Assembly: GCA_002897675.1 (NCBI GenBank)
Contig: BDSU01000036.1
Coordinates: 1-64,000, forward strand
From: a bacterium BMS3Abin02
GTDB lineage: Bacteria > Actinomycetota > Acidimicrobiia > Spongiisociales > UBA4744
Length of the DNA: 64,000 nt
Reading direction: 5' to 3'
The position numbers were made by a program, and so were the translations under genes. The stretch's first letter is position 1. Every line of letters begins with the position of its first letter. Below the pieces are notes generated by a model. That model saw only the letters and a list, made by a program, of their open reading frames with translations. It did no database searches and had not been told where the DNA came from. Shown piece after piece: positions 1-64,000 of the stretch.

Positions 1-132
1 ATGCCTGGTGATAATACGGAGATGACGGTCGAGTTGATTACTCCGATCGCGATGGATGAAGGTCAGAAGTTCGCGATTCGTGAGGGTGGCCGTACTGTCG
101 GTGCCGGCACCGTCACCAAAGTCATCAGATAG
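1..132 (+). CDS. tuf: Elongation factor Tu, C-terminal fragment
   Basis: This is the last 43 codons of EF-Tu, the GTPase that delivers aminoacyl-tRNA to the ribosome. The reading frame is open at the left edge of the window and ends with TAG at 130-132. The residues match the third beta-barrel domain, including the family ending [10 protein letters not shown]. rpsJ follows 34 bases later with no terminator between them, so the str operon probably runs on into the S10 cluster. Confidence 0.97.
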
Positions 133-166
133 CCACCACCGGATAGCAGACGAGAAACGAGCATTT

Positions 167-478
167 ATGCCAGAAGGACAGAAGATTCGAATCCGGTTGA
201 AGGCGTACGACCACGAACTGGTCGACGAATCGGCGCGCAAGATCGCTGAGACCGTGACCCGGACCCAGGCGAAGGTGAAGGGCCCGATTCCGTTGCCGAC
301 GGAGATCCATCGGTACTGCGTGATCCGGTCGCCGTTCGTCCACAAGGATTCCCAGGAGCACTACGAGATGCGGATTCACAAGCGCCTGCTCGACATCATG
401 GAACCGACGCGCAAGACCGTGGACTCGCTGATGCGTCTCGACCTGCCGGCAGGTGTGGAAGTGGAGATCAAGCTGTGA
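167..478 (+). CDS. rpsJ: 30S ribosomal protein S10
   Basis: The product is 103 residues, the normal size for S10 (uS10), a head protein of the small subunit that also acts as NusE in antitermination. ATG 167 is chosen because the protein then begins [17 protein letters not shown]; the in-frame extension to base 56 reads back into tuf and looks unlike S10. It opens the S10 cluster and its TGA overlaps the GTG start of rplC by 4 bases. Confidence 0.97.
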
Positions 479-1107
479 AGGCCATTCTCGGAGAGAAACT
501 GGGCATGACGCAGGTCTTCGATGACGAGGCCCGGGCGATTCCGGTCACCGTCATCAAGGTCGGCCCTTGCCGGGTGATTCAGATAAAGCGGCCGGAAACG
601 GACGGCTATGCCGCGGTGCAGATCTCATACAAGGAAGTGAACTCGGTCAACCGTCCGCTGGCCGGTCACTACGCCAAGGCGGGAGTAGCTCCTGGGCGGC
701 ACCTCGTCGAAGTGCGTGTGGACGACCCGGACGCCTATGAGCTCGGGCAGGAGATCACGATCGCGGATGTCCTCACCAAAGGTGCGAAGGCGGACGTCGC
801 CGGGGTCTCGAAGGGCAAGGGCTTCCAGGGTGTGATCAAGCGCCACAACTTCTCCGGACAGGGTGCCAGCCATGGTGTGCACAGGGTGCACCGCGCGCCC
901 GGCTCGATCGGCGCGTGTGCGACGCCGGCCAGGGTGTTCAAAGGCAGGAAGCTGCCGGGCCGCATGGGTGGGGAGCGAGTCACGCTGCTCAATCTCGATG
1001 TCGTCGATATCGACACCGCCAGAGGACTCGTGCTTCTGGGCGGATCCGTTCCGGGGCCGAAGGGCTCGGTCGTGCTGGTGCGAGAGGCGGTGAAGGCTCG
1101 TGGCTGA
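475..1107 (+). CDS. rplC: 50S ribosomal protein L3
   Basis: A 210-residue uL3, a core large-subunit protein that binds near the 3' end of 23S rRNA and reaches towards the peptidyl transferase centre. It begins on GTG with a GTGA overlap with rpsJ. The start ([14 protein letters not shown]) and the glycine-rich loop around residues 125-165 ([13 protein letters not shown], then the [16 protein letters not shown] stretch) are characteristic. It overlaps rplD by 8 bases. Confidence 0.97.
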
Positions 1108-1780
1108 CACGTACTCGGCAGCATTGTTCGCGAGTGACGGCTCCCGAAAGGGTGACCGGGCACTCGACGCAGAGGTCTTCGGCATCGAACCGAACGAACC
1201 GGTGATGCATCAGGTCGTCACGGCACAACTCGCCGGGGCGCGTTCCGGAACGGCTTCGACCAAGACCCGCGGTCAAGTTCGTGGCGGTGGCAGAAAGCCA
1301 TGGCGACAGAAGGGACTCGGACGAGCTCGACAGGGATCGATCCGTGCACCGCATTTCGTCGGTGGCGGCGTGGCATTCGGCCCGCACCCCCGCAGCTACA
1401 GGCAGCGAACCCCCAAGAAGATGAAGCGCCTCGCCTTGCGCAGCGCCCTCTCGGCCCGGGCGCGTGAGGGAGCGATCAAGATCGTGGAGACGCTCGACTG
1501 GACAGAGCCGAAGACAAAGCAGGCCAAGGCGTTCCTCGAGGCAATCAGTGCCGAACGCAAGGTCCTGGTGGTGCTGGGTCGCAGTGACCGAATCCCCGAA
1601 CGTTCCTTCAGGAACCTTCGCGGGGTCGCGATCGTCGAACCCGGCCAGTTGACGACCTACGACGTGCTGTGGGCCGACACCTTGCTGTTCACCACGGACA
1701 CGATCGGGTCGGTGGGACGGCACGGTGCGTACGACGTGACCCAGGCGGATTTCGTAGAAGACGAGGGAGGTGAACGATGA
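1100..1780 (+). CDS. rplD: 50S ribosomal protein L4
   Basis: A 226-residue uL4, which lines the peptide exit tunnel and in some bacteria represses its own operon. The long basic loop is visible at about residues 50-95 ([19 protein letters not shown]). It starts on GTG inside the end of rplC and overlaps rplW by 4 bases (ATGA). Length and order are those of the standard cluster. Confidence 0.97.
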
Positions 1781-2064
1781 AGGATCCACGAGACGTGATC
1801 CTGACTCCGGTTGTCTCCGAGAAGTCCTACGACCTCATCGAGCAACACAACACGTACACGTTCGACGTCGTTCGGAGTGCGAATCGGACAGAGATCGCCA
1901 AGGCGATAGCCGAGATCTTCGACGTCACGGTGCTCCGGGTGAACACGCTCAACCGCCGCGGCAAGCAGAAGCGGACCGGTTGGGTCGTCGGCCGACGCCA
2001 AGACACCAAGCGGGCACTCGTCAAGCTGGCGCCTGGTGCCACAATCGACATCTTTGGGGTGTAA
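1777..2064 (+). CDS. rplW: 50S ribosomal protein L23
   Basis: A 95-residue uL23 located at the tunnel exit, where trigger factor and SRP dock. The family opening ([18 protein letters not shown]) and the basic loop ([14 protein letters not shown]) are present. ATG 1777 overlaps the rplD stop and follows the strong ribosome-binding sequence GAGGGAGG. Only two bases separate it from rplB. Confidence 0.97.
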
Positions 2065-2066
2065 CG

Positions 2067-2900
2067 ATGGCAACGAAGAAACAGAAGCCAACCTCTCCCG
2101 GGCGGCGATTTCAGACAGTCTCGGATTTCGCCGAGATCACGAAGTCGAAGCCCGAGAAGGCACTCCTTTCCAAGAAGACCAAGACCGGTGGGCGCAACAC
2201 GCATGGGCGCATCACGTCGCGCCATCGCGGCGGTGGTCACAAGCGTCGGTTCCGTATCATCGACTTTCGGCGAAACAAGGACGGTGTCCCGGCCAAGGTT
2301 GCAGCGATCGAGTACGACCCGAACCGCAATGCCCGCATCGCCCTCCTGCACTATGTGGACGGCGAGAAGCGATACATCCTCGCTCCCGTCGGTGTGAAGG
2401 TGGGTGAGATGCTCGAGTCCGGATCCGGCGCCGAGATCAATCCTGGCAACGCACTGCCGCTGCGCAACATCCCCGCAGGCACGGTCGTTCACGCGATAGA
2501 AATGCGCCCTGGCGGAGGGGCTAAGATAGCTCGCTCGGCAGGCGCTTCGGTGCAGCTCATGAGCAAAGAGGGCGACCGTGCGCTGTTGCGGCTCCCCTCC
2601 GGCGAGATGCGGATGGTGTCGCTCGATTGTCGCGCCACGGTGGGACAGGTCGGCAACACCGAAGCAGAACTCGTGAAGGTCGGGAAGGCCGGGCGCTCTC
2701 GATGGAAGGGCGTTCGACCGCAGAGTCGCGGCGTTGCGATGAACCCGGTCGACCATCCTCTCGGTGGAGGTGAGGGTCGGTCGTCCGGAGGCCGGCATCC
2801 GGTGAGCCCATGGGGCAAGCCCGAAGGCAGGACGCGAAAGAAGAAGAAGGCAAGCAATCGAGACATTGTGCGGCGGCGATCGAGTAGAGGACGGAGGTAG
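2067..2900 (+). CDS. rplB: 50S ribosomal protein L2
   Basis: A 277-residue uL2, an essential primary 23S rRNA binder needed for subunit joining and peptidyl transfer. ATG 2067 ([15 protein letters not shown]) is used; upstream in-frame codons lie in rplW. The signature MNPVDHP is followed by LGGGEGR, so the residue two after the conserved histidine is Leu where many bacteria have His. The lysine/arginine-rich tail is normal. The gene sits three bases before rpsS. Confidence 0.97.
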
Positions 2901-2903
2901 ACG

Positions 2904-3188
2904 ATGGCGCGGAGCCTGAAGAAAGGTCCCTTCATCGACGAGCACCTCCTCAAGAAGGTGGAGGAGCTCAACCGAAAGGGCGAGAAGCGGGTCATCAAGA
3001 CCTGGAGCCGACGCTCCACCGTCATTCCGGAGATGGTGGGACACACCATCGCCGTCCACGATGGTCGCAAACACGTTCCGGTGTATGTGACGGAGTCCAT
3101 GGTCGGACACAAGTTGGGCGAGTTTGCCCCGACGAGGACGTTCCGCGGGCATGCGGGCTCCAGGGAAAAGGCAGCGAACAGACGATGA
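2904..3188 (+). CDS. rpsS: 30S ribosomal protein S19
   Basis: A 94-residue uS19 from the head of the small subunit, which contacts the A-site finger. The opening [18 protein letters not shown] and the motif RTFRGH near residue 80 are diagnostic. The ATG lies next to AGGACGGAGG. It overlaps rplV by 4 bases (ATGA). Confidence 0.97.
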
Positions 3189-3526
3189 AGGTACGAGCGG
3201 AAGCCAAGTACATACGTCAGTCGCCGTACAAGGTACGGCGGGTGCTCGACCTCGTCCGGGGACTCCCGGTCGAGGAGGCGCGCAACGTGTTGGCGTTCAC
3301 GGACCGCAGAGCTGCGGACACGGTGCGAAAGGTCCTTGACTCGGCGGTAGCCAACGCCGAGCACAACCACGCGCTCGATGCCGATGAACTCGTGGTTGTA
3401 GAGGCGTATGCGAATGAGGGCCCCACGCTGAAGCGGTGGCGCCCCCGTGCTCGCGGACGGGCTACCCGTATCCTCAAGCGCACCAGCCACATCACCATCG
3501 TCGTGACCGAAGAGAGCGAGGCGTAA
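3185..3526 (+). CDS. rplV: 50S ribosomal protein L22
   Basis: A 113-residue uL22 whose extended beta-hairpin narrows the exit tunnel. The sequence opens [20 protein letters not shown], and the hairpin motif [13 protein letters not shown] lies near residues 84-96. Its TAA shares one base with the ATG of rpsC. Confidence 0.97.
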
Positions 3527-4659
3527 TGGGCCAGAAAACACATCCCTATGCGTTCCGCCTCGGTGTGGTGACCGACTGGAAGTCGCACTGGTACAGCGAC
3601 AAGGACTACGTCGAGCTCGTCAACGAAGACTGGAAGATCCGTGACTATGTGAACAGGGAACTGCCTCGTGGCGCGATCTCTCGGATCGAGATCGAGCGAA
3701 CTCGTGACAAGGTCGTCATCGAGGTGCACACGGCGCGTCCGGGTGTGGTGATCGGCCGTCGCGGCACGGAGGCAGAGCGGATTCGAGCGGGGCTGGAAAA
3801 GCTGTCCGGCCGCAGAGTCAAGTACAACGTGATCGAAGTGCGCGAACCCGACCAGGACGCACAACTGCTGGCACGCAGTGTTGCGGACCAGTTGGAGGGC
3901 CGAGTCTCGTTCCGAAGGGCCATGAAGCGCACGGTTGCCGCCGCCATGAAAGCCGGCGTGCAAGGCGTCCGGGTCGAGTGCAGCGGGCGCCTCGGTGGCT
4001 CGGACATGGGTCGGCGGGAGTGGTATCGAGAAGGCAGGGTGCCGTTGCATACGCTTCGGGCCGATATCGATTACGGGACCGCAACGGCGCGCACGACCGT
4101 GGGTGCCGTCGGCGTGAAGGTGTGGACGTACAAGGGTGATGTCGTCGTATCGCTGAAGGCGACGCGGGAGAAACTCGCCGCCGAGATCGCGATGGCGTCG
4201 GGCAAGCCCGGAAGGGTCGCACCTGCCAAGGCGAGAGCCGAAGAGGCCGTCGGAGGGCGCAAGAAGCGCCGAGTCATCGAGGCCGGGGGTGGTCGGCGAG
4301 TCGTGGACGGTGGCGGCGGCAAGCGCAAGGAAGGCAAGCGGGTCGTCGAGGCCGGCGGGCCGAAGAAGGTCTCCAGTGAGGAAGCCGAGAGCGCGTACCG
4401 TGAGGACATCGAAGATACCGAAGGCCCGGTGATCGTCGAGGTCGCACCGCCCAAAGAGAGCGCAGCACCCGAGCCGGAGAGCTTCAAAGAGGTCAACGTC
4501 GAAGAAGCGGCGCCCGACGTGGTCGAGATCGTCGAGGCCGACGAACCGGCGGAAACCGCTCGTGTGGAAGTCGGGACCGAAGAGGCACCCGAGGCGGAGA
4601 AGGCTGCGGTCGAGCGGGTCGTCGCGGAAGAGCCGCAGGCCGACGAGGAGGGCGAGTAG
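3526..4659 (+). CDS. rpsC: 30S ribosomal protein S3 with a long charged C-terminal tail
   Basis: The first about 215 residues are an ordinary uS3 with a KH domain ([19 protein letters not shown] at about 65-83), part of the mRNA entry channel. The protein is 377 residues long, roughly 110-160 longer than common S3 proteins. The extra part is first basic and glycine-rich, with two near-copies of an R-V-(I/V)-(E/D)-x-G-G pattern, then strongly acidic with many Glu, Ala and Val to the end. ATG 3526 overlaps the rplV stop. Tails on S3 occur in Actinobacteria; this one looks unusually long and two-part. It is likely disordered. Confidence 0.96.
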
Positions 4660-4662
4660 GCC

Positions 4663-5076
4663 ATGCTGATGCCGAAGCGCACCAAGTACCGGAAGGTGCA
4701 TCGTGGCCGCAGAACGGGCACGGCCAAGGGTGGAACCAGTGTTTCGTTCGGCGACTACGGCCTCAAGGCCGTCGAGGTCGGATGGATCAGCGCGAGACAG
4801 ATCGAGTCTGCCCGTGTGGCCATCAACAGGACGATTCGTCGCGGTGGGAAGGTGTGGATCACCATTTTTCCCGACAAGCCTGTGACGCAGAAGCCGGCCG
4901 AGACCCGGATGGGATCGGGAAAGGGCAACCCCGAGTTCTGGGTGGCGGTGGTGAAACCGGGCCGGATCATGTTCGAGCTCTCCGGTGTTTCGGAGGAACT
5001 CGCGCGTGAGGCGATGCGCCGCGCGGGGCACAAGCTCCCCATCAAAACGAAGTTCGTGACTCGGGAGGACACGTGA
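4663..5076 (+). CDS. rplP: 50S ribosomal protein L16
   Basis: A 137-residue uL16, which helps position tRNA in the A site. The family opening [16 protein letters not shown] is clear; a second ATG at 4669 (MPKRTKY) is the more usual N-terminus in the family, so the start could be two codons later. It overlaps rpmC by 4 bases (GTGA). Confidence 0.96.
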
Positions 5077-5300
5077 AAGCCATCGACTTGCGTGAGTTCA
5101 CCGCTCTCGAGCTCGAGGACAAGCTCGCGGAGACGAAGGCGGAACTCTTCAACCTGCGTTTCCAGTTGGCCACGAACCAGCTGGACGATGCATCACGAAT
5201 TCGCGAAGTCCGCAAAGACGTTGCCCGCATCCTGACCGTGATGCGGGAGCAGGAGATTCAGGCCTGGCGAGAGCAGGCCGTAGCTGAGGAAGGTGTGTGA
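5073..5300 (+). CDS. rpmC: 50S ribosomal protein L29
   Basis: A 75-residue uL29, a small helical protein at the tunnel exit. It reads [24 protein letters not shown], with the family motif [14 protein letters not shown] at about residues 26-39. It starts on GTG inside the rplP stop. Confidence 0.95.
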
Positions 5301-5557
5301 TGGTGGATCGAGCACGACGCAGATCCCGCGTCGGCGTGGTCATCTCAGATGGAAGAGACCAGACGGTGACCGTTGAGGTCCAGCAGCAGGTCCGCCATCC
5401 GCGCTATGAGAAGATCGTTCGCCGGCGCAAGCGGTACCACGTCCACAACGCGACCAACGATGCGCGCAGAGGCGACACGGTGCGAATCATGGAGACCAGG
5501 CCGCTCTCGAAGACGAAGCGGTGGCGGGTCGTCGAGATCGTGGAGCGGGCGCGATGA
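5300..5557 (+). CDS. rpsQ: 30S ribosomal protein S17
   Basis: An 85-residue uS17, an early-assembling 16S rRNA binder with an OB fold. Conserved stretches are [17 protein letters not shown] and the region around [14 protein letters not shown] 5300 is preferred because GAGGAAGG lies about six bases before it; GTG 5297 would add one residue. It overlaps rplN by 4 bases. Confidence 0.95.
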
Positions 5558-5922
5558 TTCAGCAAGAGTCGAGGCTCAGGGTCGCGGACAACAGTGGAGC
5601 GAAAGAGCTGCTGTGCATCCGCGTGATGGGCGGGTCGAAACGGCGCTACGCCGGCCTCGGCGACACGATCGTCGGCACCGTGAAGGATGCCATTCCCGGA
5701 GGAGCGGTGAAGCGCGGCGAGGTCGTGAAGGCCGTCGTTGTGAGAACCGCAAAGGGATACCGGCGTAAGGATGGAACCTACATCCGCTTCGACGACAACG
5801 CCTGCGTAATCATCGACAACAACAGCCAGCCGCGTGGAACGCGGATCTTCGGGCCTGTGGCCCGTGAACTCCGCGACAAGAAATACATGCGCATCATCTC
5901 GCTGGCGCCGGAGGTGCTGTGA
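5554..5922 (+). CDS. rplN: 50S ribosomal protein L14
   Basis: A 122-residue uL14, located at the subunit interface. It opens [20 protein letters not shown] and ends with the typical [21 protein letters not shown] 5554 gives an ATGA overlap with rpsQ; the in-frame upstream extension belongs to the rpsQ region in another frame. The stop shares one base with the rplX ATG. Confidence 0.96.
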
Positions 5923-6227
5923 TGCGACTTCGACAAGGTGACAAAGTGCGGGTCATGACCGGCAAGGACGCCGGCGTGGAAGGTCGCGTCGCACGAGTCA
6001 TCAACAAGAAGGACAAGGTGATCGTCGAGGGAGTGAACACCGCCCGCAAACATCAGCGCCCGCAAGGCCAGACCATGCAGGGTGGCATCATCGACAAGGA
6101 CATGCCCATCGATGCCTCCAACGTGATGATCCTCTGTGACGACTGTGGCCCCACGCGCATCGGATACAGGGTGGACGAGGACGGGATCAAGTATCGCGTC
6201 TGCGTGAAGTGTGGAGGTGAGCTGTGA
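5922..6227 (+). CDS. rplX: 50S ribosomal protein L24
   Basis: A 101-residue uL24, an assembly initiator with a KOW fold ([21 protein letters not shown] at residues 7-27, reading in short blocks). ATG 5922 lies seven bases after GGAGG; GTG 5919 is a one-codon-longer alternative. The C-terminal part holds two C-x2-C pairs (CDDC and CVKC), a zinc-ribbon-like feature seen in some L24 proteins. Confidence 0.95.
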
Positions 6228-6781
6228 CGCCACGGTTGAAGCAGAAGTACCTGCGAGAGGTCGTCTCCGCGCTCGAGAAGCAGCTGGGCAGCGAGAACAC
6301 GATGCGCGTCCCGAGGTTCGAGAAGATCGTCGTCAACATGGGCATCGGCGAGGGCGCAGTCGACTCCAAGCAGGTCGATGCGGCCATGGAAGAGCTCGCA
6401 GTCATCACGGGACAGAAGCCGCGACTCAACCGGGCGAAGAAGTCGATTGCCGGTTTCAAGATTCGACAGGGGATGCCGGTGGGCGCATCGGTGACGTTGC
6501 GCGGCGACTACATGTGGGAGTTCCTGGACCGACTCATCGCGATCGCGATTCCGAGGATCAGAGACTTCCGAGGCCTGAACCCCAAGTCGTTCGACGGGCG
6601 GGGCGACTACTCATTCGGCGTGACCGAGCAGCTGATCTTTCCTGAGGTCGACTATGACAAGGTGACGTCGATTCGTGGTATGGACATCACGATCTGCACG
6701 AGCGCCGAGACAGACGAAGGTGCGCGGGCTCTCCTGGATGCGTTCGGGTTCCCGTTCCGCAGGCAGGACGCAAGGGTTTGA
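6224..6781 (+). CDS. rplE: 50S ribosomal protein L5
   Basis: A 185-residue uL5, which binds 5S rRNA in the central protuberance. Family stretches are [33 protein letters not shown] and [16 protein letters not shown]. It starts on GTG with a GTGA overlap with rplX. rpsN follows after 13 bases containing GAGGGAG. Confidence 0.97.
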
Positions 6782-6794
6782 AACGAGGGAGCGA

Positions 6795-6980
6795 ATGGCG
6801 AAGAAGAGTCTGATTGCAAAGGCGAAGAGGAAGCCGAAGTTCAAGGTGCGGGAGTACCACCGATGTCAACGGTGTGGTCGGGCGCGAGCGTACTTGCGCG
6901 ACTTCGGCATGTGCCGCATCTGCGTGCGCCAACTCGCGTCCAGAGGTGAGCTCCCCGGCGTGAGAAAGGCTTCGTGGTAG
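6795..6980 (+). CDS. rpsN: 30S ribosomal protein S14, zinc-binding (type Z)
   Basis: A 61-residue uS14 of the short zinc-containing class. The four cysteine ligands are C24, C27, C40 and C43 (CQRC and CRIC). It has a good Shine-Dalgarno (GAGGGAG) before ATG 6795; longer in-frame starts fall inside rplE. The type Z form is the ancestral one and does not depend on low-zinc induction. Confidence 0.97.
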
Positions 6981-6982
6981 TC

Positions 6983-7378
6983 ATGATGACCGATCCGATT
7001 GCCGACATGCTGACCCGGATCCGCAACGCCAACCAGGCGGGCAAGGCCGTCGTCGTCATGCCGTCATCAAAACTGAAGCAACAGGTCGCGAGCATCCTCG
7101 CAGCCGAAGGGTTCATCGACGGGTTCGAGAGCCGTGAGGCGGGCGTTCGGCGAGAGCTCGTGCTGCAATTGAAATACGGTGGGGGCCGCTCCAGGGTGAT
7201 CCAGGGGATTCGGCGGGTCTCGAAGCCTGGAAGGCGGATCTACAGCGGTGCAAGTGACCTGCCGCGCTCCCACGGAGGACTCGGTGTCATGGTCATTTCG
7301 ACGTCACAAGGCCTGCTGCCCGACAGGGAGGCGCGTCGGCGCCGTCTTGGCGGCGAGATCATGTGTGAGGTGTGGTGA
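6983..7378 (+). CDS. rpsH: 30S ribosomal protein S8
   Basis: A 131-residue uS8, a central-domain 16S rRNA binder and, in E. coli, the regulator of the spc operon. It begins MMTDPIADMLTRIRNAN and ends with the conserved GGEIMCEVW. Starts at 6983 and 6986 are both ATG; a GTG at 6974 would overlap rpsN. The choice of 6983 follows the family N-terminus. Confidence 0.95.
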   Translation: MMTDPIADMLTRIRNANQAGKAVVVMPSSKLKQQVASILAAEGFIDGFESREAGVRRELVLQLKYGGGRSRVIQGIRRVSKPGRRIYSGASDLPRSHGGLGVMVISTSQGLLPDREARRRRLGGEIMCEVW

Positions 7379-7379
7379 G

Positions 7380-7922
7380 ATGAGTCGCGTCGGTAAGGCA
7401 CCCATCCCGATTCCGCAGGGCGTCGACGTCGTCGTCAGCGGTCAGGGCGTCTCGGTGAAGGGCCCAAAGGGCACTCTGGAGCGAACGTTCCATGAGAAGG
7501 TTCGCATCAGCGTCGAAGACGATGTGGCCAAGGTCGAACGCTTCGACGACGAGCGTGAGTCCCGTGCGCTGCACGGTCTGTCGCGTGCGCTGCTCGCCAA
7601 CATGGTGACCGGCGTCACGCAGGGGTTCCGCAAGGAGCTCTCCATCGTCGGGGTCGGCTACCGGGCGAACCTTCAGGGGGCGGTCATCGAGTTGCAGGTC
7701 GGCTACAGCCACCCGGTGCGCATCGAGGCGCCGGCCGGCGTGACTTTCGAGGTCCCGAACCCGACCCACGTGGTCGTGTCGGGCATCGACAAGGAGCTCG
7801 TCGGCCAGGTGGCCGCGAATGTCCGCAAGGTCCGGCCTCCGGAGCCGTACAAGGGGAAAGGCATCAGGTACGTCGACGAGTACGTGCGCAGGAAGGCCGG
7901 GAAGGCAGGAGTTGCCCGATGA
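7380..7922 (+). CDS. rplF: 50S ribosomal protein L6
   Basis: A 180-residue uL6 near the GTPase centre. It starts [17 protein letters not shown], carries the duplicated L6 fold, and ends [23 protein letters not shown] 7380 lies one base after the rpsH stop with TGAGATG spacing. It overlaps rplR by 4 bases. Confidence 0.97.
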
Positions 7923-8272
7923 GAGGTTCACGAGAAGACGCGCGTCGTCGTCGGCATCGGCGGGTTCGCAAGACGTTGCGCGGGACGAGCGATCGGCCCA
8001 GGGTGGCCGTCTTTCGCAGTAACCGGTACATTTATGCGCAGGTGATCGACGATGATGCAGGACGGACTCTTGCAGCAGCGTCGTCGCAGGAAAAGGCGCT
8101 TCGAGGCAAGACACTGAACAGAGACACGGCCGCGGAGGTGGGGGCGTTGCTCGCGCAGCGTGCCGGGAGCGCCGACATCACCGAAGTCGTCTTCGACCGC
8201 GGCGGGTTTCCATTCCACGGGCGTGTGAAGGCACTGGCAGACGCGGCTCGCGAAGCCGGGCTGAAGTTCTAG
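7919..8272 (+). CDS. rplR: 50S ribosomal protein L18
   Basis: A 117-residue uL18, a 5S rRNA binding protein. Characteristic parts are [23 protein letters not shown] and the end [24 protein letters not shown]. It starts on ATG within the rplF stop. The first ten residues are very arginine-rich, as expected for its rRNA contact. Confidence 0.96.
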
Positions 8273-8281
8273 GAGCAGGTA

Positions 8282-8830
8282 ATGGCTGAAACGCAGCAAC
8301 AACTCGACGAGCGTGTCGTACAGATCAACCGCGTGGCCAAGGTCGTCAAGGGCGGCCGGAGGTTCTCGTTTACGGCACTCGTGGTCGTCGGGGATGGCCG
8401 CGGCACGGTCGGTATCGGCTACGGCAAGGCCAAGGAGGTGCCGGCCGCGATCCAGAAGGGTATGGAAGACGCCCGCAAGAACATGGTCGCCATCCCGATG
8501 GCCGGCACGACTCTGATTCACAAGGTCATCGGAACGCAGGGCGCGTCGCGGGTCCTGCTGAAACCGGCCGCTCCCGGTACCGGTGTGATCGCCGGGGGAG
8601 CGGTCAGGCAGGTACTCGAAGCGGCAGGGATTCGTGATGTCCTGGCCAAGTCGCTCGGCTCGCCGACACATCTCAACGTTGCCAAGGCGACGATGAACGG
8701 CTTGCTCTCTCAGATGCGTCCCGAGATCATTGCCGCCATGCGAGGCAAGCGTCCGGAAGACATCGCACCGCCGGGGCTTCTCGCCGCCTACCGGTCGGCC
8801 GAACTGCGGAAGGCCGGAGGTTCGGGCTGA
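8282..8830 (+). CDS. rpsE: 30S ribosomal protein S5
   Basis: A 182-residue uS5, important for decoding fidelity and the helicase activity at mRNA entry. The double-stranded RNA-binding part ([20 protein letters not shown]) and the motif [15 protein letters not shown] are present. ATG 8282 follows AGGAGCAGG. Its stop overlaps the rpmD ATG by one base. Confidence 0.97.
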
Positions 8831-9018
8831 TGGCGAAGAAGACGCTCGCCGTGACGCTCATCAAGAGCACGATCGGGCAGAAGCCGAAGAACCGGGCGAC
8901 CGTTCGGAGTCTCGGACTGCGACGCATGCACCAGACGGTCCAGCACGAGGACACCCCCGCCGTTCGCGGGATGTTGCACAAGGTGCGGCATCTCGTGAAG
9001 GTCGAAGAGGACAAGTAG
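8830..9018 (+). CDS. rpmD: 50S ribosomal protein L30
   Basis: A 62-residue uL30, the normal bacterial size. It reads [21 protein letters not shown] with the conserved [21 protein letters not shown]. It is followed by the first real gap of the cluster, 60 bases, containing a short inverted pair (CGGTCA and TGACCG) before rplO. Confidence 0.96.
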
Positions 9019-9078
9019 CCGGTCATCGGTCGATGCGACGAGTGACCGGGCACTGCGAACTGAGGACAGAGAACTGAT

Positions 9079-9546
9079 ATGGCTGACGAAGAGAAGATCA
9101 CGAAGCTCCAACTCCATCATCTGCGCCCGGCGCCCGGCTCGAAACGGCCCAAACGTCGGGTGGGGCGAGGTGAGGCCGGTCGGCGCGGAAAGACCGCAGG
9201 CAGGGGTACCAAGGGGCTGAAGGCCAGGAGCAAGCTTCGCATCGGTTTCGAGGGCGGGCAGATGCCCCTCATGCGGCGGCTGCCCAAGATGCGCGGTTTC
9301 AAGAACCCGAACAAGGAGTACTTCGCTCTCGTCAATGTCGAGGCACTGGAAGTGTTCTCCAAGGGCGCGACCGTGACTCCGGACGAACTGCGGTCGCGGG
9401 GCATGGTGAAGAAGCGCGGGCGCGTCAAGGTGCTCGGCGAAGGTGAGATCACGAGAGCACTCACGGTTCGGGCACATGCATTCAGCAAGTCGGCGGCCGC
9501 GAAGATCGAGGCCGCTGGAGGCACGGTCGAAGTCATCGAGCGCTAG
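9079..9546 (+). CDS. rplO: 50S ribosomal protein L15
   Basis: A 155-residue uL15, a late-assembling protein with an extended glycine-rich N-terminal region ([22 protein letters not shown] in short blocks, residues 18-45). The C-terminal globular part ends [10 protein letters not shown]. secY follows 13 bases later, the usual spc order. Confidence 0.96.
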
Positions 9547-9559
9547 CGGGGTCTCTGAG

Positions 9560-10882
9560 ATGCTTTCTATCTACCGGAACATGTTCAAGATCGCCGATCT
9601 TCGGGGAAAGATCTTGTTCACGCTGTTCATCTTCGCCGTGTACCGCCTCGGAGGAGCGATTCCCGTCCCCGGAGTGAGCCTCAGCGCGGTGCAGGAGCTG
9701 GGGCAGAGCCAGCAGCAGGCAGGCATCCTCGGACTGCTGAACCTGTTCTCCGGAGGCGCTCTCGAGCGCTTCTCGGTGTTCAGCCTCGGCATCATGCCGT
9801 ACATCACCGCGGCGATCATCATGCAGTTGCTCGCCGTTGTGATCCCGAAGCTGCAGGCGCTGCAGGACGAAGGTGAGACCGGTCAGAAAGTGATAACCCA
9901 GTGGACCCGATACATAACGGTCGTGCTGGCGCTGCTGCAGTCGACCGGCCTCACGTTCCTGTTCAGCCGCGGAACGCTCACACAGGGCATCTCTTTGATA
10001 CCCGTCTACACGCCGGCTCGCGTGGCCCTCATCGTGCTGACGATGACTGCCGGCACGGCATTCATCATGTGGCTCGGTGAGCTGATCACCGAACGGGGAG
10101 TCGGCAACGGCATGTCGCTGATCATCTTCATCGCGATCGCTTCTCGACTGCCGGCCAGCTTCTCACAGATCTGGGCCGGCACGCTCGGATCCGGTCGCCC
10201 CGGTGGTGCATCGATCTTTACGGTCTTCATGTTGGTATTCCTCGTACTGATCGTCGGAATCATCTATGTGGAGCAGGGCCAGCGCAGGATTCCGATCCAG
10301 TTCGCCAAGCGGGTGCGCGGCCGGCGGGTATTGGGTGGACAGAGCACCTATATTCCGCTCAAGGTCAATACGGCCGGAGTCATCCCGGTCATCTTTGCCA
10401 CGTCGGTCATGTACTTCCCCGTCCTCATCGCGACGGCGATACCGGCAGACAAAGGCGTATTCCTCGTTTCGCTTCGGAACTGGATCAGCGTCAACATCGG
10501 TAACAGCGCCGGGACGAGCACGTTCTACATCATCCTGCTGTTCGTCCTGATCATCTTCTTCACGTACTTCTATACGGCCATTCAGTTCGACCCGGTTCGC
10601 CAGGCCGAGCTCATCCAGCGTCAAGGCGGGTTCATTCCCGGTGTGCGTCCCGGCAGCCAGACCGCCAAGCACCTCGGGCACATCCTCAACCGGATCACGC
10701 TGTCAGGATCGCTGTTCCTTGCCATCGTCTCCGTCCTGCCTGCGATCGCGAGCGCGATCTTCAACGTGCATGTCGGATTCAGCGGCGTGTCCATCCTGAT
10801 CGTGGTCGGAGTGGCCCTGGAGACGATGAAGCAGATCGAAAGCCAGCTGACGATGCGGAACTACGAAGGGTTCCTCACGTGA
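9560..10882 (+). CDS. secY: Protein translocase subunit SecY
   Basis: A 440-residue SecY, the channel of the Sec translocon in the cytoplasmic membrane. Ten hydrophobic segments can be followed; the first is LFTLFIFAVYRLGGAIPVPGV at about residues 20-40, and the plug region (GGALERFSVFSLGIMPYI) follows it. ATG 9560 is chosen because the longer frame reads back into rplO. A GAAA-loop hairpin overlaps its stop codon. Confidence 0.97.
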   Translation: MLSIYRNMFKIADLRGKILFTLFIFAVYRLGGAIPVPGVSLSAVQELGQSQQQAGILGLLNLFSGGALERFSVFSLGIMPYITAAIIMQLLAVVIPKLQALQDEGETGQKVITQWTRYITVVLALLQSTGLTFLFSRGTLTQGISLIPVYTPARVALIVLTMTAGTAFIMWLGELITERGVGNGMSLIIFIAIASRLPASFSQIWAGTLGSGRPGGASIFTVFMLVFLVLIVGIIYVEQGQRRIPIQFAKRVRGRRVLGGQSTYIPLKVNTAGVIPVIFATSVMYFPVLIATAIPADKGVFLVSLRNWISVNIGNSAGTSTFYIILLFVLIIFFTYFYTAIQFDPVRQAELIQRQGGFIPGVRPGSQTAKHLGHILNRITLSGSLFLAIVSVLPAIASAIFNVHVGFSGVSILIVVGVALETMKQIESQLTMRNYEGFLT

Positions 10883-10900
10883 GCGAGCGAAAGCTCGCTC
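10881..10900 (+). other. 8-bp hairpin with GAAA loop at the secY stop
   Basis: GAGCGAGC and GCTCGCTC form a perfect 8-bp stem closed by a GAAA (GNRA) tetraloop. It begins inside the secY stop codon and lies about 55 bases before adk. There is no U-tract, so it is more likely an mRNA stability or processing element than a terminator. Confidence 0.6.
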
Positions 10901-10955
10901 GTACTCCGTACCTCGTACCGTGCAGGGCGCCGACCGGAACTCACGGTGGGAACAG

Positions 10956-11585
10956 ATGAGTTATCGATACCTGTTCTTGGGGCCACCTGGCGCCGGCAAG
11001 GGGACACAAGCGGATCTGATCGCTCTCGAGATCGGGGTTCCGCACATCTCGACGGGTGCCATGTTGCGCGAACAGGTCGCTCGCGACACGGAGCTCGGTC
11101 GTACGGTGAAAGCCATGATGGCATCCGGGAATCTGGTCCCCGACGACCTGGTCGTCGCCATGCTGGCCGACAGGCTCGAACGTGAAGACGCGGTTCCAGG
11201 CTTCATCCTCGACGGTTTTCCACGCACGAGACCGCAAGCGGTCGCCCTCGATGCGCTGCTTGGTGAGGACGGTCTCGACCAGGTCGTGTCGCTCGTAGTG
11301 CCGGAAGAAGAGATCGTTCGCCGTATCACCGGAAGACGAAGCTGCGCCGAAGGTCACGTGTACCACGTCACCGATCGACCTCCGAAGGTCGAAGGAATCT
11401 GCGATGTGGATGGGCTGCCGCTCTTCCAGCGCAGCGATGACACGGAGGAAGTCGTCAGAAACCGGCTCGCCGTCTACCGGCTCAAGACCGCTCCACTGAT
11501 CGAGTACTACGCGGACATTCTGGTGGAGGTCGACGGTGTCGGAACCGTCGACGACATCCGGAACCGAATCATCGAAGTCCTATGA
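10956..11585 (+). CDS. adk: Adenylate kinase
   Basis: A 209-residue adenylate kinase, interconverting AMP, ADP and ATP in the cytosol. The P-loop GPPGAGKGT is at residues 9-17 and DGFPRT at about 86-91. The LID is of the long type, but the usual four-ligand zinc site is incomplete: C130, then no second cysteine (AEGHVYH follows), then C149 and D152. ATG 10956 is preferred over upstream in-frame codons because it gives the family start MSYRYLFLGPPGAGKG. It overlaps map by 4 bases. Confidence 0.95.
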   Translation: MSYRYLFLGPPGAGKGTQADLIALEIGVPHISTGAMLREQVARDTELGRTVKAMMASGNLVPDDLVVAMLADRLEREDAVPGFILDGFPRTRPQAVALDALLGEDGLDQVVSLVVPEEEIVRRITGRRSCAEGHVYHVTDRPPKVEGICDVDGLPLFQRSDDTEEVVRNRLAVYRLKTAPLIEYYADILVEVDGVGTVDDIRNRIIEVL

Positions 11586-12358
11586 TCACCATCAAGAACG
11601 CGAAGGAATTCGACAAGATGCGAGTCGCCGGGGCGGCGGTCGCCGCGGTCCTCTCCAGCGTGGGGGCTGTCGTCGCACCCGGTGTCACGTTGAAGGAACT
11701 CGACGAACTGGCCGCGGAGATCATCAGAGCCCGAGGCTGCACGCCGTCGTTCCTCGGCTACCACGGATACCCTGCACACATCTGCACGTCTCCCAACGAC
11801 GTGATCGTGCACGGTATCCCCTGTTCGTACCGACTCGTCGAAGGCGACATCCTTTCGATCGATGCCGGGGCCATCTACCAGGGATACCACGGCGACGCAG
11901 CCGCCACCTTCGCCATCGGCGAGGTGGCAAAGCCCGTACGGCGGCTCATCGACACGACGAGAGCCGCGCTGTGGGCCGGCATCGAACAAGTCAGGGAAGG
12001 GGCCCGGGTCGGCGACATCGGGCATGCCGTGGAACAAGAGGCGAAGCGCCAAGGACTTGGCGTGGTACGAGAGTACCTGGGTCATGGGATCGGTCGCCAG
12101 ATGCACGAGGATCCGCAAATCCCCAACTATGGCACTCGAGGGACGGGCCTCAAGCTGCGCCGCGGCATGTCGATCTGCATCGAGCCCATGTTCAACATGG
12201 GCGGCGAGGCCACGAAGGTCGAGTCCGACGGTTGGACGGTGAAGACGGCGGACGGTAGTCTGTCGGCACACTTCGAGCACACCATCGCTCTCACGGATGG
12301 CGGAGTCCGGGTGCTGACGCAAGAGCCGGATTTGGTTGAGGGCGCCCATGGCGGCTAG
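11582..12358 (+). CDS. map: Methionine aminopeptidase, type I
   Basis: A 258-residue enzyme that removes the initiator methionine from new proteins. The metal ligands are visible in [14 protein letters not shown], in [12 protein letters not shown], in CIEPMF and in HFEHTIA. There is no N-terminal zinc-finger extension, so it is the short class Ia form. It overlaps adk by ATGA and precedes infA by 41 bases. Confidence 0.96.
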
Positions 12359-12399
12359 CCTCCTTCTCCGGTCTCTTGGGACCATTTTCTAGGTTTTCT

Positions 12400-12621
12400 G
12401 TGGCAAAACAAGATGATGTAATCAGGGTACAGGGGACCGTCCTCGAGACACTTCCGAACGCTATGTTCCGGGTGGAGATCGAAGGCGGCCTCGAAGTGCT
12501 TGCCCATGTTTCGGGCAAGATGCGGATGCGGTACATCCGCATCCTGCCTGGTGACAGGGTTGACCTCGAGTTGTCGGCGTACGATCCGACACGGGGCCGG
12601 ATCGTGTGGAGATACAGATGA
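12400..12621 (+). CDS. infA: Translation initiation factor IF-1
   Basis: A 73-residue OB-fold factor that binds the A site during initiation. The start is GTG 12400, giving (V)[22 protein letters not shown]; this matches the usual IF-1 length, while the upstream in-frame ATG adds eight unrelated residues. It ends with the conserved [12 protein letters not shown] and overlaps rpmJ by 4 bases. Confidence 0.96.
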
Positions 12622-12731
12622 AGGTAAGACCTTCGGTAAAGAAGATGTGTGAGAAATGCCGGATCATCAGGCGACGTGGTCGCGTATGGGTGATCTGCGA
12701 TAACCCGCGGCACAAGCAGCGGCAGGGGTGA
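12618..12731 (+). CDS. rpmJ: 50S ribosomal protein L36
   Basis: A 37-residue bL36 beginning [14 protein letters not shown]. The zinc-ribbon ligands C11, C14, C27 and H32 are all present, so this is the zinc-containing (C+) form. ATG 12618 overlaps the infA stop and the TGA is at 12729-12731. rpsM begins three bases later. Confidence 0.96.
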
Positions 12732-12734
12732 GGA

Positions 12735-13112
12735 ATGGCGCGAATTGCGGGAGTTGACCTCCCCAGAGACAAGCGAGTCGAGATCGGTCTGACGTACATC
12801 TTCGGTGTGGGTCGTACACGGGCTCAGCAGATCTGTTTCGCTCTCGACATCGATCCCGACACGAAAGTTCGTGATCTGACCGACGATGAAGTGATCCGCA
12901 TTCGACGCTTCATCGATCAGGGCTATCGCGTTGAAGGCGACTTGCGTCGAGAGGTCGCTCAGAACATCAAGAGGAAGATCGAGATCGGGACATATCAGGG
13001 CATCCGCCATCGCCGGGGTCTCCCGGTGCGCGGCCAGCGGACGCACACGAATGCCCGGACTCGCAAGGGACGGCGTTCGGCGATCGCCGGCAAGAAGAAG
13101 GTCAAGAAGTAG
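12735..13112 (+). CDS. rpsM: 30S ribosomal protein S13
   Basis: A 125-residue uS13 at the head-body interface, forming inter-subunit bridges. It begins [22 protein letters not shown] and has the basic tail [12 protein letters not shown] before KKKVKK. ATG 12735 follows the Shine-Dalgarno GGGGTGAGG. Confidence 0.97.
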
Positions 13113-13118
13113 GTCTCA

Positions 13119-13508
13119 GTGGCGAAGCAGCAAACAAAGCGGGTACATCGTCGCGAGCGGAAGAACATCGCTCACGGACAGGCCCACATCACGGCGAGTT
13201 TCAACAACACGATCATCAATATCACCGACCTGGACGGCAACACGATCGTGTGGACGTCCGGTGGAACGGTGGGATTCAAGGGTTCCCGCAAGTCGACACC
13301 GTACGCAGCGCAGGTCGCCGCGGAAGAGGCGGCCCGACAGGCGGGAGAGCACGGAGTGCGCAAGCTCGATGTGATCGTGTCGGGGAGTGGCGGAGGCCGG
13401 GACACGGCGGTCCGCACCCTGCAGAACATGGGCATGGAAGTCACCTTCATCAAAGATGTCACCCCATTCCCGCACAACGGATGCCGGCCGAAGAAGCGGA
13501 GGGGCTGA
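13119..13508 (+). CDS. rpsK: 30S ribosomal protein S11
   Basis: A 129-residue uS11 from the platform. It has an N-terminal basic segment, then [19 protein letters not shown], and ends [11 protein letters not shown]. The start is GTG 13119. Its stop shares one base with the rpsD ATG. Confidence 0.97.
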
Positions 13509-14113
13509 TGGCTCGCTACACGGGGCCTACCCACAAACTGTGTCGTCGAGCGCGACAGCCACTCTGCCAGTCGAAGAAGTGTGCGGTCGATCGTCGACCG
13601 TATCCTCCCGGCGAGCACGGCCGCGGCCGGATCCGAGAGACCGACTACCAGATCCAGCTTCGTGAGAAGCAGAAGCTACGCGCCATGTACGGGGTGTTGG
13701 AGCGCCAGTTCCGACGCTACTACCGCGAAGCCACCCGGCAGAAGGGCATCACCGGCGAGAATCTGCTGCGCATCCTCGAGAGCCGTCTCGACAACGTCGT
13801 GTATCGGGCGGGTTTCGCGCAAACCCGGCCGCAGGCACGACAACTGGTCAACCACGGGCACTTCGAGGTGAACGGCAAGAAAGTCGATATTCCCTCTTAT
13901 CAGGTCCGAGCCGGCGACGTGGTCACGCTTCGTGAACGGAGCCGCAACCTGATCATCGTCGATCACTCCCTCGAGACGGTGAGACATTCGCTGCCCGAGT
14001 GGCTCGAGATCGACGCGGACGAGCGCACGATCGTCGTGCAGGACGTCCCGAACCGTGCCCAGATCGACACGCAGATTCGTGAACAGCTCGTCGTCGAGCT
14101 CTATTCGAGGTAG
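13508..14113 (+). CDS. rpsD: 30S ribosomal protein S4
   Basis: A 201-residue uS4, one of the two primary 16S rRNA binders. It begins [14 protein letters not shown] and has the S4 RNA-binding domain around residues 92-155 (ESRLDNVVYRAGFAQTRPQARQLV, read in blocks). Cysteines at 12, 20 and 25 suggest at least a partial zinc site of the C+ class. ATG 13508 overlaps the rpsK stop. Confidence 0.97.
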   Translation: MARYTGPTHKLCRRARQPLCQSKKCAVDRRPYPPGEHGRGRIRETDYQIQLREKQKLRAMYGVLERQFRRYYREATRQKGITGENLLRILESRLDNVVYRAGFAQTRPQARQLVNHGHFEVNGKKVDIPSYQVRAGDVVTLRERSRNLIIVDHSLETVRHSLPEWLEIDADERTIVVQDVPNRAQIDTQIREQLVVELYSR

Positions 14114-14122
14114 GAGACCACC

Positions 14123-15073
14123 GTGCTGATCGTTCAACGTCCGCATATCGAAGAACAGCCCGTCTCCGAGCTGCGTTCGAAGTTCATCGTCGAACCGCTC
14201 GAGCCGGGGTTCGGGTACACACTCGGCAACACGCTGCGACGGACCCTGCTTGCCAGGATTCCCGGTGCCGCCATCACGACCGTGCAGATCGAAGGTATTC
14301 AGCACGAGTTCTCGACGATCGAGGGTGTCGTGGAAGACGTCGTCGATATCATCCTGAACCTCAAGCAGGTCGTGCTCCGCATCGAAGCTTCCGACCCGGC
14401 CCAGATCATGTATTTGTCGGCGAAGGGAGCCGGCGAAGTCACGGCGGCCGACATCAAGACGCCCGCCGGCGTCGAGGTCGTGAACGCGGACCTGCATATC
14501 GCCACGTTGTCAACTTCTGGACGACTCGAGATCGAGCTCACCGCCGAGCGGGGAGTCGGGTATCGCTCTGCAGAGAAGAACAAGGCGGCCGAAGTCATCG
14601 GGATCATCCCGATCGATTCGATCTTCTCGCCGGTTCGCAAGGTGACCTACCAGGTCGAGCCGACCCAGGTCGGCCAGATGACGAACTTCGATCGGCTCGT
14701 CCTCGATATCGAGACCGACGGTTCGCTCGAGCCCGCCGAAGCCGTGTCGTCCGCAGGGAAGACACTTCGTGAGCTGCTCGGCTTGTTTGCCGAGATCGGT
14801 GAGGGTGTCGGCCTCGAACTCGGTGACGTCGCCGTCGCAGAGCCGATGTCGCCCGACCTCGAACTCCCCATCGAGGCGCTCGATCTCTCAGAGCGTCCTC
14901 GCAACTGCTTGCGGCGTGCCCAGATCGAGAGCGTCGGTGAGCTCGTCGCCAAGACGGCGGACGATCTGCTGAGCATCACCAACTTCGGCCACAAGAGCCT
15001 CGAAGAAGTCGTCGCCAAACTGGACGAGCTGGGTTTGAGTCTCGCCGGCGGCGGCGAAACGGCGGGTGTGTGA
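14123..15073 (+). CDS. rpoA: DNA-directed RNA polymerase subunit alpha
   Basis: A 316-residue alpha subunit. The N-terminal domain holds [20 protein letters not shown] and assembles the polymerase. The C-terminal domain (about residues 245-305, [17 protein letters not shown] and [12 protein letters not shown]) binds UP elements and activators. It starts on GTG 14123, and its TGA shares a base with the ATG of rplQ. Confidence 0.97.
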
Positions 15074-15423
15074 TGCCTCGGCCTCGAAAAGGCCCGCGTC
15101 TGGGCGGAAGCCCGTCGGCCGAGAAGGCGATGCTCGGCAATCTCGCACAGTCTCTGTTCTGGGAGGAGAAGCTCACCACGACCGTCACTCGTGCCAAGGC
15201 CGTGCGTCCGCTTGCGGAGCGTCTCATCACGAAGGCCCGCCGTGGCGATCTGCATGCACGTCGCCAGGTGCTCAAGGTGATCGGTGACACGGAAGTCGTT
15301 ACGAAGCTCTTCGACGAGATTGCCCCACGGTATGCCGACCGGCCGGGTGGCTACACGAGGATCGTGAAGATCGGTCCCCGTCGCGGCGACAGCGCCGAGA
15401 TGGCGATCATCGAACTCGTGTAA
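15073..15423 (+). CDS. rplQ: 50S ribosomal protein L17
   Basis: A 116-residue bL17, the last gene of the alpha operon. It reads [25 protein letters not shown] and ends [11 protein letters not shown] 15073 is preferred to GTG 15070. The final about 30 bases, including the stop region, recur at 17922-17953, where a strong terminator follows at once; no comparable terminator follows this copy. Confidence 0.97.
15392..15423 (+). repeat. Direct repeat, left copy (3' end of rplQ)
   Basis: The last 32 bases of rplQ match 17922-17953 with three differences; 22 bases (15398-15419) are identical to 17928-17949. Both copies end in a stop codon in the rplQ frame (TAA here, TGA there). The arrangement resembles the left end of an integrated element or a partial duplication. 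Confidence 0.85.
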
Positions 15424-15552
15424 GGATCCATCGAGCGCCGTGCAGTGGCCGCCTCTCGGGGTGGCCACGTTCGTCTTACCCGAACGCCCGATCGAAGTCT
15501 CCCCGATCGGACACTCCGAGATGACGTTTCCGCCTCCGGGGACCTGCGCACG

Positions 15553-16140
15553 TTACGAGGGTCGGTCGTCTTCCGAACGGAACGGCGGGCCATCGAGGAG
15601 AGGGAGCATGATCTTCTCGAACGGGATGTCGAGCGCGGTTGCCACCGTCGACGTGTACTTGAGCAACGCCACCGTCGTCACCATCTCGACGATCTGGGCA
15701 TCGGTCCATCCCAGTTCTCCGAGACGATCGGTCATCTCGTCGGTCACCGCGGCCGGCCGTGCGGCCACGACCCTGGCGAACTCGAGAACCGCATTCTCCA
15801 GCTCACCCAATCGGGACGATGGCCTGCCTTCGACGATCTCGACGCACTCTTCGACACTCCAACCATGACGGAACAACGCCAACATGTGGGCAGCGGTGCA
15901 GTAGTCACACTCGCCCGCCGTCGCCGTGACCACGAAGATCGCCCGCCTCAGCTCCCCGGGGATCGTCCCTTCTTTCATGGTCATGGTGCTCAGGTCCCAC
16001 AGGGCGTTGGTGACCTCGGGCAGGGGTGCCATGGCCTGCTGGAGCGTCGGCACCATGCCGTAATAGCCGGCGACACGATCGAAGACCTCCTTCGTCCGTC
16101 CGGTGGCGGTCGCGGGATCCTGCAAGGGGACTCTGGTCAT
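15553..16140 (-). CDS. AhpD-like / carboxymuconolactone decarboxylase family protein
   Basis: A 195-residue protein with the AhpD-type redox motif: E77, C78, C81 and H85 (ECDYCTAAH). Such proteins are alkylhydroperoxidase-like and reduce peroxides or pass on disulfides. The C-terminal half repeats the helical fold (FARVVAARPAAVTDEMTDRL). ATG at 16140 has AGGAGCGA upstream on the minus strand; the longer frame to 16296 lacks such support. It lies inside the insert after rplQ, facing back towards it. Confidence 0.85.
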   Translation of the reverse strand: MTRVPLQDPATATGRTKEVFDRVAGYYGMVPTLQQAMAPLPEVTNALWDLSTMTMKEGTIPGELRRAIFVVTATAGECDYCTAAHMLALFRHGWSVEECVEIVEGRPSSRLGELENAVLEFARVVAARPAAVTDEMTDRLGELGWTDAQIVEMVTTVALLKYTSTVATALDIPFEKIMLPLLDGPPFRSEDDRPS

Positions 16141-16324
16141 TGTCGTTCGCTCCTGATGTTGCTTGGTCTCGATCGGAAGGCGCTGCGCCACGCCCCACTC
16201 CTGCCGTGAGCCGCCGTATGGGCGGCGTCGCACTCGAGAGAAGGTAGCACGAACAGGCCCGAGGCTCTCGCAGTGCCACCGCAATGGTGATGACACGGTC
16301 GACGGCGCAACACTTGGGACCGCG

Positions 16325-16937
16325 GTGGTGCTCGGGGTCCTGCTGATGGGAGTTCTGGTTGCTCCCGCTGGTTTTGTCGGCTGCTCTGCTCGTCAGACCG
16401 CGAAGACTGGGCACGTGGGACAACTCACGGCGCTCGAGTCTGAGCCGATGTTGCCGCCGTCGGTCGAGATCGTCTGTCTTGTAGAGGATCGGCAGCACGT
16501 TCTTCAGGTTGGGACGCCGTGCAACGGCGAATGGCCGACATCTCCGCCCGGGGCGTCTGATCTCACACCTGTCGAGCGGGTGCCGGTTCCTCGGTCGGAG
16601 CAGCCGCCGAAGTCGGATTGTCAGGACTTGGCCGTTGTGGTTCCTTCTTCCGCAACTCCGCGCGCCCTGACCGTCCACGCGTTCGATGGGTATCTTGGCG
16701 GTGATGGAATCCCCGCCGATGAGGCTTTCTATGAAAGGGGGTCTCCAGCTTGGTGCAGTAAGTCGGTGTTGGCTCCAGCAGACCGATGAGGGACTGATGC
16801 TGCGTCTCGACGAACTGGGCACGGAGGGAACTTTGTGGATGGCGGTCGATGCGACGTGGGCCGTCCCGCCGTCGACACCGCAAGCAGACCTCGGGCTCGA
16901 CCGGGCGACGTGGTTGTTCGCGGTGGAAAGCGAGTGA
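16325..16937 (+). pseudogene. Exported or membrane-anchored hypothetical protein, split by a frameshift
   Basis: Two frames together read as one protein. The first frame starts near GTG 16325 with a hydrophobic segment (VVLGVLLMGVLVAPAGFVG) that looks like a signal or anchor, and runs to AFYERG before stopping at 16789. The second frame continues LQLGAVSRCWLQQTDEG and ends at 16937. The switch falls on a run of five G at 16737-16741; removing one G joins them smoothly. The family is not recognised. It may be a decayed gene or a sequencing error, and it sits two bases before the next gene, so they are probably co-transcribed. Confidence 0.5.
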
Positions 16938-16939
16938 GG

Positions 16940-17896
16940 ATGGATACGGCGAGCGATCGAGAGGAGATGTTTCTCCAAGCTCCCGTGGCGTGCGCGTTCC
17001 TTCTGCTCTGCGACCAGTTGGGTGTCCCTCTGGACGAGGCGGTCCGGCCGCCGGCGGCGTTGGATCTGGCAGCCGGCGCCATCTCGGACATGTACCCGTG
17101 GGCGGGCGATCACGAACAGCGGAAGGTGGCGGTTGTCGAGCGCGCAGCGCGGCTGCGTCATCTCGTGCCTCGATTGCTGGAGCATCCAGACTCTTCCTGG
17201 TGGTTCGCCTCGTTGGAACGGGATCGGCAGGTCTGGCTGGGAACCAGTCGGGTCCAGATGCAATCCATCGAAGTGCCGTCGGAGGCACCGCCCCCGAGGG
17301 AGTACACCCCCCAGATGCCCCCGGCGTACTTCCTCACCGCCACCCGATATGGAGAGCGGACGGCGTTTCACTCCCTCCTTGCACAGTGGGCGGGAGACTG
17401 GGATCCGGAGCTGCCGCTACCGCAAGCGGACCTGCACGTCGCAGACGATGCGAGGGTTTTCGAGATCCGGTCTCCTCAGGATTGGTACGAACTTGCGGAT
17501 CGATACGCGGTCGTTCCGGTAGAGCGGGGAGAACCGATGGCGGATCGTCAGATCTTCCCACATTGGACGAAAGTCGCAGCGGACTGGGACATCGTTCACC
17601 TGAGTTTCGGCGGATTCCTGCTGGCGACGTTCGTGCCGATCGCCGGCCCCCTGGGGAGTGCAAGACTGTGGACGTGGGAATCCGAATCCGCCCTGTGGCT
17701 CCGACCCTGCTACTCCGATCGGATCGAGCAGGAGCCACTGGTCGGGCGTCCGCGGAGCGCCTTCGAAGGTGTCGGTGTTCGCATCCGCCACCTCCGGACC
17801 CTTGGCGGGGAAGACGCCAGGCTATCCGAGCGTTGGGGAGGGCCGTGTCGGATGAAAGCACGTTCGAGGAGATGGTGGCGGAGCCGGGGTCGCTGA
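16940..17896 (+). CDS. Hypothetical actinobacterial protein, likely damaged C-terminus
   Basis: A 318-residue frame of unknown function. Its C-terminal half (WYELADRYAVVPVE, HWTKVAADWDIVHLSFGGFL, then WTWESESALWLRP) resembles an actinobacterial family of uncharacterised proteins that I know only by pattern. The last about 20 residues are arginine- and tryptophan-rich and unlike the rest. Adding one G to the GGGG at 17835-17838 would instead give a more natural end (SDESTFEEMVAEPG) that runs into the repeated rplQ tail. So the 3' end was probably cut or shifted at the junction. ATG 16940 is two bases after the previous frame. Confidence 0.55.
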   Translation: MDTASDREEMFLQAPVACAFLLLCDQLGVPLDEAVRPPAALDLAAGAISDMYPWAGDHEQRKVAVVERAARLRHLVPRLLEHPDSSWWFASLERDRQVWLGTSRVQMQSIEVPSEAPPPREYTPQMPPAYFLTATRYGERTAFHSLLAQWAGDWDPELPLPQADLHVADDARVFEIRSPQDWYELADRYAVVPVERGEPMADRQIFPHWTKVAADWDIVHLSFGGFLLATFVPIAGPLGSARLWTWESESALWLRPCYSDRIEQEPLVGRPRSAFEGVGVRIRHLRTLGGEDARLSERWGGPCRMKARSRRWWRSRGR

Positions 17897-17921
17897 TCCC
17901 GGTTCGCACATGTCCCAGGCC

Positions 17922-17953
17922 GCGCCCAGATGGCGATCATCGAACTCGTCTGA
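17922..17953 (+). repeat. Direct repeat, right copy of the rplQ 3' end
   Basis: This copy encodes, in the rplQ frame, QMAIIELV and a TGA stop, and is followed directly by a perfect terminator hairpin. It marks the right edge of the insert. No protein-coding start is associated with it. Confidence 0.85.
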
Positions 17954-17954
17954 A

Positions 17955-17985
17955 GGGAGGTGGCCCTCAGGCCACCTCCCAGTTT
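17955..17985 (+). terminator. Rho-independent-type terminator, probably the original rplQ terminator
   Basis: GGGAGGTGGCC and GGCCACCTCCC form a perfect 11-bp stem with the four-base loop CTCA, followed by AGTTTCC. It begins two bases after the stop codon of the repeated rplQ tail, which is where a terminator for the alpha operon would be expected. Confidence 0.85.
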
Positions 17986-18033
17986 CCAGTATGACCCTGG
18001 CCAAACCGCCCCGCGGTCTGGCAGCTCTTCAGG

Positions 18034-18071
18034 GCCGCGGTACCGGGCACCGGTATCGTGAGCGAAGTGAG
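18034..18071. repeat. GGTACCGG hairpin repeat, copy 1
   Basis: The block GCCGCGGTACCGGG, then CACCGGTATCGTGAGCGAAG, recurs at 37066-37110 with eight inserted bases. The GGTACCGG/CCGGTATC part can fold into an 8-bp hairpin. It lies between the terminator and the convergent end of the OSBS-like gene. Confidence 0.5.
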
Positions 18072-18083
18072 CCTGGTCACCGG

Positions 18084-19190
18084 CTACCCGAGGCGGATGT
18101 GCTCCACCGATGTCGTCACTTCTTCGAGGCGGTCCGGGTCGGGCTCGACACCGAGCCCGGGACCATCGGGCACCCGGATCGTTCCGTCCGGTTCGAGGAC
18201 GAACGGAGGCGTGATGTCGTGTCCGTAGTAGCGGGCTGTCTCGGAGATGTCGCCGGGATACCGAAAGTTCGGGAGTCCGGCTAGCGCGAGGTTCGCGGCC
18301 CGGCCGAGGCCGGTCTCGAGCATTCCCCCACACCAGACGGGGATGTTGCGCCGGGCACACAGGTCGTGGATTTTGCGGGCCTCGAGATAGCCACCGACGC
18401 GTCCGGCCTTGATGTTGACGATCGAACAGGCGCCGAGTTCGATGGCGGCCGCAGCGGTGCGTGCCGACGTGATCGATTCGTCGAGGCAGATCGGCGTGGT
18501 GACGCGCCGCGCGAACGTCGCGTGGGTGAGGAGATCCTCTTCGGCGAAGGGTTGTTCGATGAGCAGCAGGTCGAACTGATCGAGGGCGGCGAGATGGTCC
18601 ATGTCGGCGGCTTTGTATGCGGTGTTGGCATCCACCTGAAGCAGCAGGTCATCTCCGAACCGTTCACGTGCTGCCCGGACCGGATCGATGTCCCAGCCAG
18701 GCTCGATCTTGAGTTTGACGCGGACATAGCCACGGGCCAGATAGCCCTCGACGGCATCGAGGAGCACCGGGATCTCCTCGAAGATTCCGACCGACACCCC
18801 GACGGGAACTCGCGAACGGGTCGAACCCAGATGCGCCGCCAGTGACACTCCGGACGCTCTCAACTCGGCGTCGAGCAGAGCCATCTCCAATGCGGCTTTC
18901 GCCATCGGATGACCGTGGAACGGAGCCAGGAGAGCGCCGAGTGATGCCGCGGAGACGTCGCCTGTCAGCCTGGGGAGGAAATGCTCCCTGATGATCTGCT
19001 GCGCCCCGTCGACGTATTCGGACGAGTAGACGGGTTCCTGCATCGCCACGCATTCACCCCAGCCTTCCGAGTCGTCGGCTTCGACGTGCACCAGGAGGAT
19101 GTCTCTTGCCTGCTCGGTGCCGAACGAGGTTCGGAAGGGGTGCACGAGGGACAGATCGATACGCCGCAACTCGACGTCTCTGAGGCTCAC
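18084..19190 (-). CDS. menC: Enolase-superfamily o-succinylbenzoate synthase / N-succinylamino acid racemase
   Basis: A 368-residue member of the OSBS/NSAR branch of the enolase superfamily. The catalytic set is present: K159 and K161 (VKLKI), metal ligands D187 (QVDAN), E212 (LIEQPF) and D237 (LDES), and K261 (NIKAGRVGG). OSBS makes o-succinylbenzoate for menaquinone; NSAR racemises N-succinylamino acids, and sequence alone does not separate them well. The GTG start overlaps a GNAT acetyltransferase gene by 4 bases, a pairing known from NSAR pathways, while no other men gene is near. The menC symbol is therefore provisional. Confidence 0.85.
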   Translation of the reverse strand: MSLRDVELRRIDLSLVHPFRTSFGTEQARDILLVHVEADDSEGWGECVAMQEPVYSSEYVDGAQQIIREHFLPRLTGDVSAASLGALLAPFHGHPMAKAALEMALLDAELRASGVSLAAHLGSTRSRVPVGVSVGIFEEIPVLLDAVEGYLARGYVRVKLKIEPGWDIDPVRAARERFGDDLLLQVDANTAYKAADMDHLAALDQFDLLLIEQPFAEEDLLTHATFARRVTTPICLDESITSARTAAAAIELGACSIVNIKAGRVGGYLEARKIHDLCARRNIPVWCGGMLETGLGRAANLALAGLPNFRYPGDISETARYYGHDITPPFVLEPDGTIRVPDGPGLGVEPDPDRLEEVTTSVEHIRLG

Positions 19191-20041
19191 GACGAACTCC
19201 TTTCGAGGATATACCAGCCGGTCGGGTCGAACCCTTTGATCACGTAGCCTCGGTGCAGAGCCGTTTCGAGTGTGGCACGGAGAGCGTCACGCCACGCGCC
19301 GGCGATGTGTGAGGTCCTGTTGCGAAGAGTGACGATGTCGTCGGGGATCTGGACGCACAGGACATCGGTTTGTCCGGGCGCCACGACCGGACCGTCACGA
19401 TCTCGCAGAACGGCAACGGCGCCTCCGGCGATCAACGCCTCCGCGTCGGGAAATGGGACGCTCCCTGCGCGCGCGGCGGTGGCTTCCGGTCCGGTGGGGT
19501 ACCAGTCGACCAGGATGCGATCGCTTTCCTCCCTCGCACTGAACCGGTCCTCGAGAGGCCCGTAGAGGTTCTCCCGGTAGGCGACCGGCCTCGCTCCGAG
19601 GGAGTTGAGGTTGAAACTCGCGTTGCGTCGGAGCAGGGGGTCGAACGACCAGGTGATGCGATCGATGTTGCGCCGCGCCGCCCACACGGCCTGGTGCAGC
19701 TTCAGCGCGGTTCCGATGTGATGCCCACGAGCTTCGGCGACGACCCCGGTGATGTGGGAGTGGAGATGGATGGTTCCCTCGTGCCACCCAAGGAATCCGA
19801 TGGTGGCGCCAATCAGGGTTCCTTCTGCGAATGCTCCGACTGCGTAGTTCCCCGATTCGACGAATGCCACGCCGAGTTCGCTCGGCACGGGCGTCGTGTT
19901 GCGCCCCCACACCCGAGCGAAGACGTCGGCGGCCATGCCTGTCTCCTGGTATCCGTGCAGCGCTCTGATCTCGACGCCCGCCTGGTCTGCGAGATCGATA
20001 GCAGCGTTCTTCAGGTCGGCGAGGTCGCTTCGTGGGCTCAT
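19187..20041 (-). CDS. GNAT-type acyltransferase (COG3375-like)
   Basis: A 284-residue protein. The acyl-CoA binding region is visible as VVAEARGHHIGTALKLHQ at about residues 104-121, and FDPLLRRNASFNLNSLGA is typical of the COG3375 family. It is co-transcribed with and overlaps the OSBS/NSAR gene, so it may acylate amino acids for that enzyme. ATG at 20041 is preceded by TATTGT eight bases upstream, suggesting a leaderless start. A TTG four codons earlier is less likely. Confidence 0.8.
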   Translation of the reverse strand: MSPRSDLADLKNAAIDLADQAGVEIRALHGYQETGMAADVFARVWGRNTTPVPSELGVAFVESGNYAVGAFAEGTLIGATIGFLGWHEGTIHLHSHITGVVAEARGHHIGTALKLHQAVWAARRNIDRITWSFDPLLRRNASFNLNSLGARPVAYRENLYGPLEDRFSAREESDRILVDWYPTGPEATAARAGSVPFPDAEALIAGGAVAVLRDRDGPVVAPGQTDVLCVQIPDDIVTLRNRTSHIAGAWRDALRATLETALHRGYVIKGFDPTGWYILERSSS

Positions 20042-20123
20042 CGATGGGCACAATAGTGGTTTTCACCCCTCGGGTACCCGGTGCCGAACGCGAGGACCCG
20101 AACGCCTCACGGAGGGCAGGTCC

Positions 20124-20462
20124 TCAGTGGGTGATCGTCAGCACGACCATTCCGAGGGCGATGAGGATGGCCGCGACGAGACCGGTGGATGCCCACCAGG
20201 GCAGGTGGTCGATTCGTGGGGCCTCGGCGCCGGTTGTGTCGAAGGATGAGGGGACCGGCCCCGAACGCATCGGTTCGAGAACGTCTTTGGCCGCTTCGAT
20301 ATCGGCGGCCTCGACGAGCAGGTTGATCGGCAGCCCCGGCCAGGTCCCTCCCGCATCGTCCGCGAGGAGCAACGCCGGGATTCCTTCGGACTCGAGAGAC
20401 GCGCGAGCCAGTTCCGCCTCCACTCTGTGTGAGAACCTCGCGACGCGTGTCATGTCCGCCAT
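20124..20462 (-). CDS. Small DUF2007-like protein with a C-terminal membrane segment
   Basis: A 112-residue protein. The N-terminal part (RVARFSHRVEAELARASLESEGI, read in blocks) resembles the DUF2007 'putative signal-transducing' fold: residues for a beta-alpha-beta unit that includes INLLVEAADIEAAKDVL. The end, STGLVAAILIALGMVVLTITH, is one membrane helix. ATG at 20462 lies six bases after TATGGT on the minus strand. The function is unknown. Confidence 0.7.
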   Translation of the reverse strand: MADMTRVARFSHRVEAELARASLESEGIPALLLADDAGGTWPGLPINLLVEAADIEAAKDVLEPMRSGPVPSSFDTTGAEAPRIDHLPWWASTGLVAAILIALGMVVLTITH

Positions 20463-20468
20463 GGGGCA

Positions 20469-20474
20469 ACCATA
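20469..20474 (-). promoter_or_regulatory. -10 hexamer TATGGT for the DUF2007-like gene
   Basis: TATGGT ends six bases before the ATG at 20462, which would put the transcription start on the start codon (leaderless). It lies back-to-back with the promoter of the Nudix gene. Confidence 0.55.
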
Positions 20475-20503
20475 CCGGCTCGTCGGTGTTCTGCCGGCGC
20501 TGA

Positions 20504-20509
20504 TACCGT
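20504..20509 (+). promoter_or_regulatory. -10 hexamer TACCGT for the Nudix gene
   Basis: TACCGT ends six bases before ATG 20516 and there is no Shine-Dalgarno, so a leaderless transcript is predicted. Confidence 0.55.
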
Positions 20510-20515
20510 GGCGAC

Positions 20516-21058
20516 ATGGATGTTCCGGCTCTCCGAGCACTGCTCGATACCATCGCGCCGTTCGACGACCGTGAGGCGGGCTATCGCGATCGTATCATGG
20601 CGCTTCTCGGAGGGTTGGCCGATCCCTTCTCGCGTACGCAGTTCGAGCCGGGGCATGTCACTGCAAGCGGCTTCGTTCTTTCGCCTGATCGCAGCGCCAT
20701 CCTGCTGGTGTTGCATCGAAAGCTGGGACGGTGGCTGCAACCCGGCGGTCATATCGAACCCGGCGATCAGGATATCGTCGCTGCCCAGAGGCGAGAGATA
20801 GAGGAAGAGACCGGCATCTGCGACCTGCAATGGCAGGGAGTGCTCGACCTGGACGTCCACACCTTTCCGCGGCGAGGCGATGATCCTGCGCACGAGCACT
20901 TCGACGTCCGCTCTGTGTTCGTGTCTGGCGACCGGGGAGCCGTGGCTGGAGACGGTACCGACGATGTACGGTGGTTTCGCTTCGATGAGATCCCACGAGG
21001 AGACCTTTCGATCACGCGCCCCATCGCGAAACTGCGTTCGCTGGTGACCGATGACTGA
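20516..21058 (+). CDS. Nudix hydrolase
   Basis: A 180-residue Nudix-fold hydrolase. The Nudix box reads GGHIEPGDQDIVAAQRREIEE then ETGI; it has the REIEEE core with metal-binding glutamates, Asp in place of the first Glu, and one extra residue before RE, a form common in actinobacterial homologues. It should cleave nucleoside diphosphate-X compounds; the substrate is not predictable. It may be translated from a leaderless mRNA. Confidence 0.85.
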   Translation: MDVPALRALLDTIAPFDDREAGYRDRIMALLGGLADPFSRTQFEPGHVTASGFVLSPDRSAILLVLHRKLGRWLQPGGHIEPGDQDIVAAQRREIEEETGICDLQWQGVLDLDVHTFPRRGDDPAHEHFDVRSVFVSGDRGAVAGDGTDDVRWFRFDEIPRGDLSITRPIAKLRSLVTDD

Positions 21059-21098
21059 TGACCGATAACCGGCAGCCGACTGGTACGCTCGTCGGGCC

Positions 21099-21632
21099 AT
21101 GCTGCAACAGATGCTGCGCGCAGCCCGACTCGACCGGCGCGTCTACACGGAGCTCATATTCGATGACTACGCGACCGGTAACGCGATCATGGTCGTCGCC
21201 GGCGTGTATGCCCTCATCGCTCTGGCATCGGCCTTCTCGGGGATCCCCGGTATCAGCCTGACCGGCGTGCTACTCGTCGTGTTCGGCGGTGTCATCGGCT
21301 GGCTGGTGATCGGTGGCGCGCTCTGGATGGCCGGCGTGAAGCTGCTGGACGGGGAGGCGAGATTCCAGACCGTGGTCCGGCTCGTCGGATTCGCGCACAC
21401 GCCTTTGATCATCGTGGCGATCGCTCTGCCGTTGCCGTCGCCGGTGAGCACGGCTGTAGCGATTGTCGCACTCGTCTGGTTCTTCGCCGCGGTGACTGCG
21501 GCCGCGCAGGTCCTCTTCGACTTCGAGCGAGGGCGCTCGGCGAGCGCAGCGCTGCTGGCGGTTGCGGTCTGGTGGGTTCTGCAGATGATCGGTATCGGTC
21601 CCAGTCTGCCGATGGTGTTCCGCCGACTCTGA
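21099..21632 (+). CDS. YIP1-family membrane protein
   Basis: A 177-residue integral membrane protein with about five hydrophobic segments (for example IMVVAGVYALIALASAF near 30-46 and LLAVAVWWVLQMIGIG near the end). The spacing resembles bacterial Yip1-domain proteins, whose role is unclear. TACGCT at 21084-21089 is a likely -10. Its TGA shares one base with the truA ATG, so the two are co-transcribed. Confidence 0.7.
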   Translation: MLQQMLRAARLDRRVYTELIFDDYATGNAIMVVAGVYALIALASAFSGIPGISLTGVLLVVFGGVIGWLVIGGALWMAGVKLLDGEARFQTVVRLVGFAHTPLIIVAIALPLPSPVSTAVAIVALVWFFAAVTAAAQVLFDFERGRSASAALLAVAVWWVLQMIGIGPSLPMVFRRL

Positions 21633-22375
21633 TGTCCACGTATCGTCTGGATCTCGCCTACGACGGAACCGGGTTCCACGGTTGGGCGAAACAGCCCGCC
21701 GTCAGGACGATCCAGGGCGAGTTGGAGTCGGCGCTTCGGCGCAGGCTCGGAGATGTCGAGACCGTGGTTGCCGGTCGTACCGATGCCGGCGTGCACGCTC
21801 GCGGACAGGTGGTGAGCTTCACGGCCGACAAGGACATCCAGACAGAGAGGCTGGCGCAGTCTCTCAACAAGACGCTCGCTCCGGAGATCGTCGTCTGGGC
21901 GTGCCGCAAGGTGCCCGAGGGCTTCAGCGCCCGATTCTCGGCCCTGCATCGCAGCTACAGATATCGTCTGCTCTCGCGGCCGGAGCCCGACCCCTTCCTC
22001 TTCCGCACGACCTGGCATGTTCCGTATGAGCTCGATCTGGAGGCGATGAGGCGTGCCGCCGGCCGGATCGTCGGCGAGCACGACTTCGCATCGTTCTGCC
22101 GCAGGGCGGAGGGAAGGAGCACCGTGCGGCGAGTGCTCGACTCCGAGTGGGTACGGGACGGAGACATCGTCGAGTTTCGGATCACGGCCACGTCGTTCTG
22201 TCAGCGGATGGTTCGATCATTGGTTGCGGTCGGTGTCGAGATCGGGCGAGGCAGAATCTCCGCAGATGAGATCCCGGCCATCATCGCGGCGAGGGATCGG
22301 GCGGCTGCCAAGGGGGCGTCCCCACCGCAGGGCCTGATCCTGTGGGAGGTCGGCTATCCGGCCGATTGTTCGTAG
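21632..22375 (+). CDS. truA: tRNA pseudouridine(38-40) synthase
   Basis: A 247-residue TruA, which modifies U38-U40 in the tRNA anticodon stem. The catalytic aspartate is in AGRTDAGVHARGQV. ATG 21632 gives the family start MSTYRLDLAYDGTGFHGW. In many bacteria truA follows rplQ; here it is about 6 kb downstream, after the insert and unrelated genes. Its end overlaps the convergent ilvA end by 22 bases. Confidence 0.95.
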   Translation: MSTYRLDLAYDGTGFHGWAKQPAVRTIQGELESALRRRLGDVETVVAGRTDAGVHARGQVVSFTADKDIQTERLAQSLNKTLAPEIVVWACRKVPEGFSARFSALHRSYRYRLLSRPEPDPFLFRTTWHVPYELDLEAMRRAAGRIVGEHDFASFCRRAEGRSTVRRVLDSEWVRDGDIVEFRITATSFCQRMVRSLVAVGVEIGRGRISADEIPAIIAARDRAAAKGASPPQGLILWEVGYPADCS

Positions 22376-23550
22376 GACTGCAAGGATTCCCGGAGCTGGT
22401 CGGTCTGCTCGATGCTCACCGTTTCGACGGCGATCCCGAGTTCGGTCGTTCCGAACGGCAACCCGGCACCTTCTCTTCGGTGATTGACGGTCAGCACGTT
22501 CGCTCCGAGGTCTGCGATCAAGTTCAGCACGGTGGCAAGTTGCCCCGGAATATCAGGAATCAGAACTCTGAACCATGCGTACCGTCCTGCAGCCTCGAGG
22601 CCGTAGCGGAGGACCTTTCCGACGAGAAGGGGGTCGATGTTTCCACCCGACAGCACGATCACACACGGATCGGGTGTGTCGGGGAGCATTCCTTCGAGGA
22701 GCGCCGCGACGCCGACCGAACCCGCGCCTTCGACAACCAGCTTGGCTCGCTCCAGCAGCAGCATGACGGCGCGTGCGGCCGCCCGGTCGTCCACGGTGAC
22801 GATGTCGTCGACGACCTCCTCGATATGCGCGTAGGCAAGCGGAGATGGCACCGGCACGGCGATTCCGTCCGCGACGGTGGGCCGATAGGGCACGGCTACG
22901 AGCCTGCCCTGGTTGCGAGAGGCGAGGTAGGGGGCGACCGACTCGATCTCGACTCCGACGATTCGCGTATCGGGGCGCAGCGCCTTGATCGCGACGCCGG
23001 TGCCGGAGATCAGGCCGCCACCACCGATCGGGACCACCACCGTGGCTGTATCCGGGAGCTGCTCGATGATCTCGAGGCCGAGGGTGCCTTGACCGGCGAT
23101 GATGCCCGGGTCGTCGAATGGGTGGATGAACAGAGCTCCGTTTTCGTCGGCGAATCGCCGCGCTGCTTCGACGGCGGCCTGGATGTCCTCTCCGCCGAGG
23201 CGGACATCCGCTCCGTAGCTGCGAGTTGCCTCCACCTTTGGGATCGCAGCCGAACGGGGCATGAAGATCGTGGCCGGAATCCCGGCCATCTGGGCTGCGA
23301 GCGCGACACCCTGGGCGTGATTCCCTGCAGATCCCGCGACCACGCCCGTGTCCGACGTGAGCTGGCCGATTACGTTGGATGCCCCTCGAATCTTGAATGA
23401 GCCCGTCCGCTGCAGGTTCTCGGCTTTCAGCCAGACGTTTCTGCTCGCCATGCGGGAAAACGATGCAGAGTGCAGGAGGGGAGTGATGATCACCGAACCG
23501 CGCTGACGCTCACGCGCCGCCAGGATGTCGTCGATGGTGAGCAGGGTCAT
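22354..23550 (-). CDS. ilvA: Threonine ammonia-lyase (threonine dehydratase) with ACT domain
   Basis: A 398-residue PLP enzyme converting threonine to 2-oxobutyrate and ammonia. The PLP lysine is K53 ([10 protein letters not shown]); the phosphate-binding loop is SAGNHAQG and a second glycine loop is [10 protein letters not shown]. The last about 75 residues form one ACT-like regulatory domain ([20 protein letters not shown]). The size and single ACT domain fit the short TdcB/IlvA type, so the role could be biosynthetic or degradative. ATG at 23550 starts the family sequence; upstream in-frame residues look non-coding. Confidence 0.9.
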
Positions 23551-23648
23551 GGCAGACGCAGGATAGGAGGTTCCCGGGCCGAGGCTGTTTCTCGCACCGG
23601 CCACATGCCCGGGAGGCCTCTCATTTGGCGCTTTTGCCCCGCCCGTTC

Positions 23649-23654
23649 TACCAT
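23649..23654 (+). promoter_or_regulatory. -10 hexamer TACCAT for rplM-rpsI
   Basis: TACCAT ends six bases before 23661, the first base of a perfect hairpin in the rplM leader. This predicts an mRNA whose 5' end is the hairpin itself. Confidence 0.5.
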
Positions 23655-23660
23655 GTGGCG

Positions 23661-23679
23661 GCTCCGAGAGTCTCGGAGC
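23661..23679 (+). promoter_or_regulatory. Leader hairpin of rplM mRNA
   Basis: GCTCCGAG and CTCGGAGC pair perfectly around a three-base loop (AGT), 20 bases before the rplM start. It may protect the 5' end or act in autoregulation by L13. It does not match a leader class I can name. Confidence 0.55.
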
Positions 23680-23699
23680 GCTTCCTTCGCGAGGTTTCC

Positions 23700-24149
23700 A
23701 TGAGGCTGCAAAAGACCTATTCACCCAAGGCTGGTGACGTTCATCGAGAGTGGTTCGTCGTCGACGCCGAGGATCTTCCCCTGGGACGCCTGGCGTCCGA
23801 GGTTGCTCGCATCCTGCGTGGCAAACACAAGCCGATGCAGGCTCCACATGTCGACACCGGCGACTTCGTGATCATCATCAACGCGGACAAGGTGCGGGTC
23901 AGCGGACGCAACAAGGTCTACTACCGCCACTCGGGATACCCGGGCGGGCTGACCGAAGAGGGCCTCGAGTCCCTGCGGCGACGACGCCCCGAGGAGATCG
24001 TGCGGCGAGCGGTCCGGGGGATGCTCCCCAAGAACCGTCTCGGCCGCCAGATGCTCCGCAAGCTCAAAGTGCACGCCGGCCCCGACCATCCGCACCAGGC
24101 ACAATCGCCCAAGGAGCTGACATTCGATATCCGAAAGGTGGAGTCCTGA
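23700..24149 (+). CDS. rplM: 50S ribosomal protein L13
   Basis: A 149-residue uL13, an early assembly protein. It reads [19 protein letters not shown], then [20 protein letters not shown] and LRGKHKP. ATG 23700 is chosen because the longer frame includes leader sequence. The stop shares one base with the rpsI ATG. Confidence 0.97.
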
Positions 24150-24541
24150 TGTCCAAGCCGCTCGTCCAGGCAACCGGTCGTCGCAAGGAATCCGTCGCCC
24201 GCGTGCGGTTCTACGACGGTACCGGAGCGATCACGCTCAACGGCAAGCCGTTCGACACGTACTTCCCCACGATGGCCCGGCGACTGCGCGTCCTTGCTCC
24301 TTTGCGTGAAACGAACCGGGAAGGTCGCTACGACGTCAAGGCGAAGCTCGAAGGCGGAGGAACGACCGGCCAGGCCGACGCACTCCGTCTCGGCATTGCC
24401 CGTGCGCTCATCGTCCTCGAACCCGAGCTGCGGCCGATGCTGAAAAAGGCGGGTTATCTCACCCGCGACGCCCGCAAGGTGGAACGCAAGAAGTACGGAC
24501 TGCGCAAGGCGCGTCGGGCACCGCAGTACACGAAGCGGTAG
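24149..24541 (+). CDS. rpsI: 30S ribosomal protein S9
   Basis: A 130-residue uS9 whose C-terminal tail touches the P-site tRNA. It begins with [18 protein letters not shown] and ends with the typical [17 protein letters not shown]. It forms the usual two-gene operon with rplM; glmM follows after 13 bases but appears to have its own promoter. Confidence 0.97.
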
Positions 24542-24542
24542 C

Positions 24543-24548
24543 TACCCT
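24543..24548 (+). promoter_or_regulatory. -10 hexamer TACCCT for glmM
   Basis: TACCCT lies just after the rpsI stop and ends six bases before ATG 24555, predicting leaderless glmM mRNA apart from any read-through from rplM-rpsI. Confidence 0.5.
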
Positions 24549-24554
24549 CGCCGC

Positions 24555-25889
24555 ATGCTCAAGAACGGCAACCGGCTTTTCGGCACCGACGGGATCCGCG
24601 GTGTAGCCAACACCGAGCTCAGTGCGGACATCGCTCTGTCCCTCGGGCGCGCCGCCGGTGAGACGGTTCGCGGCGGCTCGGTTCTCGTGGGCCGTGACAC
24701 GCGACGTTCCGGAGAGATGCTGGCGGAAGCGCTCCAGGCCGGATTCCACTCGGTTGGGGTCGACACCGTCGACGTGGGTGTCCTTCCGACCGGAGGCATC
24801 TCGTATCTGGTCGAGGCGTCGGGTGCCACGATGGGAGCTGTCGTGTCCGCATCGCACAATCCCGCGATCGACAACGGCATCAAGTTGCTCGACGGGCGCG
24901 GCGCCAAGCTTGCCGACGAGCAGGAGGATGCAATCGAGGCGAGGCTGCGCAAGGGGGTACCGTGGCAGCTCGCCGACGGTGACCGGGTCGGTACTCGTTT
25001 CCCGATGCCGGACGCCGAGAACCGATACCTGCAGTTTCTCCAGGGCTCGACGTCCTACTCGTTGCGGGGTTTCCGCCTCTTCCTCGACTGCGCCAACGGT
25101 GCCGCAAGTCGCGTCGCTCCCGAACTGTTCCGAAGGCTCAAGGCCGATGTGGAGACGATGTGCGCGGAACCTGACGGCACGAACATCAACGACGAGTGTG
25201 GTGCCGCTCACCCAGAGTTTCTCGCCAGGCATTCCAAGGGCCGGATCGGGCTTGCGTTCGACGGGGACGCGGACAGGCTGATCGCCATCGACGAAGACGG
25301 GATCCCCGCGAATGGCGATGTGATCATGGCGATCATCGCCCGGCACATGAAGGAAGCGGGTCGTCTCAAGAAGAACGTCGTCGTCGCGACCGTCATGGCC
25401 AACCTCGGATTTCGGAAGGCGATGGAACGCCTGGACATCGAACTCGTCGAAACGCAGGTCGGCGACCGCTACGTCAAGGAGGCGATGTGGAATCGGCGGG
25501 CGATCCTCGGCGGAGAGCAATCAGGGCATGTGATCTTCGCGGACCGGGCCGTGACCGGCGACGGCCTCCTGACGGCGGTGCGGCTGCTCGAGGTCGTGGC
25601 GATCACCGGCAAGGAACTGCGAGAGCTTCGCGCCGAGACGATCACCGAGTTCCCGCAGATTCTGCGCAACGTGCGCGTGGAGGACAAGGGGCGACTCGAA
25701 GACGCTGAAGTGCTGTGGGAGACGATCCGCGAGCGGGAAGCCCAGCTGGCCGGCAACGGGCGGATCCTCGTGCGTGCCTCCGGCACCGAGTCGCTCGTGC
25801 GGATCATGGTGGAGGCACCCACGCGCGACGAGGCGATCGCCATCACCGACGAACTCGTCGCCATCACCCGCCGGGAGCTCGGCACCTGA
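24555..25889 (+). CDS. glmM: Phosphoglucosamine mutase
   Basis: A 444-residue enzyme converting glucosamine-6-phosphate to glucosamine-1-phosphate for UDP-GlcNAc. The opening is LFGTDGIRGVAN; the phosphoserine loop is VSASHNPAIDNGIK near residue 95-108; the metal loop is FDGDADRLIAID; and the phosphate-binding C-terminal loop is RASGTESLVRIMVE. It is next to glmS, which makes its substrate, a common pairing. A leaderless start is predicted. Confidence 0.96.
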   Translation: MLKNGNRLFGTDGIRGVANTELSADIALSLGRAAGETVRGGSVLVGRDTRRSGEMLAEALQAGFHSVGVDTVDVGVLPTGGISYLVEASGATMGAVVSASHNPAIDNGIKLLDGRGAKLADEQEDAIEARLRKGVPWQLADGDRVGTRFPMPDAENRYLQFLQGSTSYSLRGFRLFLDCANGAASRVAPELFRRLKADVETMCAEPDGTNINDECGAAHPEFLARHSKGRIGLAFDGDADRLIAIDEDGIPANGDVIMAIIARHMKEAGRLKKNVVVATVMANLGFRKAMERLDIELVETQVGDRYVKEAMWNRRAILGGEQSGHVIFADRAVTGDGLLTAVRLLEVVAITGKELRELRAETITEFPQILRNVRVEDKGRLEDAEVLWETIREREAQLAGNGRILVRASGTESLVRIMVEAPTRDEAIAITDELVAITRRELGT

Positions 25890-25934
25890 GACTCCCGACG
25901 ACGGGTGTCTTCTTCCGCCCAGGAGGGGGAGCGG

Positions 25935-25963
25935 TTCGGATCCGGGCTGCAAATGACTACTCT
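25935..25963 (+). promoter_or_regulatory. Candidate glmS promoter
   Basis: TTCGGA (25935-25940) and TACTCT (25958-25963) are separated by 17 bases. The predicted start near 25970 would place about 22 bases before the ribozyme cleavage site. Confidence 0.45.
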
Positions 25964-25991
25964 TGCTTTCGGACCGGCATGGCATGCCTTC

Positions 25992-26121
25992 AGCGCCTGG
26001 CCCCTCGAGGGGTGACGAGGAAGAGGGAGTATCGAAGCATTCGGCGGATGCCCTCTCGGCTGCCACGGTCGTGACGAAGCGGAGCAAAACCCGGGGGTGA
26101 TCCCGGAACAGAGGCCGCTTC
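25992..26121 (+). ncRNA. glmS: glmS ribozyme (GlcN6P-activated self-cleaving riboswitch)
   Basis: The leader of glmS matches the glmS ribozyme almost block by block: AGCGCC with the cleavage point expected between A25992 and G25993, a C/G-rich hairpin (CCCCTCGAGGGG), GTGACGAGG, GGAGTATCGAA, TTCGGCGGATGCC, CTCTCGGCTG, AAAACCCGGGGGTGATCCC and GGAACAGAGG. The closing helix pairs GAAGCGG (26076-26082) with CCGCTTC (26115-26121). In known members, glucosamine-6-phosphate acts as the cofactor for self-cleavage and mRNA decay, giving feedback on GlmS. The class is best known from Firmicutes. Confidence 0.95.
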
Positions 26122-26179
26122 GATGTGGGAGACGGGATCGACCCGTCTGGTGCCGGTCTCCAACTGAGAAGGAGACACC

Positions 26180-28006
26180 ATGTGCGGCATCGTCGGCTAC
26201 GTCGGCCCGCGCCAGGCTCAGGACGTTCTCGTCGCCTCCCTGCGACGCCTCGAATATCGCGGGTACGACTCCGCGGGCATCGCGGTGTCGAACGGCGGGG
26301 CCATCGAGATTCGCAAGGCGGCCGGAAAACTCGATCGCATGGCAGCGATGGTGGAGGCGGATCCACTCGCGGGGACCCTCGGCATCGGCCACACCCGCTG
26401 GGCAACCCATGGGGTTCCCAACGACATCAACGCCCATCCACACTTCGACCAGACCGGTGAGTTCGCCGTCGTCCACAACGGCATCATCGAGAACTTCCTC
26501 GAACTCAAGGAAGAACTCTCGGAGGCCGGGCACTCCTTCGTCTCCGACACCGACACCGAAGTGCTGATCCACCTCATCGCCGACGAGTATGACGGGGACT
26601 TGGCGGAGGCGGTCCGCCGTGCCGTCGCCCGTGCCACAGGGGCGTATGCGCTGGTGACGATGTCCGCCAGGGAACCCGATCGGATCGTTGCCGTGCGCAT
26701 GATCAGTCCGCTCGTGATTGGCATCGGTGACGGCGAGACGTTCCTCGCCTCCGACATTCCGGCGATCCTGCCGTATACGGACCGGATGCTCGTGGTCGAG
26801 AACGGCGAGATGGTGACACTCACCCTCGAAGGGGCGGTGATTGAAACGCTCGGAGGGGACCCGGTAGACCGCTCACCACAGAAGATCACCTGGACGGTCG
26901 CGCAGGCGGAGAAGTCCGGCTTTCCGCACTTCATGCTGAAGGAGATCTACGAGCAACCCGGCGTGATCGACGAGACCCTCCGGGGGCGCCTCCTTCGAGA
27001 TGGGTCCGTTACCTTGGAGGCGGTCGATTTCCCCGACGGTTTCGTCGGCAACCTCTCGAAGATCTGGGTGACTGCCTGCGGGACCGCGTACCACGCAGGC
27101 CTGGTTGCCCGAGAGGTGCTGGAAAAGGCGCTGCGCATCCCCGTCGAGGTCGAATACGCGCACGAGCTGAGGTACCGAGATCCACTGATCGACCCGGGAA
27201 CGTTGACGGTCGTCATCAGCCAGTCGGGAGAGACTGCCGACACCCTCGCCGCCGCCCGGCTCGCCAAACAGCGAGGGTCGCGACTTCTCGCCATCACGAA
27301 CGTCATGGGATCCACACTGAGCCGTGTCGCCGACGATGTGCTGTACACGAGAGCCGGCCCCGAGATCGCCGTCGCGTCGACCAAGGCGTATGTCGCCATG
27401 CTCGTCGGTGAGTACATGCTCGCCCTCCAGCTCGGTCGAGCCCGTGGCACGGTGTCGGACACTCGCGCCGCCGAACTGGCCGCCGAACTCTGGACGCTTC
27501 CCGACAAGGCCGCCCAGGTGCTGGAACATGATGCAGCGATCTTCGAGATTGCCGACCGGTTTGCGAGCACGTCGGACGTGTACTTCATCGGCAGGGGTCT
27601 CGACTACGCGGTGGCGACCGAAGGATCCTTGAAACTGAAGGAGATCTCCTACATGCACTCGGAGGCGATGCCCGCCGGCGAGCTCAAGCACGGCACACTC
27701 GCGCTCATCACCGAAGGCACGCCGGTTGTGGTCATCCTGACCCAGCAGCACCTGTACGACAAGACGATCTCTGCGCTGCAAGAGGTGAAGGCCAGGGGAG
27801 CCCACGTACTCGCGCTCGCCTACGACGACGACGATCAGATCGCCAAGTACGCCGACGAGGTACTGCGCATCCCGAGGACCCACGACTTCCTCAGTCCCGT
27901 CTTGTCGATCATCCCGCTCCAGCTGCTCGCCTACCACGCAGCCCGGGTGCTGGGCCACGACATCGACATGCCGAGGAACCTGGCCAAGAGCGTGACGGTC
28001 GAGTGA
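26180..28006 (+). CDS. glmS: Glutamine-fructose-6-phosphate aminotransferase
   Basis: A 608-residue enzyme that makes glucosamine-6-phosphate from fructose-6-phosphate and glutamine. The glutaminase domain begins with the nucleophile Cys2 (MCGIVGYVG) and holds RLEYRGYDSAGIAV and HTRWATHG. Two SIS domains follow (SQSGETADTL; SEAMPAGELKHG). The C-terminus ends LAKSVTVE. AAGGAG stands nine bases before the ATG, downstream of the ribozyme, so cleavage leaves the coding region with a 5'-OH end. Confidence 0.97.
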   Translation: MCGIVGYVGPRQAQDVLVASLRRLEYRGYDSAGIAVSNGGAIEIRKAAGKLDRMAAMVEADPLAGTLGIGHTRWATHGVPNDINAHPHFDQTGEFAVVHNGIIENFLELKEELSEAGHSFVSDTDTEVLIHLIADEYDGDLAEAVRRAVARATGAYALVTMSAREPDRIVAVRMISPLVIGIGDGETFLASDIPAILPYTDRMLVVENGEMVTLTLEGAVIETLGGDPVDRSPQKITWTVAQAEKSGFPHFMLKEIYEQPGVIDETLRGRLLRDGSVTLEAVDFPDGFVGNLSKIWVTACGTAYHAGLVAREVLEKALRIPVEVEYAHELRYRDPLIDPGTLTVVISQSGETADTLAAARLAKQRGSRLLAITNVMGSTLSRVADDVLYTRAGPEIAVASTKAYVAMLVGEYMLALQLGRARGTVSDTRAAELAAELWTLPDKAAQVLEHDAAIFEIADRFASTSDVYFIGRGLDYAVATEGSLKLKEISYMHSEAMPAGELKHGTLALITEGTPVVVILTQQHLYDKTISALQEVKARGAHVLALAYDDDDQIAKYADEVLRIPRTHDFLSPVLSIIPLQLLAYHAARVLGHDIDMPRNLAKSVTVE

Positions 28007-28055
28007 CGCTGTCGCGGCGGTGACGGTGCCGACTGTCTTTCGGGCGGTGAGACGG

Positions 28056-28061
28056 TAGCGT
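28056..28061 (+). promoter_or_regulatory. -10 hexamer TAGCGT for acpS
   Basis: TAGCGT ends six bases before ATG 28068. No Shine-Dalgarno is seen, in line with a leaderless start. Confidence 0.5.
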
Positions 28062-28067
28062 GGCCCC

Positions 28068-28445
28068 ATGCGTGTCATCGGTCTCGGAATCGACCTGGCC
28101 GAGATTGCCAGGGTGCAACGGCTACTGGAGAGATACCCGCGGTTCCCCGAGCGGGTGTTCACCGACCATGAGCGTGCCTACGCGTCACGGTACGCAAACC
28201 CTGCGAGTCGGTTTGCCGCCCGCTTTGCGGGCAAGGAGGCGGTGATGAAGAGTCTCGGTGTCGGATGGCGGCACGTCGGCTGGAAGGACATCGAGATCAC
28301 TGGCGGGGGGCAGCCCCGGGTGAATCTCTCCGGGCGTGCCCTGACACGAGCCGAACGGCTGGGGGTCACCGAGGTGCTGGTCACGATCACCCACACCGAC
28401 GACACTGCCATGGTCTTCGCGATGGCCCTCGAACAGGCCGAGTAA
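28068..28445 (+). CDS. acpS: Holo-[acyl-carrier-protein] synthase
   Basis: A 125-residue AcpS that attaches 4'-phosphopantetheine to acyl carrier protein. The Mg-binding motif GIDLAEIARV is at residues 7-16 and the second motif RFAARFAGKEAVMKSLG near 48-64. It heads the conserved acpS-nnrD-alr order. Confidence 0.95.
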   Translation: MRVIGLGIDLAEIARVQRLLERYPRFPERVFTDHERAYASRYANPASRFAARFAGKEAVMKSLGVGWRHVGWKDIEITGGGQPRVNLSGRALTRAERLGVTEVLVTITHTDDTAMVFAMALEQAE

Positions 28446-28449
28446 CTGC

Positions 28450-28498
28450 GAACCCAGGGCTCGCAGGTGCGCTGAGCGTGTCCCTGAGCCCTGGGTTC
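28450..28498. repeat. 49-bp palindrome, family A, copy 1
   Basis: The ends GAACCCAGGGCTC and GAGCCCTGGGTTC are a perfect 13-bp inverted repeat. The element is exactly 49 bp, as are its relatives at 28910 and 44089. It lies four bases after the acpS stop and just before the end of a minus-strand gene. Confidence 0.85.
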
Positions 28499-28507
28499 AA
28501 CGGTTGG

Positions 28508-28894
28508 TCACCGATCGAGGCGGTTTCGGAGCTCCTTGATCCTGGCGCGAAGTGCCGGCATGTCGTTCCATCGCTCATGGACCGCTCGGAGATACTGGAC
28601 GTCCCGAGGTTCCAATCCGCCACCCGACGGGCTGCCGCCCCCCAGCGATGTCCTCGTTTTCTTGACCTGTTGGGCTACGAGATGATCGAGTCGCCGTTCG
28701 AGGGTTGCTAGCTCTTCCTCGAGCATGACCCGCCCTTGCGGGTGCGCGGAGAAACGTGTCTGGACACGCTCTCGAAGGTCGGCCTGCTCAGTTTCGAGCG
28801 CATCACGCGTCGAGGGATCGGGATCGTTCATCAGTTGGGTGGCAATGGCGGCGAGCCGCTCGCGCAGTTGGTCGATCGTCGGGTCCATCACCAT
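28508..28894 (-). CDS. Hypothetical coiled-coil protein between two palindromes
   Basis: A 128-residue, highly charged protein. Residues 5-75 look helical and coiled-coil forming (DQLRERLAAIATQLM; EELATLERRLDHLVAQQ); a Gly/Ser stretch (SLGGGSPSGGG) then precedes a second helical part ending RIKELRNRLDR. I recognise no family. TATCGT lies two bases before this ATG and eight before an alternative ATG at 28888 (MDPTIDQ), so the shorter start is plausible. Identical-length 49-bp palindromes flank it on both sides. Confidence 0.6.
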   Translation of the reverse strand: MVMDPTIDQLRERLAAIATQLMNDPDPSTRDALETEQADLRERVQTRFSAHPQGRVMLEEELATLERRLDHLVAQQVKKTRTSLGGGSPSGGGLEPRDVQYLRAVHERWNDMPALRARIKELRNRLDR

Positions 28895-28909
28895 TGACGA
28901 TACCTCTTT

Positions 28910-28958
28910 GAACCCTGGGCTCGTAGATACTCCAGGGGCACTCCTGAGCCCTGGGTTC
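28910..28958. repeat. 49-bp palindrome, family A, copy 2
   Basis: The arms GAACCCTGGGCTC and GAGCCCTGGGTTC pair with one mismatch. It shares CTCGTAGAT with copy 3. It lies between the divergent starts of the coiled-coil gene and nnrD. Confidence 0.85.
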
Positions 28959-29002
28959 AAGGCGCTCTCACCGTGGCGGGCTCCCAGGTACCATCGACAC
29001 TG

Positions 29003-30412
29003 ATGCAACGTGTCCTCACCCCCGCCGCGTCGGCACGCCTCGACGCCGCCTCGTCCGATCCGGGCCCCGTACTCATGGAGCGTGCCGGCCTGGGCGTCGC
29101 GCTCGCCGCGGCGCGAATGGGGGCCCGGTACGGAGCCAGAGCGATCGTCTTGGCCGGACCCGGCAACAACGGTGGCGACGGCTACGTCGCCGCACGCCAT
29201 CTGCACCGGCGTGGCGTCGCCGTCGAGGTGCATGCGCTTGCCGAGCCGAAGACACCCGACGCCGCGTGGGCGAAAGCAGGAACGGTCGACGAAGGTGTCT
29301 CGATCCGCTCGATCGGAGAACCACAACCTGCCGACCTGATCATCGATGCAGTCTTCGGGGCCGGCTTCCGCGGGAGCCTTCCAAAGGTTCTCATTCCATG
29401 GATCGAGACCGACGTGCCGGTTCTGGCCGTCGACATCCCCAGCGGCCTCGACGGCACCACTGGGCACGTCGAAGGGCCCGTCTTCATGGCGACCGCCACC
29501 GTGACCTTCCACAGTCCGAAGGTTGGCCAGTTCATCGGCCGCGGTCCGGACGTCTGCGGCCGTCTCGAAGTGCGAGACATCGGGCTTGTCGGAGGGGACA
29601 CAGCGTTCCTTCTGGCAGAGGAGAGTGACGCACCTCGTCCGGGGAGGGCACGCACCGCTCACAAGTGGTCTGCCGGCTCGGTCGTCGTCGTCGGTGGTTC
29701 GCCGGGGATGACCGGTGCTCCGCTACTGGCCGCCCGATCCGCGCTGCACGCCGGAGCGGGCTCGGTCTCGATCGCCTGCCCGGGGGCGCTGCAGACCGTC
29801 TATGCGGGAGCCGCTCCGGAGCTGCTCACGACAGGGATCGGCAGCGGAGTCCGTTTCGAGCAGGCCGATGCCCGAACCGTCGCCGAGGCCGCGCGACGCT
29901 TCGACCTGATCGCCCTCGGTCCCGGCCTTGGTGGCGGCCGAGAAAGGTTCGTCGCCTCACTACTCGAAACCTGGGACGGTCCGCTGCTCATCGACGCCGA
30001 CGGGATCAACGCTCTCTCTGGTCCGGAGGCGCTCGCCGGACGTTCTTCCCCGACGGTCATCACGCCGCATATCGGAGAATTCCGTCGCCTCACCGATGTT
30101 GACGCGACCTACGAACACGCGGCGGACCTTGCCGCCGGGACGGGGTCTATCGTCGTGCTCAAAGGATCTCCCACGTTTGTGATGGGAACGCAGCGTTGGG
30201 TCGTGAGGAGCGGAGGATCGGAACTCGCGACGATCGGCACCGGCGATGTGCTCACCGGACTCCTCGCAGCGCTGTGGGCGAGGGGCCTCGACGCCGAAAC
30301 GGCGGCACGCTCGGCTGCGTACTGGCACGGTCGAGCCGGAGCATCACTCGCCGAGAGAGAGACGGTGACCGCAGACCTCCTGGCAGCAGAAATCGGGAAG
30401 ATCGCATGGTGA
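29003..30412 (+). CDS. nnrD: Bifunctional NAD(P)HX epimerase/dehydratase
   Basis: A 469-residue metabolite-repair enzyme restoring hydrated NADH and NADPH. The N-terminal YjeF-type epimerase domain has GPGNNGGDGYVAARHL and VDIPSGLDG; the C-terminal ribokinase-like dehydratase has HKWSAGSVVVVGGSPGMTGA, the motif TPHIGEF and GTGDVLTG. ATG 29003 lies eight bases after TACCAT. It overlaps alr by 7 bases. Confidence 0.94.
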   Translation: MQRVLTPAASARLDAASSDPGPVLMERAGLGVALAAARMGARYGARAIVLAGPGNNGGDGYVAARHLHRRGVAVEVHALAEPKTPDAAWAKAGTVDEGVSIRSIGEPQPADLIIDAVFGAGFRGSLPKVLIPWIETDVPVLAVDIPSGLDGTTGHVEGPVFMATATVTFHSPKVGQFIGRGPDVCGRLEVRDIGLVGGDTAFLLAEESDAPRPGRARTAHKWSAGSVVVVGGSPGMTGAPLLAARSALHAGAGSVSIACPGALQTVYAGAAPELLTTGIGSGVRFEQADARTVAEAARRFDLIALGPGLGGGRERFVASLLETWDGPLLIDADGINALSGPEALAGRSSPTVITPHIGEFRRLTDVDATYEHAADLAAGTGSIVVLKGSPTFVMGTQRWVVRSGGSELATIGTGDVLTGLLAALWARGLDAETAARSAAYWHGRAGASLAERETVTADLLAAEIGKIAW

Positions 30413-31500
30413 GACCTTCCTGGGCCGAGGTCGACCTCGGTGCCGTCGCCGACAACGTGCGGACACTGAGGGAACTCGTCGCTCCGGCGAGTGTCTGCGC
30501 GGTCGTCAAAGCGGATGGATACGGACATGGTGACGTGCCCGTTGCCGAAGCCGCCATCGGCGCCGGTGCAGACGTGCTCGCCGTCGCGCTGGTCGAGGAG
30601 GGGATTCGCCTCCGCGAAGCGGGAATAGAAGCCCCGGTGCTGCTGCTGTCGGAGCCTCCGGTACAGGGAGCCGCCGAGGCCATCCGCTGGAACCTCACGC
30701 CGACCGTGTATCGGGCGGAGTTCGCTGCAGCGCTCTCGGAAGTGGCTCCGCGAACGATTCCGGTGCACGTCAAGGTCGACACCGGCATGCATCGCGTCGG
30801 CGCGGCAATCGACGACGCTCCGGACCTCATCAGAAGAGTCGTTGCCGATCCTCACCTGCAGCTCGATGGCGTTTGGACCCACTTCGCGGTCGCCGACGAG
30901 GACGATCCCTTCACCGAAGTGCAGTTGGAACGGTTCGCCGGCGTCTTGGCAGATCTCGACACGCTCGAGATCGACGTCCCCGTCCGGCATGCGGCAAACA
31001 CGGCGGGTGCCATTCGTTTTCCCCAGGCACGCTTCGACATGGTGCGCGTCGGCATCGGCATGTACGGGATCAACCCTGCACCGGACCTCATCACCGACGT
31101 TTCGCTGCGCCCGGCGATGCGGATCGTGTCCGAGGTGGCGATGGTTCGACGGTATCCGGCCGGGGTTCGTCCCTCGTACGGTCGGCGACGGCCGCTCTCC
31201 GAGGAGGCAACGGTGGTCACCATTCCGATCGGTTATGCGGACGGTCTGCCGAGATCACTTGCCTCGGATGGCGAGGTGCTGATCGCAGGCCGCCGGCATC
31301 GACTCGCCGGCAACGTCACGATGGATCAAATCCTCGTCGACGTTGACGACACGCCGGTGAAGGTCGGTGATGAAGTCGTGCTGATCGGAAGCCAGAACGG
31401 AGACGAGATCACCGCGACCGAATGGGCCGGGCATCTCGGGACGATCGCGTACGAGATCGTCTGTCAGATCGGCCCGCGGCTGCCGAGGAGGTATCTGTGA
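30406..31500 (+). CDS. alr: Alanine racemase
   Basis: A 364-residue PLP enzyme making D-alanine for peptidoglycan. The PLP lysine is K35 (VVKADGYGHG) and the second catalytic tyrosine is in RPSYGRRRP. The C-terminal barrel domain carries NVTMDQILVD. ATG 30406 lies inside the end of nnrD; the downstream peptidase overlaps by 4 bases. Confidence 0.95.
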   Translation: MVRPSWAEVDLGAVADNVRTLRELVAPASVCAVVKADGYGHGDVPVAEAAIGAGADVLAVALVEEGIRLREAGIEAPVLLLSEPPVQGAAEAIRWNLTPTVYRAEFAAALSEVAPRTIPVHVKVDTGMHRVGAAIDDAPDLIRRVVADPHLQLDGVWTHFAVADEDDPFTEVQLERFAGVLADLDTLEIDVPVRHAANTAGAIRFPQARFDMVRVGIGMYGINPAPDLITDVSLRPAMRIVSEVAMVRRYPAGVRPSYGRRRPLSEEATVVTIPIGYADGLPRSLASDGEVLIAGRRHRLAGNVTMDQILVDVDDTPVKVGDEVVLIGSQNGDEITATEWAGHLGTIAYEIVCQIGPRLPRRYL

Positions 31501-32384
31501 ACACGATCACTGCGGTTCCCGGGATACGCGTCGGGCATTGGACCGACGCCGAAGCGAGAACCGGGTGCACCGTCGTGTCGCTCCCGGAGCCGAACGTGGT
31601 CGTGATCGAGATTCGTGGTGCCGCGCCCGGGACCAGGGAGAGCGCCCTGCTGGCGCCGGGGATGAGCGTCGAAACCGTCCAGGCGATCCTGTTGACCGGA
31701 GGTTCGGCGTTCGGCCTCGCCGCAGCGGATGGCGTGATGAGAGAACTGGAAGCCGAAGGTCGCGGGCATCCCACTCCGACAGGACCGGTTCCGATCGTGC
31801 CTGCAGCGGTGATCTACGATCTACTCACCGGCGACCCTTCCGTCCGGCCGGGGCCGGACGAAGGCGCAGCGGCGTACCGTGCAGCGTCGGATCGAGTCGT
31901 CGACTCAGGCCCGATCGGTGTTGGCGCCGGAGCGTTGGTCGCCGGGTGGCGAGGGGCGTTCCAGCCCGGCGGACTCGGGTCCGCCGCCGTGGCCGTCGGT
32001 GACGCGACCGTGGCCGCACTGGTTGTCGTCAACGCCGTCGGGGACGTCTTCACCCTTTCGGGCACGCCACTCACCGGCGGCCCGGCAGAGCCGGGGCCGC
32101 CCCTGATTCCGCCGATGCCCAATACCAACACGACTCTCATCATCGTGGCGACCGATGCCGAAATCGCCCGTTCCGACCTGACCAGAGTTGCCGTTCGAGC
32201 CCAAGATTCCCTCGCTGTGTGCGTCAGACCGTCGCACACTCGATATGATGGCGATGCCGCATTCGCGGTCTCTTGCGGGAACGTTCGGGCCGACGTCGAT
32301 GCAGTCGCCGAAGGAGCGTTTGTCGCGACAGGGCATGCGATCGAGGCGGCGCTGACATGGCGGAAGACGACTGAGGACACGTGA
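31497..32384 (+). CDS. P1-family aminopeptidase (DmpA/BapA-like Ntn hydrolase)
   Basis: A 295-residue member of peptidase family P1. These proteins self-cleave and use the new N-terminal Ser or Thr as nucleophile. Family stretches are TDAEARTGCTVV, LLTGGSAFGLAAADGV, GALVAGW and VNAVGD. The cleavage region is NTNTTLIIVATDAEI, so Thr212 or Thr213 is the likely nucleophile in place of the Ser of DmpA. Substrates may be D- or beta-aminoacyl peptides. It starts on GTG inside the alr stop, which may hint at a link to D-alanine metabolism. Confidence 0.88.
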   Translation: MNTITAVPGIRVGHWTDAEARTGCTVVSLPEPNVVVIEIRGAAPGTRESALLAPGMSVETVQAILLTGGSAFGLAAADGVMRELEAEGRGHPTPTGPVPIVPAAVIYDLLTGDPSVRPGPDEGAAAYRAASDRVVDSGPIGVGAGALVAGWRGAFQPGGLGSAAVAVGDATVAALVVVNAVGDVFTLSGTPLTGGPAEPGPPLIPPMPNTNTTLIIVATDAEIARSDLTRVAVRAQDSLAVCVRPSHTRYDGDAAFAVSCGNVRADVDAVAEGAFVATGHAIEAALTWRKTTEDT

Positions 32385-32992
32385 CGGACGCACACGAGGC
32401 ACTTCGAGAGCTCGAGGAACGCGCCCGTGCTTGCACAGCGTGCCGACTCGCCGAGACCAGAACCACCGTAGTGTTCGGTGACGGCTCAACGGATGCCCGC
32501 GTCATGTTTGTCGGGGAAGGCCCTGGAAGGAATGAGGACCTGCAGGGCGTGCCATTCGTCGGAGCCGCCGGACAACTCCTGAACCGCCTGCTCGAAGAGG
32601 TCGACCTGCGACGCGAAGACGTATACATCGCGAACGTCGTCAAGTGCCGTCCCCCGGGGAACCGGGACCCGAGACCGGACGAGATCGAAGCATGCAAGGG
32701 GTATCTCGCCGAGCAGATCAGACTCATCGACCCCGAAGTGGTCTCGACGCTCGGCAACTTTGCCACCAAGCTGCTGCTCAAGCAGCAAATGGGTATCACG
32801 AGGCTTCGCGGCCATGCGTACCCTTGGTGGAATCGCACCGTTGTCCCGACATTCCACCCGGCTGCGGCGCTGCGTGGAGGCGAATCGGTGATGAGTCAGA
32901 TGCGTGAGGACTTCTTGCTGATTGAAGGAGTCCTGTCCAGCACGACCAAAATGGAAGAGCAAGAACCCGAGCAGTTGGGACTGTTCGGATGA
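32381..32992 (+). CDS. Family 4 uracil-DNA glycosylase with C-terminal clamp-binding motif
   Basis: A 203-residue iron-sulfur uracil-DNA glycosylase (UDGa type), starting base-excision repair of deaminated cytosine. Four cysteines suit a 4Fe-4S cluster: C18, C21, C89 and C105. Motif 1 is GEGPGRNED and the later motif is PTFHPAAALRG. The last residues include Q198-L-G-L-F202, the canonical beta-clamp binding form QLxLF, followed by one Gly. It starts on GTG overlapping the peptidase stop and overlaps tsaE by 4 bases. Confidence 0.93.
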   Translation: MTDAHEALRELEERARACTACRLAETRTTVVFGDGSTDARVMFVGEGPGRNEDLQGVPFVGAAGQLLNRLLEEVDLRREDVYIANVVKCRPPGNRDPRPDEIEACKGYLAEQIRLIDPEVVSTLGNFATKLLLKQQMGITRLRGHAYPWWNRTVVPTFHPAAALRGGESVMSQMREDFLLIEGVLSSTTKMEEQEPEQLGLFG

Positions 32993-33444
32993 TCATCACA
33001 TCATCTTCGGAAGTGGAAACCCGATCCGTGGGCCGTCGTCTCGCCAGCCTCCTGCGGCCCAACGACGTCGTGCTGCTCTGCGGAGAACTCGGATCCGGCA
33101 AGACGGCGTTCGTGGCCGGCCTTGCCGAGGGTCTCGGTGTCGAAGACCAGGTGACCAGCCCCAGCTTCGTGCTCGTTCGCCGCTACCGGGGCGGCTTCAT
33201 TCCTCTCATCCATGCGGACGTCTATCGTCTCGGCTCACTGAACGAACTGTCCGACCTCGATCTGCTCGACGAGGCCGAAAATGCAATCCTTGCCGTCGAG
33301 TGGGGTAACGCCGTGGAGTCGGCGATGCCAAGCCAGTATCTACGCGTGCAGTTCGAGGTCTTGGAGGATGGGCTTCGCGAGATCGGTCTCGTAGGTCACG
33401 GGCCGGCCTGGACCGATCGAAGCCTCGAGGACGTATTCGAATGA
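32989..33444 (+). CDS. tsaE: tRNA t6A biosynthesis ATPase TsaE
   Basis: A 151-residue P-loop ATPase needed with TsaB and TsaD for N6-threonylcarbamoyladenosine at tRNA position 37. Walker A is GELGSGKT at about residues 32-39; VTSPSFVLVRRY and HADVYRL are typical. It overlaps tsaB by ATGA. Confidence 0.94.
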   Translation: MIITSSSEVETRSVGRRLASLLRPNDVVLLCGELGSGKTAFVAGLAEGLGVEDQVTSPSFVLVRRYRGGFIPLIHADVYRLGSLNELSDLDLLDEAENAILAVEWGNAVESAMPSQYLRVQFEVLEDGLREIGLVGHGPAWTDRSLEDVFE

Positions 33445-34154
33445 AACTGCTCGCAATCGAGACCGCCACTCCCGCCTCCTCTGTTGCGCTCGGAGAGGGC
33501 CGGCGCACCGTCGCGTCGGCCGCCAAGGTCGATCGTAGAGGTCACGCCGCGTTCATCGTTTCCGCCCTCGACTATCTGTTCGACCAGGCAGGGTGGGTTC
33601 CCGCCGACGTGGACGCCATCGCGATCGACATCGGGCCCGGCCTGTACACGGGCATCCGGGTCGGACTGGCCACCGCCCAGGGTCTCGCCGCCAGCCTCGG
33701 TGTCCCCCTCATCCCGGTCGTCTCGCTGGACGCCGTCGCCCTCGACGCGACAACCGGTCACCGTCACATCTGGTCTGTCGTCGATGTGCGCCGCGGAGAG
33801 GTGGCCGTTGCGTCATACCAACCGGTTCCCGGGGGAGTCGTGCGAGACGGCGACCCCAGGATCGTCAGTCCGAACCACCTGCGGGCCCTGCTCGAGTCGG
33901 ACCCGCAGAACGCTCTCGTCGTCGGCGACTGGGAGATCCTCGACGAAACCGTGCTGCGAGGGCTGCACCGGATCAAGGCAGGTCGCCCCCGCTACCCGTC
34001 GGCGGAGGCGCTCCTCGGTCTCGCGGTCGGGCCGGTGGAACGCCAGGAGTTCCCGTCCAACAGTGACGTTCGACCGCTCTATCTGCGCGAGCCGGACGTG
34101 AACATCAACTGGACACAGTTCCGCAGGGAGGCACCGTGGCCGGAGTCGCCATGA
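33441..34154 (+). CDS. tsaB: tRNA t6A biosynthesis protein TsaB
   Basis: A 237-residue ASKHA-fold protein that pairs with TsaD. It opens MKLLAIETATPASSVAL and has GPGLYTGIRVGLATAQGLA at about residues 68-86. It is degenerate for catalysis, as is normal for TsaB, and it overlaps rimI. Confidence 0.94.
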   Translation: MKLLAIETATPASSVALGEGRRTVASAAKVDRRGHAAFIVSALDYLFDQAGWVPADVDAIAIDIGPGLYTGIRVGLATAQGLAASLGVPLIPVVSLDAVALDATTGHRHIWSVVDVRRGEVAVASYQPVPGGVVRDGDPRIVSPNHLRALLESDPQNALVVGDWEILDETVLRGLHRIKAGRPRYPSAEALLGLAVGPVERQEFPSNSDVRPLYLREPDVNINWTQFRREAPWPESP

Positions 34155-34633
34155 TGAACATCCGTCCGATGGTGGTCGAGGACGTGCCTGCGGTACTTGC
34201 GCTGGAGAGAGAGACGTTCTCTCAGCCATGGGATGAAGAGATCCTGCGCAGCGAAGCAGTTGCCGCCAATCGTGTGTATCTCGTTGTCGAGGATTCCGAA
34301 GGGACCATCAATGGCTACGGAGGTCTGTTCTTGAACGGAGATGAGGCCCACATCGTCACGCTTGCGACATCGCTGCGGGGACGCGGTCTGGGAACCAGAC
34401 TCATGCTCGGGCTGGTCGAGGCCGGCCTCGAGCACGGTGCCCGGCACCTCACCCTCGAAGTGCGGGCATCGAATCGGACCGCACAGGAGCTGTACCGCAA
34501 GTTCGGGATGGCGCCGGTCGGCATTCGCAAGGAGTACTACACCGATGAAGACGCACTCGTGATGTGGGCGCCCGACGTTGCCATGCCCGAGTACCGGGCC
34601 CGCCTCGACGAGATCCGAAGGAGTCTGCGATGA
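34151..34633 (+). CDS. rimI: Ribosomal protein S18-alanine N-acetyltransferase
   Basis: A 160-residue GNAT enzyme. The acetyl-CoA loop is TSLRGRGLGTRLMLGLVEA and the end motif EVRASNRTAQELYRKFGM is typical of RimI. ATG 34151 gives an ATGA overlap with tsaB; GTG 34136 has a stronger Shine-Dalgarno (AGGGAGG) and would add five residues. Being placed between tsaB and tsaD is a classic order. Confidence 0.9.
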   Translation: MMNIRPMVVEDVPAVLALERETFSQPWDEEILRSEAVAANRVYLVVEDSEGTINGYGGLFLNGDEAHIVTLATSLRGRGLGTRLMLGLVEAGLEHGARHLTLEVRASNRTAQELYRKFGMAPVGIRKEYYTDEDALVMWAPDVAMPEYRARLDEIRRSLR

Positions 34634-35637
34634 GCGGCGGCCCTATCGTTCTGGCGTTCGAAACGAGTTGCGACGAGACCGGCGTTGCGGTCGTGCGGGG
34701 TACCGAAGTCCTCTCCAACATCCTCGCGTCACAGACGGAGATCCACGCGCGGTTCGGCGGTGTCGTTCCTGAGGTCGCGGCAAGAGCGCACGTCGAGTCG
34801 ATCCGTTCGCTCACCCATCGTGCGCTTGGTGAGGCGGGGGTCCATCCCGACGATCTGGACGGCGTCGCAGCAACGCAAGGCCCAGGGCTCGCCGGTGCCC
34901 TGCTGGTGGGGTTCTCGTTCGGGAAGGCGACGGCATGGGCGCGAAGTGTTCCGTTCGTGGGGATCGACCACATGGAGGGACACCTGATGGCTCCGAGGCT
35001 TCAGCACGCCGACTTCGAGCCTCCGGCGGTCGTGGTGCTCGCGTCCGGGGGCCACAGCCAGATCGTGCACGTTCCCCGCTGGGGAGAGTACGAGGTGCTC
35101 GGCCGAACCCTCGATGATGCGTCCGGCGAGGCGTTCGACAAGCTGGCGCGGTTCATGGGCTTGGGCTACCCGGGAGGACCGGCGATCGACAAGGCATCCG
35201 AGGGCGGAGATGCACGAGCGCTGGAGTTCCCTCGCGCTCTTGCCGATCGGCGCTACGACTTTTCGTTCTCGGGTCTCAAGACCTCCGTCGTGACGTTCAT
35301 CAAGAAGGCGAGCGTCGCCGGCACGCTGCCGCCGCTCGCCGATGTGGCTGCCTCCATCCAGGAGGCGATCGTCGACGTGCTCGTCGCCAAGACCTTCAAC
35401 GCTGTCGAGGACACCGGCGTGGAGACGGTGGCAGGCGGTGGCGGTGTGCTTTCGAATCGGAGGCTGCGGGCGAGGCTGCAGGAGGAGGCAGACCGGCGCG
35501 GTGTGCGTCTTCTGCTTCCCGATCCGGTCCTGTGCACCGACAACGCGGCGATGATCGGTGCTGCCGGTGCCTACCACCTCACCGAAGGGCACTTCTCCGA
35601 TTGGGGATCTTCGGTCGATCCGTCCATGGCGCTATGA
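34630..35637 (+). CDS. tsaD: tRNA t6A threonylcarbamoyltransferase TsaD
   Basis: A 335-residue metal-dependent enzyme. It begins with the FETSCDETGVAVV signature and carries the Fe/metal motif H114-MEG-H118. The ATP-binding stretch VLASGGHSQIVHV is present. ATG 34630 overlaps the rimI stop by 4 bases, and the stop overlaps the M50 gene. Confidence 0.95.
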   Translation: MSGGPIVLAFETSCDETGVAVVRGTEVLSNILASQTEIHARFGGVVPEVAARAHVESIRSLTHRALGEAGVHPDDLDGVAATQGPGLAGALLVGFSFGKATAWARSVPFVGIDHMEGHLMAPRLQHADFEPPAVVVLASGGHSQIVHVPRWGEYEVLGRTLDDASGEAFDKLARFMGLGYPGGPAIDKASEGGDARALEFPRALADRRYDFSFSGLKTSVVTFIKKASVAGTLPPLADVAASIQEAIVDVLVAKTFNAVEDTGVETVAGGGGVLSNRRLRARLQEEADRRGVRLLLPDPVLCTDNAAMIGAAGAYHLTEGHFSDWGSSVDPSMAL

Positions 35638-36752
35638 ACGGCAAAGGGTTTTCGATAGGGCGGATCCACGGCATTCCGATCACCGTCGATGCCTCGTGGC
35701 TGATCGTTTTCTTCCTGATCTGGATGTTCTTCTGGACGGACCTCGTCACCGCAGCCAACCAGGGGATGGTGGCATCCGCAGGGAGCGTCGGTGTCTGGGT
35801 AGGTGCCTTCGTCGGGACGCTGCTGTTCTTCGGCAGCATCGTCGTGCACGAGCTCAGCCACTCGCTCGTCGCGGTCGGGCGAGGGATTCAGGTCAAGCGA
35901 ATACGTCTTTTCATATTCGGCGGAGTATCGGAGATCGAAGAGGAAGCGACGACGCCCGGCGTCGAATTCGCCATTACGATCGCGGGACCGCTGGCTTCGG
36001 TCATTCTCGGCGGCATGTTCTTCGGGTTCTCGTTCCTCTTCGCGGGCGGCACGATCGTCCATCACCTGACGGAACGACTCGCCTTCGTGAATGTCGTGCT
36101 CGGTGTGTTCAATCTGGCGCCTGGTTTCCCCCTCGACGGTGGTCGTGTGCTGCGATCCATCGTCTGGAAGGTCACCGGCGATTTCGACCGGGCCACGAGA
36201 GTCGCCGTGGTCGGTGGGCGCGCGGTGGCATTGCTGCTGGTCGTCGTCGGTGTAGTCGTCCTGTTTACGAGAGGTGACTTCGGGGGTCTCTGGTGGATCG
36301 TGCTCGGCTGGTTTCTGTTTCAGGCCGCCAGTTCCGCCCTGGTGCAGATGGAGACCAAGGAGGTCCTGCGGGGCGTCACGGCCGGGCAGATCATGACACC
36401 GACACCCATCGCCGTGGATGGTGACCTCCTGCTGCAGGATCTGTTCGACGACTTCTTCATGCAGCACAATTACTCCTGCTTTCCGGTGGTCGAGGGCGGA
36501 AGGGTGCGGGGTCTCATCAGTCTGCGACAGCTTCATGAGGTGGATCGGCGGCAGTGGGGATCGGTGCGAACGTCCGACGTGATGCGGCGCTTGGAGCCCG
36601 AGGACGCCGTGTCATCCGAGACGGACGTCGAGACGCTCCTGCCCCGGCTCGTTGGGGAGGGCCGTAGGGTCGTGGTCGTGCGAGACGGTCGACTCGTCGG
36701 GATCATCTCTTCCTCCGATGTTGCACGCTGGATGCAGCGCCACAAGCTCTAG
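35634..36752 (+). CDS. M50 site-2-protease-like metalloprotease with paired CBS domains
   Basis: A 372-residue membrane protease. The zinc motif HELSH is at residues 72-76 in the third hydrophobic segment; the third zinc ligand is in NLAPGFPLDGGR. Six or so membrane segments precede two cytosolic CBS domains (about 250-372; ITS-like GQIMTPTPIAVDG and VIGIISSSDVA-like endings), which usually bind adenine nucleotides. Site-2 proteases cut membrane-bound signalling proteins such as anti-sigma factors. Its TAG stop lies in the first bases of a 169-bp palindrome. Confidence 0.9.
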   Translation: MNGKGFSIGRIHGIPITVDASWLIVFFLIWMFFWTDLVTAANQGMVASAGSVGVWVGAFVGTLLFFGSIVVHELSHSLVAVGRGIQVKRIRLFIFGGVSEIEEEATTPGVEFAITIAGPLASVILGGMFFGFSFLFAGGTIVHHLTERLAFVNVVLGVFNLAPGFPLDGGRVLRSIVWKVTGDFDRATRVAVVGGRAVALLLVVVGVVVLFTRGDFGGLWWIVLGWFLFQAASSALVQMETKEVLRGVTAGQIMTPTPIAVDGDLLLQDLFDDFFMQHNYSCFPVVEGGRVRGLISLRQLHEVDRRQWGSVRTSDVMRRLEPEDAVSSETDVETLLPRLVGEGRRVVVVRDGRLVGIISSSDVARWMQRHKL

Positions 36753-36917
36753 TGGTACGTCGCACAAATGATTACCGCATCTCTCGGGTCCTCTGCGCCC
36801 CTGGCTGCGTCCCGCGCGTCGACGCACCGCACAGGGTGCGCCTTCGTTGTGCGTCCTTGCCAGATGACGCAGAGCCCTCGGAGATACGCGGGCACTGATC
36901 GGGCGACACACCACCAG
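36749..36917. repeat. 169-bp imperfect palindrome (MITE-like)
   Basis: The two ends are inverted copies: CTAGTGGTACGTCGC at the left against the complement of GCGACACACCACCAG at the right, then ATCTCTCGGG and CTCTGCG against CGCAGAG and CCTCGGAGAT, then CTGGC and CACC against GGTG and GCCAG. Pairing is imperfect. It contains no coding sequence. It supplies the M50 stop codon. The rest of the gap to 37065 shows nothing I can name. Confidence 0.6.
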
Positions 36918-37065
36918 GAGGCTCGCTGCGCGAGGCGTGCATCGCATCTCGGATCGCGGTGCCGCCGCGAAGTCCCGGGGCGATCGTCGCGAATTCCGGT
37001 CACGAACACTTCGGGAGGCAACGGCACGAGCCGCCATGCTCGCCCGTGGTGTCATGGGGACGCTT

Positions 37066-37110
37066 GCCGCGGTACCGGGTGCCAAGCACCGGATACCGTG
37101 AGCGAAGCGA
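37066..37110. repeat. GGTACCGG hairpin repeat, copy 2
   Basis: This is the longer relative of 18034-18071. Here the central hairpin pairs GGTACCGGGTGC with GCACCGGATACC imperfectly around CAA, and it is again followed by GTGAGCGAAG. It lies upstream of the groES control region. Confidence 0.5.
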
Positions 37111-37141
37111 ATCTCGCCTTTTCGAACTCGCGATATCGCGA

Positions 37142-37168
37142 TTAGCACTCACACATGGAGAGTGCTAA
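37142..37168 (+). promoter_or_regulatory. CIRCE operator 1 (HrcA site)
   Basis: TTAGCACTC, nine bases, GAGTGCTAA: a perfect match to CIRCE. A possible promoter overlaps it (TTAGCA and TAATCT at 37166-37171, spacing 18). HrcA bound here would block groESL transcription until heat or unfolded protein releases it. Confidence 0.95.
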
Positions 37169-37171
37169 TCT

Positions 37172-37198
37172 TTAGCACTCAAGGAACAGGAGTGCTAA
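37172..37198 (+). promoter_or_regulatory. CIRCE operator 2 (HrcA site)
   Basis: A second perfect TTAGCACTC-N9-GAGTGCTAA copy, 30 bases downstream of the first and on the same helical face (about three turns). It lies at or just after the expected transcription start and 24 bases before groES. Confidence 0.95.
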
Positions 37199-37221
37199 GG
37201 CAACTCGAAGGAGGGTTCTGC

Positions 37222-39149
<1,928 letters not shown>

Positions 39150-39170
39150 AAGACTCTCATACGAGGAGAA

Positions 39171-39192
39171 GCGGGGCCCTTCGGGGTCCCGC
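39171..39192 (+). terminator. groESL terminator with UUCG loop
   Basis: GCGGGGCCC and GGGTCCCGC pair over nine positions (one G-U) around the stable TTCG loop, followed by TCTTCT. It is 21 bases after the groEL stop. Confidence 0.8.
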
Positions 39193-39243
39193 TCTTCTGC
39201 GTCTATGGGAGCCCGGCGGCGGGCTCGTTCGGCCGTACCCCGA

Positions 39244-39960
39244 TCAGCCGGCGGGATCGGTCGGGTCCACTTCGCTGATCCGAGTGAAGGGGCGGTCTCC
39301 AGTCCGGTCTCGGGTGTCTGGAGACGGGTCCGGCTCCAGACGGTCAGCGTTCCCGGGAAACCGGTCACCCTCTGAGCGTGGGACGGTGGACCGTCCGCCT
39401 TTGTGGAATTCGTGATCGAGCAGTCCCCACACCGAATGGTCGAGCCACTGGCCTCGGATCTTGATCTCTTCCCGGAGGACGCCCTCTCGCACGAAACCCA
39501 GTTTTTCTGCTACCCGCTCGCTGCCTCGATTCCCGAGCGCGATGCGCAGGATCGTGCGGTGGAGATGCATCTCGTCGAAGGCGATTTCGAGGGCTCGCGC
39601 GGTCACCTCGGTGGCGATGCCCTTGGTCGTTTCGTCACTGCGCACCCAGTAGCCGACCTCGCCGGTGCGGAACGACTTGGAGAGGAACCAGATGGAGATG
39701 TTGCCGAGATGGCGGTGGGGCTCGTCAGGGTTGCGGATAGCCAGATCGAACGCTTTTCCCTCCTTCCAAGAGCGGATGCTCTCGCGTATGTACGCTTGAG
39801 CATCTGAGCGTCCGTAACTCGCGTGCGCCCATGGAAGCCATTGCTGGAGGTCCGGGAGCGATGCCCTGACGGCTTCCACCAGCGACAGCACGTCGTGCCG
39901 TTCAAACGGCCGGAGGATGTAGCGAGGGGTCGCTCGAATGGTCCTGTCGAGGGGTTCCAC
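39244..39960 (-). CDS. RimJ/RimL-type GNAT acetyltransferase
   Basis: A 238-residue acetyltransferase with RYILRPFERHDVLSLVEAV at the N-terminus, GNISIWFLSKS, VGYWVRSDETTKGIATEV (acetyl-CoA loop) and the family ending ALGNRGSERVAEKLGFVREG. The last about 50 residues are charged and unlike the family. The start is GTG at 39960, eight bases after TAGGCT on the minus strand. It probably acetylates a protein or small-molecule amine. Confidence 0.85.
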   Translation of the reverse strand: MEPLDRTIRATPRYILRPFERHDVLSLVEAVRASLPDLQQWLPWAHASYGRSDAQAYIRESIRSWKEGKAFDLAIRNPDEPHRHLGNISIWFLSKSFRTGEVGYWVRSDETTKGIATEVTARALEIAFDEMHLHRTILRIALGNRGSERVAEKLGFVREGVLREEIKIRGQWLDHSVWGLLDHEFHKGGRSTVPRSEGDRFPGNADRLEPDPSPDTRDRTGDRPFTRISEVDPTDPAG

Positions 39961-39984
39961 AGTTGCACAGCCTATCGCCCGTCG

Positions 39985-39990
39985 TACGAT
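39985..39990 (+). promoter_or_regulatory. -10 hexamer TACGAT for the CoA-type Nudix gene
   Basis: TACGAT ends six bases before GTG 39997, which supports that start codon and a leaderless mRNA. Confidence 0.5.
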
Positions 39991-39996
39991 GCTTGG

Positions 39997-40536
39997 GTGC
40001 ACAGGCTGAATATCCATGGGGTGAGTGACGAGATTCCGAATACGAGCGGCCCGTCCGCCGCCGTCCTCGTGCCGATCTACCGGGAGAACGGGGCGGCGCA
40101 TCTCATCATGATCAAGCGACCGATGTCGATGCCGACTCACGCAGGGGATATTGCGTTTCCCGGCGGGCGGCCGGACCCGGGTGACGCAGGGCCGGTCGCG
40201 ACAGCACTCAGGGAAGCTCAGGAGGAGGTCGGGATCATTCCGGGAGATGTGTATCTTCTCGGCTTTCTCCCGGCGGTCGACACGGTGCAGTTCCGCCTGC
40301 CGGTCGTTCCGGTCGTCGGGTTCCTCGATGGCGTTCCGGACCTGCACCCTTCCGAGCGGGAAGTCGACCGGCTCTTCCGAACTCCGCTGGACGAACTGCG
40401 CGACGAATCGGGCTGGCGTTGCGAGATGTGGTGGGGGCACCCGGTGTGGTTTTTCGACCTGGACGGCGACGTGCTGTGGGGGGCGACGGCATGGATGGTG
40501 CGCGAACTGCTGGGTTTGTCGCTTTCCTGTCAATAG
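39997..40536 (+). CDS. CoA pyrophosphatase-type Nudix hydrolase
   Basis: A 179-residue protein with the NudL-like combination: KRPMSMPTHAGDIAFPGGRPDPGD directly before the Nudix box RPDPGD...LREAQEEVGI. NudL enzymes split coenzyme A into phosphopantetheine and 3',5'-ADP. GTG 39997 is chosen by its -10 spacing; GTG 40021 (VSDEIPNTS) is possible. The stop codon TAG lies inside a 49-bp palindrome, so its last residues (LSCQ) come from the repeat. Confidence 0.85.
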   Translation: MHRLNIHGVSDEIPNTSGPSAAVLVPIYRENGAAHLIMIKRPMSMPTHAGDIAFPGGRPDPGDAGPVATALREAQEEVGIIPGDVYLLGFLPAVDTVQFRLPVVPVVGFLDGVPDLHPSEREVDRLFRTPLDELRDESGWRCEMWWGHPVWFFDLDGDVLWGATAWMVRELLGLSLSCQ

Positions 40537-40571
40537 CAGCGTCGGATAGCGACGCCGGCATTGACGAGAAA
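40523..40571. repeat. 49-bp palindrome, family B, copy 1
   Basis: The outer arms TTTCCTGTCAAT and ATTGACGAGAAA pair with two mismatches, and the inner arms GCGTCG and CGACGC pair perfectly around GATAG. It contains the stop codon of the preceding Nudix gene. Confidence 0.9.
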
Positions 40572-40582
40572 CCTCCAGGCCG

Positions 40583-40631
40583 ATTCCTGTCAATAGCAGC
40601 GTCGGATAGCGACGCCGGCATTGACGAGAAA
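40583..40631. repeat. 49-bp palindrome, family B, copy 2
   Basis: Almost identical to copy 1, exactly 60 bases downstream in the same orientation. Together they form a direct tandem pair before the AbiEi-like gene. Confidence 0.9.
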
Positions 40632-40675
40632 CGCGAGGGGCTTCTCTTGCAGGTCGATTCCTGCTACGTAGAGGT

Positions 40676-41608
40676 GTGACCCCAGATCAGAAGATCGCCA
40701 CTCTCGCACGTTCCCAGCACGGTGTCGTTACGCGTCCTCAGGCGCGAGATGCCGGTTTGTCATCATCAGGGGTAGACCGCAGGCTCCGCAGTGGATACTT
40801 CCGTTCGGTGTATCCCGGCGTCTTCACCTTGGGTGGTGTTCCGTCGTCCCATCTCCAAGGCCTGATGGCTGCCGTTCTATCGGCTGGCGTCGGCGCAGTC
40901 GCTTCACACCGCAGCGCTGCCGGACTCCTGGGGATACTGCCATGGCCTCGACAGATGCACGTTGCCACCAGACGTCGGCGCTGGTCTCCCAAGCCGTTCG
41001 TAGTCCATCGGTCCACAGACTTGGTGCCAGATCAGACGATGGTTCTCCGCTGTGTTCCTACGACGGGACCCGCGCGGACGATCGTCGATCTCGGAGCGGC
41101 GGTGGGGCGGCGCACCGTTGCTCTGGCCTTTGACAAGGCGTTGCGTGATCGACTTGTGACACTCGAAAGAGTGGCGGAGGTAATCGATGACGTTGCGCGT
41201 CAGGGTCGGACAGGAGTTGGCACGGCAAGGGCGTTGTTGGAGATCCGGCTGGAGTGGCGAGGTGATACCGAAAGCCCTCTGGAAGATCTATTTCGTCAGC
41301 TCCTGGCAGACGCCGGTTTGCCGATGCCCATGGCCCAGCACCCGGTCCGGGATCGACTGGGCGTGGTCGTTGCGAGGCTCGACTTCGCCTATCCGGAGAG
41401 GAGACTGGGGATTGAACTCGATGGTTTTCGATTTCACAGCGATCCGAAGACATTCGCGGATGATCGGGTCCGACAGAACGCTGTCCTGTCTTCGGGCTAC
41501 CGCTTGTTGCGATACACGGCTCGGGATCTTCGAGATACCCCGCAGCGCGTCGTGGCCGAGGTTGCCAGGTCGCTCACCGAACTTCCTGTCAATGGCAGCG
41601 TCGGATAG
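40676..41608 (+). CDS. AbiEi-like winged-helix protein with PD-(D/E)xK-like C-terminal domain
   Basis: A 310-residue protein. The N-terminal about 95 residues resemble the AbiEi antitoxin winged helix (ARSQHGVVTRPQARDAGLSSSGVDRRLRSG, in blocks, then VYPGVFTLGG). The C-terminal third looks like a DUF559/Vsr-type nuclease: LDFAYPERRLGIELDGFRFH with the D...E-L-D spacing, then YRLLRYTARDL. No AbiEii toxin partner is nearby. It starts on GTG. Family B palindromes lie on both sides, and the stop TAG is in the right-hand copy. The role is unknown; defence or regulation is possible. Confidence 0.75.
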   Translation: MTPDQKIATLARSQHGVVTRPQARDAGLSSSGVDRRLRSGYFRSVYPGVFTLGGVPSSHLQGLMAAVLSAGVGAVASHRSAAGLLGILPWPRQMHVATRRRRWSPKPFVVHRSTDLVPDQTMVLRCVPTTGPARTIVDLGAAVGRRTVALAFDKALRDRLVTLERVAEVIDDVARQGRTGVGTARALLEIRLEWRGDTESPLEDLFRQLLADAGLPMPMAQHPVRDRLGVVVARLDFAYPERRLGIELDGFRFHSDPKTFADDRVRQNAVLSSGYRLLRYTARDLRDTPQRVVAEVARSLTELPVNGSVG

Positions 41609-41630
41609 CGACGCCCGCATTGACGAGAAA
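41582..41630. repeat. 49-bp palindrome, family B, copy 3
   Basis: It differs from copies 1 and 2 at a few positions (AATGGCAGCG; ACGCCCGC). It carries the stop codon of the AbiEi-like gene and touches the end of the convergent decarboxylase gene. Confidence 0.9.
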
Positions 41631-41632
41631 CC

Positions 41633-43063
41633 TCAAACGAGGCCCGCCGTCTCGCGGATCAGCTCCCAAGCCCGTCGAACGTGGCGCTCCTCCGTGTGGG
41701 TCTGACCGATCGACATCCGCAACGTGAACTTCCCGTCGAGCCTGGTGTGGGTGAGAAACAGCCGGCCTGACGCGTTGAGCCGGTTCATGATCGCCTCGTT
41801 GCGCTCGTCGCCTCCACGATGCCGGAAGCAGATCAGGTTCAGCGGCACCGGGGCGGCCAGCTCAAACTCGGGATCGTCGACGACCCATCCGGCGAACTCC
41901 TGAGCCAGGCGCAGGTGCTCTCGCACGATCGCCTGGAGACCCTCTACGCCGTAGTGACGAATGACGAACCACAGCTTCAGCGCCCGGAAACGTCTTCCGA
42001 GCGGCAGGTGCCAGTCGCGATAGTCGAAGACCTCGCCAGACTCGGACGCCTTGTTGCGCAGGTACTCGGGCAGGATGCTCAACGTGCGGATCAGCACGGA
42101 ACGGTCGGCAACGAAGAAAGCGGTGCAGTCGAAGTTCGTCAGCATCCACTTGTGCGGATTGAACACGTAACTGTCCGCCAGTTCCAGCCCGTCGTGGATC
42201 CAGCGCATCTCCGGCAACAATGCCGCCGTCCCTGCGAGAGCGGCGTCGACGTGGAGCCAGACACCGTGCCGGTGGCAGATCTCTCCAATGGCCCGTAGCG
42301 GATCGATCGCCGTCGACGAGGTCGTCCCGACCGTCGCGCTCACGAAGGTGGGGATCAGCCCCGCATCCAGATCGGCACGAATCGCAGCATCCAACGCCTC
42401 GGGGATCATGGCAAATGTGTCGTCCACGTCGATCGTCCGAAGTCGATCGGATCCGATGCCGGCGACTCTGATCGCTTTCTCCAACGAAGAGTGTGCCTGC
42501 GTCGACGTGTAGGCCGCGAGCCGTGGATCGACTCCCTCACGATTCGACACGAATCCTGTTGTCCGCTCTCTGGCCACCAGCACGGCGGTGAGGGTCGCCG
42601 AAGAGGCCGAGTCCTGAATGACGCCCCCGCCGGCGCCGCTCGAGAGGAATCGCCGGGGGAGGCCGAGCATCTCGACGAGCCAGTCCATCACGTGTGTTTC
42701 CAGTTCGGTTGCTGCCGGACTGGTCGTCCACAGCATCCCTTGGATTCCCAGGCCGGAGGAGACCAGATCCCCGAGGACGGCGGGTCCTGAGCTGTTCGCA
42801 GGGAAGTAGCCGAAGAAGTTGGGCGACTGCCAGTGGGTGATCCCGGGGAGGACGATGTCGTCGAGGTCACCAAGGATCGCCTCGAACGGTTCTCCTTGGT
42901 GTGGCGGGTGCTGTGGCAGCGCGGCACGGATCTCTCCTGGCTGGACCTGCGAGAGGACGGGCAGATCTTCGACCCGTTCCAGGTAGTCGGCGATCCAGTC
43001 GATCACCTCCCGCCCGTGTCGCCGGAACTCATCCGAGGTCATGTGGTAGTCGCCGGGGTTCAT
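41633..43063 (-). CDS. Group II pyridoxal-dependent decarboxylase (aromatic L-amino acid type)
   Basis: A 476-residue PLP enzyme. The PLP lysine is K305 (NPHKWM), the ring-stacking histidine H191 (TQAHSS), and the PLP-binding aspartate is in HVDAALAG. The N-terminal HWQSPNFFGYFPANSS stretch is typical of tryptophan/DOPA/tyrosine decarboxylases. The exact amino acid is not predictable. It lies nine bases downstream of a 2-hydroxyacid dehydrogenase gene and is probably co-transcribed with it. Confidence 0.92.
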   Translation of the reverse strand: MNPGDYHMTSDEFRRHGREVIDWIADYLERVEDLPVLSQVQPGEIRAALPQHPPHQGEPFEAILGDLDDIVLPGITHWQSPNFFGYFPANSSGPAVLGDLVSSGLGIQGMLWTTSPAATELETHVMDWLVEMLGLPRRFLSSGAGGGVIQDSASSATLTAVLVARERTTGFVSNREGVDPRLAAYTSTQAHSSLEKAIRVAGIGSDRLRTIDVDDTFAMIPEALDAAIRADLDAGLIPTFVSATVGTTSSTAIDPLRAIGEICHRHGVWLHVDAALAGTAALLPEMRWIHDGLELADSYVFNPHKWMLTNFDCTAFFVADRSVLIRTLSILPEYLRNKASESGEVFDYRDWHLPLGRRFRALKLWFVIRHYGVEGLQAIVREHLRLAQEFAGWVVDDPEFELAAPVPLNLICFRHRGGDERNEAIMNRLNASGRLFLTHTRLDGKFTLRMSIGQTHTEERHVRRAWELIRETAGLV

Positions 43064-43072
43064 GGCCGCAGG

Positions 43073-44059
43073 TTATCGCCGTTGTTGCGGCCGGTACACC
43101 TCGGGGTTCGCGCATGCCGGCATCGGATCACCCCGCAGGCCGGCGATGAGGTTCTCCGCAGCGAGGTCCGCCATGGCGACCCTCGTTGCCACCGTGGCAG
43201 ATCCGAGGTGCGGAACGACCACGCAGTTGGAGAGCGTCAGGAGAGGATCGTCGGGAGGGATCGGCTCCGGGTCCGTCACGTCGAGTGCGGCCGCTGCGAT
43301 CTCACCGGTACGCAGCGCCCACTCGAGTGCACGGGGGTCCACGATGGCTCCCCGAGCGATGTTGGTCAGCGTGGCTGTCGGCTTCATGCGTCGAAACGCG
43401 TTCATCCCGATCAGATGATGCGTCTCGGTGGCGAGTGGGCAGGCAACCAGGACGTGGTCTGCTTCTTCGAGCAGGGCCTCCAGAGTCCTGTGCTCGACGC
43501 CGAGGGCGGTCTCGGTCTCCAGTCGACGGCTGCGGCTGCTGTACCGAATCTGCATCTCGAATCCCACGGCACGCTTTGCGACGGCGGTGCCGATGCGACC
43601 GAGACCGATGATGCCGAGCGTCGTTGCGTGGACCTGCGCGCCGAGCAGCAGCGTCGGCTCCCACCGTTGCCATCTCCCTGCCTTGACATAGTCGGCCCCC
43701 TCCACGACGCGTCGGGCGGCGGTCAGCAGCAGAGCGAAGGCCATGTCTGCGGTCGCTTCGGTCAGCACGTCGGGTGTGTGACCCACCGCAATGCCCTTCC
43801 GGGTGCACCCCGCCAGGTCGATGTTGTCGGTTCCGACGGCCATCGTGCTGATCGTCCGCAGCCTCGGTGCCGCATCGAGCACCTCGGCGTCGATCGAGTC
43901 GGTGAGCATGCAGAGCAGACCGTCTGCCTCGTGGGTCTCTTCGAGGAGACGATCTCTCGGCATGGCGCGGTCTTCCGGCCATGTCCAGACCGTGCCGGCA
44001 TCCTCGAGTCGCTCCACGGCTGATCCCGGCGGTCTACGGGTGACGACGATTCGGGTCAT
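43073..44059 (-). CDS. D-2-hydroxyacid dehydrogenase (glyoxylate/hydroxypyruvate reductase-like)
   Basis: A 328-residue NAD(P)-dependent enzyme. The nucleotide loop is GLGRIGTAVAK; the catalytic Arg, Glu and His are in NIARGAIVD, DVTDPEPIP and PHLGSAT. It reduces 2-oxoacids such as glyoxylate; with the decarboxylase next to it, an aromatic oxoacid is also possible. TACCAT lies seven bases before the ATG on the minus strand. Confidence 0.9.
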   Translation of the reverse strand: MTRIVVTRRPPGSAVERLEDAGTVWTWPEDRAMPRDRLLEETHEADGLLCMLTDSIDAEVLDAAPRLRTISTMAVGTDNIDLAGCTRKGIAVGHTPDVLTEATADMAFALLLTAARRVVEGADYVKAGRWQRWEPTLLLGAQVHATTLGIIGLGRIGTAVAKRAVGFEMQIRYSSRSRRLETETALGVEHRTLEALLEEADHVLVACPLATETHHLIGMNAFRRMKPTATLTNIARGAIVDPRALEWALRTGEIAAAALDVTDPEPIPPDDPLLTLSNCVVVPHLGSATVATRVAMADLAAENLIAGLRGDPMPACANPEVYRPQQRR

Positions 44060-44066
44060 TGGAGGG

Positions 44067-44072
44067 ATGGTA
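44067..44072 (-). promoter_or_regulatory. -10 hexamer TACCAT for the hydroxyacid dehydrogenase operon
   Basis: TACCAT ends seven bases before the ATG at 44059 and fits the leaderless pattern seen elsewhere in the window. Confidence 0.5.
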
Positions 44073-44088
44073 CCGACCCGGAAACGCC

Positions 44089-44137
44089 GAACCCAGGGCT
44101 CGTAGATGCGCTCAGCGCACCTGCGAGCCCAGGGTTC
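44089..44137. repeat. 49-bp palindrome, family A, copy 3
   Basis: The arms GAACCCAGGGCTC and GAGCCCAGGGTTC pair with one mismatch, and an inner TGCGCTCAGCGCA is itself palindromic. It lies between the divergent dehydrogenase and trpS promoters. Confidence 0.85.
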
Positions 44138-44183
44138 GCCGATTGGGGGCGTTCTGAAGCTGGAATCCCGGTGGGTTCTTCGG

Positions 44184-44189
44184 TAGCCT
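44184..44189 (+). promoter_or_regulatory. -10 hexamer TAGCCT of the trpS leader
   Basis: TAGCCT ends seven bases before ATG 44197 of the leader peptide. No Shine-Dalgarno is present, so the leader peptide is probably translated from a leaderless transcript. Confidence 0.5.
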
Positions 44190-44196
44190 CTTGATG

Positions 44197-44235
44197 ATGA
44201 ATGTGCATGTACCCGCGCGGTGGTGGCCCTGCTGA
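44197..44235 (+). CDS. trpS leader peptide with tandem Trp codons
   Basis: A 12-residue open frame reads MNVHVPARWWPC and stop; one codon earlier another ATG (44194) is in frame. Two adjacent UGG codons in so short a peptide, followed 25 bases after the stop by a terminator-like hairpin, are the hallmark of ribosome-mediated attenuation: stalling for lack of charged tRNA-Trp would favour an alternative fold and expression of trpS. Confidence 0.8.
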   Translation: MNVHVPARWWPC

Positions 44236-44260
44236 CCGTCGCGGCGCGTGTTCGATATCT

Positions 44261-44290
44261 CGCCGGCGGCGTCGAGCCCCGGCGTTTCTC
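44261..44290 (+). terminator. Attenuator hairpin before trpS
   Basis: CGCCGG and CCGGCG pair over six bases, then GGC and GCC over three more past one bulged C, with loop GTCGA; TTTCTC follows. An upstream CGGCG (44242-44246) could pair with its first arm as an antiterminator. The trpS ribosome-binding site begins a few bases later. Confidence 0.65.
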
Positions 44291-44301
44291 ATGGAGGAAC
44301 C

Positions 44302-45276
44302 GTGGAACGTAAGACCGTCTTCTCCGGGATCCAGCCCACCGGAGGGATCCATATCGGCAACTATCTGGGGGCGTTGCGCAATTGGGCGCGTCTGCAGGAT
44401 GACTACGACGCGATCTACTGTGTCGTCGATCTGCATGCCATCACGGTCGACTACGACCCGGAGGAATTCCGGCAGATCCGCCTCAACACGGCGAAACTGC
44501 TGATGGCCGTCGGCATCGACCCGGACCGGTCATTGCTCTACTACCAGAGCCAGGTGCGCGAGCACGTCGAACTCGCATGGCTGCTGGCGACGATCACCTC
44601 GCTGGGTCAGCTCAACCGGATGACACAGTTCAAGGAAAAGGCCGACAAGGGCGGCGAGAATCTGGGCCTCTACGCGTATCCGGTGTTGATGGCGAGCGAC
44701 ATTCTGATCCACAAAGCCAACTACGTCCCGGTAGGGGAGGACCAGACGCAGCATCTGGAGGTGACCCGCGACCTCGCACAGCGGTTCAACGCCCGCTTCG
44801 GCGAGGAGTTCCCGATTCCCGAACAGATCACACCGGAGATCGGTGCCAGAGTGATGTCGCTCAAGGATCCGACGGCCAAGATGTCGAAGTCGGCTCCGGA
44901 TGCGAGCTCGAGGATTCACATCGTGGATCCGGCGGACGTGATCCGCAAGAAGTTCAAGACGGCCGTGACCGATTCCGGTCATGAGATCGAGTACGAGACG
45001 CTGAAGAAGCCGGGTATCTCCAACCTGCTCGACATCCTCGCGCTGTTCACCGGCCGGCCGATCGACGATCTCGTCGCTCAGTACCACGACATGCCCTACG
45101 GGTACTTCAAAGAGATCGTCGCCGAGGCGGTGGTCGAAGGGCTCGCCCCCGTCCGAGAAGCGTACGAGTCGCTCGACGATGTCGAAGTGGAGGCCGTCAT
45201 GCGCCGTGGCACCGTGGTTGCCCGCGAGCGGGCCGAGAAAAAGATGGCCTCGGTCCGAGCCAAGATGGGATTGTGA
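44302..45276 (+). CDS. trpS: Tryptophanyl-tRNA synthetase
   Basis: A 324-residue class I synthetase charging tRNA-Trp. The HIGH-like motif is HIGN at residues 17-20 (GGIHIGNYLG) and the KMSKS motif is intact (TAKMSKSAPD). GTG 44302 follows GGAGGAA; the longer in-frame extension would run through the attenuator. This is the main bacterial (TrpS2-like) form by length. Confidence 0.95.
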   Translation: MERKTVFSGIQPTGGIHIGNYLGALRNWARLQDDYDAIYCVVDLHAITVDYDPEEFRQIRLNTAKLLMAVGIDPDRSLLYYQSQVREHVELAWLLATITSLGQLNRMTQFKEKADKGGENLGLYAYPVLMASDILIHKANYVPVGEDQTQHLEVTRDLAQRFNARFGEEFPIPEQITPEIGARVMSLKDPTAKMSKSAPDASSRIHIVDPADVIRKKFKTAVTDSGHEIEYETLKKPGISNLLDILALFTGRPIDDLVAQYHDMPYGYFKEIVAEAVVEGLAPVREAYESLDDVEVEAVMRRGTVVARERAEKKMASVRAKMGL

Positions 45277-45354
45277 GCATCCAGCCGTCGGCATTCGGTT
45301 TCCAGCGGGAAGGTCAGGCCCGTCGGCGCTTGCCGGCGGTCGGTCGCGGGTGGC

Positions 45355-46101
45355 TCAGAACGGCAGGTTCGGGGCGTAGAACAGCGCAAGTGTGGTGATC
45401 AGGTTGAACCCGGCGTGCGTGAAGATCGACCGACTGAGATTGCCGGACCGAACGGCAAGGTAGCCGAGGATCGATCCGACGATGAAGAGTTCCGGGATGA
45501 CTACGGCGGCGGCTTGGATCGCGCCGGCGTCGAGAAGGTGGAACGCAGCGAACACCAGCGCCTGGATGATGATCGCCGACACCACCGAGCGCTTCTGGAG
45601 GAGTGTGCGGAGGAGCAGTCCACGAAACCAGAGCTCCTCGATGACCGGGCTGAGGACGACTACGCCGAGCAGCACGACGATTCTCGAGGCGGCATCAGAG
45701 ACGCCGGCTACGGCCTGCACGACATCCTGGGGGCTCTGGTCGATGCCGAGCGCCTGGGCGAGGGGTGAGAGGGCGAGACCGAGCCCGATCAGCAGCGCGC
45801 CACCGACGAGCAGGTACCAGATGTCACGGATCTTCACGAGCAGGCCGTAGTCGGTGGAGAGTTTCCCGGTGGCCTTCCGCTGGGCGATCCACGCAAGAGC
45901 AAGCAACTGACCGAACACCTGCGCGGGGAGGATGATCCAGAATACCGCCCGCGAGGGGATGCCCGTCGTCAACTCATCGAGGGGGATCGCTCCGGCAGCA
46001 ACGGCTGCGATCGTCGCGATGATCGAGGTGAGGAGTCCGGCGGCGAAGACGAGGATGAAGTCGACGTACGTGAAGCGGCGTTGTGGAGTCTGGTCGATCA
46101 C
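45355..46101 (-). CDS. CPBP-family intramembrane metalloprotease
   Basis: A 248-residue membrane protein with about eight hydrophobic segments. The CAAX-protease motifs are all present: EE-x3-R in PVIEELWFRGLL, F-x3-H in FAAFHLL and H-x3-N in HAGFNLI. Bacterial members include proteins for prenyl-protein-like cleavage and bacteriocin self-immunity. GTG at 46101 is chosen; upstream in-frame residues are non-hydrophobic and arginine-rich. Confidence 0.85.
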   Translation of the reverse strand: MIDQTPQRRFTYVDFILVFAAGLLTSIIATIAAVAAGAIPLDELTTGIPSRAVFWIILPAQVFGQLLALAWIAQRKATGKLSTDYGLLVKIRDIWYLLVGGALLIGLGLALSPLAQALGIDQSPQDVVQAVAGVSDAASRIVVLLGVVVLSPVIEELWFRGLLLRTLLQKRSVVSAIIIQALVFAAFHLLDAGAIQAAAVVIPELFIVGSILGYLAVRSGNLSRSIFTHAGFNLITTLALFYAPNLPF

Positions 46102-46216
46102 AGGCCGTGAGGGTAGCGGGTGGAGGAAGTCTTGGATCTTGCGTCGTTCGTGCAGAAGTTCCGTTGGCCCGGAGACTCGCAGCCGATGGCCGACACGCGA
46201 CAACCGGCGAAGTGGA

Positions 46217-46222
46217 TAGCAT
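46217..46222 (+). promoter_or_regulatory. -10 hexamer TAGCAT for the split membrane protein gene
   Basis: TAGCAT ends six bases before ATG 46229, which supports that codon as the real start of the frameshifted gene. Confidence 0.5.
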
Positions 46223-46228
46223 CCATTC

Positions 46229-46610
46229 ATGCCCTTCCTCTTGTGGGGTCCACTGTTGGGAAGTGTCATCTGGCTCGCGTGGATTCACGCGCCAGGCAGA
46301 CACGTGATGGCCGTCCGTGTCGTTGGTGTGCTCATCTGCGGTGTGCTGTCGCTGGCCGGCGGCGGGAATGTCACTGTTGGACACACAGACGTTTGTGGGG
46401 GCACGGCAGATCGCCGTTGCAGCCGGCATCGGAATCGCCGTGGCGTTGCCGGGGCTGGTCGGGATCATCCGCTGGCGTGGCCGGGTCGCCCTGGTGTTGC
46501 GGTGGGTCGGGTTGTTCGTACTACTCGTACCGATGATGTACGTGGGGCTGTTCGCTGTGAGCGCCGCGCTTTTCTACGCCCCGGTCCTTCAGCCGGCCAC
46601 GAACGCCTGA
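46229..46610 (+). pseudogene. Small membrane protein gene, apparently frameshifted
   Basis: The first frame starts MPFLLWGPLLGSVIWLAWIH with two hydrophobic segments and then turns into arginine-rich sequence after LAGGG. From ATG 46368 another frame continues with three more membrane segments (GARQIAVAAGIGIAVALPG; VGLFVLLVPMMYVGLFAV) and ends at 46610. Dropping one G from the run at about 46364-46366 would join them into a five-helix protein of about 126 residues. No family is recognised. It may be real decay, an assembly error or two overlapping genes. Confidence 0.5.
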
Positions 46611-46675
46611 CGGCTACTGATGACCGATGACAGTTTCCTGTTTGGTACCCTGCTCCATCCGGCGGAGGGAAAGAC

Positions 46676-47833
46676 GTGGAGATCGAGATCGGGATCGGAA
46701 AATCAGGGCGACAGGCATACGGTTTCGATGACATCGCAATCGTTCCCAGTCGCAGGACCAGAGATCCCGAAGACGTCGATATCTCCTGGCAGTTCGACGC
46801 GTTCAACTTCGACCTCCCGATGCTCGGTTCGGCGATGGATTCGGCCATCAGCCCTGCGACGGCGAAGGAGATCAGCAGACTCGGGGGACTCGGGGTTCTC
46901 AACCTCGAAGGTCTCTGGACCCGGCACGAAGACCCGATGCCGCTGTTCGAAGAGATCGCCACGCTGTCCAGCAGCACGGCTACGCGCAGGATGCAGGAGA
47001 TCTACGCAGAACCCATCAAGCGGGAACTGATCGGAAGACGAATCGAGGAGATGCGCACATCCGGCGGCATCACGGCCGCCAGCCTGACTCCCCAGAGAGT
47101 GCGCGACTACGCGAAGCTGACCGTGGACGCCGGGCTCGACGTGCTCGTGGTCCAAGGCACCGTTGTGTCTGCCGAGCATGTCTCGACCCGCGCGGAGCCG
47201 CTGGATCTGCGCGAGTTCATAGCCGACTTCGACCTCCCCGTGGTCGTCGGAGGATGCGCTTCCCACTCGACGGCCCTGCATCTCATGCGCACCGGCGCGG
47301 TCGGCATTCTCGTAGGTGTCGGTCCCGGTGCCGCTTGTACGACGAGGGGTGTGCTCGGCATCGGGGTCCCGCAAGCCACGGCGATCGCCGACGCCGCCGG
47401 AGCGAGGATCCGGTATCTGGACGAGACCGGCCGCTACGTTCATGTGATCGCCGACGGAGGGATGCGCCGCGGCGGAGACATCGCCAAGGCCATCGCATGT
47501 GGCGCCGACGCGGTGATGATCGGTTCCCCGCTGGCCGGCGCCGCGGAAGCGCCCGGGCGGGGTTTCCATTGGGGGATGGCGACGTTCCACCCGACGTTGC
47601 CCCGCGGGGCACGCGTCGAAGTCGGCACGCTCGGCACCCTCGAAGAGATCCTCGTCGGCCCGGCGTACGAGAATGACGGCCGCAGGAACCTCTTCGGTGC
47701 CCTACGGGTCTCGATGGCGACGACCGGGTACCGGGATCTCAAGGAATTCCAGAAGGCAGAAGTGATGATCGCCCCGTCTCTGCAGACCGAAGGCAAGGCG
47801 CTGCAGCGATCCCAGAAGGTCGGAATGGGTTGA
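46676..47833 (+). CDS. guaB3: GuaB3-family IMP dehydrogenase-related protein
   Basis: A 385-residue barrel protein related to IMP dehydrogenase and GMP reductase, without CBS domains. The catalytic cysteine is C221 in [15 protein letters not shown]; the phosphate loop is [11 protein letters not shown]. GuaB3 proteins are typical of Actinobacteria and Cyanobacteria. It starts on GTG after GGAGGGA and overlaps guaA by 4 bases, so both act in guanine nucleotide synthesis. Confidence 0.92.
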
Positions 47834-49398
47834 CCTTGCAGCGGGAGTACGGCCAGGCGTCCACCGGTGATTTCGACAGGGTGCTGATCGTCGATCTCGG
47901 GGCCCAGTACGCCCAGCTGATCGCCAGACGAGTCCGTGAGGCCCACGTCTTCTCGGAGATCGTTCCAAGGGACATCACGGCGGCCGAGATCGTCGCCCGA
48001 GCCCCGACCGGGGTGATCCTCTCGGGAGGCCCGGCCTCGGTGTACGCAGAGGATGCCTACGAGATCGATCCGAAGATCTTCGACGTCGACGTTCCGATCC
48101 TCGGCATCTGCTACGGGCATCAACTCATCGCCTCCGCGCTCGGCGGCGAAGTGGCGAGAACGGGTGCAGCCGAGTATGGCAAGGCGGCACTCGAGATCAC
48201 GGATCGGTCACTGCTGTTCACCGAGCTTCCCGACCATCAGGACGTGTGGATGAGCCACGGCGACGCCGTCGTCGCGGCTCCGCCGGGGTTTCGGGTGACG
48301 GCTTCGACACCGGGGTCGCCGGTAGCGGCGATGGAGTCTGAGGATCGTCGCCTGTTCGGTGTGCAGTTCCATCCAGAGGTCGGGCACACCCCTCGGGGCA
48401 CCGACATGCTCAAGCGGTTCCTGTTCGACGTGTGCGGTGTCCGACCGTCCTGGACGAGCCACTCGATCATCGAGCAGTCGGTCGAAGCCATCCGTTCTCA
48501 GGTTGGAGGCGAGAAGGTGATCTGCGGGCTTTCGGGCGGGGTGGACTCTTCGGTCGCCGCAGCACTCGTGCACCATGCGGTCGGCGATCAGCTCACCTGC
48601 GTGTTCATCGATCACGGCCTGCTACGAGCGGGCGAGGCGGAGCAGGTGGACGAGACGTTTCGAGAAGCTTTCCAGATCAATCTGGTTCACGTGGACGCCC
48701 AGGACCGGTTTCTCGACCGCCTGGCTGGGGTCATCGACCCGGAATCCAAGCGCAAGATCATCGGGGAGACGTTCATTCGCGTGTTCGAGGAAGTCGCCGC
48801 GGATCTCACCGACACGCCGTTTCTCGTCCAGGGGACGTTGTATCCGGACATCATCGAGTCGGGGACGAAAGACGCTGCGCGTATCAAGAGTCACCACAAC
48901 GTCGGAGGGCTGCCCGAGGACATGCAGTTCGAGCTCGTCGAGCCGCTCAGGGACCTGTTCAAAGACGAGGTGCGAACGATCGGCGCCGAACTCGGGTTGC
49001 CGGAGGAGATCGTCTGGCGACAGCCGTTCCCCGGCCCCGGCCTGGCCGTGCGCATCATCGGGGAGGTGACGCGTGAGCGCCTGGCGATTCTGCAGGCTGC
49101 CGACGCGATCGTTATCGAAGAGGTGCGTCGGGCAGGGATGTATCGAGAGTTGTGGCAGTCATTCGCCGTGCTGCCTGCGGTGCGAACCGTCGGCGTGCAA
49201 GGAGACGGACGTACGTATGCGTACCCCATCGTCGTGCGTGCCGTGACCTCGGATGACGCAATGACGGCCGACTGGGCACGTCTGCCCTACGAAGTACTGG
49301 AACGGATCTCGTCCCGGGTGATCAACGAGGTCCCGGGAGTCAACCGGGTTGCCTACGACATCTCCTCCAAACCTCCTGCGACGATCGAGTGGGAGTGA
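47830..49398 (+). CDS. guaA: GMP synthase (glutamine-hydrolysing)
   Basis: A 522-residue enzyme converting XMP to GMP. The glutaminase domain has the nucleophile C94 (LGICYGHQ) and the [11 protein letters not shown] His/Glu pair; the synthase domain has the PP-loop GLSGGVDSS, and the C-terminal dimerisation domain ends KPPATIEWE. It starts on TTG 47830 inside the guaB3 stop, a rare start codon. Confidence 0.96.
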
Positions 49399-49566
49399 AG
49401 ATTCGAGGTTGAGTTGTGCATCCTGCTCTCGTCCTCCGGCGGCGCACAGGCCCCGGTTTCGGTGGGAGCGCTCTGATGGCCGGCAAGTGCCGAAGTCTCC
49501 GACACGTTCCTCAAGTTGGTGTGTGCGCGAGCCGATACGCGCAGTGATCGGGAAGAAGGTGTTGGA

Positions 49567-51633
49567 GTGGATTTGAGCAGCGACGCCGAGTTGCTGGCCA
49601 TATTTCGTGAGGAACTCACCTCGCGGGCCGAACATCTGGTTGAGGGAGCGCGGGCGCTGAGGAGAGGCGGCGTTGATCCCAGGTACGCATCCGACCTGTT
49701 TCGTGACGCTCACACCATCAAGGGATCGTCGAGGATGATGGGTTTCGAGGCGCTCGGTGAAGCCGGAGAGGTTCTCGAGTTTGCGTGGCGATCCATCGCA
49801 GACGGCTCTCAGGGCGGCGCCATCGCCGATCTGGCGGCGTGTCTCGAAAAGGCTGCATCGTTGCTCATTCCCACCCTCGACGCGGATCCGCTCGAGGGCA
49901 CATCACAGCTTCGAGAAGCAATTGCGGCCGTCAAGAAGCCCGTCTCCGTTCCGGAACCCGAATCCACGGATGCGGTGGATCCTCCTGCAGCCAACCTTTC
50001 CACACCTGCCGATCTGGGCGGTCTCTTGTCGGCGGTCGAGCGAGGGCTGATCGGCTCGGCCACCCGGGTCGACACGAACAAGCTGTATCGGATGATCAAC
50101 CGGGCCGCGGAGGCGAGGCTGGATGCGGACGCCCTCTCCGATGCGGTACGAGCGCTTCGACTCACTGCGGGTAATCCGAGAGAGGTCGCATCTCTCGCTG
50201 CCCGATGGGAGTCGGCCGTCGAGTCGATGGACGATGCAGTTCGAGATCTGCAGGATCGCGCCTTGGAGCTGGTTTCAGAACGATTCGGGGTGATCACGTC
50301 GACGTTCCCTCAGTTCGTTCACTATCTGGCCCGCCGCACCGGCAAAGAGGTGCATCTGGAACTCACCGGCGCCGAGGTGGAGGTGGATCGTCAGATCCTC
50401 GAACATCTGCGTGAGCCTCTTCGGCACCTGGTGGTCAATGCGGTCGACCACGGGATCGAATCCCCGGCAGAGCGTGCGGAGGCGGGGAAGCCGACGACCG
50501 GCCGTGTCGTCGTCAGAGCTGCTGCTTCGGACGGTCAGCTGCGCATCTCCGTGGAGGACGATGGCCGCGGAATCGACTGGAGCGTGGTTCGCAATGCTGC
50601 CATAGCTCGCGAGATCAATCCGGGTGAGGTCGGATCCGATCTTTCCGGCCTGCTGTTCCGGTCGGGTTTCTCGACCGTTGCGGAACCGTCCGATCTGAGC
50701 GGAGACGGGGCGGGTCTCGCTCTGGTCGCCGAACTCGCAGACCATGTCAACGGCGGGATCACCATCGAGTCCCGTCCCGGTGCCGGTACATCGCTGCTGC
50801 TGACGCTGCCACTGTCGTGGTCGTTCCAGGACCTCGTCCTCCTTCGATCCGAGGGGAGGGTCTGGGGGATCCCGGCGGCCGCGGTCGTCGCCACGGTGCC
50901 GACCGCCGGGGCGGACGTTCGGCCCAGTAAGGATCGCATGGAGTTCATCTATCAAGGGAACCGCATCCCGATCAGCTCCTTTGCCGCTGCGATCGGCGCG
51001 GGGCTTCCCGAGGAGACGGAGCAGGTCGTCGTGCTGGCCACGCGAGCGGGAAGGGTGGCGGTCACCGTCCCTGAGGTGCTGGGGAGACAACAGGTCGCGG
51101 TCAAGGGTCTCGGTCCGGTACTGGCGGGAGCGCCGTTCCTCACTGGAGCTGCGGTGCTGGGCGGCGGCGAGGTCGTCGCAATCGTCGATCCGAATCGACT
51201 GGCCGACCAGATTCGGGCGCTCCCGATTCCCGACGGGCAACGGCCCCGGGTCTTGGCCGTCGACGACTCGAAAGGTGTTCGGCAGCTGGTCGCTGCAGTC
51301 CTCGGCAGCCAGGGGTATGACGTTGTCGTGGCCCGCAACGCCGAAGAGGGCCTGGAGCAACTCGAAGCCAAGACCTTCGATGCGCTGGTGGTCGACTTCG
51401 CGATGCCCGGACCCGACGGTGTGGAACTCGTCAAGGCGGTCCGCAGGCGCCTCCCTGCGCTTCCGGTCCTCATGGTCTCCGGCGTGGCGACCGCGGCCGA
51501 CCAATCGAGGGCATGGGAAGCGGGCGTGGACGCCTACCTCGACAAGTCCGATCTTCGCCAGGGTCTGCTCGTCTCGACGCTTGCTTCCTTGCTGGCGCTG
51601 AGGAATGGGAGTTCGCTGGAGGTTCGGCCGTGA
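49567..51633 (+). CDS. CheA-type hybrid histidine kinase (HPt-HATPase-CheW-REC)
   Basis: A 688-residue chemotaxis-type kinase. Domains in order: HPt with the phosphorylated H49 (AHTIKGSSRMMGF); a linker to about 150; dimerisation and CheA-like ATPase with HLVVNAVDHGIES and EDDGRGID; a CheW-like domain at about 420-550; and a C-terminal receiver with VVDFAMPGPDG as its phosphorylation site. GTG 49567 has AGAAGG upstream. It overlaps a REC-GAF gene by 4 bases. No methyl-accepting protein, CheR, CheB or separate CheW is in the window, so it is likely to control something other than classical flagellar taxis. Confidence 0.9.
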   Translation: MDLSSDAELLAIFREELTSRAEHLVEGARALRRGGVDPRYASDLFRDAHTIKGSSRMMGFEALGEAGEVLEFAWRSIADGSQGGAIADLAACLEKAASLLIPTLDADPLEGTSQLREAIAAVKKPVSVPEPESTDAVDPPAANLSTPADLGGLLSAVERGLIGSATRVDTNKLYRMINRAAEARLDADALSDAVRALRLTAGNPREVASLAARWESAVESMDDAVRDLQDRALELVSERFGVITSTFPQFVHYLARRTGKEVHLELTGAEVEVDRQILEHLREPLRHLVVNAVDHGIESPAERAEAGKPTTGRVVVRAAASDGQLRISVEDDGRGIDWSVVRNAAIAREINPGEVGSDLSGLLFRSGFSTVAEPSDLSGDGAGLALVAELADHVNGGITIESRPGAGTSLLLTLPLSWSFQDLVLLRSEGRVWGIPAAAVVATVPTAGADVRPSKDRMEFIYQGNRIPISSFAAAIGAGLPEETEQVVVLATRAGRVAVTVPEVLGRQQVAVKGLGPVLAGAPFLTGAAVLGGGEVVAIVDPNRLADQIRALPIPDGQRPRVLAVDDSKGVRQLVAAVLGSQGYDVVVARNAEEGLEQLEAKTFDALVVDFAMPGPDGVELVKAVRRRLPALPVLMVSGVATAADQSRAWEAGVDAYLDKSDLRQGLLVSTLASLLALRNGSSLEVRP

Positions 51634-52625
51634 AAGTGCTCGTCGCCGACGACAGTCCGGTCATCCGGGCGGTGGTCACTTCGCTTCTGTGCGAGGCGGG
51701 ATTCGAGGTCGTGACCGCGAGTGATGGCTTCGAGGCGATCAAGGCTTTCTACGCGGAGCTTCCGGATCTCGTGCTGCTGGATATCAAGATGCCGAAGATG
51801 ACCGGCTACGTGGTCTGTCGTCTCATCAAGGAGGATTACACGGTCGCACACATCCCCGTGCTGATTCTCACGGCCTTGGACTCCGCCGAGGACCGCTATT
51901 GGAGCGAGAAGTCCGGTGCGGACGGCTATCTGACCAAGGAATCGCTCGGTCAGGATCTTGTGGGGGCCATCCGATCTGCGAGGGCGACCAGAGCCCTGTC
52001 GGAGCTGAACCGGGATCAAGAACCCAAGCAACTCGACACCGTCGACGTGCTGGCGAGAGTCACGGACCTTCTGGACCGCAAGCTGTTCGACGCCACGATC
52101 ATCAACGACATTGTCACGATGGCGACCCGTCCGGGGGACCTTGCCGGAACTCTCGGAGAACTGCTGCACATTCTCCGGCGTTTCGTCGGCTTCGATGTTG
52201 CCGCAATCGCGCTTGCTTCGGAGAAGAGGATGGCGGCACGGCTCGAGAGCACACTTTCGCGCGGTGAGTTCGACGAGTTCAAACGTCTTGTGGCAGGGCA
52301 TCTCGATCAGCTGTCGGCAGTGAAGGTGAGTCCGGACGAGTTGGGGGTCTGGTTCGCCGAGCCGCCGGGGTTCGGCTGGACGGACTCCGGGCAGGGTTGG
52401 CCTTCGTTCTTCGCGATGAGCCTTCGTTCCCGTGGGGAGGTTCTGGGGATTCTGGCCCTCGCTTCCCGGCGTGCCGGCCAGTTCACACCGCAGGTGGCCC
52501 GCACGCTGAGGATGGTGGAGTTCCCCATGGCGGCTGTGGTCGATTCGGCCTCCTACCACCAGAAACTTCTGGAGCAGGAGGCGCGGCTGAGTCTGTCGTC
52601 CCTCTACGGCGACCCCCACGGGTAG
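51630..52625 (+). CDS. Response regulator with C-terminal GAF-like domain
   Basis: A 331-residue protein. Residues 1-120 are a receiver domain with acidic pair D8-D9, phosphoacceptor D51 (LLDIKMPKMTG) and the late lysine in YLTKES. After a linker (about 120-155) comes a GAF-like region (FVGFDVAAIALASEKRM; RGEVLGILALASRRAG). There is no DNA-binding or cyclic-di-GMP domain. It overlaps the CheA-like gene and precedes a histidine kinase, so it may connect the two. Confidence 0.85.
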   Translation: MKVLVADDSPVIRAVVTSLLCEAGFEVVTASDGFEAIKAFYAELPDLVLLDIKMPKMTGYVVCRLIKEDYTVAHIPVLILTALDSAEDRYWSEKSGADGYLTKESLGQDLVGAIRSARATRALSELNRDQEPKQLDTVDVLARVTDLLDRKLFDATIINDIVTMATRPGDLAGTLGELLHILRRFVGFDVAAIALASEKRMAARLESTLSRGEFDEFKRLVAGHLDQLSAVKVSPDELGVWFAEPPGFGWTDSGQGWPSFFAMSLRSRGEVLGILALASRRAGQFTPQVARTLRMVEFPMAAVVDSASYHQKLLEQEARLSLSSLYGDPHG

Positions 52626-52752
52626 ACGCTCCGGGCGATTCTCGGCTGCGATACGCGAGATACGATGTGCCGCCAGGCGCGGCTCGGGCTTTCTTTTCCC
52701 TCAATGGGAGCCTGTTTCCAGTCGATAACCCACTCATGAGGCGTGTAGGGAG

Positions 52753-53619
52753 ATGCTGAACTTCATTGCGGGAACAGCGGTCGTGCTCTCGATCGCGGCT
52801 GTCATCTGGGCACTCCGGTCGAACGCGGCGGCCCGCACACGTGAGGCTGCCGCCAAGGAGTCGGCCGAACGGGCCCGGCAGATGAAGGACGAATTCGTCT
52901 CGATGGTGAGCCATGAGTTGCGAACGCCGCTGACTTCGATCGCCGGCTTCGCAGAAGCCCTCAGAGAATCCTGGCGCACGAGCAGGGAGGAAGAAGTCGA
53001 CGAGTTCCTCGACATCATTCGTAACCAGGCGCAGCACTTGCACGAGCTCGTCGAAGACATCCTCGTACTTCCTCGTCTCCAGGCGGGGAGGCTGCCCCTG
53101 CACCCGGAGGAGTTCGAACTCACGCCACTCGCTCACGAAGTGGTCAGCCTGGTGAGCCCTCCCGGGGAGAAGCGAGAGGCAGCCGTCGCGATTCCGGGCG
53201 GGGTCATGGTGAACGCCGACCGGAGGCGGGTGTTTCAGGTGCTTCGCAATCTGTTCGAGAACGCGGTGAAGTACGGTGGCGACCAGGTACTCATCGAGGG
53301 CAGCCCGTATGGGCGTCGCTACCTCGTCGTCGTGTCCGACAACGGCCCCGGAATCCAAGACGAAGAAGTCGACCGGATGTTCGTCCGCTTCGAGCAAAGG
53401 TCGAAGGGAGACGCGCGATCGGATCAGGGGATCGGTCTCGGCCTTCCGATCGCCCTGCAGCTCGCACAAGCCATGGGTGGGGACCTCTGGTATGAACACC
53501 GGTTCCCGACCGGGTCGAGGTTCTGTTTCACCATCGCACTGGCGGGTGTGCCGGAGGATGGACCGGAGGCCCTGGCCCGTCACCCGGAGGAACTGCGATC
53601 CGCCTACGAAGGTCTCTGA
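52753..53619 (+). CDS. Membrane-anchored sensor histidine kinase
   Basis: A 288-residue kinase with one N-terminal membrane helix (IAGTAVVLSIAAVIWAL, residues 5-21) and almost no extracytoplasmic part. The H-box is SHELRTPL with H54; the ATPase has NLFENAVKYGG, DNGPGI and GIGLGLPIA. With no sensor domain of its own, it may be driven by partners such as the preceding REC-GAF protein. The gap from 53620 to 53845 holds no gene. Confidence 0.9.
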   Translation: MLNFIAGTAVVLSIAAVIWALRSNAAARTREAAAKESAERARQMKDEFVSMVSHELRTPLTSIAGFAEALRESWRTSREEEVDEFLDIIRNQAQHLHELVEDILVLPRLQAGRLPLHPEEFELTPLAHEVVSLVSPPGEKREAAVAIPGGVMVNADRRRVFQVLRNLFENAVKYGGDQVLIEGSPYGRRYLVVVSDNGPGIQDEEVDRMFVRFEQRSKGDARSDQGIGLGLPIALQLAQAMGGDLWYEHRFPTGSRFCFTIALAGVPEDGPEALARHPEELRSAYEGL

Positions 53620-53832
53620 AGGGTGGATTGGGAGCCCGCCGAGTGATGCACGGTACGCATCGACGGCTGTCCATTCGCTGCGATCTCCGTTTCGATGTCT
53701 CGCCAGGTGCGCCTGTCTCGAGCCGTCACGAGTGCCTCGCGGTCTTGTGGCAATGCTCGTCCCGATGCCGAGTGCCGCGCAGACCGAGCACGGCGAGCGA
53801 ACCGAGCCGTCCTGACTGTCGCACCGCACGGG

Positions 53833-53838
53833 TACCAT
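53833..53838 (+). promoter_or_regulatory. -10 hexamer TACCAT for the UvrD/PcrA gene
   Basis: TACCAT ends seven bases before ATG 53846, fitting a leaderless start. Confidence 0.5.
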
Positions 53839-53845
53839 CGATGCC

Positions 53846-56047
53846 ATGCGCGAGCGTTCCCTGACCGATTCGTTGCTGCTCGACGACCTGAACCCGGTGC
53901 AGCGTGATGCGGTCGCGGCCACCGAAGGTCCGGTATTGGTCGTCGCCGGCGCCGGGTCGGGCAAGACGAGGGTGCTCACCTATCGGATCGCTCACCTGAT
54001 CCGCGACCTGGGCGTGGCCCCTCAGTCGATTCTTGCGATCACCTTCACCAACAAGGCTGCGGGAGAGATGCGCGACCGGGCCGAGACGCTGGTCGGATCC
54101 CGTGTGCGGGCGATGACGATCTCGACGTTTCACAGTGCATGTGCCCGGATCCTGCGCCGGGAGGCACATCGGCTCGGCTATCGGTCCGGGTTCTCCATCT
54201 ACGACGACGCCGACGCCGTACGGCTCGTCACGATGTGCATACGCGACCTCGACATGGATCCGAAACGGTTCCCTCCACGAAACATGCGAGCGGCGATCTC
54301 GGACGCGAAGAACGAGATGATCGACTTCGAGACCTACAAGGTCCAGGGTGCCGGGTTCTATCACGAGCAGGTCGCAGACGTCTACCGCCTGTACCAGCAG
54401 AGACTGTTGGAGGCCTCCGCAATGGACTTCGACGATCTCTTGATGGTCACCGTCGAGTTGTTCGGCGCGTTCCCCGAGGTGCTCGAGCACTATCAGCGGC
54501 GCTGGCAGTACGTGATGGTCGACGAGTATCAGGACACCAACCGCGCGCAGTACATGCTCGTGAAACAGCTCGCCGCCGCTCACCGGAACCTGTGTGTCGT
54601 GGGCGACAGCGACCAGTCGATCTATGGGTGGCGTGGCGCGGACATCCGCAACATCCTCGACTTCGAGAAGGACTATCCGGACGCCAAGGTCGTGGTCCTC
54701 GATCGCAACTACCGCTCCACCGAGGTGATCCTCGAAGCGGCGAACGCGGTGATCGCCAACAACGTTTCCCGCAAGCCGAAGCATCTGTGGACCGACCGCG
54801 GTCGGGGAGAACCGGTCGTTCGCTACCAGGCGGAGGACGAACGCGACGAAGCGGCATTCGTGGCCGAGCAGATCGGCTCTCTCGAAGAGGCCGGATACAC
54901 GGCGTCCGATGTTGCGGTGTTCTATCGGACCAACGCGCAGAGCAGGGTGCTCGAGGAGGTGTTCGTTCGCTACGCCCTCCCATATCAGGTGGTCGGCGGC
55001 GTGAAGTTCTACGAACGCAGGGAGGTCAAGGACGTCCTCGCGTATCTGCGAGCGCTGGTCAACCCTGACGACGAGGTGGCCCTCAAGCGGGTCATCAACG
55101 TGCCGAAACGGGGCCTCGGCTCCACGTCGATCGCACACGTCGACCGTTTCGCGCAAGGGCGTGGGATCAGCTTCCACGACGCCCTTGTCGCCGTCGACGA
55201 TGAGCCGCACCTGGCCGTACGGGCGCGCAAACAGATCAAGGAGTTCGTCGCGTTGCTCGATGTGCTGCGCGAGCGTGCCGCGGATGGGGCGAAGGCCGCC
55301 CTGGAGGCGGTGTTGGCCGAGACCGGGTATCTCGCAGAGATGGAGGCGGAGCGGACGATCGAGGCGCTCGGGCGGGTCGAGAACCTGCGGGAGCTGGTGT
55401 CGGTCGCCGAAGAGTACGAGGCAGGTGCCGCGGGGACGCTGGTGGATGACGAGGAGTGGGACGAGCTTCCGGGCCTTCGGAGACTGGAGCTGTTCCTCGA
55501 GTCGATCAGCCTCGTCACGGACCTCGACGAGCTCGACGAGGGTACGGACGCCGTGACGCTGATGACGCTGCACACGGCCAAGGGTCTCGAGTTCCCGGTG
55601 ATCTTCCTGATCGGCATGGACGACGGCGTGTTCCCGCATGCGCGATCGTTGGGTGACCCGGACCAGCTCGAGGAGGAACGCAGGCTCTGTTATGTGGGCA
55701 TCACTCGGGCGCAGGACCGTCTGTTCGTCACGAACGCCTGGAGTCGGATGCTGTGGGGCGGGACGAACTACAACCCGCCGAGCCGGTTCCTGTCCGAGAT
55801 CCCCGACTCGCTGACCGAGACGACAAAGCGGGCCCGTCGGCGTCCTGATCGAGAGCAGGTCAAACGTCGTGAGACGGTTCGTGTGCTCGATCTGGCGATC
55901 GGTGATCGGGTCCGCCACGACAAGTGGGGGTCCGGAACCGTGCGGCGAATCGTCGGTTCGGGTGACCGTGCAGAAGCGACGGTCGCCTTCGACGAGATGG
56001 GCGAGAAGCGCCTGCTGCTCGCCTGGGCGCCGCTGACCAAGGTGTAA
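53846..56047 (+). CDS. pcrA: UvrD/PcrA-family superfamily 1A DNA helicase
   Basis: A 733-residue 3'-5' helicase of the UvrD/PcrA type, used in nucleotide-excision repair and for clearing RecA or stalled forks. Walker A is GAGSGKT (residues 35-41), Walker B is VDEYQDTN, and other motifs are GDSDQSIYGWRGAD, RNYRS, and MTLHTAKGLEFP. The C-terminal about 50 residues have the PcrA tail (IGDRVRHDKWGSGTVRRI), the RNA-polymerase-binding Tudor-like fold. PcrA is therefore the better name. Confidence 0.93.
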   Translation: MRERSLTDSLLLDDLNPVQRDAVAATEGPVLVVAGAGSGKTRVLTYRIAHLIRDLGVAPQSILAITFTNKAAGEMRDRAETLVGSRVRAMTISTFHSACARILRREAHRLGYRSGFSIYDDADAVRLVTMCIRDLDMDPKRFPPRNMRAAISDAKNEMIDFETYKVQGAGFYHEQVADVYRLYQQRLLEASAMDFDDLLMVTVELFGAFPEVLEHYQRRWQYVMVDEYQDTNRAQYMLVKQLAAAHRNLCVVGDSDQSIYGWRGADIRNILDFEKDYPDAKVVVLDRNYRSTEVILEAANAVIANNVSRKPKHLWTDRGRGEPVVRYQAEDERDEAAFVAEQIGSLEEAGYTASDVAVFYRTNAQSRVLEEVFVRYALPYQVVGGVKFYERREVKDVLAYLRALVNPDDEVALKRVINVPKRGLGSTSIAHVDRFAQGRGISFHDALVAVDDEPHLAVRARKQIKEFVALLDVLRERAADGAKAALEAVLAETGYLAEMEAERTIEALGRVENLRELVSVAEEYEAGAAGTLVDDEEWDELPGLRRLELFLESISLVTDLDELDEGTDAVTLMTLHTAKGLEFPVIFLIGMDDGVFPHARSLGDPDQLEEERRLCYVGITRAQDRLFVTNAWSRMLWGGTNYNPPSRFLSEIPDSLTETTKRARRRPDREQVKRRETVRVLDLAIGDRVRHDKWGSGTVRRIVGSGDRAEATVAFDEMGEKRLLLAWAPLTKV

Positions 56048-56052
56048 TCAGC

Positions 56053-56101
56053 TTTCTCGTCAATGGGAGCGTCGGTATGCGACGCCGGCATTGACAGGAA
56101 A
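56053..56101. repeat. 49-bp palindrome, family B, copy 4
   Basis: TTTCTCGTCAAT and ATTGACAGGAAA are the arms, so relative to copies 1-3 it lies in the opposite orientation. It sits between the convergent ends of the helicase and transaldolase genes and could stop transcription from both sides. Confidence 0.9.
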
Positions 56102-56106
56102 ACGGG

Positions 56107-57216
56107 TCAGCCGGCCAGTGCCGCCCGTTTCTCGTCGATCGAGGCGAGGAGCCGGTGGTAGGCGTCGGCGAACTTGCCCACGCCCTCGTCCTCGAGGACT
56201 TGCACCACGTCGTCGTAGTCGATGCCGACCGAAGCGAGCCGGTCGAGCGTCTCGACGGCGGCGGCGATATCGGTACTCGTGAACACCTTGGGGTCGGGGC
56301 TACCGTGGTCCTGGTATGCCTCGATCGTGGAGATCGGGATGGTGTTGACCGTGTCGGGTGCAACGAGATCTTCCACGTACATGACATCGCTGTAGGCGGC
56401 GTTCTTGGTTGAGGTACTCGCCCAGAGGGGACGCTGGATGCGAGCCCCCTTGGCCGCGAGCGCGTCCCAGCGATCTCCCGAGAGTATCTCGAGGAACGCG
56501 CCGTACGCGGCCCGCGCGTTGGCGACCGCAGCCTTTCCGCGCAACGCCAGGGCGTCATCGGTCCTGATGTTCTCGAGGCGCTTGTCGACCTCGGTATCGA
56601 CCCGGGACACGAAGAAAGACGCCACCGACGCGACATGCGACACATCGCCACCGATGGCGGCAAAGCCCTCGAGGCCGCTCTGGTATGCCTCCATGACCTC
56701 CCCGTATCGGTCGAGGGCGAAGATCAGGGTCACGTTGACCGAGATTCCTTCGGCGATCAGTTCACGGACGGCGGGAATGCCTTCGGCGGTCGCGGGTACC
56801 TTGATCAGTAGATTCGGCCGATCGACCCGCTTCACCCACTCGCGTGCCTCGGCGACCGTTGCGGCGGTGTCGTGGGCCAGGTCGGGTGACACTTCGACCG
56901 ACACATACCCGTCGACCCCGTCGGTGCGGTCGAACACGGGACGCATCACGTCGCAGGCGGCCTGGATGTCGCCGGTGACGAGAACGGTGTAGATCTCGTC
57001 GGTCGATGCACCGCGAGTGGCCATGTCGCCAAGCGGTCCGTCGTAGTCGGCCGATCCCATGATCGCCGCGGCGAAGATCGACGGATTGGAGGTGACACCG
57101 GTGACGGCGTCGTCGTTCATCATCCGCGGCAAGCCGTCGGGTTTGAGGAGCTCTTGGGATATGGAGTCGAGCCAGATGCTCTGGCCTCGTGCGGCGACGG
57201 CGTGCAGACGTGACAT
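56107..57216 (-). CDS. tal: Transaldolase
   Basis: A 369-residue transaldolase of the long actinobacterial type (pentose phosphate pathway). The Schiff-base lysine is K139 (NLLIKVPAT); GVTSNPSIFAAAI is at 40-52 and RPLWASTSTKN is near residue 275. ATG at 57216 follows GGAG on the minus strand; the proline-rich longer N-terminus is not expected to be translated. There is no fused glucose-6-phosphate isomerase. Confidence 0.94.
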   Translation of the reverse strand: MSRLHAVAARGQSIWLDSISQELLKPDGLPRMMNDDAVTGVTSNPSIFAAAIMGSADYDGPLGDMATRGASTDEIYTVLVTGDIQAACDVMRPVFDRTDGVDGYVSVEVSPDLAHDTAATVAEAREWVKRVDRPNLLIKVPATAEGIPAVRELIAEGISVNVTLIFALDRYGEVMEAYQSGLEGFAAIGGDVSHVASVASFFVSRVDTEVDKRLENIRTDDALALRGKAAVANARAAYGAFLEILSGDRWDALAAKGARIQRPLWASTSTKNAAYSDVMYVEDLVAPDTVNTIPISTIEAYQDHGSPDPKVFTSTDIAAAVETLDRLASVGIDYDDVVQVLEDEGVGKFADAYHRLLASIDEKRAALAG

Positions 57217-57353
57217 GTGTTTCTCCGAGTCGTTCTCGTGACGTAACGGTAGCGGTGGCGGCGGCGGTATCGGTAGCGGCAGCGGGCCACTGCCTGTTCC
57301 TCGCATGTCCAAAGTCCGGCTGAGAGCGTAAACTTTCGTCGGAGGCCAAACCG

Positions 57354-58433
57354 TTGAACAACCTCGCCGTCGTCACCGGAGCATCCGGACATCTGGGCGC
57401 CAACCTCGTGCGGCGTCTCATCGCCGACGAGCGCCCGGTTCGGGTGGTGCTGCTTCCAGACGATCCCGCTCCGGCTCTCGCAGGACTCGACATCGAACGT
57501 GTCGCAGGCGACGTGCTCGATGAGCAGTCACTACGGCGGGCGTTCCGAGGCGCCGCCACGGTCTTCCACCTGGCGGGGATCATCTCCATCGAGGGCGGCT
57601 ACGGTGGCAAGGTCGTCGCCGTGAACGTCGGTGGGGTCCGCAACGCCGCAGAAGCCGCCCTGGCCGAACGGGTGGATCGATTCGTGCACTGCTCGTCGAT
57701 TCACGCGTTCGACCCGTTGCCGTTACGCCGAGCCGTCGACGAGCGCCGCGCCCGCCCTTTGAACGGCGGGCGTGCCGCCTACGACCGATCGAAGGCAGCC
57801 GGTGAAGTGGAGTTGCACAAGGCGGTCGAACGGGGTCTCGACGCCGTGACCATCAACCCGACCGGAGTAATCGGACCGTATGACTTCCAGCCGTCGCGCA
57901 TGGGCCGGGTCCTGCTGATGATGCGTGCGGGGCGGCTGCCGGTACTTCCCGACGGTGGGTTCAACTGGGTCGACGTGCGCGACGTCGCCGAAGCCCTGCT
58001 GCTCGGTGAGACGAAAGCCCGCGCCGGTGAGTCCTACATCGCCGCCGGCCACTGGCAGTCGATGCGCGACATCGCCGAGCTGGTCGCTGCGGTGACCGGG
58101 ACTCGCGTCCCACCGGTCATCCCGATGGGTATCGCCAGGTTTGGCGCTCCGCTCGTCGGATTCGTCGACCGTCGCCTGGGGAGGGATCCACTTTTCACCG
58201 CCGAGTCGGTCCGGGCCCTGCGCACGTACCGTCACATCGACCACGCCAAAGCGACGAGAACGTTCGGATACATGCCTCGTCCGACTCGCGACACGATCGA
58301 GGACGTCTACCGCTGGTTCGCGGAGGCTGGTGTGATCGAAGGCGTACGGGCACCGCGGCTCGGCGTCGGAGCGTCCCTGCGAGCATGGTGGGGAAGTGTC
58401 AGCCGCAAGGGAGTCCGGCGACAGTCGGTGTGA
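57354..58433 (+). CDS. NAD(P)-dependent epimerase/dehydratase (extended SDR)
   Basis: A 359-residue Rossmann protein. TGASGHLGANL at the N-terminus is the nucleotide loop; the catalytic Ser and YxxxK are in HCSSIHAF and YDRSKAAGE. It resembles the dihydroflavonol reductase / sterol dehydrogenase-like group; the substrate is unknown. It starts on TTG 57354, eight bases after GGAGG. Confidence 0.85.
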   Translation: MNNLAVVTGASGHLGANLVRRLIADERPVRVVLLPDDPAPALAGLDIERVAGDVLDEQSLRRAFRGAATVFHLAGIISIEGGYGGKVVAVNVGGVRNAAEAALAERVDRFVHCSSIHAFDPLPLRRAVDERRARPLNGGRAAYDRSKAAGEVELHKAVERGLDAVTINPTGVIGPYDFQPSRMGRVLLMMRAGRLPVLPDGGFNWVDVRDVAEALLLGETKARAGESYIAAGHWQSMRDIAELVAAVTGTRVPPVIPMGIARFGAPLVGFVDRRLGRDPLFTAESVRALRTYRHIDHAKATRTFGYMPRPTRDTIEDVYRWFAEAGVIEGVRAPRLGVGASLRAWWGSVSRKGVRRQSV

Positions 58434-58496
58434 CCTGCCACTTTCACCGATCACGATGCCGAGCTCCCGGCGTCATGCAGTAACCTTCGGTTCGCA

Positions 58497-58889
58497 ATGC
58501 CACGCAGGATCCTGATCGCGAAGCCCGGCCTCGACGGGCACGACCGAGGGGCCAAGGTGATCGCCAGGGCGCTCCGGGACGCCGGCAACGAAGTGATCTA
58601 CTCGGGTCTGCACCAGACCCCCGAACAGATCGTCGATACCGCCATCCAGGAAGATGTCGACGCGATCGGCCTGTCGGTGCTCAGCGGTGCCCACATGACG
58701 CTGTTTCCACGCGTCGTGCAACTCCTCGCCGAGCAGGGCATCACCGACATCGTCGTGTTCGGTGGCGGCATCATCCCCGATGATGACATCGCCAAGCTGA
58801 AAGACGCCGGCCTGTCCGGCATCTTCACACCGGGCACACCACTGTCCGAGATCACCGACTGGGTAGCAAACAACATACAAGAACACTGA
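58497..58889 (+). CDS. B12-binding subunit of methylmalonyl-CoA-type mutase
   Basis: A 130-residue cobalamin-binding protein with the DxHxxG motif (GLDGHDRG at residues 11-18), [12 protein letters not shown] and [10 protein letters not shown]. It is the stand-alone small subunit of a two-part mutase (methylmalonyl-CoA or a related acyl-CoA). The large subunit is not in the window. It is 13 bases upstream of sucC, which suggests a propionate route entering at succinyl-CoA. Confidence 0.88.
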
Positions 58890-58902
58890 CGAGGAGAGAT
58901 TC

Positions 58903-60054
58903 GTGGACCTTCTGGAATACCAGGGGAAGTCCTTGTTCGCCCGCATCGGGGTACCCGTCCCCGAGGGCAGGGCGGCCGCCACCGCCGAGGAAGCGCGGGA
59001 TGCCGCCCGTGAACTCGGTGGAACCGTGGTGGTCAAGGCGCAGGTACAGGTGGGCGGACGAGGCAAGGCCGGCGGTATCAAGCTTGCCGAGACTCCCGAT
59101 GAGGCGTATGAGCGGGCCGAAGAGATCCTCGGCATGGACATCAAAGGTCACACCGTCCATCGCGTATGGATCGAACGAGCCTCCAAGATCAAGGCCGAGT
59201 ACTACGCATCGTTCACGCTGGATCGTTCGGCCAAGAAGCATCTTGGGATGATCAGCGCCAAAGGCGGCGTGGACATCGAGCAGGTTGCCGCCACCGAACC
59301 GGAAGCGGTCGTCAAAGTGCACATCGACCCGGTCATCGGCCTGCCGAATTGGCTTGCCACCGAGATGGTCTATCGGGCCAAACTCGATCCGGAAGCTGCC
59401 CGCGGTGCCATCGCGTTGTTGAAAAAGCTCTACCAGGCGTTCGTCGAGTTCGACTGTGACCTCGTCGAAGTCAATCCGATGATCCTTACGGAGGATGGCC
59501 AGGTGATGGCGCTCGACGCGAAGGTGGTGCTCGACGAGAACGGCTTCTTCCGGCACAAGGACTTTCCGGCATTCGCCAAGGAGCACGTGATTCCACAGGT
59601 CGAACGAATGGCGAAGGATCGCGGATTGAACTTCATCAAACTCGACGGTGACGTGGGCATCATCGGCAACGGCGCCGGTCTCGTGATGTCGACGCTCGAC
59701 GTCGTGTCGCTCGTCGGTGGGAAGGCTGCGAACTTTCTCGACGTCGGCGGCGGTGCCGGGGCCGACACGATCACGAACGCCCTCGAAGTCCTCATGGAGG
59801 ACGTGTCGGTCAAGATCGTGTTGATCAACATCTTCGGCGGGATCACCCGCTGCGACCTCGTCGCCCAGGGTGTCCTCGAGGCGTTCCAGAGCCTGGATCT
59901 CCCGTGGCCGATCGTCGTCCGTCTCGATGGGACGAACGCGGAGGAAGGGCGAAAGATCCTTGCCACGGTGGAGTCCGAAAAGCTCATTCCCGCGGCGACG
60001 ATGCGGGAGGCAGCCGAGAAAGCCGTGCGACTCGCGGGCGGGGAGGTGGGCTGA
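58903..60054 (+). CDS. sucC: Succinyl-CoA synthetase, beta subunit
   Basis: A 383-residue subunit with an ATP-grasp fold. It starts [20 protein letters not shown] and has [30 protein letters not shown] and [13 protein letters not shown]. It catalyses the reversible step between succinyl-CoA and succinate with ADP or GDP. GTG 58903 follows GAGGAGAG; it overlaps sucD by one base. Confidence 0.96.
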
Positions 60055-60932
60055 TGGCAATCATCATCGATGAAAGCACCCAGGTGGTCGTGCAGGGGCT
60101 GACCGGCAAGGAAGGCCGGTTCCACGCGCTGCGCAACCGTGACTACGGGACGCACGTGGTTGCCGGGACTCGTCCTGGCAAGGGCGGCGAGGAAGTGTCC
60201 GGCATCCCGATCTTCGACACGGTCGCCCAGGCCGTCGAGGCGACCGGTGCGAACACGTCGCTGATCTTCGTTCCGCCGCCGTTCGCCGCAGATGCCGTTC
60301 TCGAGGCCGCCGCTGCGGGCGTGCATGTGATCGTGTGTATCACCGAAGGTATCCCCGCACAGGACGAGGCGAAGGTCTTCAATTACCTGAAACAGACGAC
60401 ACGGCACACGATGTTGATCGGCCCGAACTGTCCCGGGCTCATCTCACCTGGGAAGTCGAACGTCGGCATCATGCCCGATTCGATCACCGCGCCGGGGAAC
60501 ATCGGTGTCGTGTCGCGTTCCGGCACGCTCACGTATCAGGCGGTACATGAACTGACGACGCATGGACTCGGCCAGACGACCTGCATCGGCATCGGGGGAG
60601 ACCCGGTGCCCGGCACGACGTTCATCGATGTTCTGGCCCGGTTCCAGGAAGATCCGGATACCGAAGGGATCGTGATGATCGGCGAGATCGGCGGCGATGC
60701 CGAGGAACAGGCAGCCGAGTTCATCAGAGAACACGTCACGAAACCGGTGGTCGCGTACATCGCCGGGGTCACGGCACCGAAGGGCAAGAAGATGGGTCAC
60801 GCCGGGGCGATCATCTCCGGGTCGAAGGGTACCGCGGCCGCCAAGATGGAGGCGCTACAGGCCGTCGGTGTCACGGTTCTCGACGATCCGACGATGATCG
60901 GTGTGGCCATGAAGGACCTGCTCGGATCCTGA
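60054..60932 (+). CDS. sucD: Succinyl-CoA synthetase, alpha subunit
   Basis: A 292-residue partner of SucC. The CoA-binding fold has [13 protein letters not shown]; the phosphorylated histidine is in [25 protein letters not shown] is also typical. ATG 60054 shares a base with the sucC stop. A long perfect inverted repeat follows at once. Confidence 0.96.
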
Positions 60933-60935
60933 TTC

Positions 60936-60992
60936 ACCCGTTCTCGTGACGGTCGGATGGGATTATTCCTTTCCAGCGTCACGAGAACGGGT
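60936..60992. terminator. Bidirectional terminator-like inverted repeat
   Basis: ACCCGTTCTCGTGACG and CGTCACGAGAACGGGT are perfect 16-base arms separated by 25 bases. It starts four bases after the sucD stop and reaches the stop of the convergent transporter gene, so it could insulate both. Confidence 0.8.
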
Positions 60993-62215
60993 CAGGCCAT
61001 CTCGATCGGACGCAGCACGAACCACGTGTACGCGATACCGGTGCCGTAGAGGATCAACATCGCCACGAACAGCACGTTGAAGCCCACATCGAACCCGAGC
61101 CTGCTTCTGATCCAGCCCGACAACAACGGTCCGACGGTCCACCCCGCCGTCCAGACCATCGCCTCGGCCGCCGAGAGCGACGGACGCCACGCCTCCTTGA
61201 CCTGCCCCATCGTGAACTCGGCGTAGATCGGGTTGGCTGCATTCATCAACGCCGACCGGACGAACAGCGCGATGGCGACCGCTGCGAAGCTGCCGGAGAA
61301 ACCCAGCATCGCAATGAATGGCAGCGACAGCGTCTGGACGATCACGATGCTCGCGGTCTTGCCGAATCGCTCTGCGATGATCGGCTGGAGCATCACGGCA
61401 ATGGCCATGCCAAGCTGGGACCATGCGAAGACGGCACCGAGGGCTGCAAAGGACACCCCGAACTTCCCCTCGACGAAGATGTTGAGGAACGGGATGATCA
61501 ACCCTGCCCCGAGACCGATGAAGATGTTCGGCACCAGCAGGATCAGGATGATCCTTCTGGCGGGCCGAGGAATGTGCCACAGCTTGCCGTCCGTCGGTTC
61601 CGCAGGCCTGACTTCGGTGAGCTTCCAGAGGGGGAGCGCGGTGATCAGGTAGAGCACTGCGGCGACCATGACCGTCCACTGAATCGCCTGGAGGCTCTTC
61701 GGGTCGAAGCCGCCGATCCTGGCGAAGAACGACGGGAGCCAGCCGCCCGCGAGACTGCCGAAGAACCCGGCGACGAGATTCGCTGCGAACTGTGCCGAGA
61801 ACAGGTACGTGCGGTTCGTCCGCGGTTCGAGTGCGGTCATCAGCGGGCTCGGCACCACCCAGAAGGCCATGCCGCCGAGGCCGATCAGGAGAATCGACAT
61901 CATTGCGAGCACGATGCCGTGTGAGAGAGTCAGCCCCAGGAGACCCAGACCGGCGGTGAACGCTCCCATCCGCATCATGCGGACGTACCCGGTGCGTTCC
62001 GAGAGGCGAGCCACGGGGAGGGCGAGTATGAGGGCGACGAGGTTGGGCACGGCGTTGGCGATGCCGACCATGGACTGGGAGAAACCGAGGCCCTCGAACA
62101 GGAAGTTCAGCAGTAGCCACGTGACGCTGAACGAGAAACCCCACAGCGTCGCTGCGACGAGGAACCAGCGCGAGTCGCGCGTAAACGATCGGAGGTGGGT
62201 GATCGCTCTGAGCAC
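60992..62215 (-). CDS. Major facilitator superfamily transporter
   Basis: A 407-residue transporter with about twelve hydrophobic segments. The loop after segment 2 has the MFS-like LPVARLSERTGYVRMMRMG, and the second half repeats the fold (IIAERFGKTASIV). The substrate is unknown. GTG at 62215 is preferred because TACCAT ends six bases before it on the minus strand; GTG at 62236 would add seven residues. Confidence 0.82.
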   Translation of the reverse strand: MLRAITHLRSFTRDSRWFLVAATLWGFSFSVTWLLLNFLFEGLGFSQSMVGIANAVPNLVALILALPVARLSERTGYVRMMRMGAFTAGLGLLGLTLSHGIVLAMMSILLIGLGGMAFWVVPSPLMTALEPRTNRTYLFSAQFAANLVAGFFGSLAGGWLPSFFARIGGFDPKSLQAIQWTVMVAAVLYLITALPLWKLTEVRPAEPTDGKLWHIPRPARRIILILLVPNIFIGLGAGLIIPFLNIFVEGKFGVSFAALGAVFAWSQLGMAIAVMLQPIIAERFGKTASIVIVQTLSLPFIAMLGFSGSFAAVAIALFVRSALMNAANPIYAEFTMGQVKEAWRPSLSAAEAMVWTAGWTVGPLLSGWIRSRLGFDVGFNVLFVAMLILYGTGIAYTWFVLRPIEMA

Positions 62216-62221
62216 CGGCGC

Positions 62222-62227
62222 ATGGTA
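62222..62227 (-). promoter_or_regulatory. -10 hexamer TACCAT for the MFS transporter
   Basis: TACCAT is placed six bases before GTG 62215 and lies beyond which the longer reading frame would have to begin, so it helps decide the start. Confidence 0.5.
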
Positions 62228-62237
62228 TATGCCCACG

Positions 62238-62332
62238 TTTCCTGTTGGTGCCGGCGTCGGACGGTGGCGCTTCCATTGACGAGAGTCTCGTCTCTGCCAG
62301 CCGCACTATTTCACGCCAGCATTGACGAGAAT
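62238..62332. repeat. Degenerate tandem pair of family B palindromes
   Basis: Two about 49-base units (62238-62286 and 62284-62332) keep the ends TTTCCTGTT, CATTGACGAGA and GCATTGACGAGAA, but the inner arms are worn. They lie between the divergent transporter and lemA genes. Confidence 0.6.
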
Positions 62333-62384
62333 CCTGAAAGGAATCCTCGTAGACTCGGCGCACGTCACCGAAGCGAGGGAAACC

Positions 62385-62927
62385 GTGACCGTGCTCATCA
62401 TCATCGTTGTCGTGCTTGCCGTGTGGTTCTTCGGCATGTACAACAGCCTGGTCAAGCTCCGAAACCGCACCGACAACGCGTGGGCTCAGATCGACGTGCA
62501 ACTCAAGCGCAGGTACGACTTGATTCCCAACCTCGTCGAGACGGTGAAGGGGTATGCGGCTCACGAGAAATCCACGTTCGAACAGGTCGTCGCCGCGCGC
62601 AACCGGGCGATGGCCGCGGGCAGCGTGCAAGAGAAGGCCCAGGCCGAGAACATGCTGACCGCCGCCCTGCGGCAACTGTTCGCGCTCGCCGAGGCGTACC
62701 CGGAGCTCAAGGCGAGTGTGAACTTCTCCGAACTTCAGGCGCAACTCACCGACACGGAGAACAAGATCGCAATCTCCCGCCAGATCTACAACGACTCGGT
62801 GCTGAGCCTCAACAACCGGGTTCAGACCGTTCCGTCCAACATCGTGGCCGGCATTGCGGGGTTCGAGACGCGTGAGTACTTCGATGCGCCCGATGAGGCC
62901 GATCAGGCCCCGCAGGTGAGTTTCTGA
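62385..62927 (+). CDS. lemA: LemA family protein
   Basis: A 180-residue protein with one N-terminal membrane helix ([17 protein letters not shown]) and the LemA helical core ([22 protein letters not shown], then [15 protein letters not shown]). The role in bacteria is unclear. GTG 62385 follows GCGAGGGAAA; the upstream in-frame codons cross the repeat. The DUF2207 gene begins two bases after the stop, a common pairing. Confidence 0.9.
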
Positions 62928-62929
62928 AC

Positions 62930-64000
62930 GTGCGCCGGATCGGCACCGTCGCATTTCTGTCGGTCCTCGCCGTCGCCGTCCTTGCCGGCCCTGCAGCAGC
63001 CAAAGGATTCGATACGACCCGCGCCGTCGTGGAGGTCCAGGTGCAGGCCGACGGATCTCTCCTCGTGACCGAACACATCACGTTCGATTTCGACGGGGCG
63101 TTCAGCGGCGCCTATCGGGACATTCCACTTCGCCCCGGCGAGAAGATCGTCGACATAGCGGTGTCGGAGGACGGCACCGTCTATCAACCGGGTGCGTCCG
63201 CACAGCTCGGTTCCTCCGGCCTTCCCGACACGTTCGGCGTCGCGCAGCAGGGCAACCTCGAACGCATCGTCTGGCACTATGCCGCCGCCAACGAGCAACG
63301 CACGTTCACGGTCTCATACCGCTTCCTCGGTCTGGCCAAAGCCTATGACGATGTCGTCGACATCAACCTGCAGGTGTGGGGCGACCAGTGGAAAGGCGGA
63401 CTCGACTCACTCACCGCAACGATGACCCTGCCCGATACCCCGTCCGACGTTCGCGTGTGGGGGCATCCTGCGAGCGTCAACGGTACGACCTCTCTCGGCG
63501 CCGACGGCGCCTCGCCCGCACTCGAGGCGAGCGGTATCCCGGCCCAGCAATTCGTCGAGATGCGCGTCGTATTCCCACGATCCGCCCTGACTTCGATATC
63601 GGGTGCCACCGAGATCGCAGGGGACGGCCTCCCACGGATCCTCACCGAGGAGGAGGCCGAGGCAGCTCGCGCTTCTCGCGATCGGACCGCAGGACGCCTC
63701 TTGGCCATCGCGCTCGTGGTCATCACGTTCGTGCCCGCACTCAGCGCCGTCGCGTGGCTGTACCTGCGTTACGGGCGAGAGCCGCGGGTTGCCTACGATC
63801 GCGAGTATGAGCAGGAGCCACCGTCGGATGATCCGCCGGTGATCGTCGGCGGGCTTCTCTCCCAGGGAACGGTCGGTGTCCCGGAGTTCACCGCAACCCT
63901 GTTCGACTTGATCCGCAAGGGCGTCCTGACCGCCGGGCCCGTCACGGTCGAGCGCAAGACGTGGGGCGGCCTGCGAACCGAGCAGATCTCCGACCTCGAG
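62930..64000 (+). CDS. DUF2207 membrane protein, cut by the window end
   Basis: The first 357 codons are present and the frame is still open at 64000. A signal peptide (AFLSVLAVAVLAGPAAA) precedes an extracytoplasmic beta-rich domain typical of DUF2207 (RDIPLRPGEKI; LQVWGDQWKGGLDS). A membrane helix follows at about residues 262-282 (LLAIALVVITFVPALSAVAWLYL), then a cytoplasmic part (PPVIVGGLLSQGTVG). It starts on GTG. The function is unknown; the neighbour lemA is a frequent partner. Confidence 0.88.
   Translation, partial: MRRIGTVAFLSVLAVAVLAGPAAAKGFDTTRAVVEVQVQADGSLLVTEHITFDFDGAFSGAYRDIPLRPGEKIVDIAVSEDGTVYQPGASAQLGSSGLPDTFGVAQQGNLERIVWHYAAANEQRTFTVSYRFLGLAKAYDDVVDINLQVWGDQWKGGLDSLTATMTLPDTPSDVRVWGHPASVNGTTSLGADGASPALEASGIPAQQFVEMRVVFPRSALTSISGATEIAGDGLPRILTEEEAEAARASRDRTAGRLLAIALVVITFVPALSAVAWLYLRYGREPRVAYDREYEQEPPSDDPPVIVGGLLSQGTVGVPEFTATLFDLIRKGVLTAGPVTVERKTWGGLRTEQISDLE

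Follow-up and report, generated by a model that had tools for sequence, protein, structure and literature searches.

A conserved Trp leader peptide, probably leaderless, and a predicted transcription attenuator before trpS in an order of Acidimicrobiia

We attribute the control of trpS in the genome analysed here to a classical ribosome-mediated transcription attenuator whose leader peptide would be translated from a leaderless or near-leaderless mRNA, and we give this reading a probability of about 0.88. The parts of the attenuator are present in the window, i.e. the whole stretch of 64 kb of DNA that was analysed, they are conserved in relatives, and the competing pairings are possible. The source genome comprises 2.5 Mb in 46 contigs, and its named relatives are mainly Acidimicrobiia MAGs. 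A reading made earlier from the letters of the window (the sequence-only reading) had described a -10 hexamer, a frame with two adjacent Trp codons (WW), a bulged hairpin and TTTCTC, followed by the trpS ribosome-binding site, and each of these lies where it had been placed. The features are as follows.

44184-44189, plus strand: -10 hexamer TAGCCT (TAnnnT type), from the sequence; identical in the congener (locus L048)
44194-44235, plus strand: leader frame M(M)NVHVPARWWPC and stop, 12-13 codons, from the sequence; a short W-rich frame is conserved in relatives
44221-44226, plus strand: adjacent Trp control codons UGG UGG, from the sequence; WW or WWW in 17 genomes of the order
44213-44224, plus strand: segment 1, which in the minimum-energy fold pairs with segment 2 (44231-44244) if ribosome-free
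44231-44250, plus strand: segment 2 (stop codon and post-stop CCGUCGCGGCGCG), from folds
44237-44250 with 44259-44271, plus strand: predicted antiterminator pairing 2:3, from folds and the duplex test
44261-44284, plus strand: predicted intrinsic terminator hairpin 3:4, GC-rich with one bulge, -17.6 kcal/mol, from the fold and the pairing in relatives
44285-44290, plus strand: U-tract TTTCTC, interrupted, from the sequence
44293-44297, plus strand: Shine-Dalgarno GGAGG of trpS, from the sequence
44302-45276, plus strand: trpS, tryptophan--tRNA ligase, start GTG 44302, TIGR00233 at 326.8 bits (cut-off 176.75)

A single copy of trpS was found in the source genome. The gene upstream of it is divergent (43073-44059, minus strand), so that the trpS promoter must sit in the intergenic gap. 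The codons from 44194 to 44235 read ATG ATG AAT GTG CAT GTA CCC GCG CGG TGG TGG CCC TGC TGA, the stop codon occupying 44233-44235 and the peptide ending in RWWPC. The frame of 12 codons described earlier, starting at ATG 44197 and containing WW, is present; it is refined here by a second in-frame ATG at 44194 that had gone unmentioned, which makes the frame 12-13 codons long and the leader peptide either MMNVHVPARWWPC or MNVHVPARWWPC. Because the congener has ATG GTG at this place, the first ATG being kept and the second being GTG, either ATG 44194 or ATG 44197 may be the first leader codon. A frame from GTG 44248 was considered as an N-terminal extension of trpS and rejected, as it overlaps the terminator; GTG 44302 has GGAGG and agrees with the starts in relatives. 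The intergenic region also holds, just upstream of the trpS promoter, one copy of a dispersed palindromic element of ~47 bases, AACCCWGGGCTCG ... CGAGCCCWGGGTT (44090-44136, with further copies at 28451-28497 and 28911-28957). Counted over the genome, its arm was found 67 times and the reversed control 0 times, and the element looks like a REP-type repeat.

The distance from TAGCCT to the leader ATG is 4 nt for 44194 and 7 nt for 44197, and in nearly all loci of the order the leader ATG follows a TAnnnT hexamer at a distance of 4-10 nt. A sigma-70 consensus was not scored at the trpS leader in a promoter scan, and the -35 element is therefore weak or absent. In Streptomyces lividans the -10 hexamer is 4-9 nt from the start site, with a mean of 6.3 (PMC8079986). 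From these distances and the hexamer-ATG spacing, the 5' untranslated part of the leader would be ~0-4 nt, and the spacing itself leaves no room for a Shine-Dalgarno sequence. Leaderless initiation without a Shine-Dalgarno sequence, as proposed by the sequence-only reading, is thus backed by the spacing, and the leader peptide is probably translated from a leaderless or near-leaderless mRNA whose transcription start is itself a prediction. In several relatives that have no leader, trpS itself begins 7-10 nt after a TAnnnT hexamer, again without a Shine-Dalgarno sequence, and near-leaderless initiation therefore seems usual in the order.

Absence of the WW frame from relatives had been named beforehand as a result that would refute the proposal, and the proposal survived this test. 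The Trp codons, the promoter-ATG spacing, the terminator and the competing post-stop segment were all found to recur in six families of the order. We detected trpS in 57 of 59 genomes of the order, the source genome included, and read the upstream regions. A short Trp-containing frame stood at the corresponding place in 25 of these 57 genomes, ending 66-99 bases before trpS. Six of the eight families were represented, and the element was absent from the trpS upstream regions read in the other two. WW or WWW occurred in 17 of the 25 leader-bearing genomes, and 8 leaders had single or separated Trp codons only. Leaders of the order include MNVHVPARWWPC, MKSLVHVWWSRR, MCVNCVWWLSGS, MAVTTTRWWHH, MTVTATWWWIG and MIPTGTRWWRSTV, as well as MITTSTQWWWSAV, MQTNRWWWPGER, MHMNDLRWWRHDR, MELVGSWWWRQR, MNTTIMQWWWQRI and MRSDVQVWWLA; the Trp codons are retained though the remaining peptide varies. 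One trpS upstream region (L049, genome G054) has an ATG at the leader position with TAG at once, then in-frame ...RRWCT and a stop; this may be a Trp leader that has decayed or that starts elsewhere.

GC-rich DNA often contains UGGUGG, and a WW frame could have arisen by chance beside an ordinary promoter and terminator. The single sequence says little against this: the fold of the leader is unexceptional (z -0.95), and the window contains one other WW frame, at 17852, without the hexamer. The comparison refutes it. Of 73 trpS upstream regions, 20 contained an ATG..WW..stop frame of 8-17 codons, versus 7 of 2920 dinucleotide shuffles, and when TAnnnT was required 4-10 nt before the ATG the numbers became 19 of 73 versus 0 of 2920; the 73 regions include duplicate records of one genome and the counts are not independent. 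With the Trp codons kept as the peptide changes (compare MKSLVHVWWSRR, MCVNCVWWLSGS, MAVTTTRWWHH and MHMNDLRWWRHDR), chance deserves hardly any credence.

The predicted fold of the leader combines hairpin 3:4 with a 1:2 helix between the Trp-codon region (44213-44224) and the stop codon with the bases after it (44231-44244). For the window sequence the 1:2 duplex amounts to -23.4 kcal/mol and the 2:3 duplex to -14.4 kcal/mol, and folding gives the 2:3 helix if segment 1 is kept from pairing and arm 4 has still to be transcribed. A terminator 3:4 could be recognised in 25 of 26 loci. Over 15 relatives, 94.8% of its pairs were standard versus at most 50.4% when the alignment was slid by 1-3 columns, and two pairs showed changes on both sides. 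Column-level covariation was looked for in the antiterminator 2:3 and none was seen, because segment 2 varies in register and length between genera; a per-sequence duplex test was used in its place. Over 25 loci the 2:3 duplex had a mean of -14.9 kcal/mol versus -11.9 kcal/mol with shuffled segment 2 (p = 3e-7). Pairing of 2:3 within species had no advantage over pairing between species (p = 0.18), the difference failing to reach significance because the terminators are alike across the order. With a ribosome footprint on the first Trp codon, 2:3 formed before arm 4 was made in 23 of 25 loci; with the footprint on the stop codon, 3:4 formed in all 25. In full-length equilibrium folds with the ribosome on Trp, 3:4 prevailed over 2:3 in 24 of 25 loci, and antitermination must therefore be kinetic.

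Two further points count against the attenuator reading: the interruption of the U-tract in the window, and a simple scan that detected neither promoter nor terminator. The interrupted tract and the terminator missed by the scan would also fit a real WW leader at which stalling alters access to the trpS Shine-Dalgarno sequence or Rho loading, without an intrinsic terminator. There are precedents on this side: the S. lividans trpL2 leader is without a U-rich tract (PMC8079986), and leaderless polycysteine leaders are attenuators in mycobacteria (PMC13236596, text and reference 47). In relatives, however, better U-tracts occur (TTTTTC, TTTTCT), with TTTT or TTTTT between the hairpins and the Shine-Dalgarno sequence, which itself lies outside the conserved hairpins. 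We therefore regard such a mode of action as unlikely. Direct sensing of Trp or uncharged tRNA by a T-box, a riboswitch or a protein-binding leader is more improbable still. T-boxes do control synthetases, and unusual ones precede actinobacterial ileS (PMC1262725), but the leader here is ~100 nt long and its conserved core consists of the Trp frame and the terminator. An Rfam 15 scan of the trpS leader, at the gathering threshold and at a relaxed E-value, gave no T-box or other relevant match, while the same scan detected a glmS ribozyme. For the ribozyme the match was RF00234 (25981-26131, 85.7 bits), and no other Rfam match in the window reached the gathering threshold.

For the attenuator reading, which we prefer, the following sequence of events is proposed. 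Transcription would begin at the leader AUG or a few bases from it. When charged tRNA-Trp is plentiful, the ribosome would pass UGG UGG, reach UGA 44233 and cover segment 2; 3:4 would then pair and transcription would end at UUUCUC, ahead of trpS. If charged tRNA-Trp runs low, the ribosome would stall at the Trp codons and cover segment 1, leaving segment 2 free to pair with newly made segment 3 before 4 emerges, so that the terminator would come late and trpS would be transcribed. If the leader is untranslated, 1:2 and 3:4 would form and transcription would stop. We infer the transcription start, the translation of the leader, the efficiency of termination and the response of the trpS leader to Trp.

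The source genome has a parallel attenuator before trpE, a separate element of unrelated sequence. Its leader, MSSRNTRSAQQWWWSSR and a stop, contains WWW and is encoded at locus L076 (G000:C43, reverse complement 776-945). GAGGUGG directly follows the leader stop and is complementary to CCACCUC, the 5' arm of the trpE terminator, with which it would form the antiterminator. WW or WWW leaders before trpE were also found in five further genomes, the congener among them, whose TrpE proteins are closely related, and none was seen in the other 24 trpE loci read; trpE attenuation was thus found only with one TrpE clade. Four genomes (G006, G011, G020 and G047) have the trpE leader and no WW leader at trpS, and most genomes with a trpS leader whose trpE was read have no such leader at trpE. 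The trpS and trpE elements are thus not simply copies of one another.

Outside the order but within the class, no such Trp frame was seen in 40 trpS upstream regions. Among 47 from the rest of the phylum, three genomes of one family (L093, L096 and L101) carried a Trp frame, and one locus of another family (L175) has MTTRTCTQLWWAA and a stop, which closely resembles the published trpL2 leader of S. lividans. The leaders of L093, L096 and L101 end in RRWWPLP, SRWWPL and RRWPL, respectively, and are followed by AGCGGC and an AT-rich stretch with no obvious terminator; control may perhaps operate differently there. Viral contigs were scanned as well and yielded a single distant trpS (46%).

For some Streptomyces, a study of 2005 predicted classical attenuators ahead of trpS and leuS (PMC1262725), and for trpL2-trpS of S. 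lividans a leaderless start was reported from RNA-seq in 2021, other leader peptides of that organism being leaderless too (PMC8079986). The mechanism is therefore not new in kind, and these precedents correct the rarity that the sequence-only reading had implied when it proposed that attenuation serves the synthetase, a proposal which the comparison otherwise supports. What is new is the conservation of the predicted trpS attenuator in an order of Acidimicrobiia; the literature searched contained no paper joining Acidimicrobiia with leader peptides. Tentatively, and with more doubt than confidence, we suggest that in this order trpS attenuation from leaderless leaders may be the usual or the ancestral means by which charged tRNA-Trp is sensed, predating trpE attenuation and not depending on it, so that the synthetase, not the biosynthetic operon, would be the main attenuated Trp gene. 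Attenuation itself is a textbook mechanism; its predicted leaderless leader-peptide form at a tRNA synthetase gene is extended here to a mostly uncultured actinobacterial lineage. The well-conserved comparative set, in which the Trp codons are fixed and the peptide is variable, makes it testable how ribosomes on leaderless mRNA are timed against RNA polymerase for attenuation.

Several known systems resemble the trpS leader in part. The pheST attenuator has Phe codons and a Shine-Dalgarno-led leader, unlike the trpS leader here. In gamma-proteobacteria it likewise represents leader-peptide attenuation of a synthetase gene, a precedent cited in PMC1262725. Mycobacterial polycysteine leader frames are also leaderless, short, regulatory and rich in the sensed amino acid, but they serve Cys genes and are described as acting by translation attenuation without an intrinsic terminator (PMC13236596). 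The attenuators of the Corynebacterium and Streptomyces trp operons (PMC1262725; trpL1 of S. lividans) share the WW or WWW leader, the GC-rich terminator with a U-tract and the mutual exclusion of antiterminator and terminator; their target, however, is the biosynthetic operon, and it is this type that the source genome has before trpE. S. lividans trpL2-trpS (PMC8079986) and S. avermitilis trpS2 (PMC1262725) are likewise actinobacterial and have a short Trp leader before trpS with hairpins after it, and the S. lividans leader is described as leaderless (PMC8079986). That leader, MMTRTCTQLWRAA and a stop, has one Trp and no U-rich tract, whereas the system described here, from a different order and with a different sequence, has WW and, in relatives, clear U-tracts.
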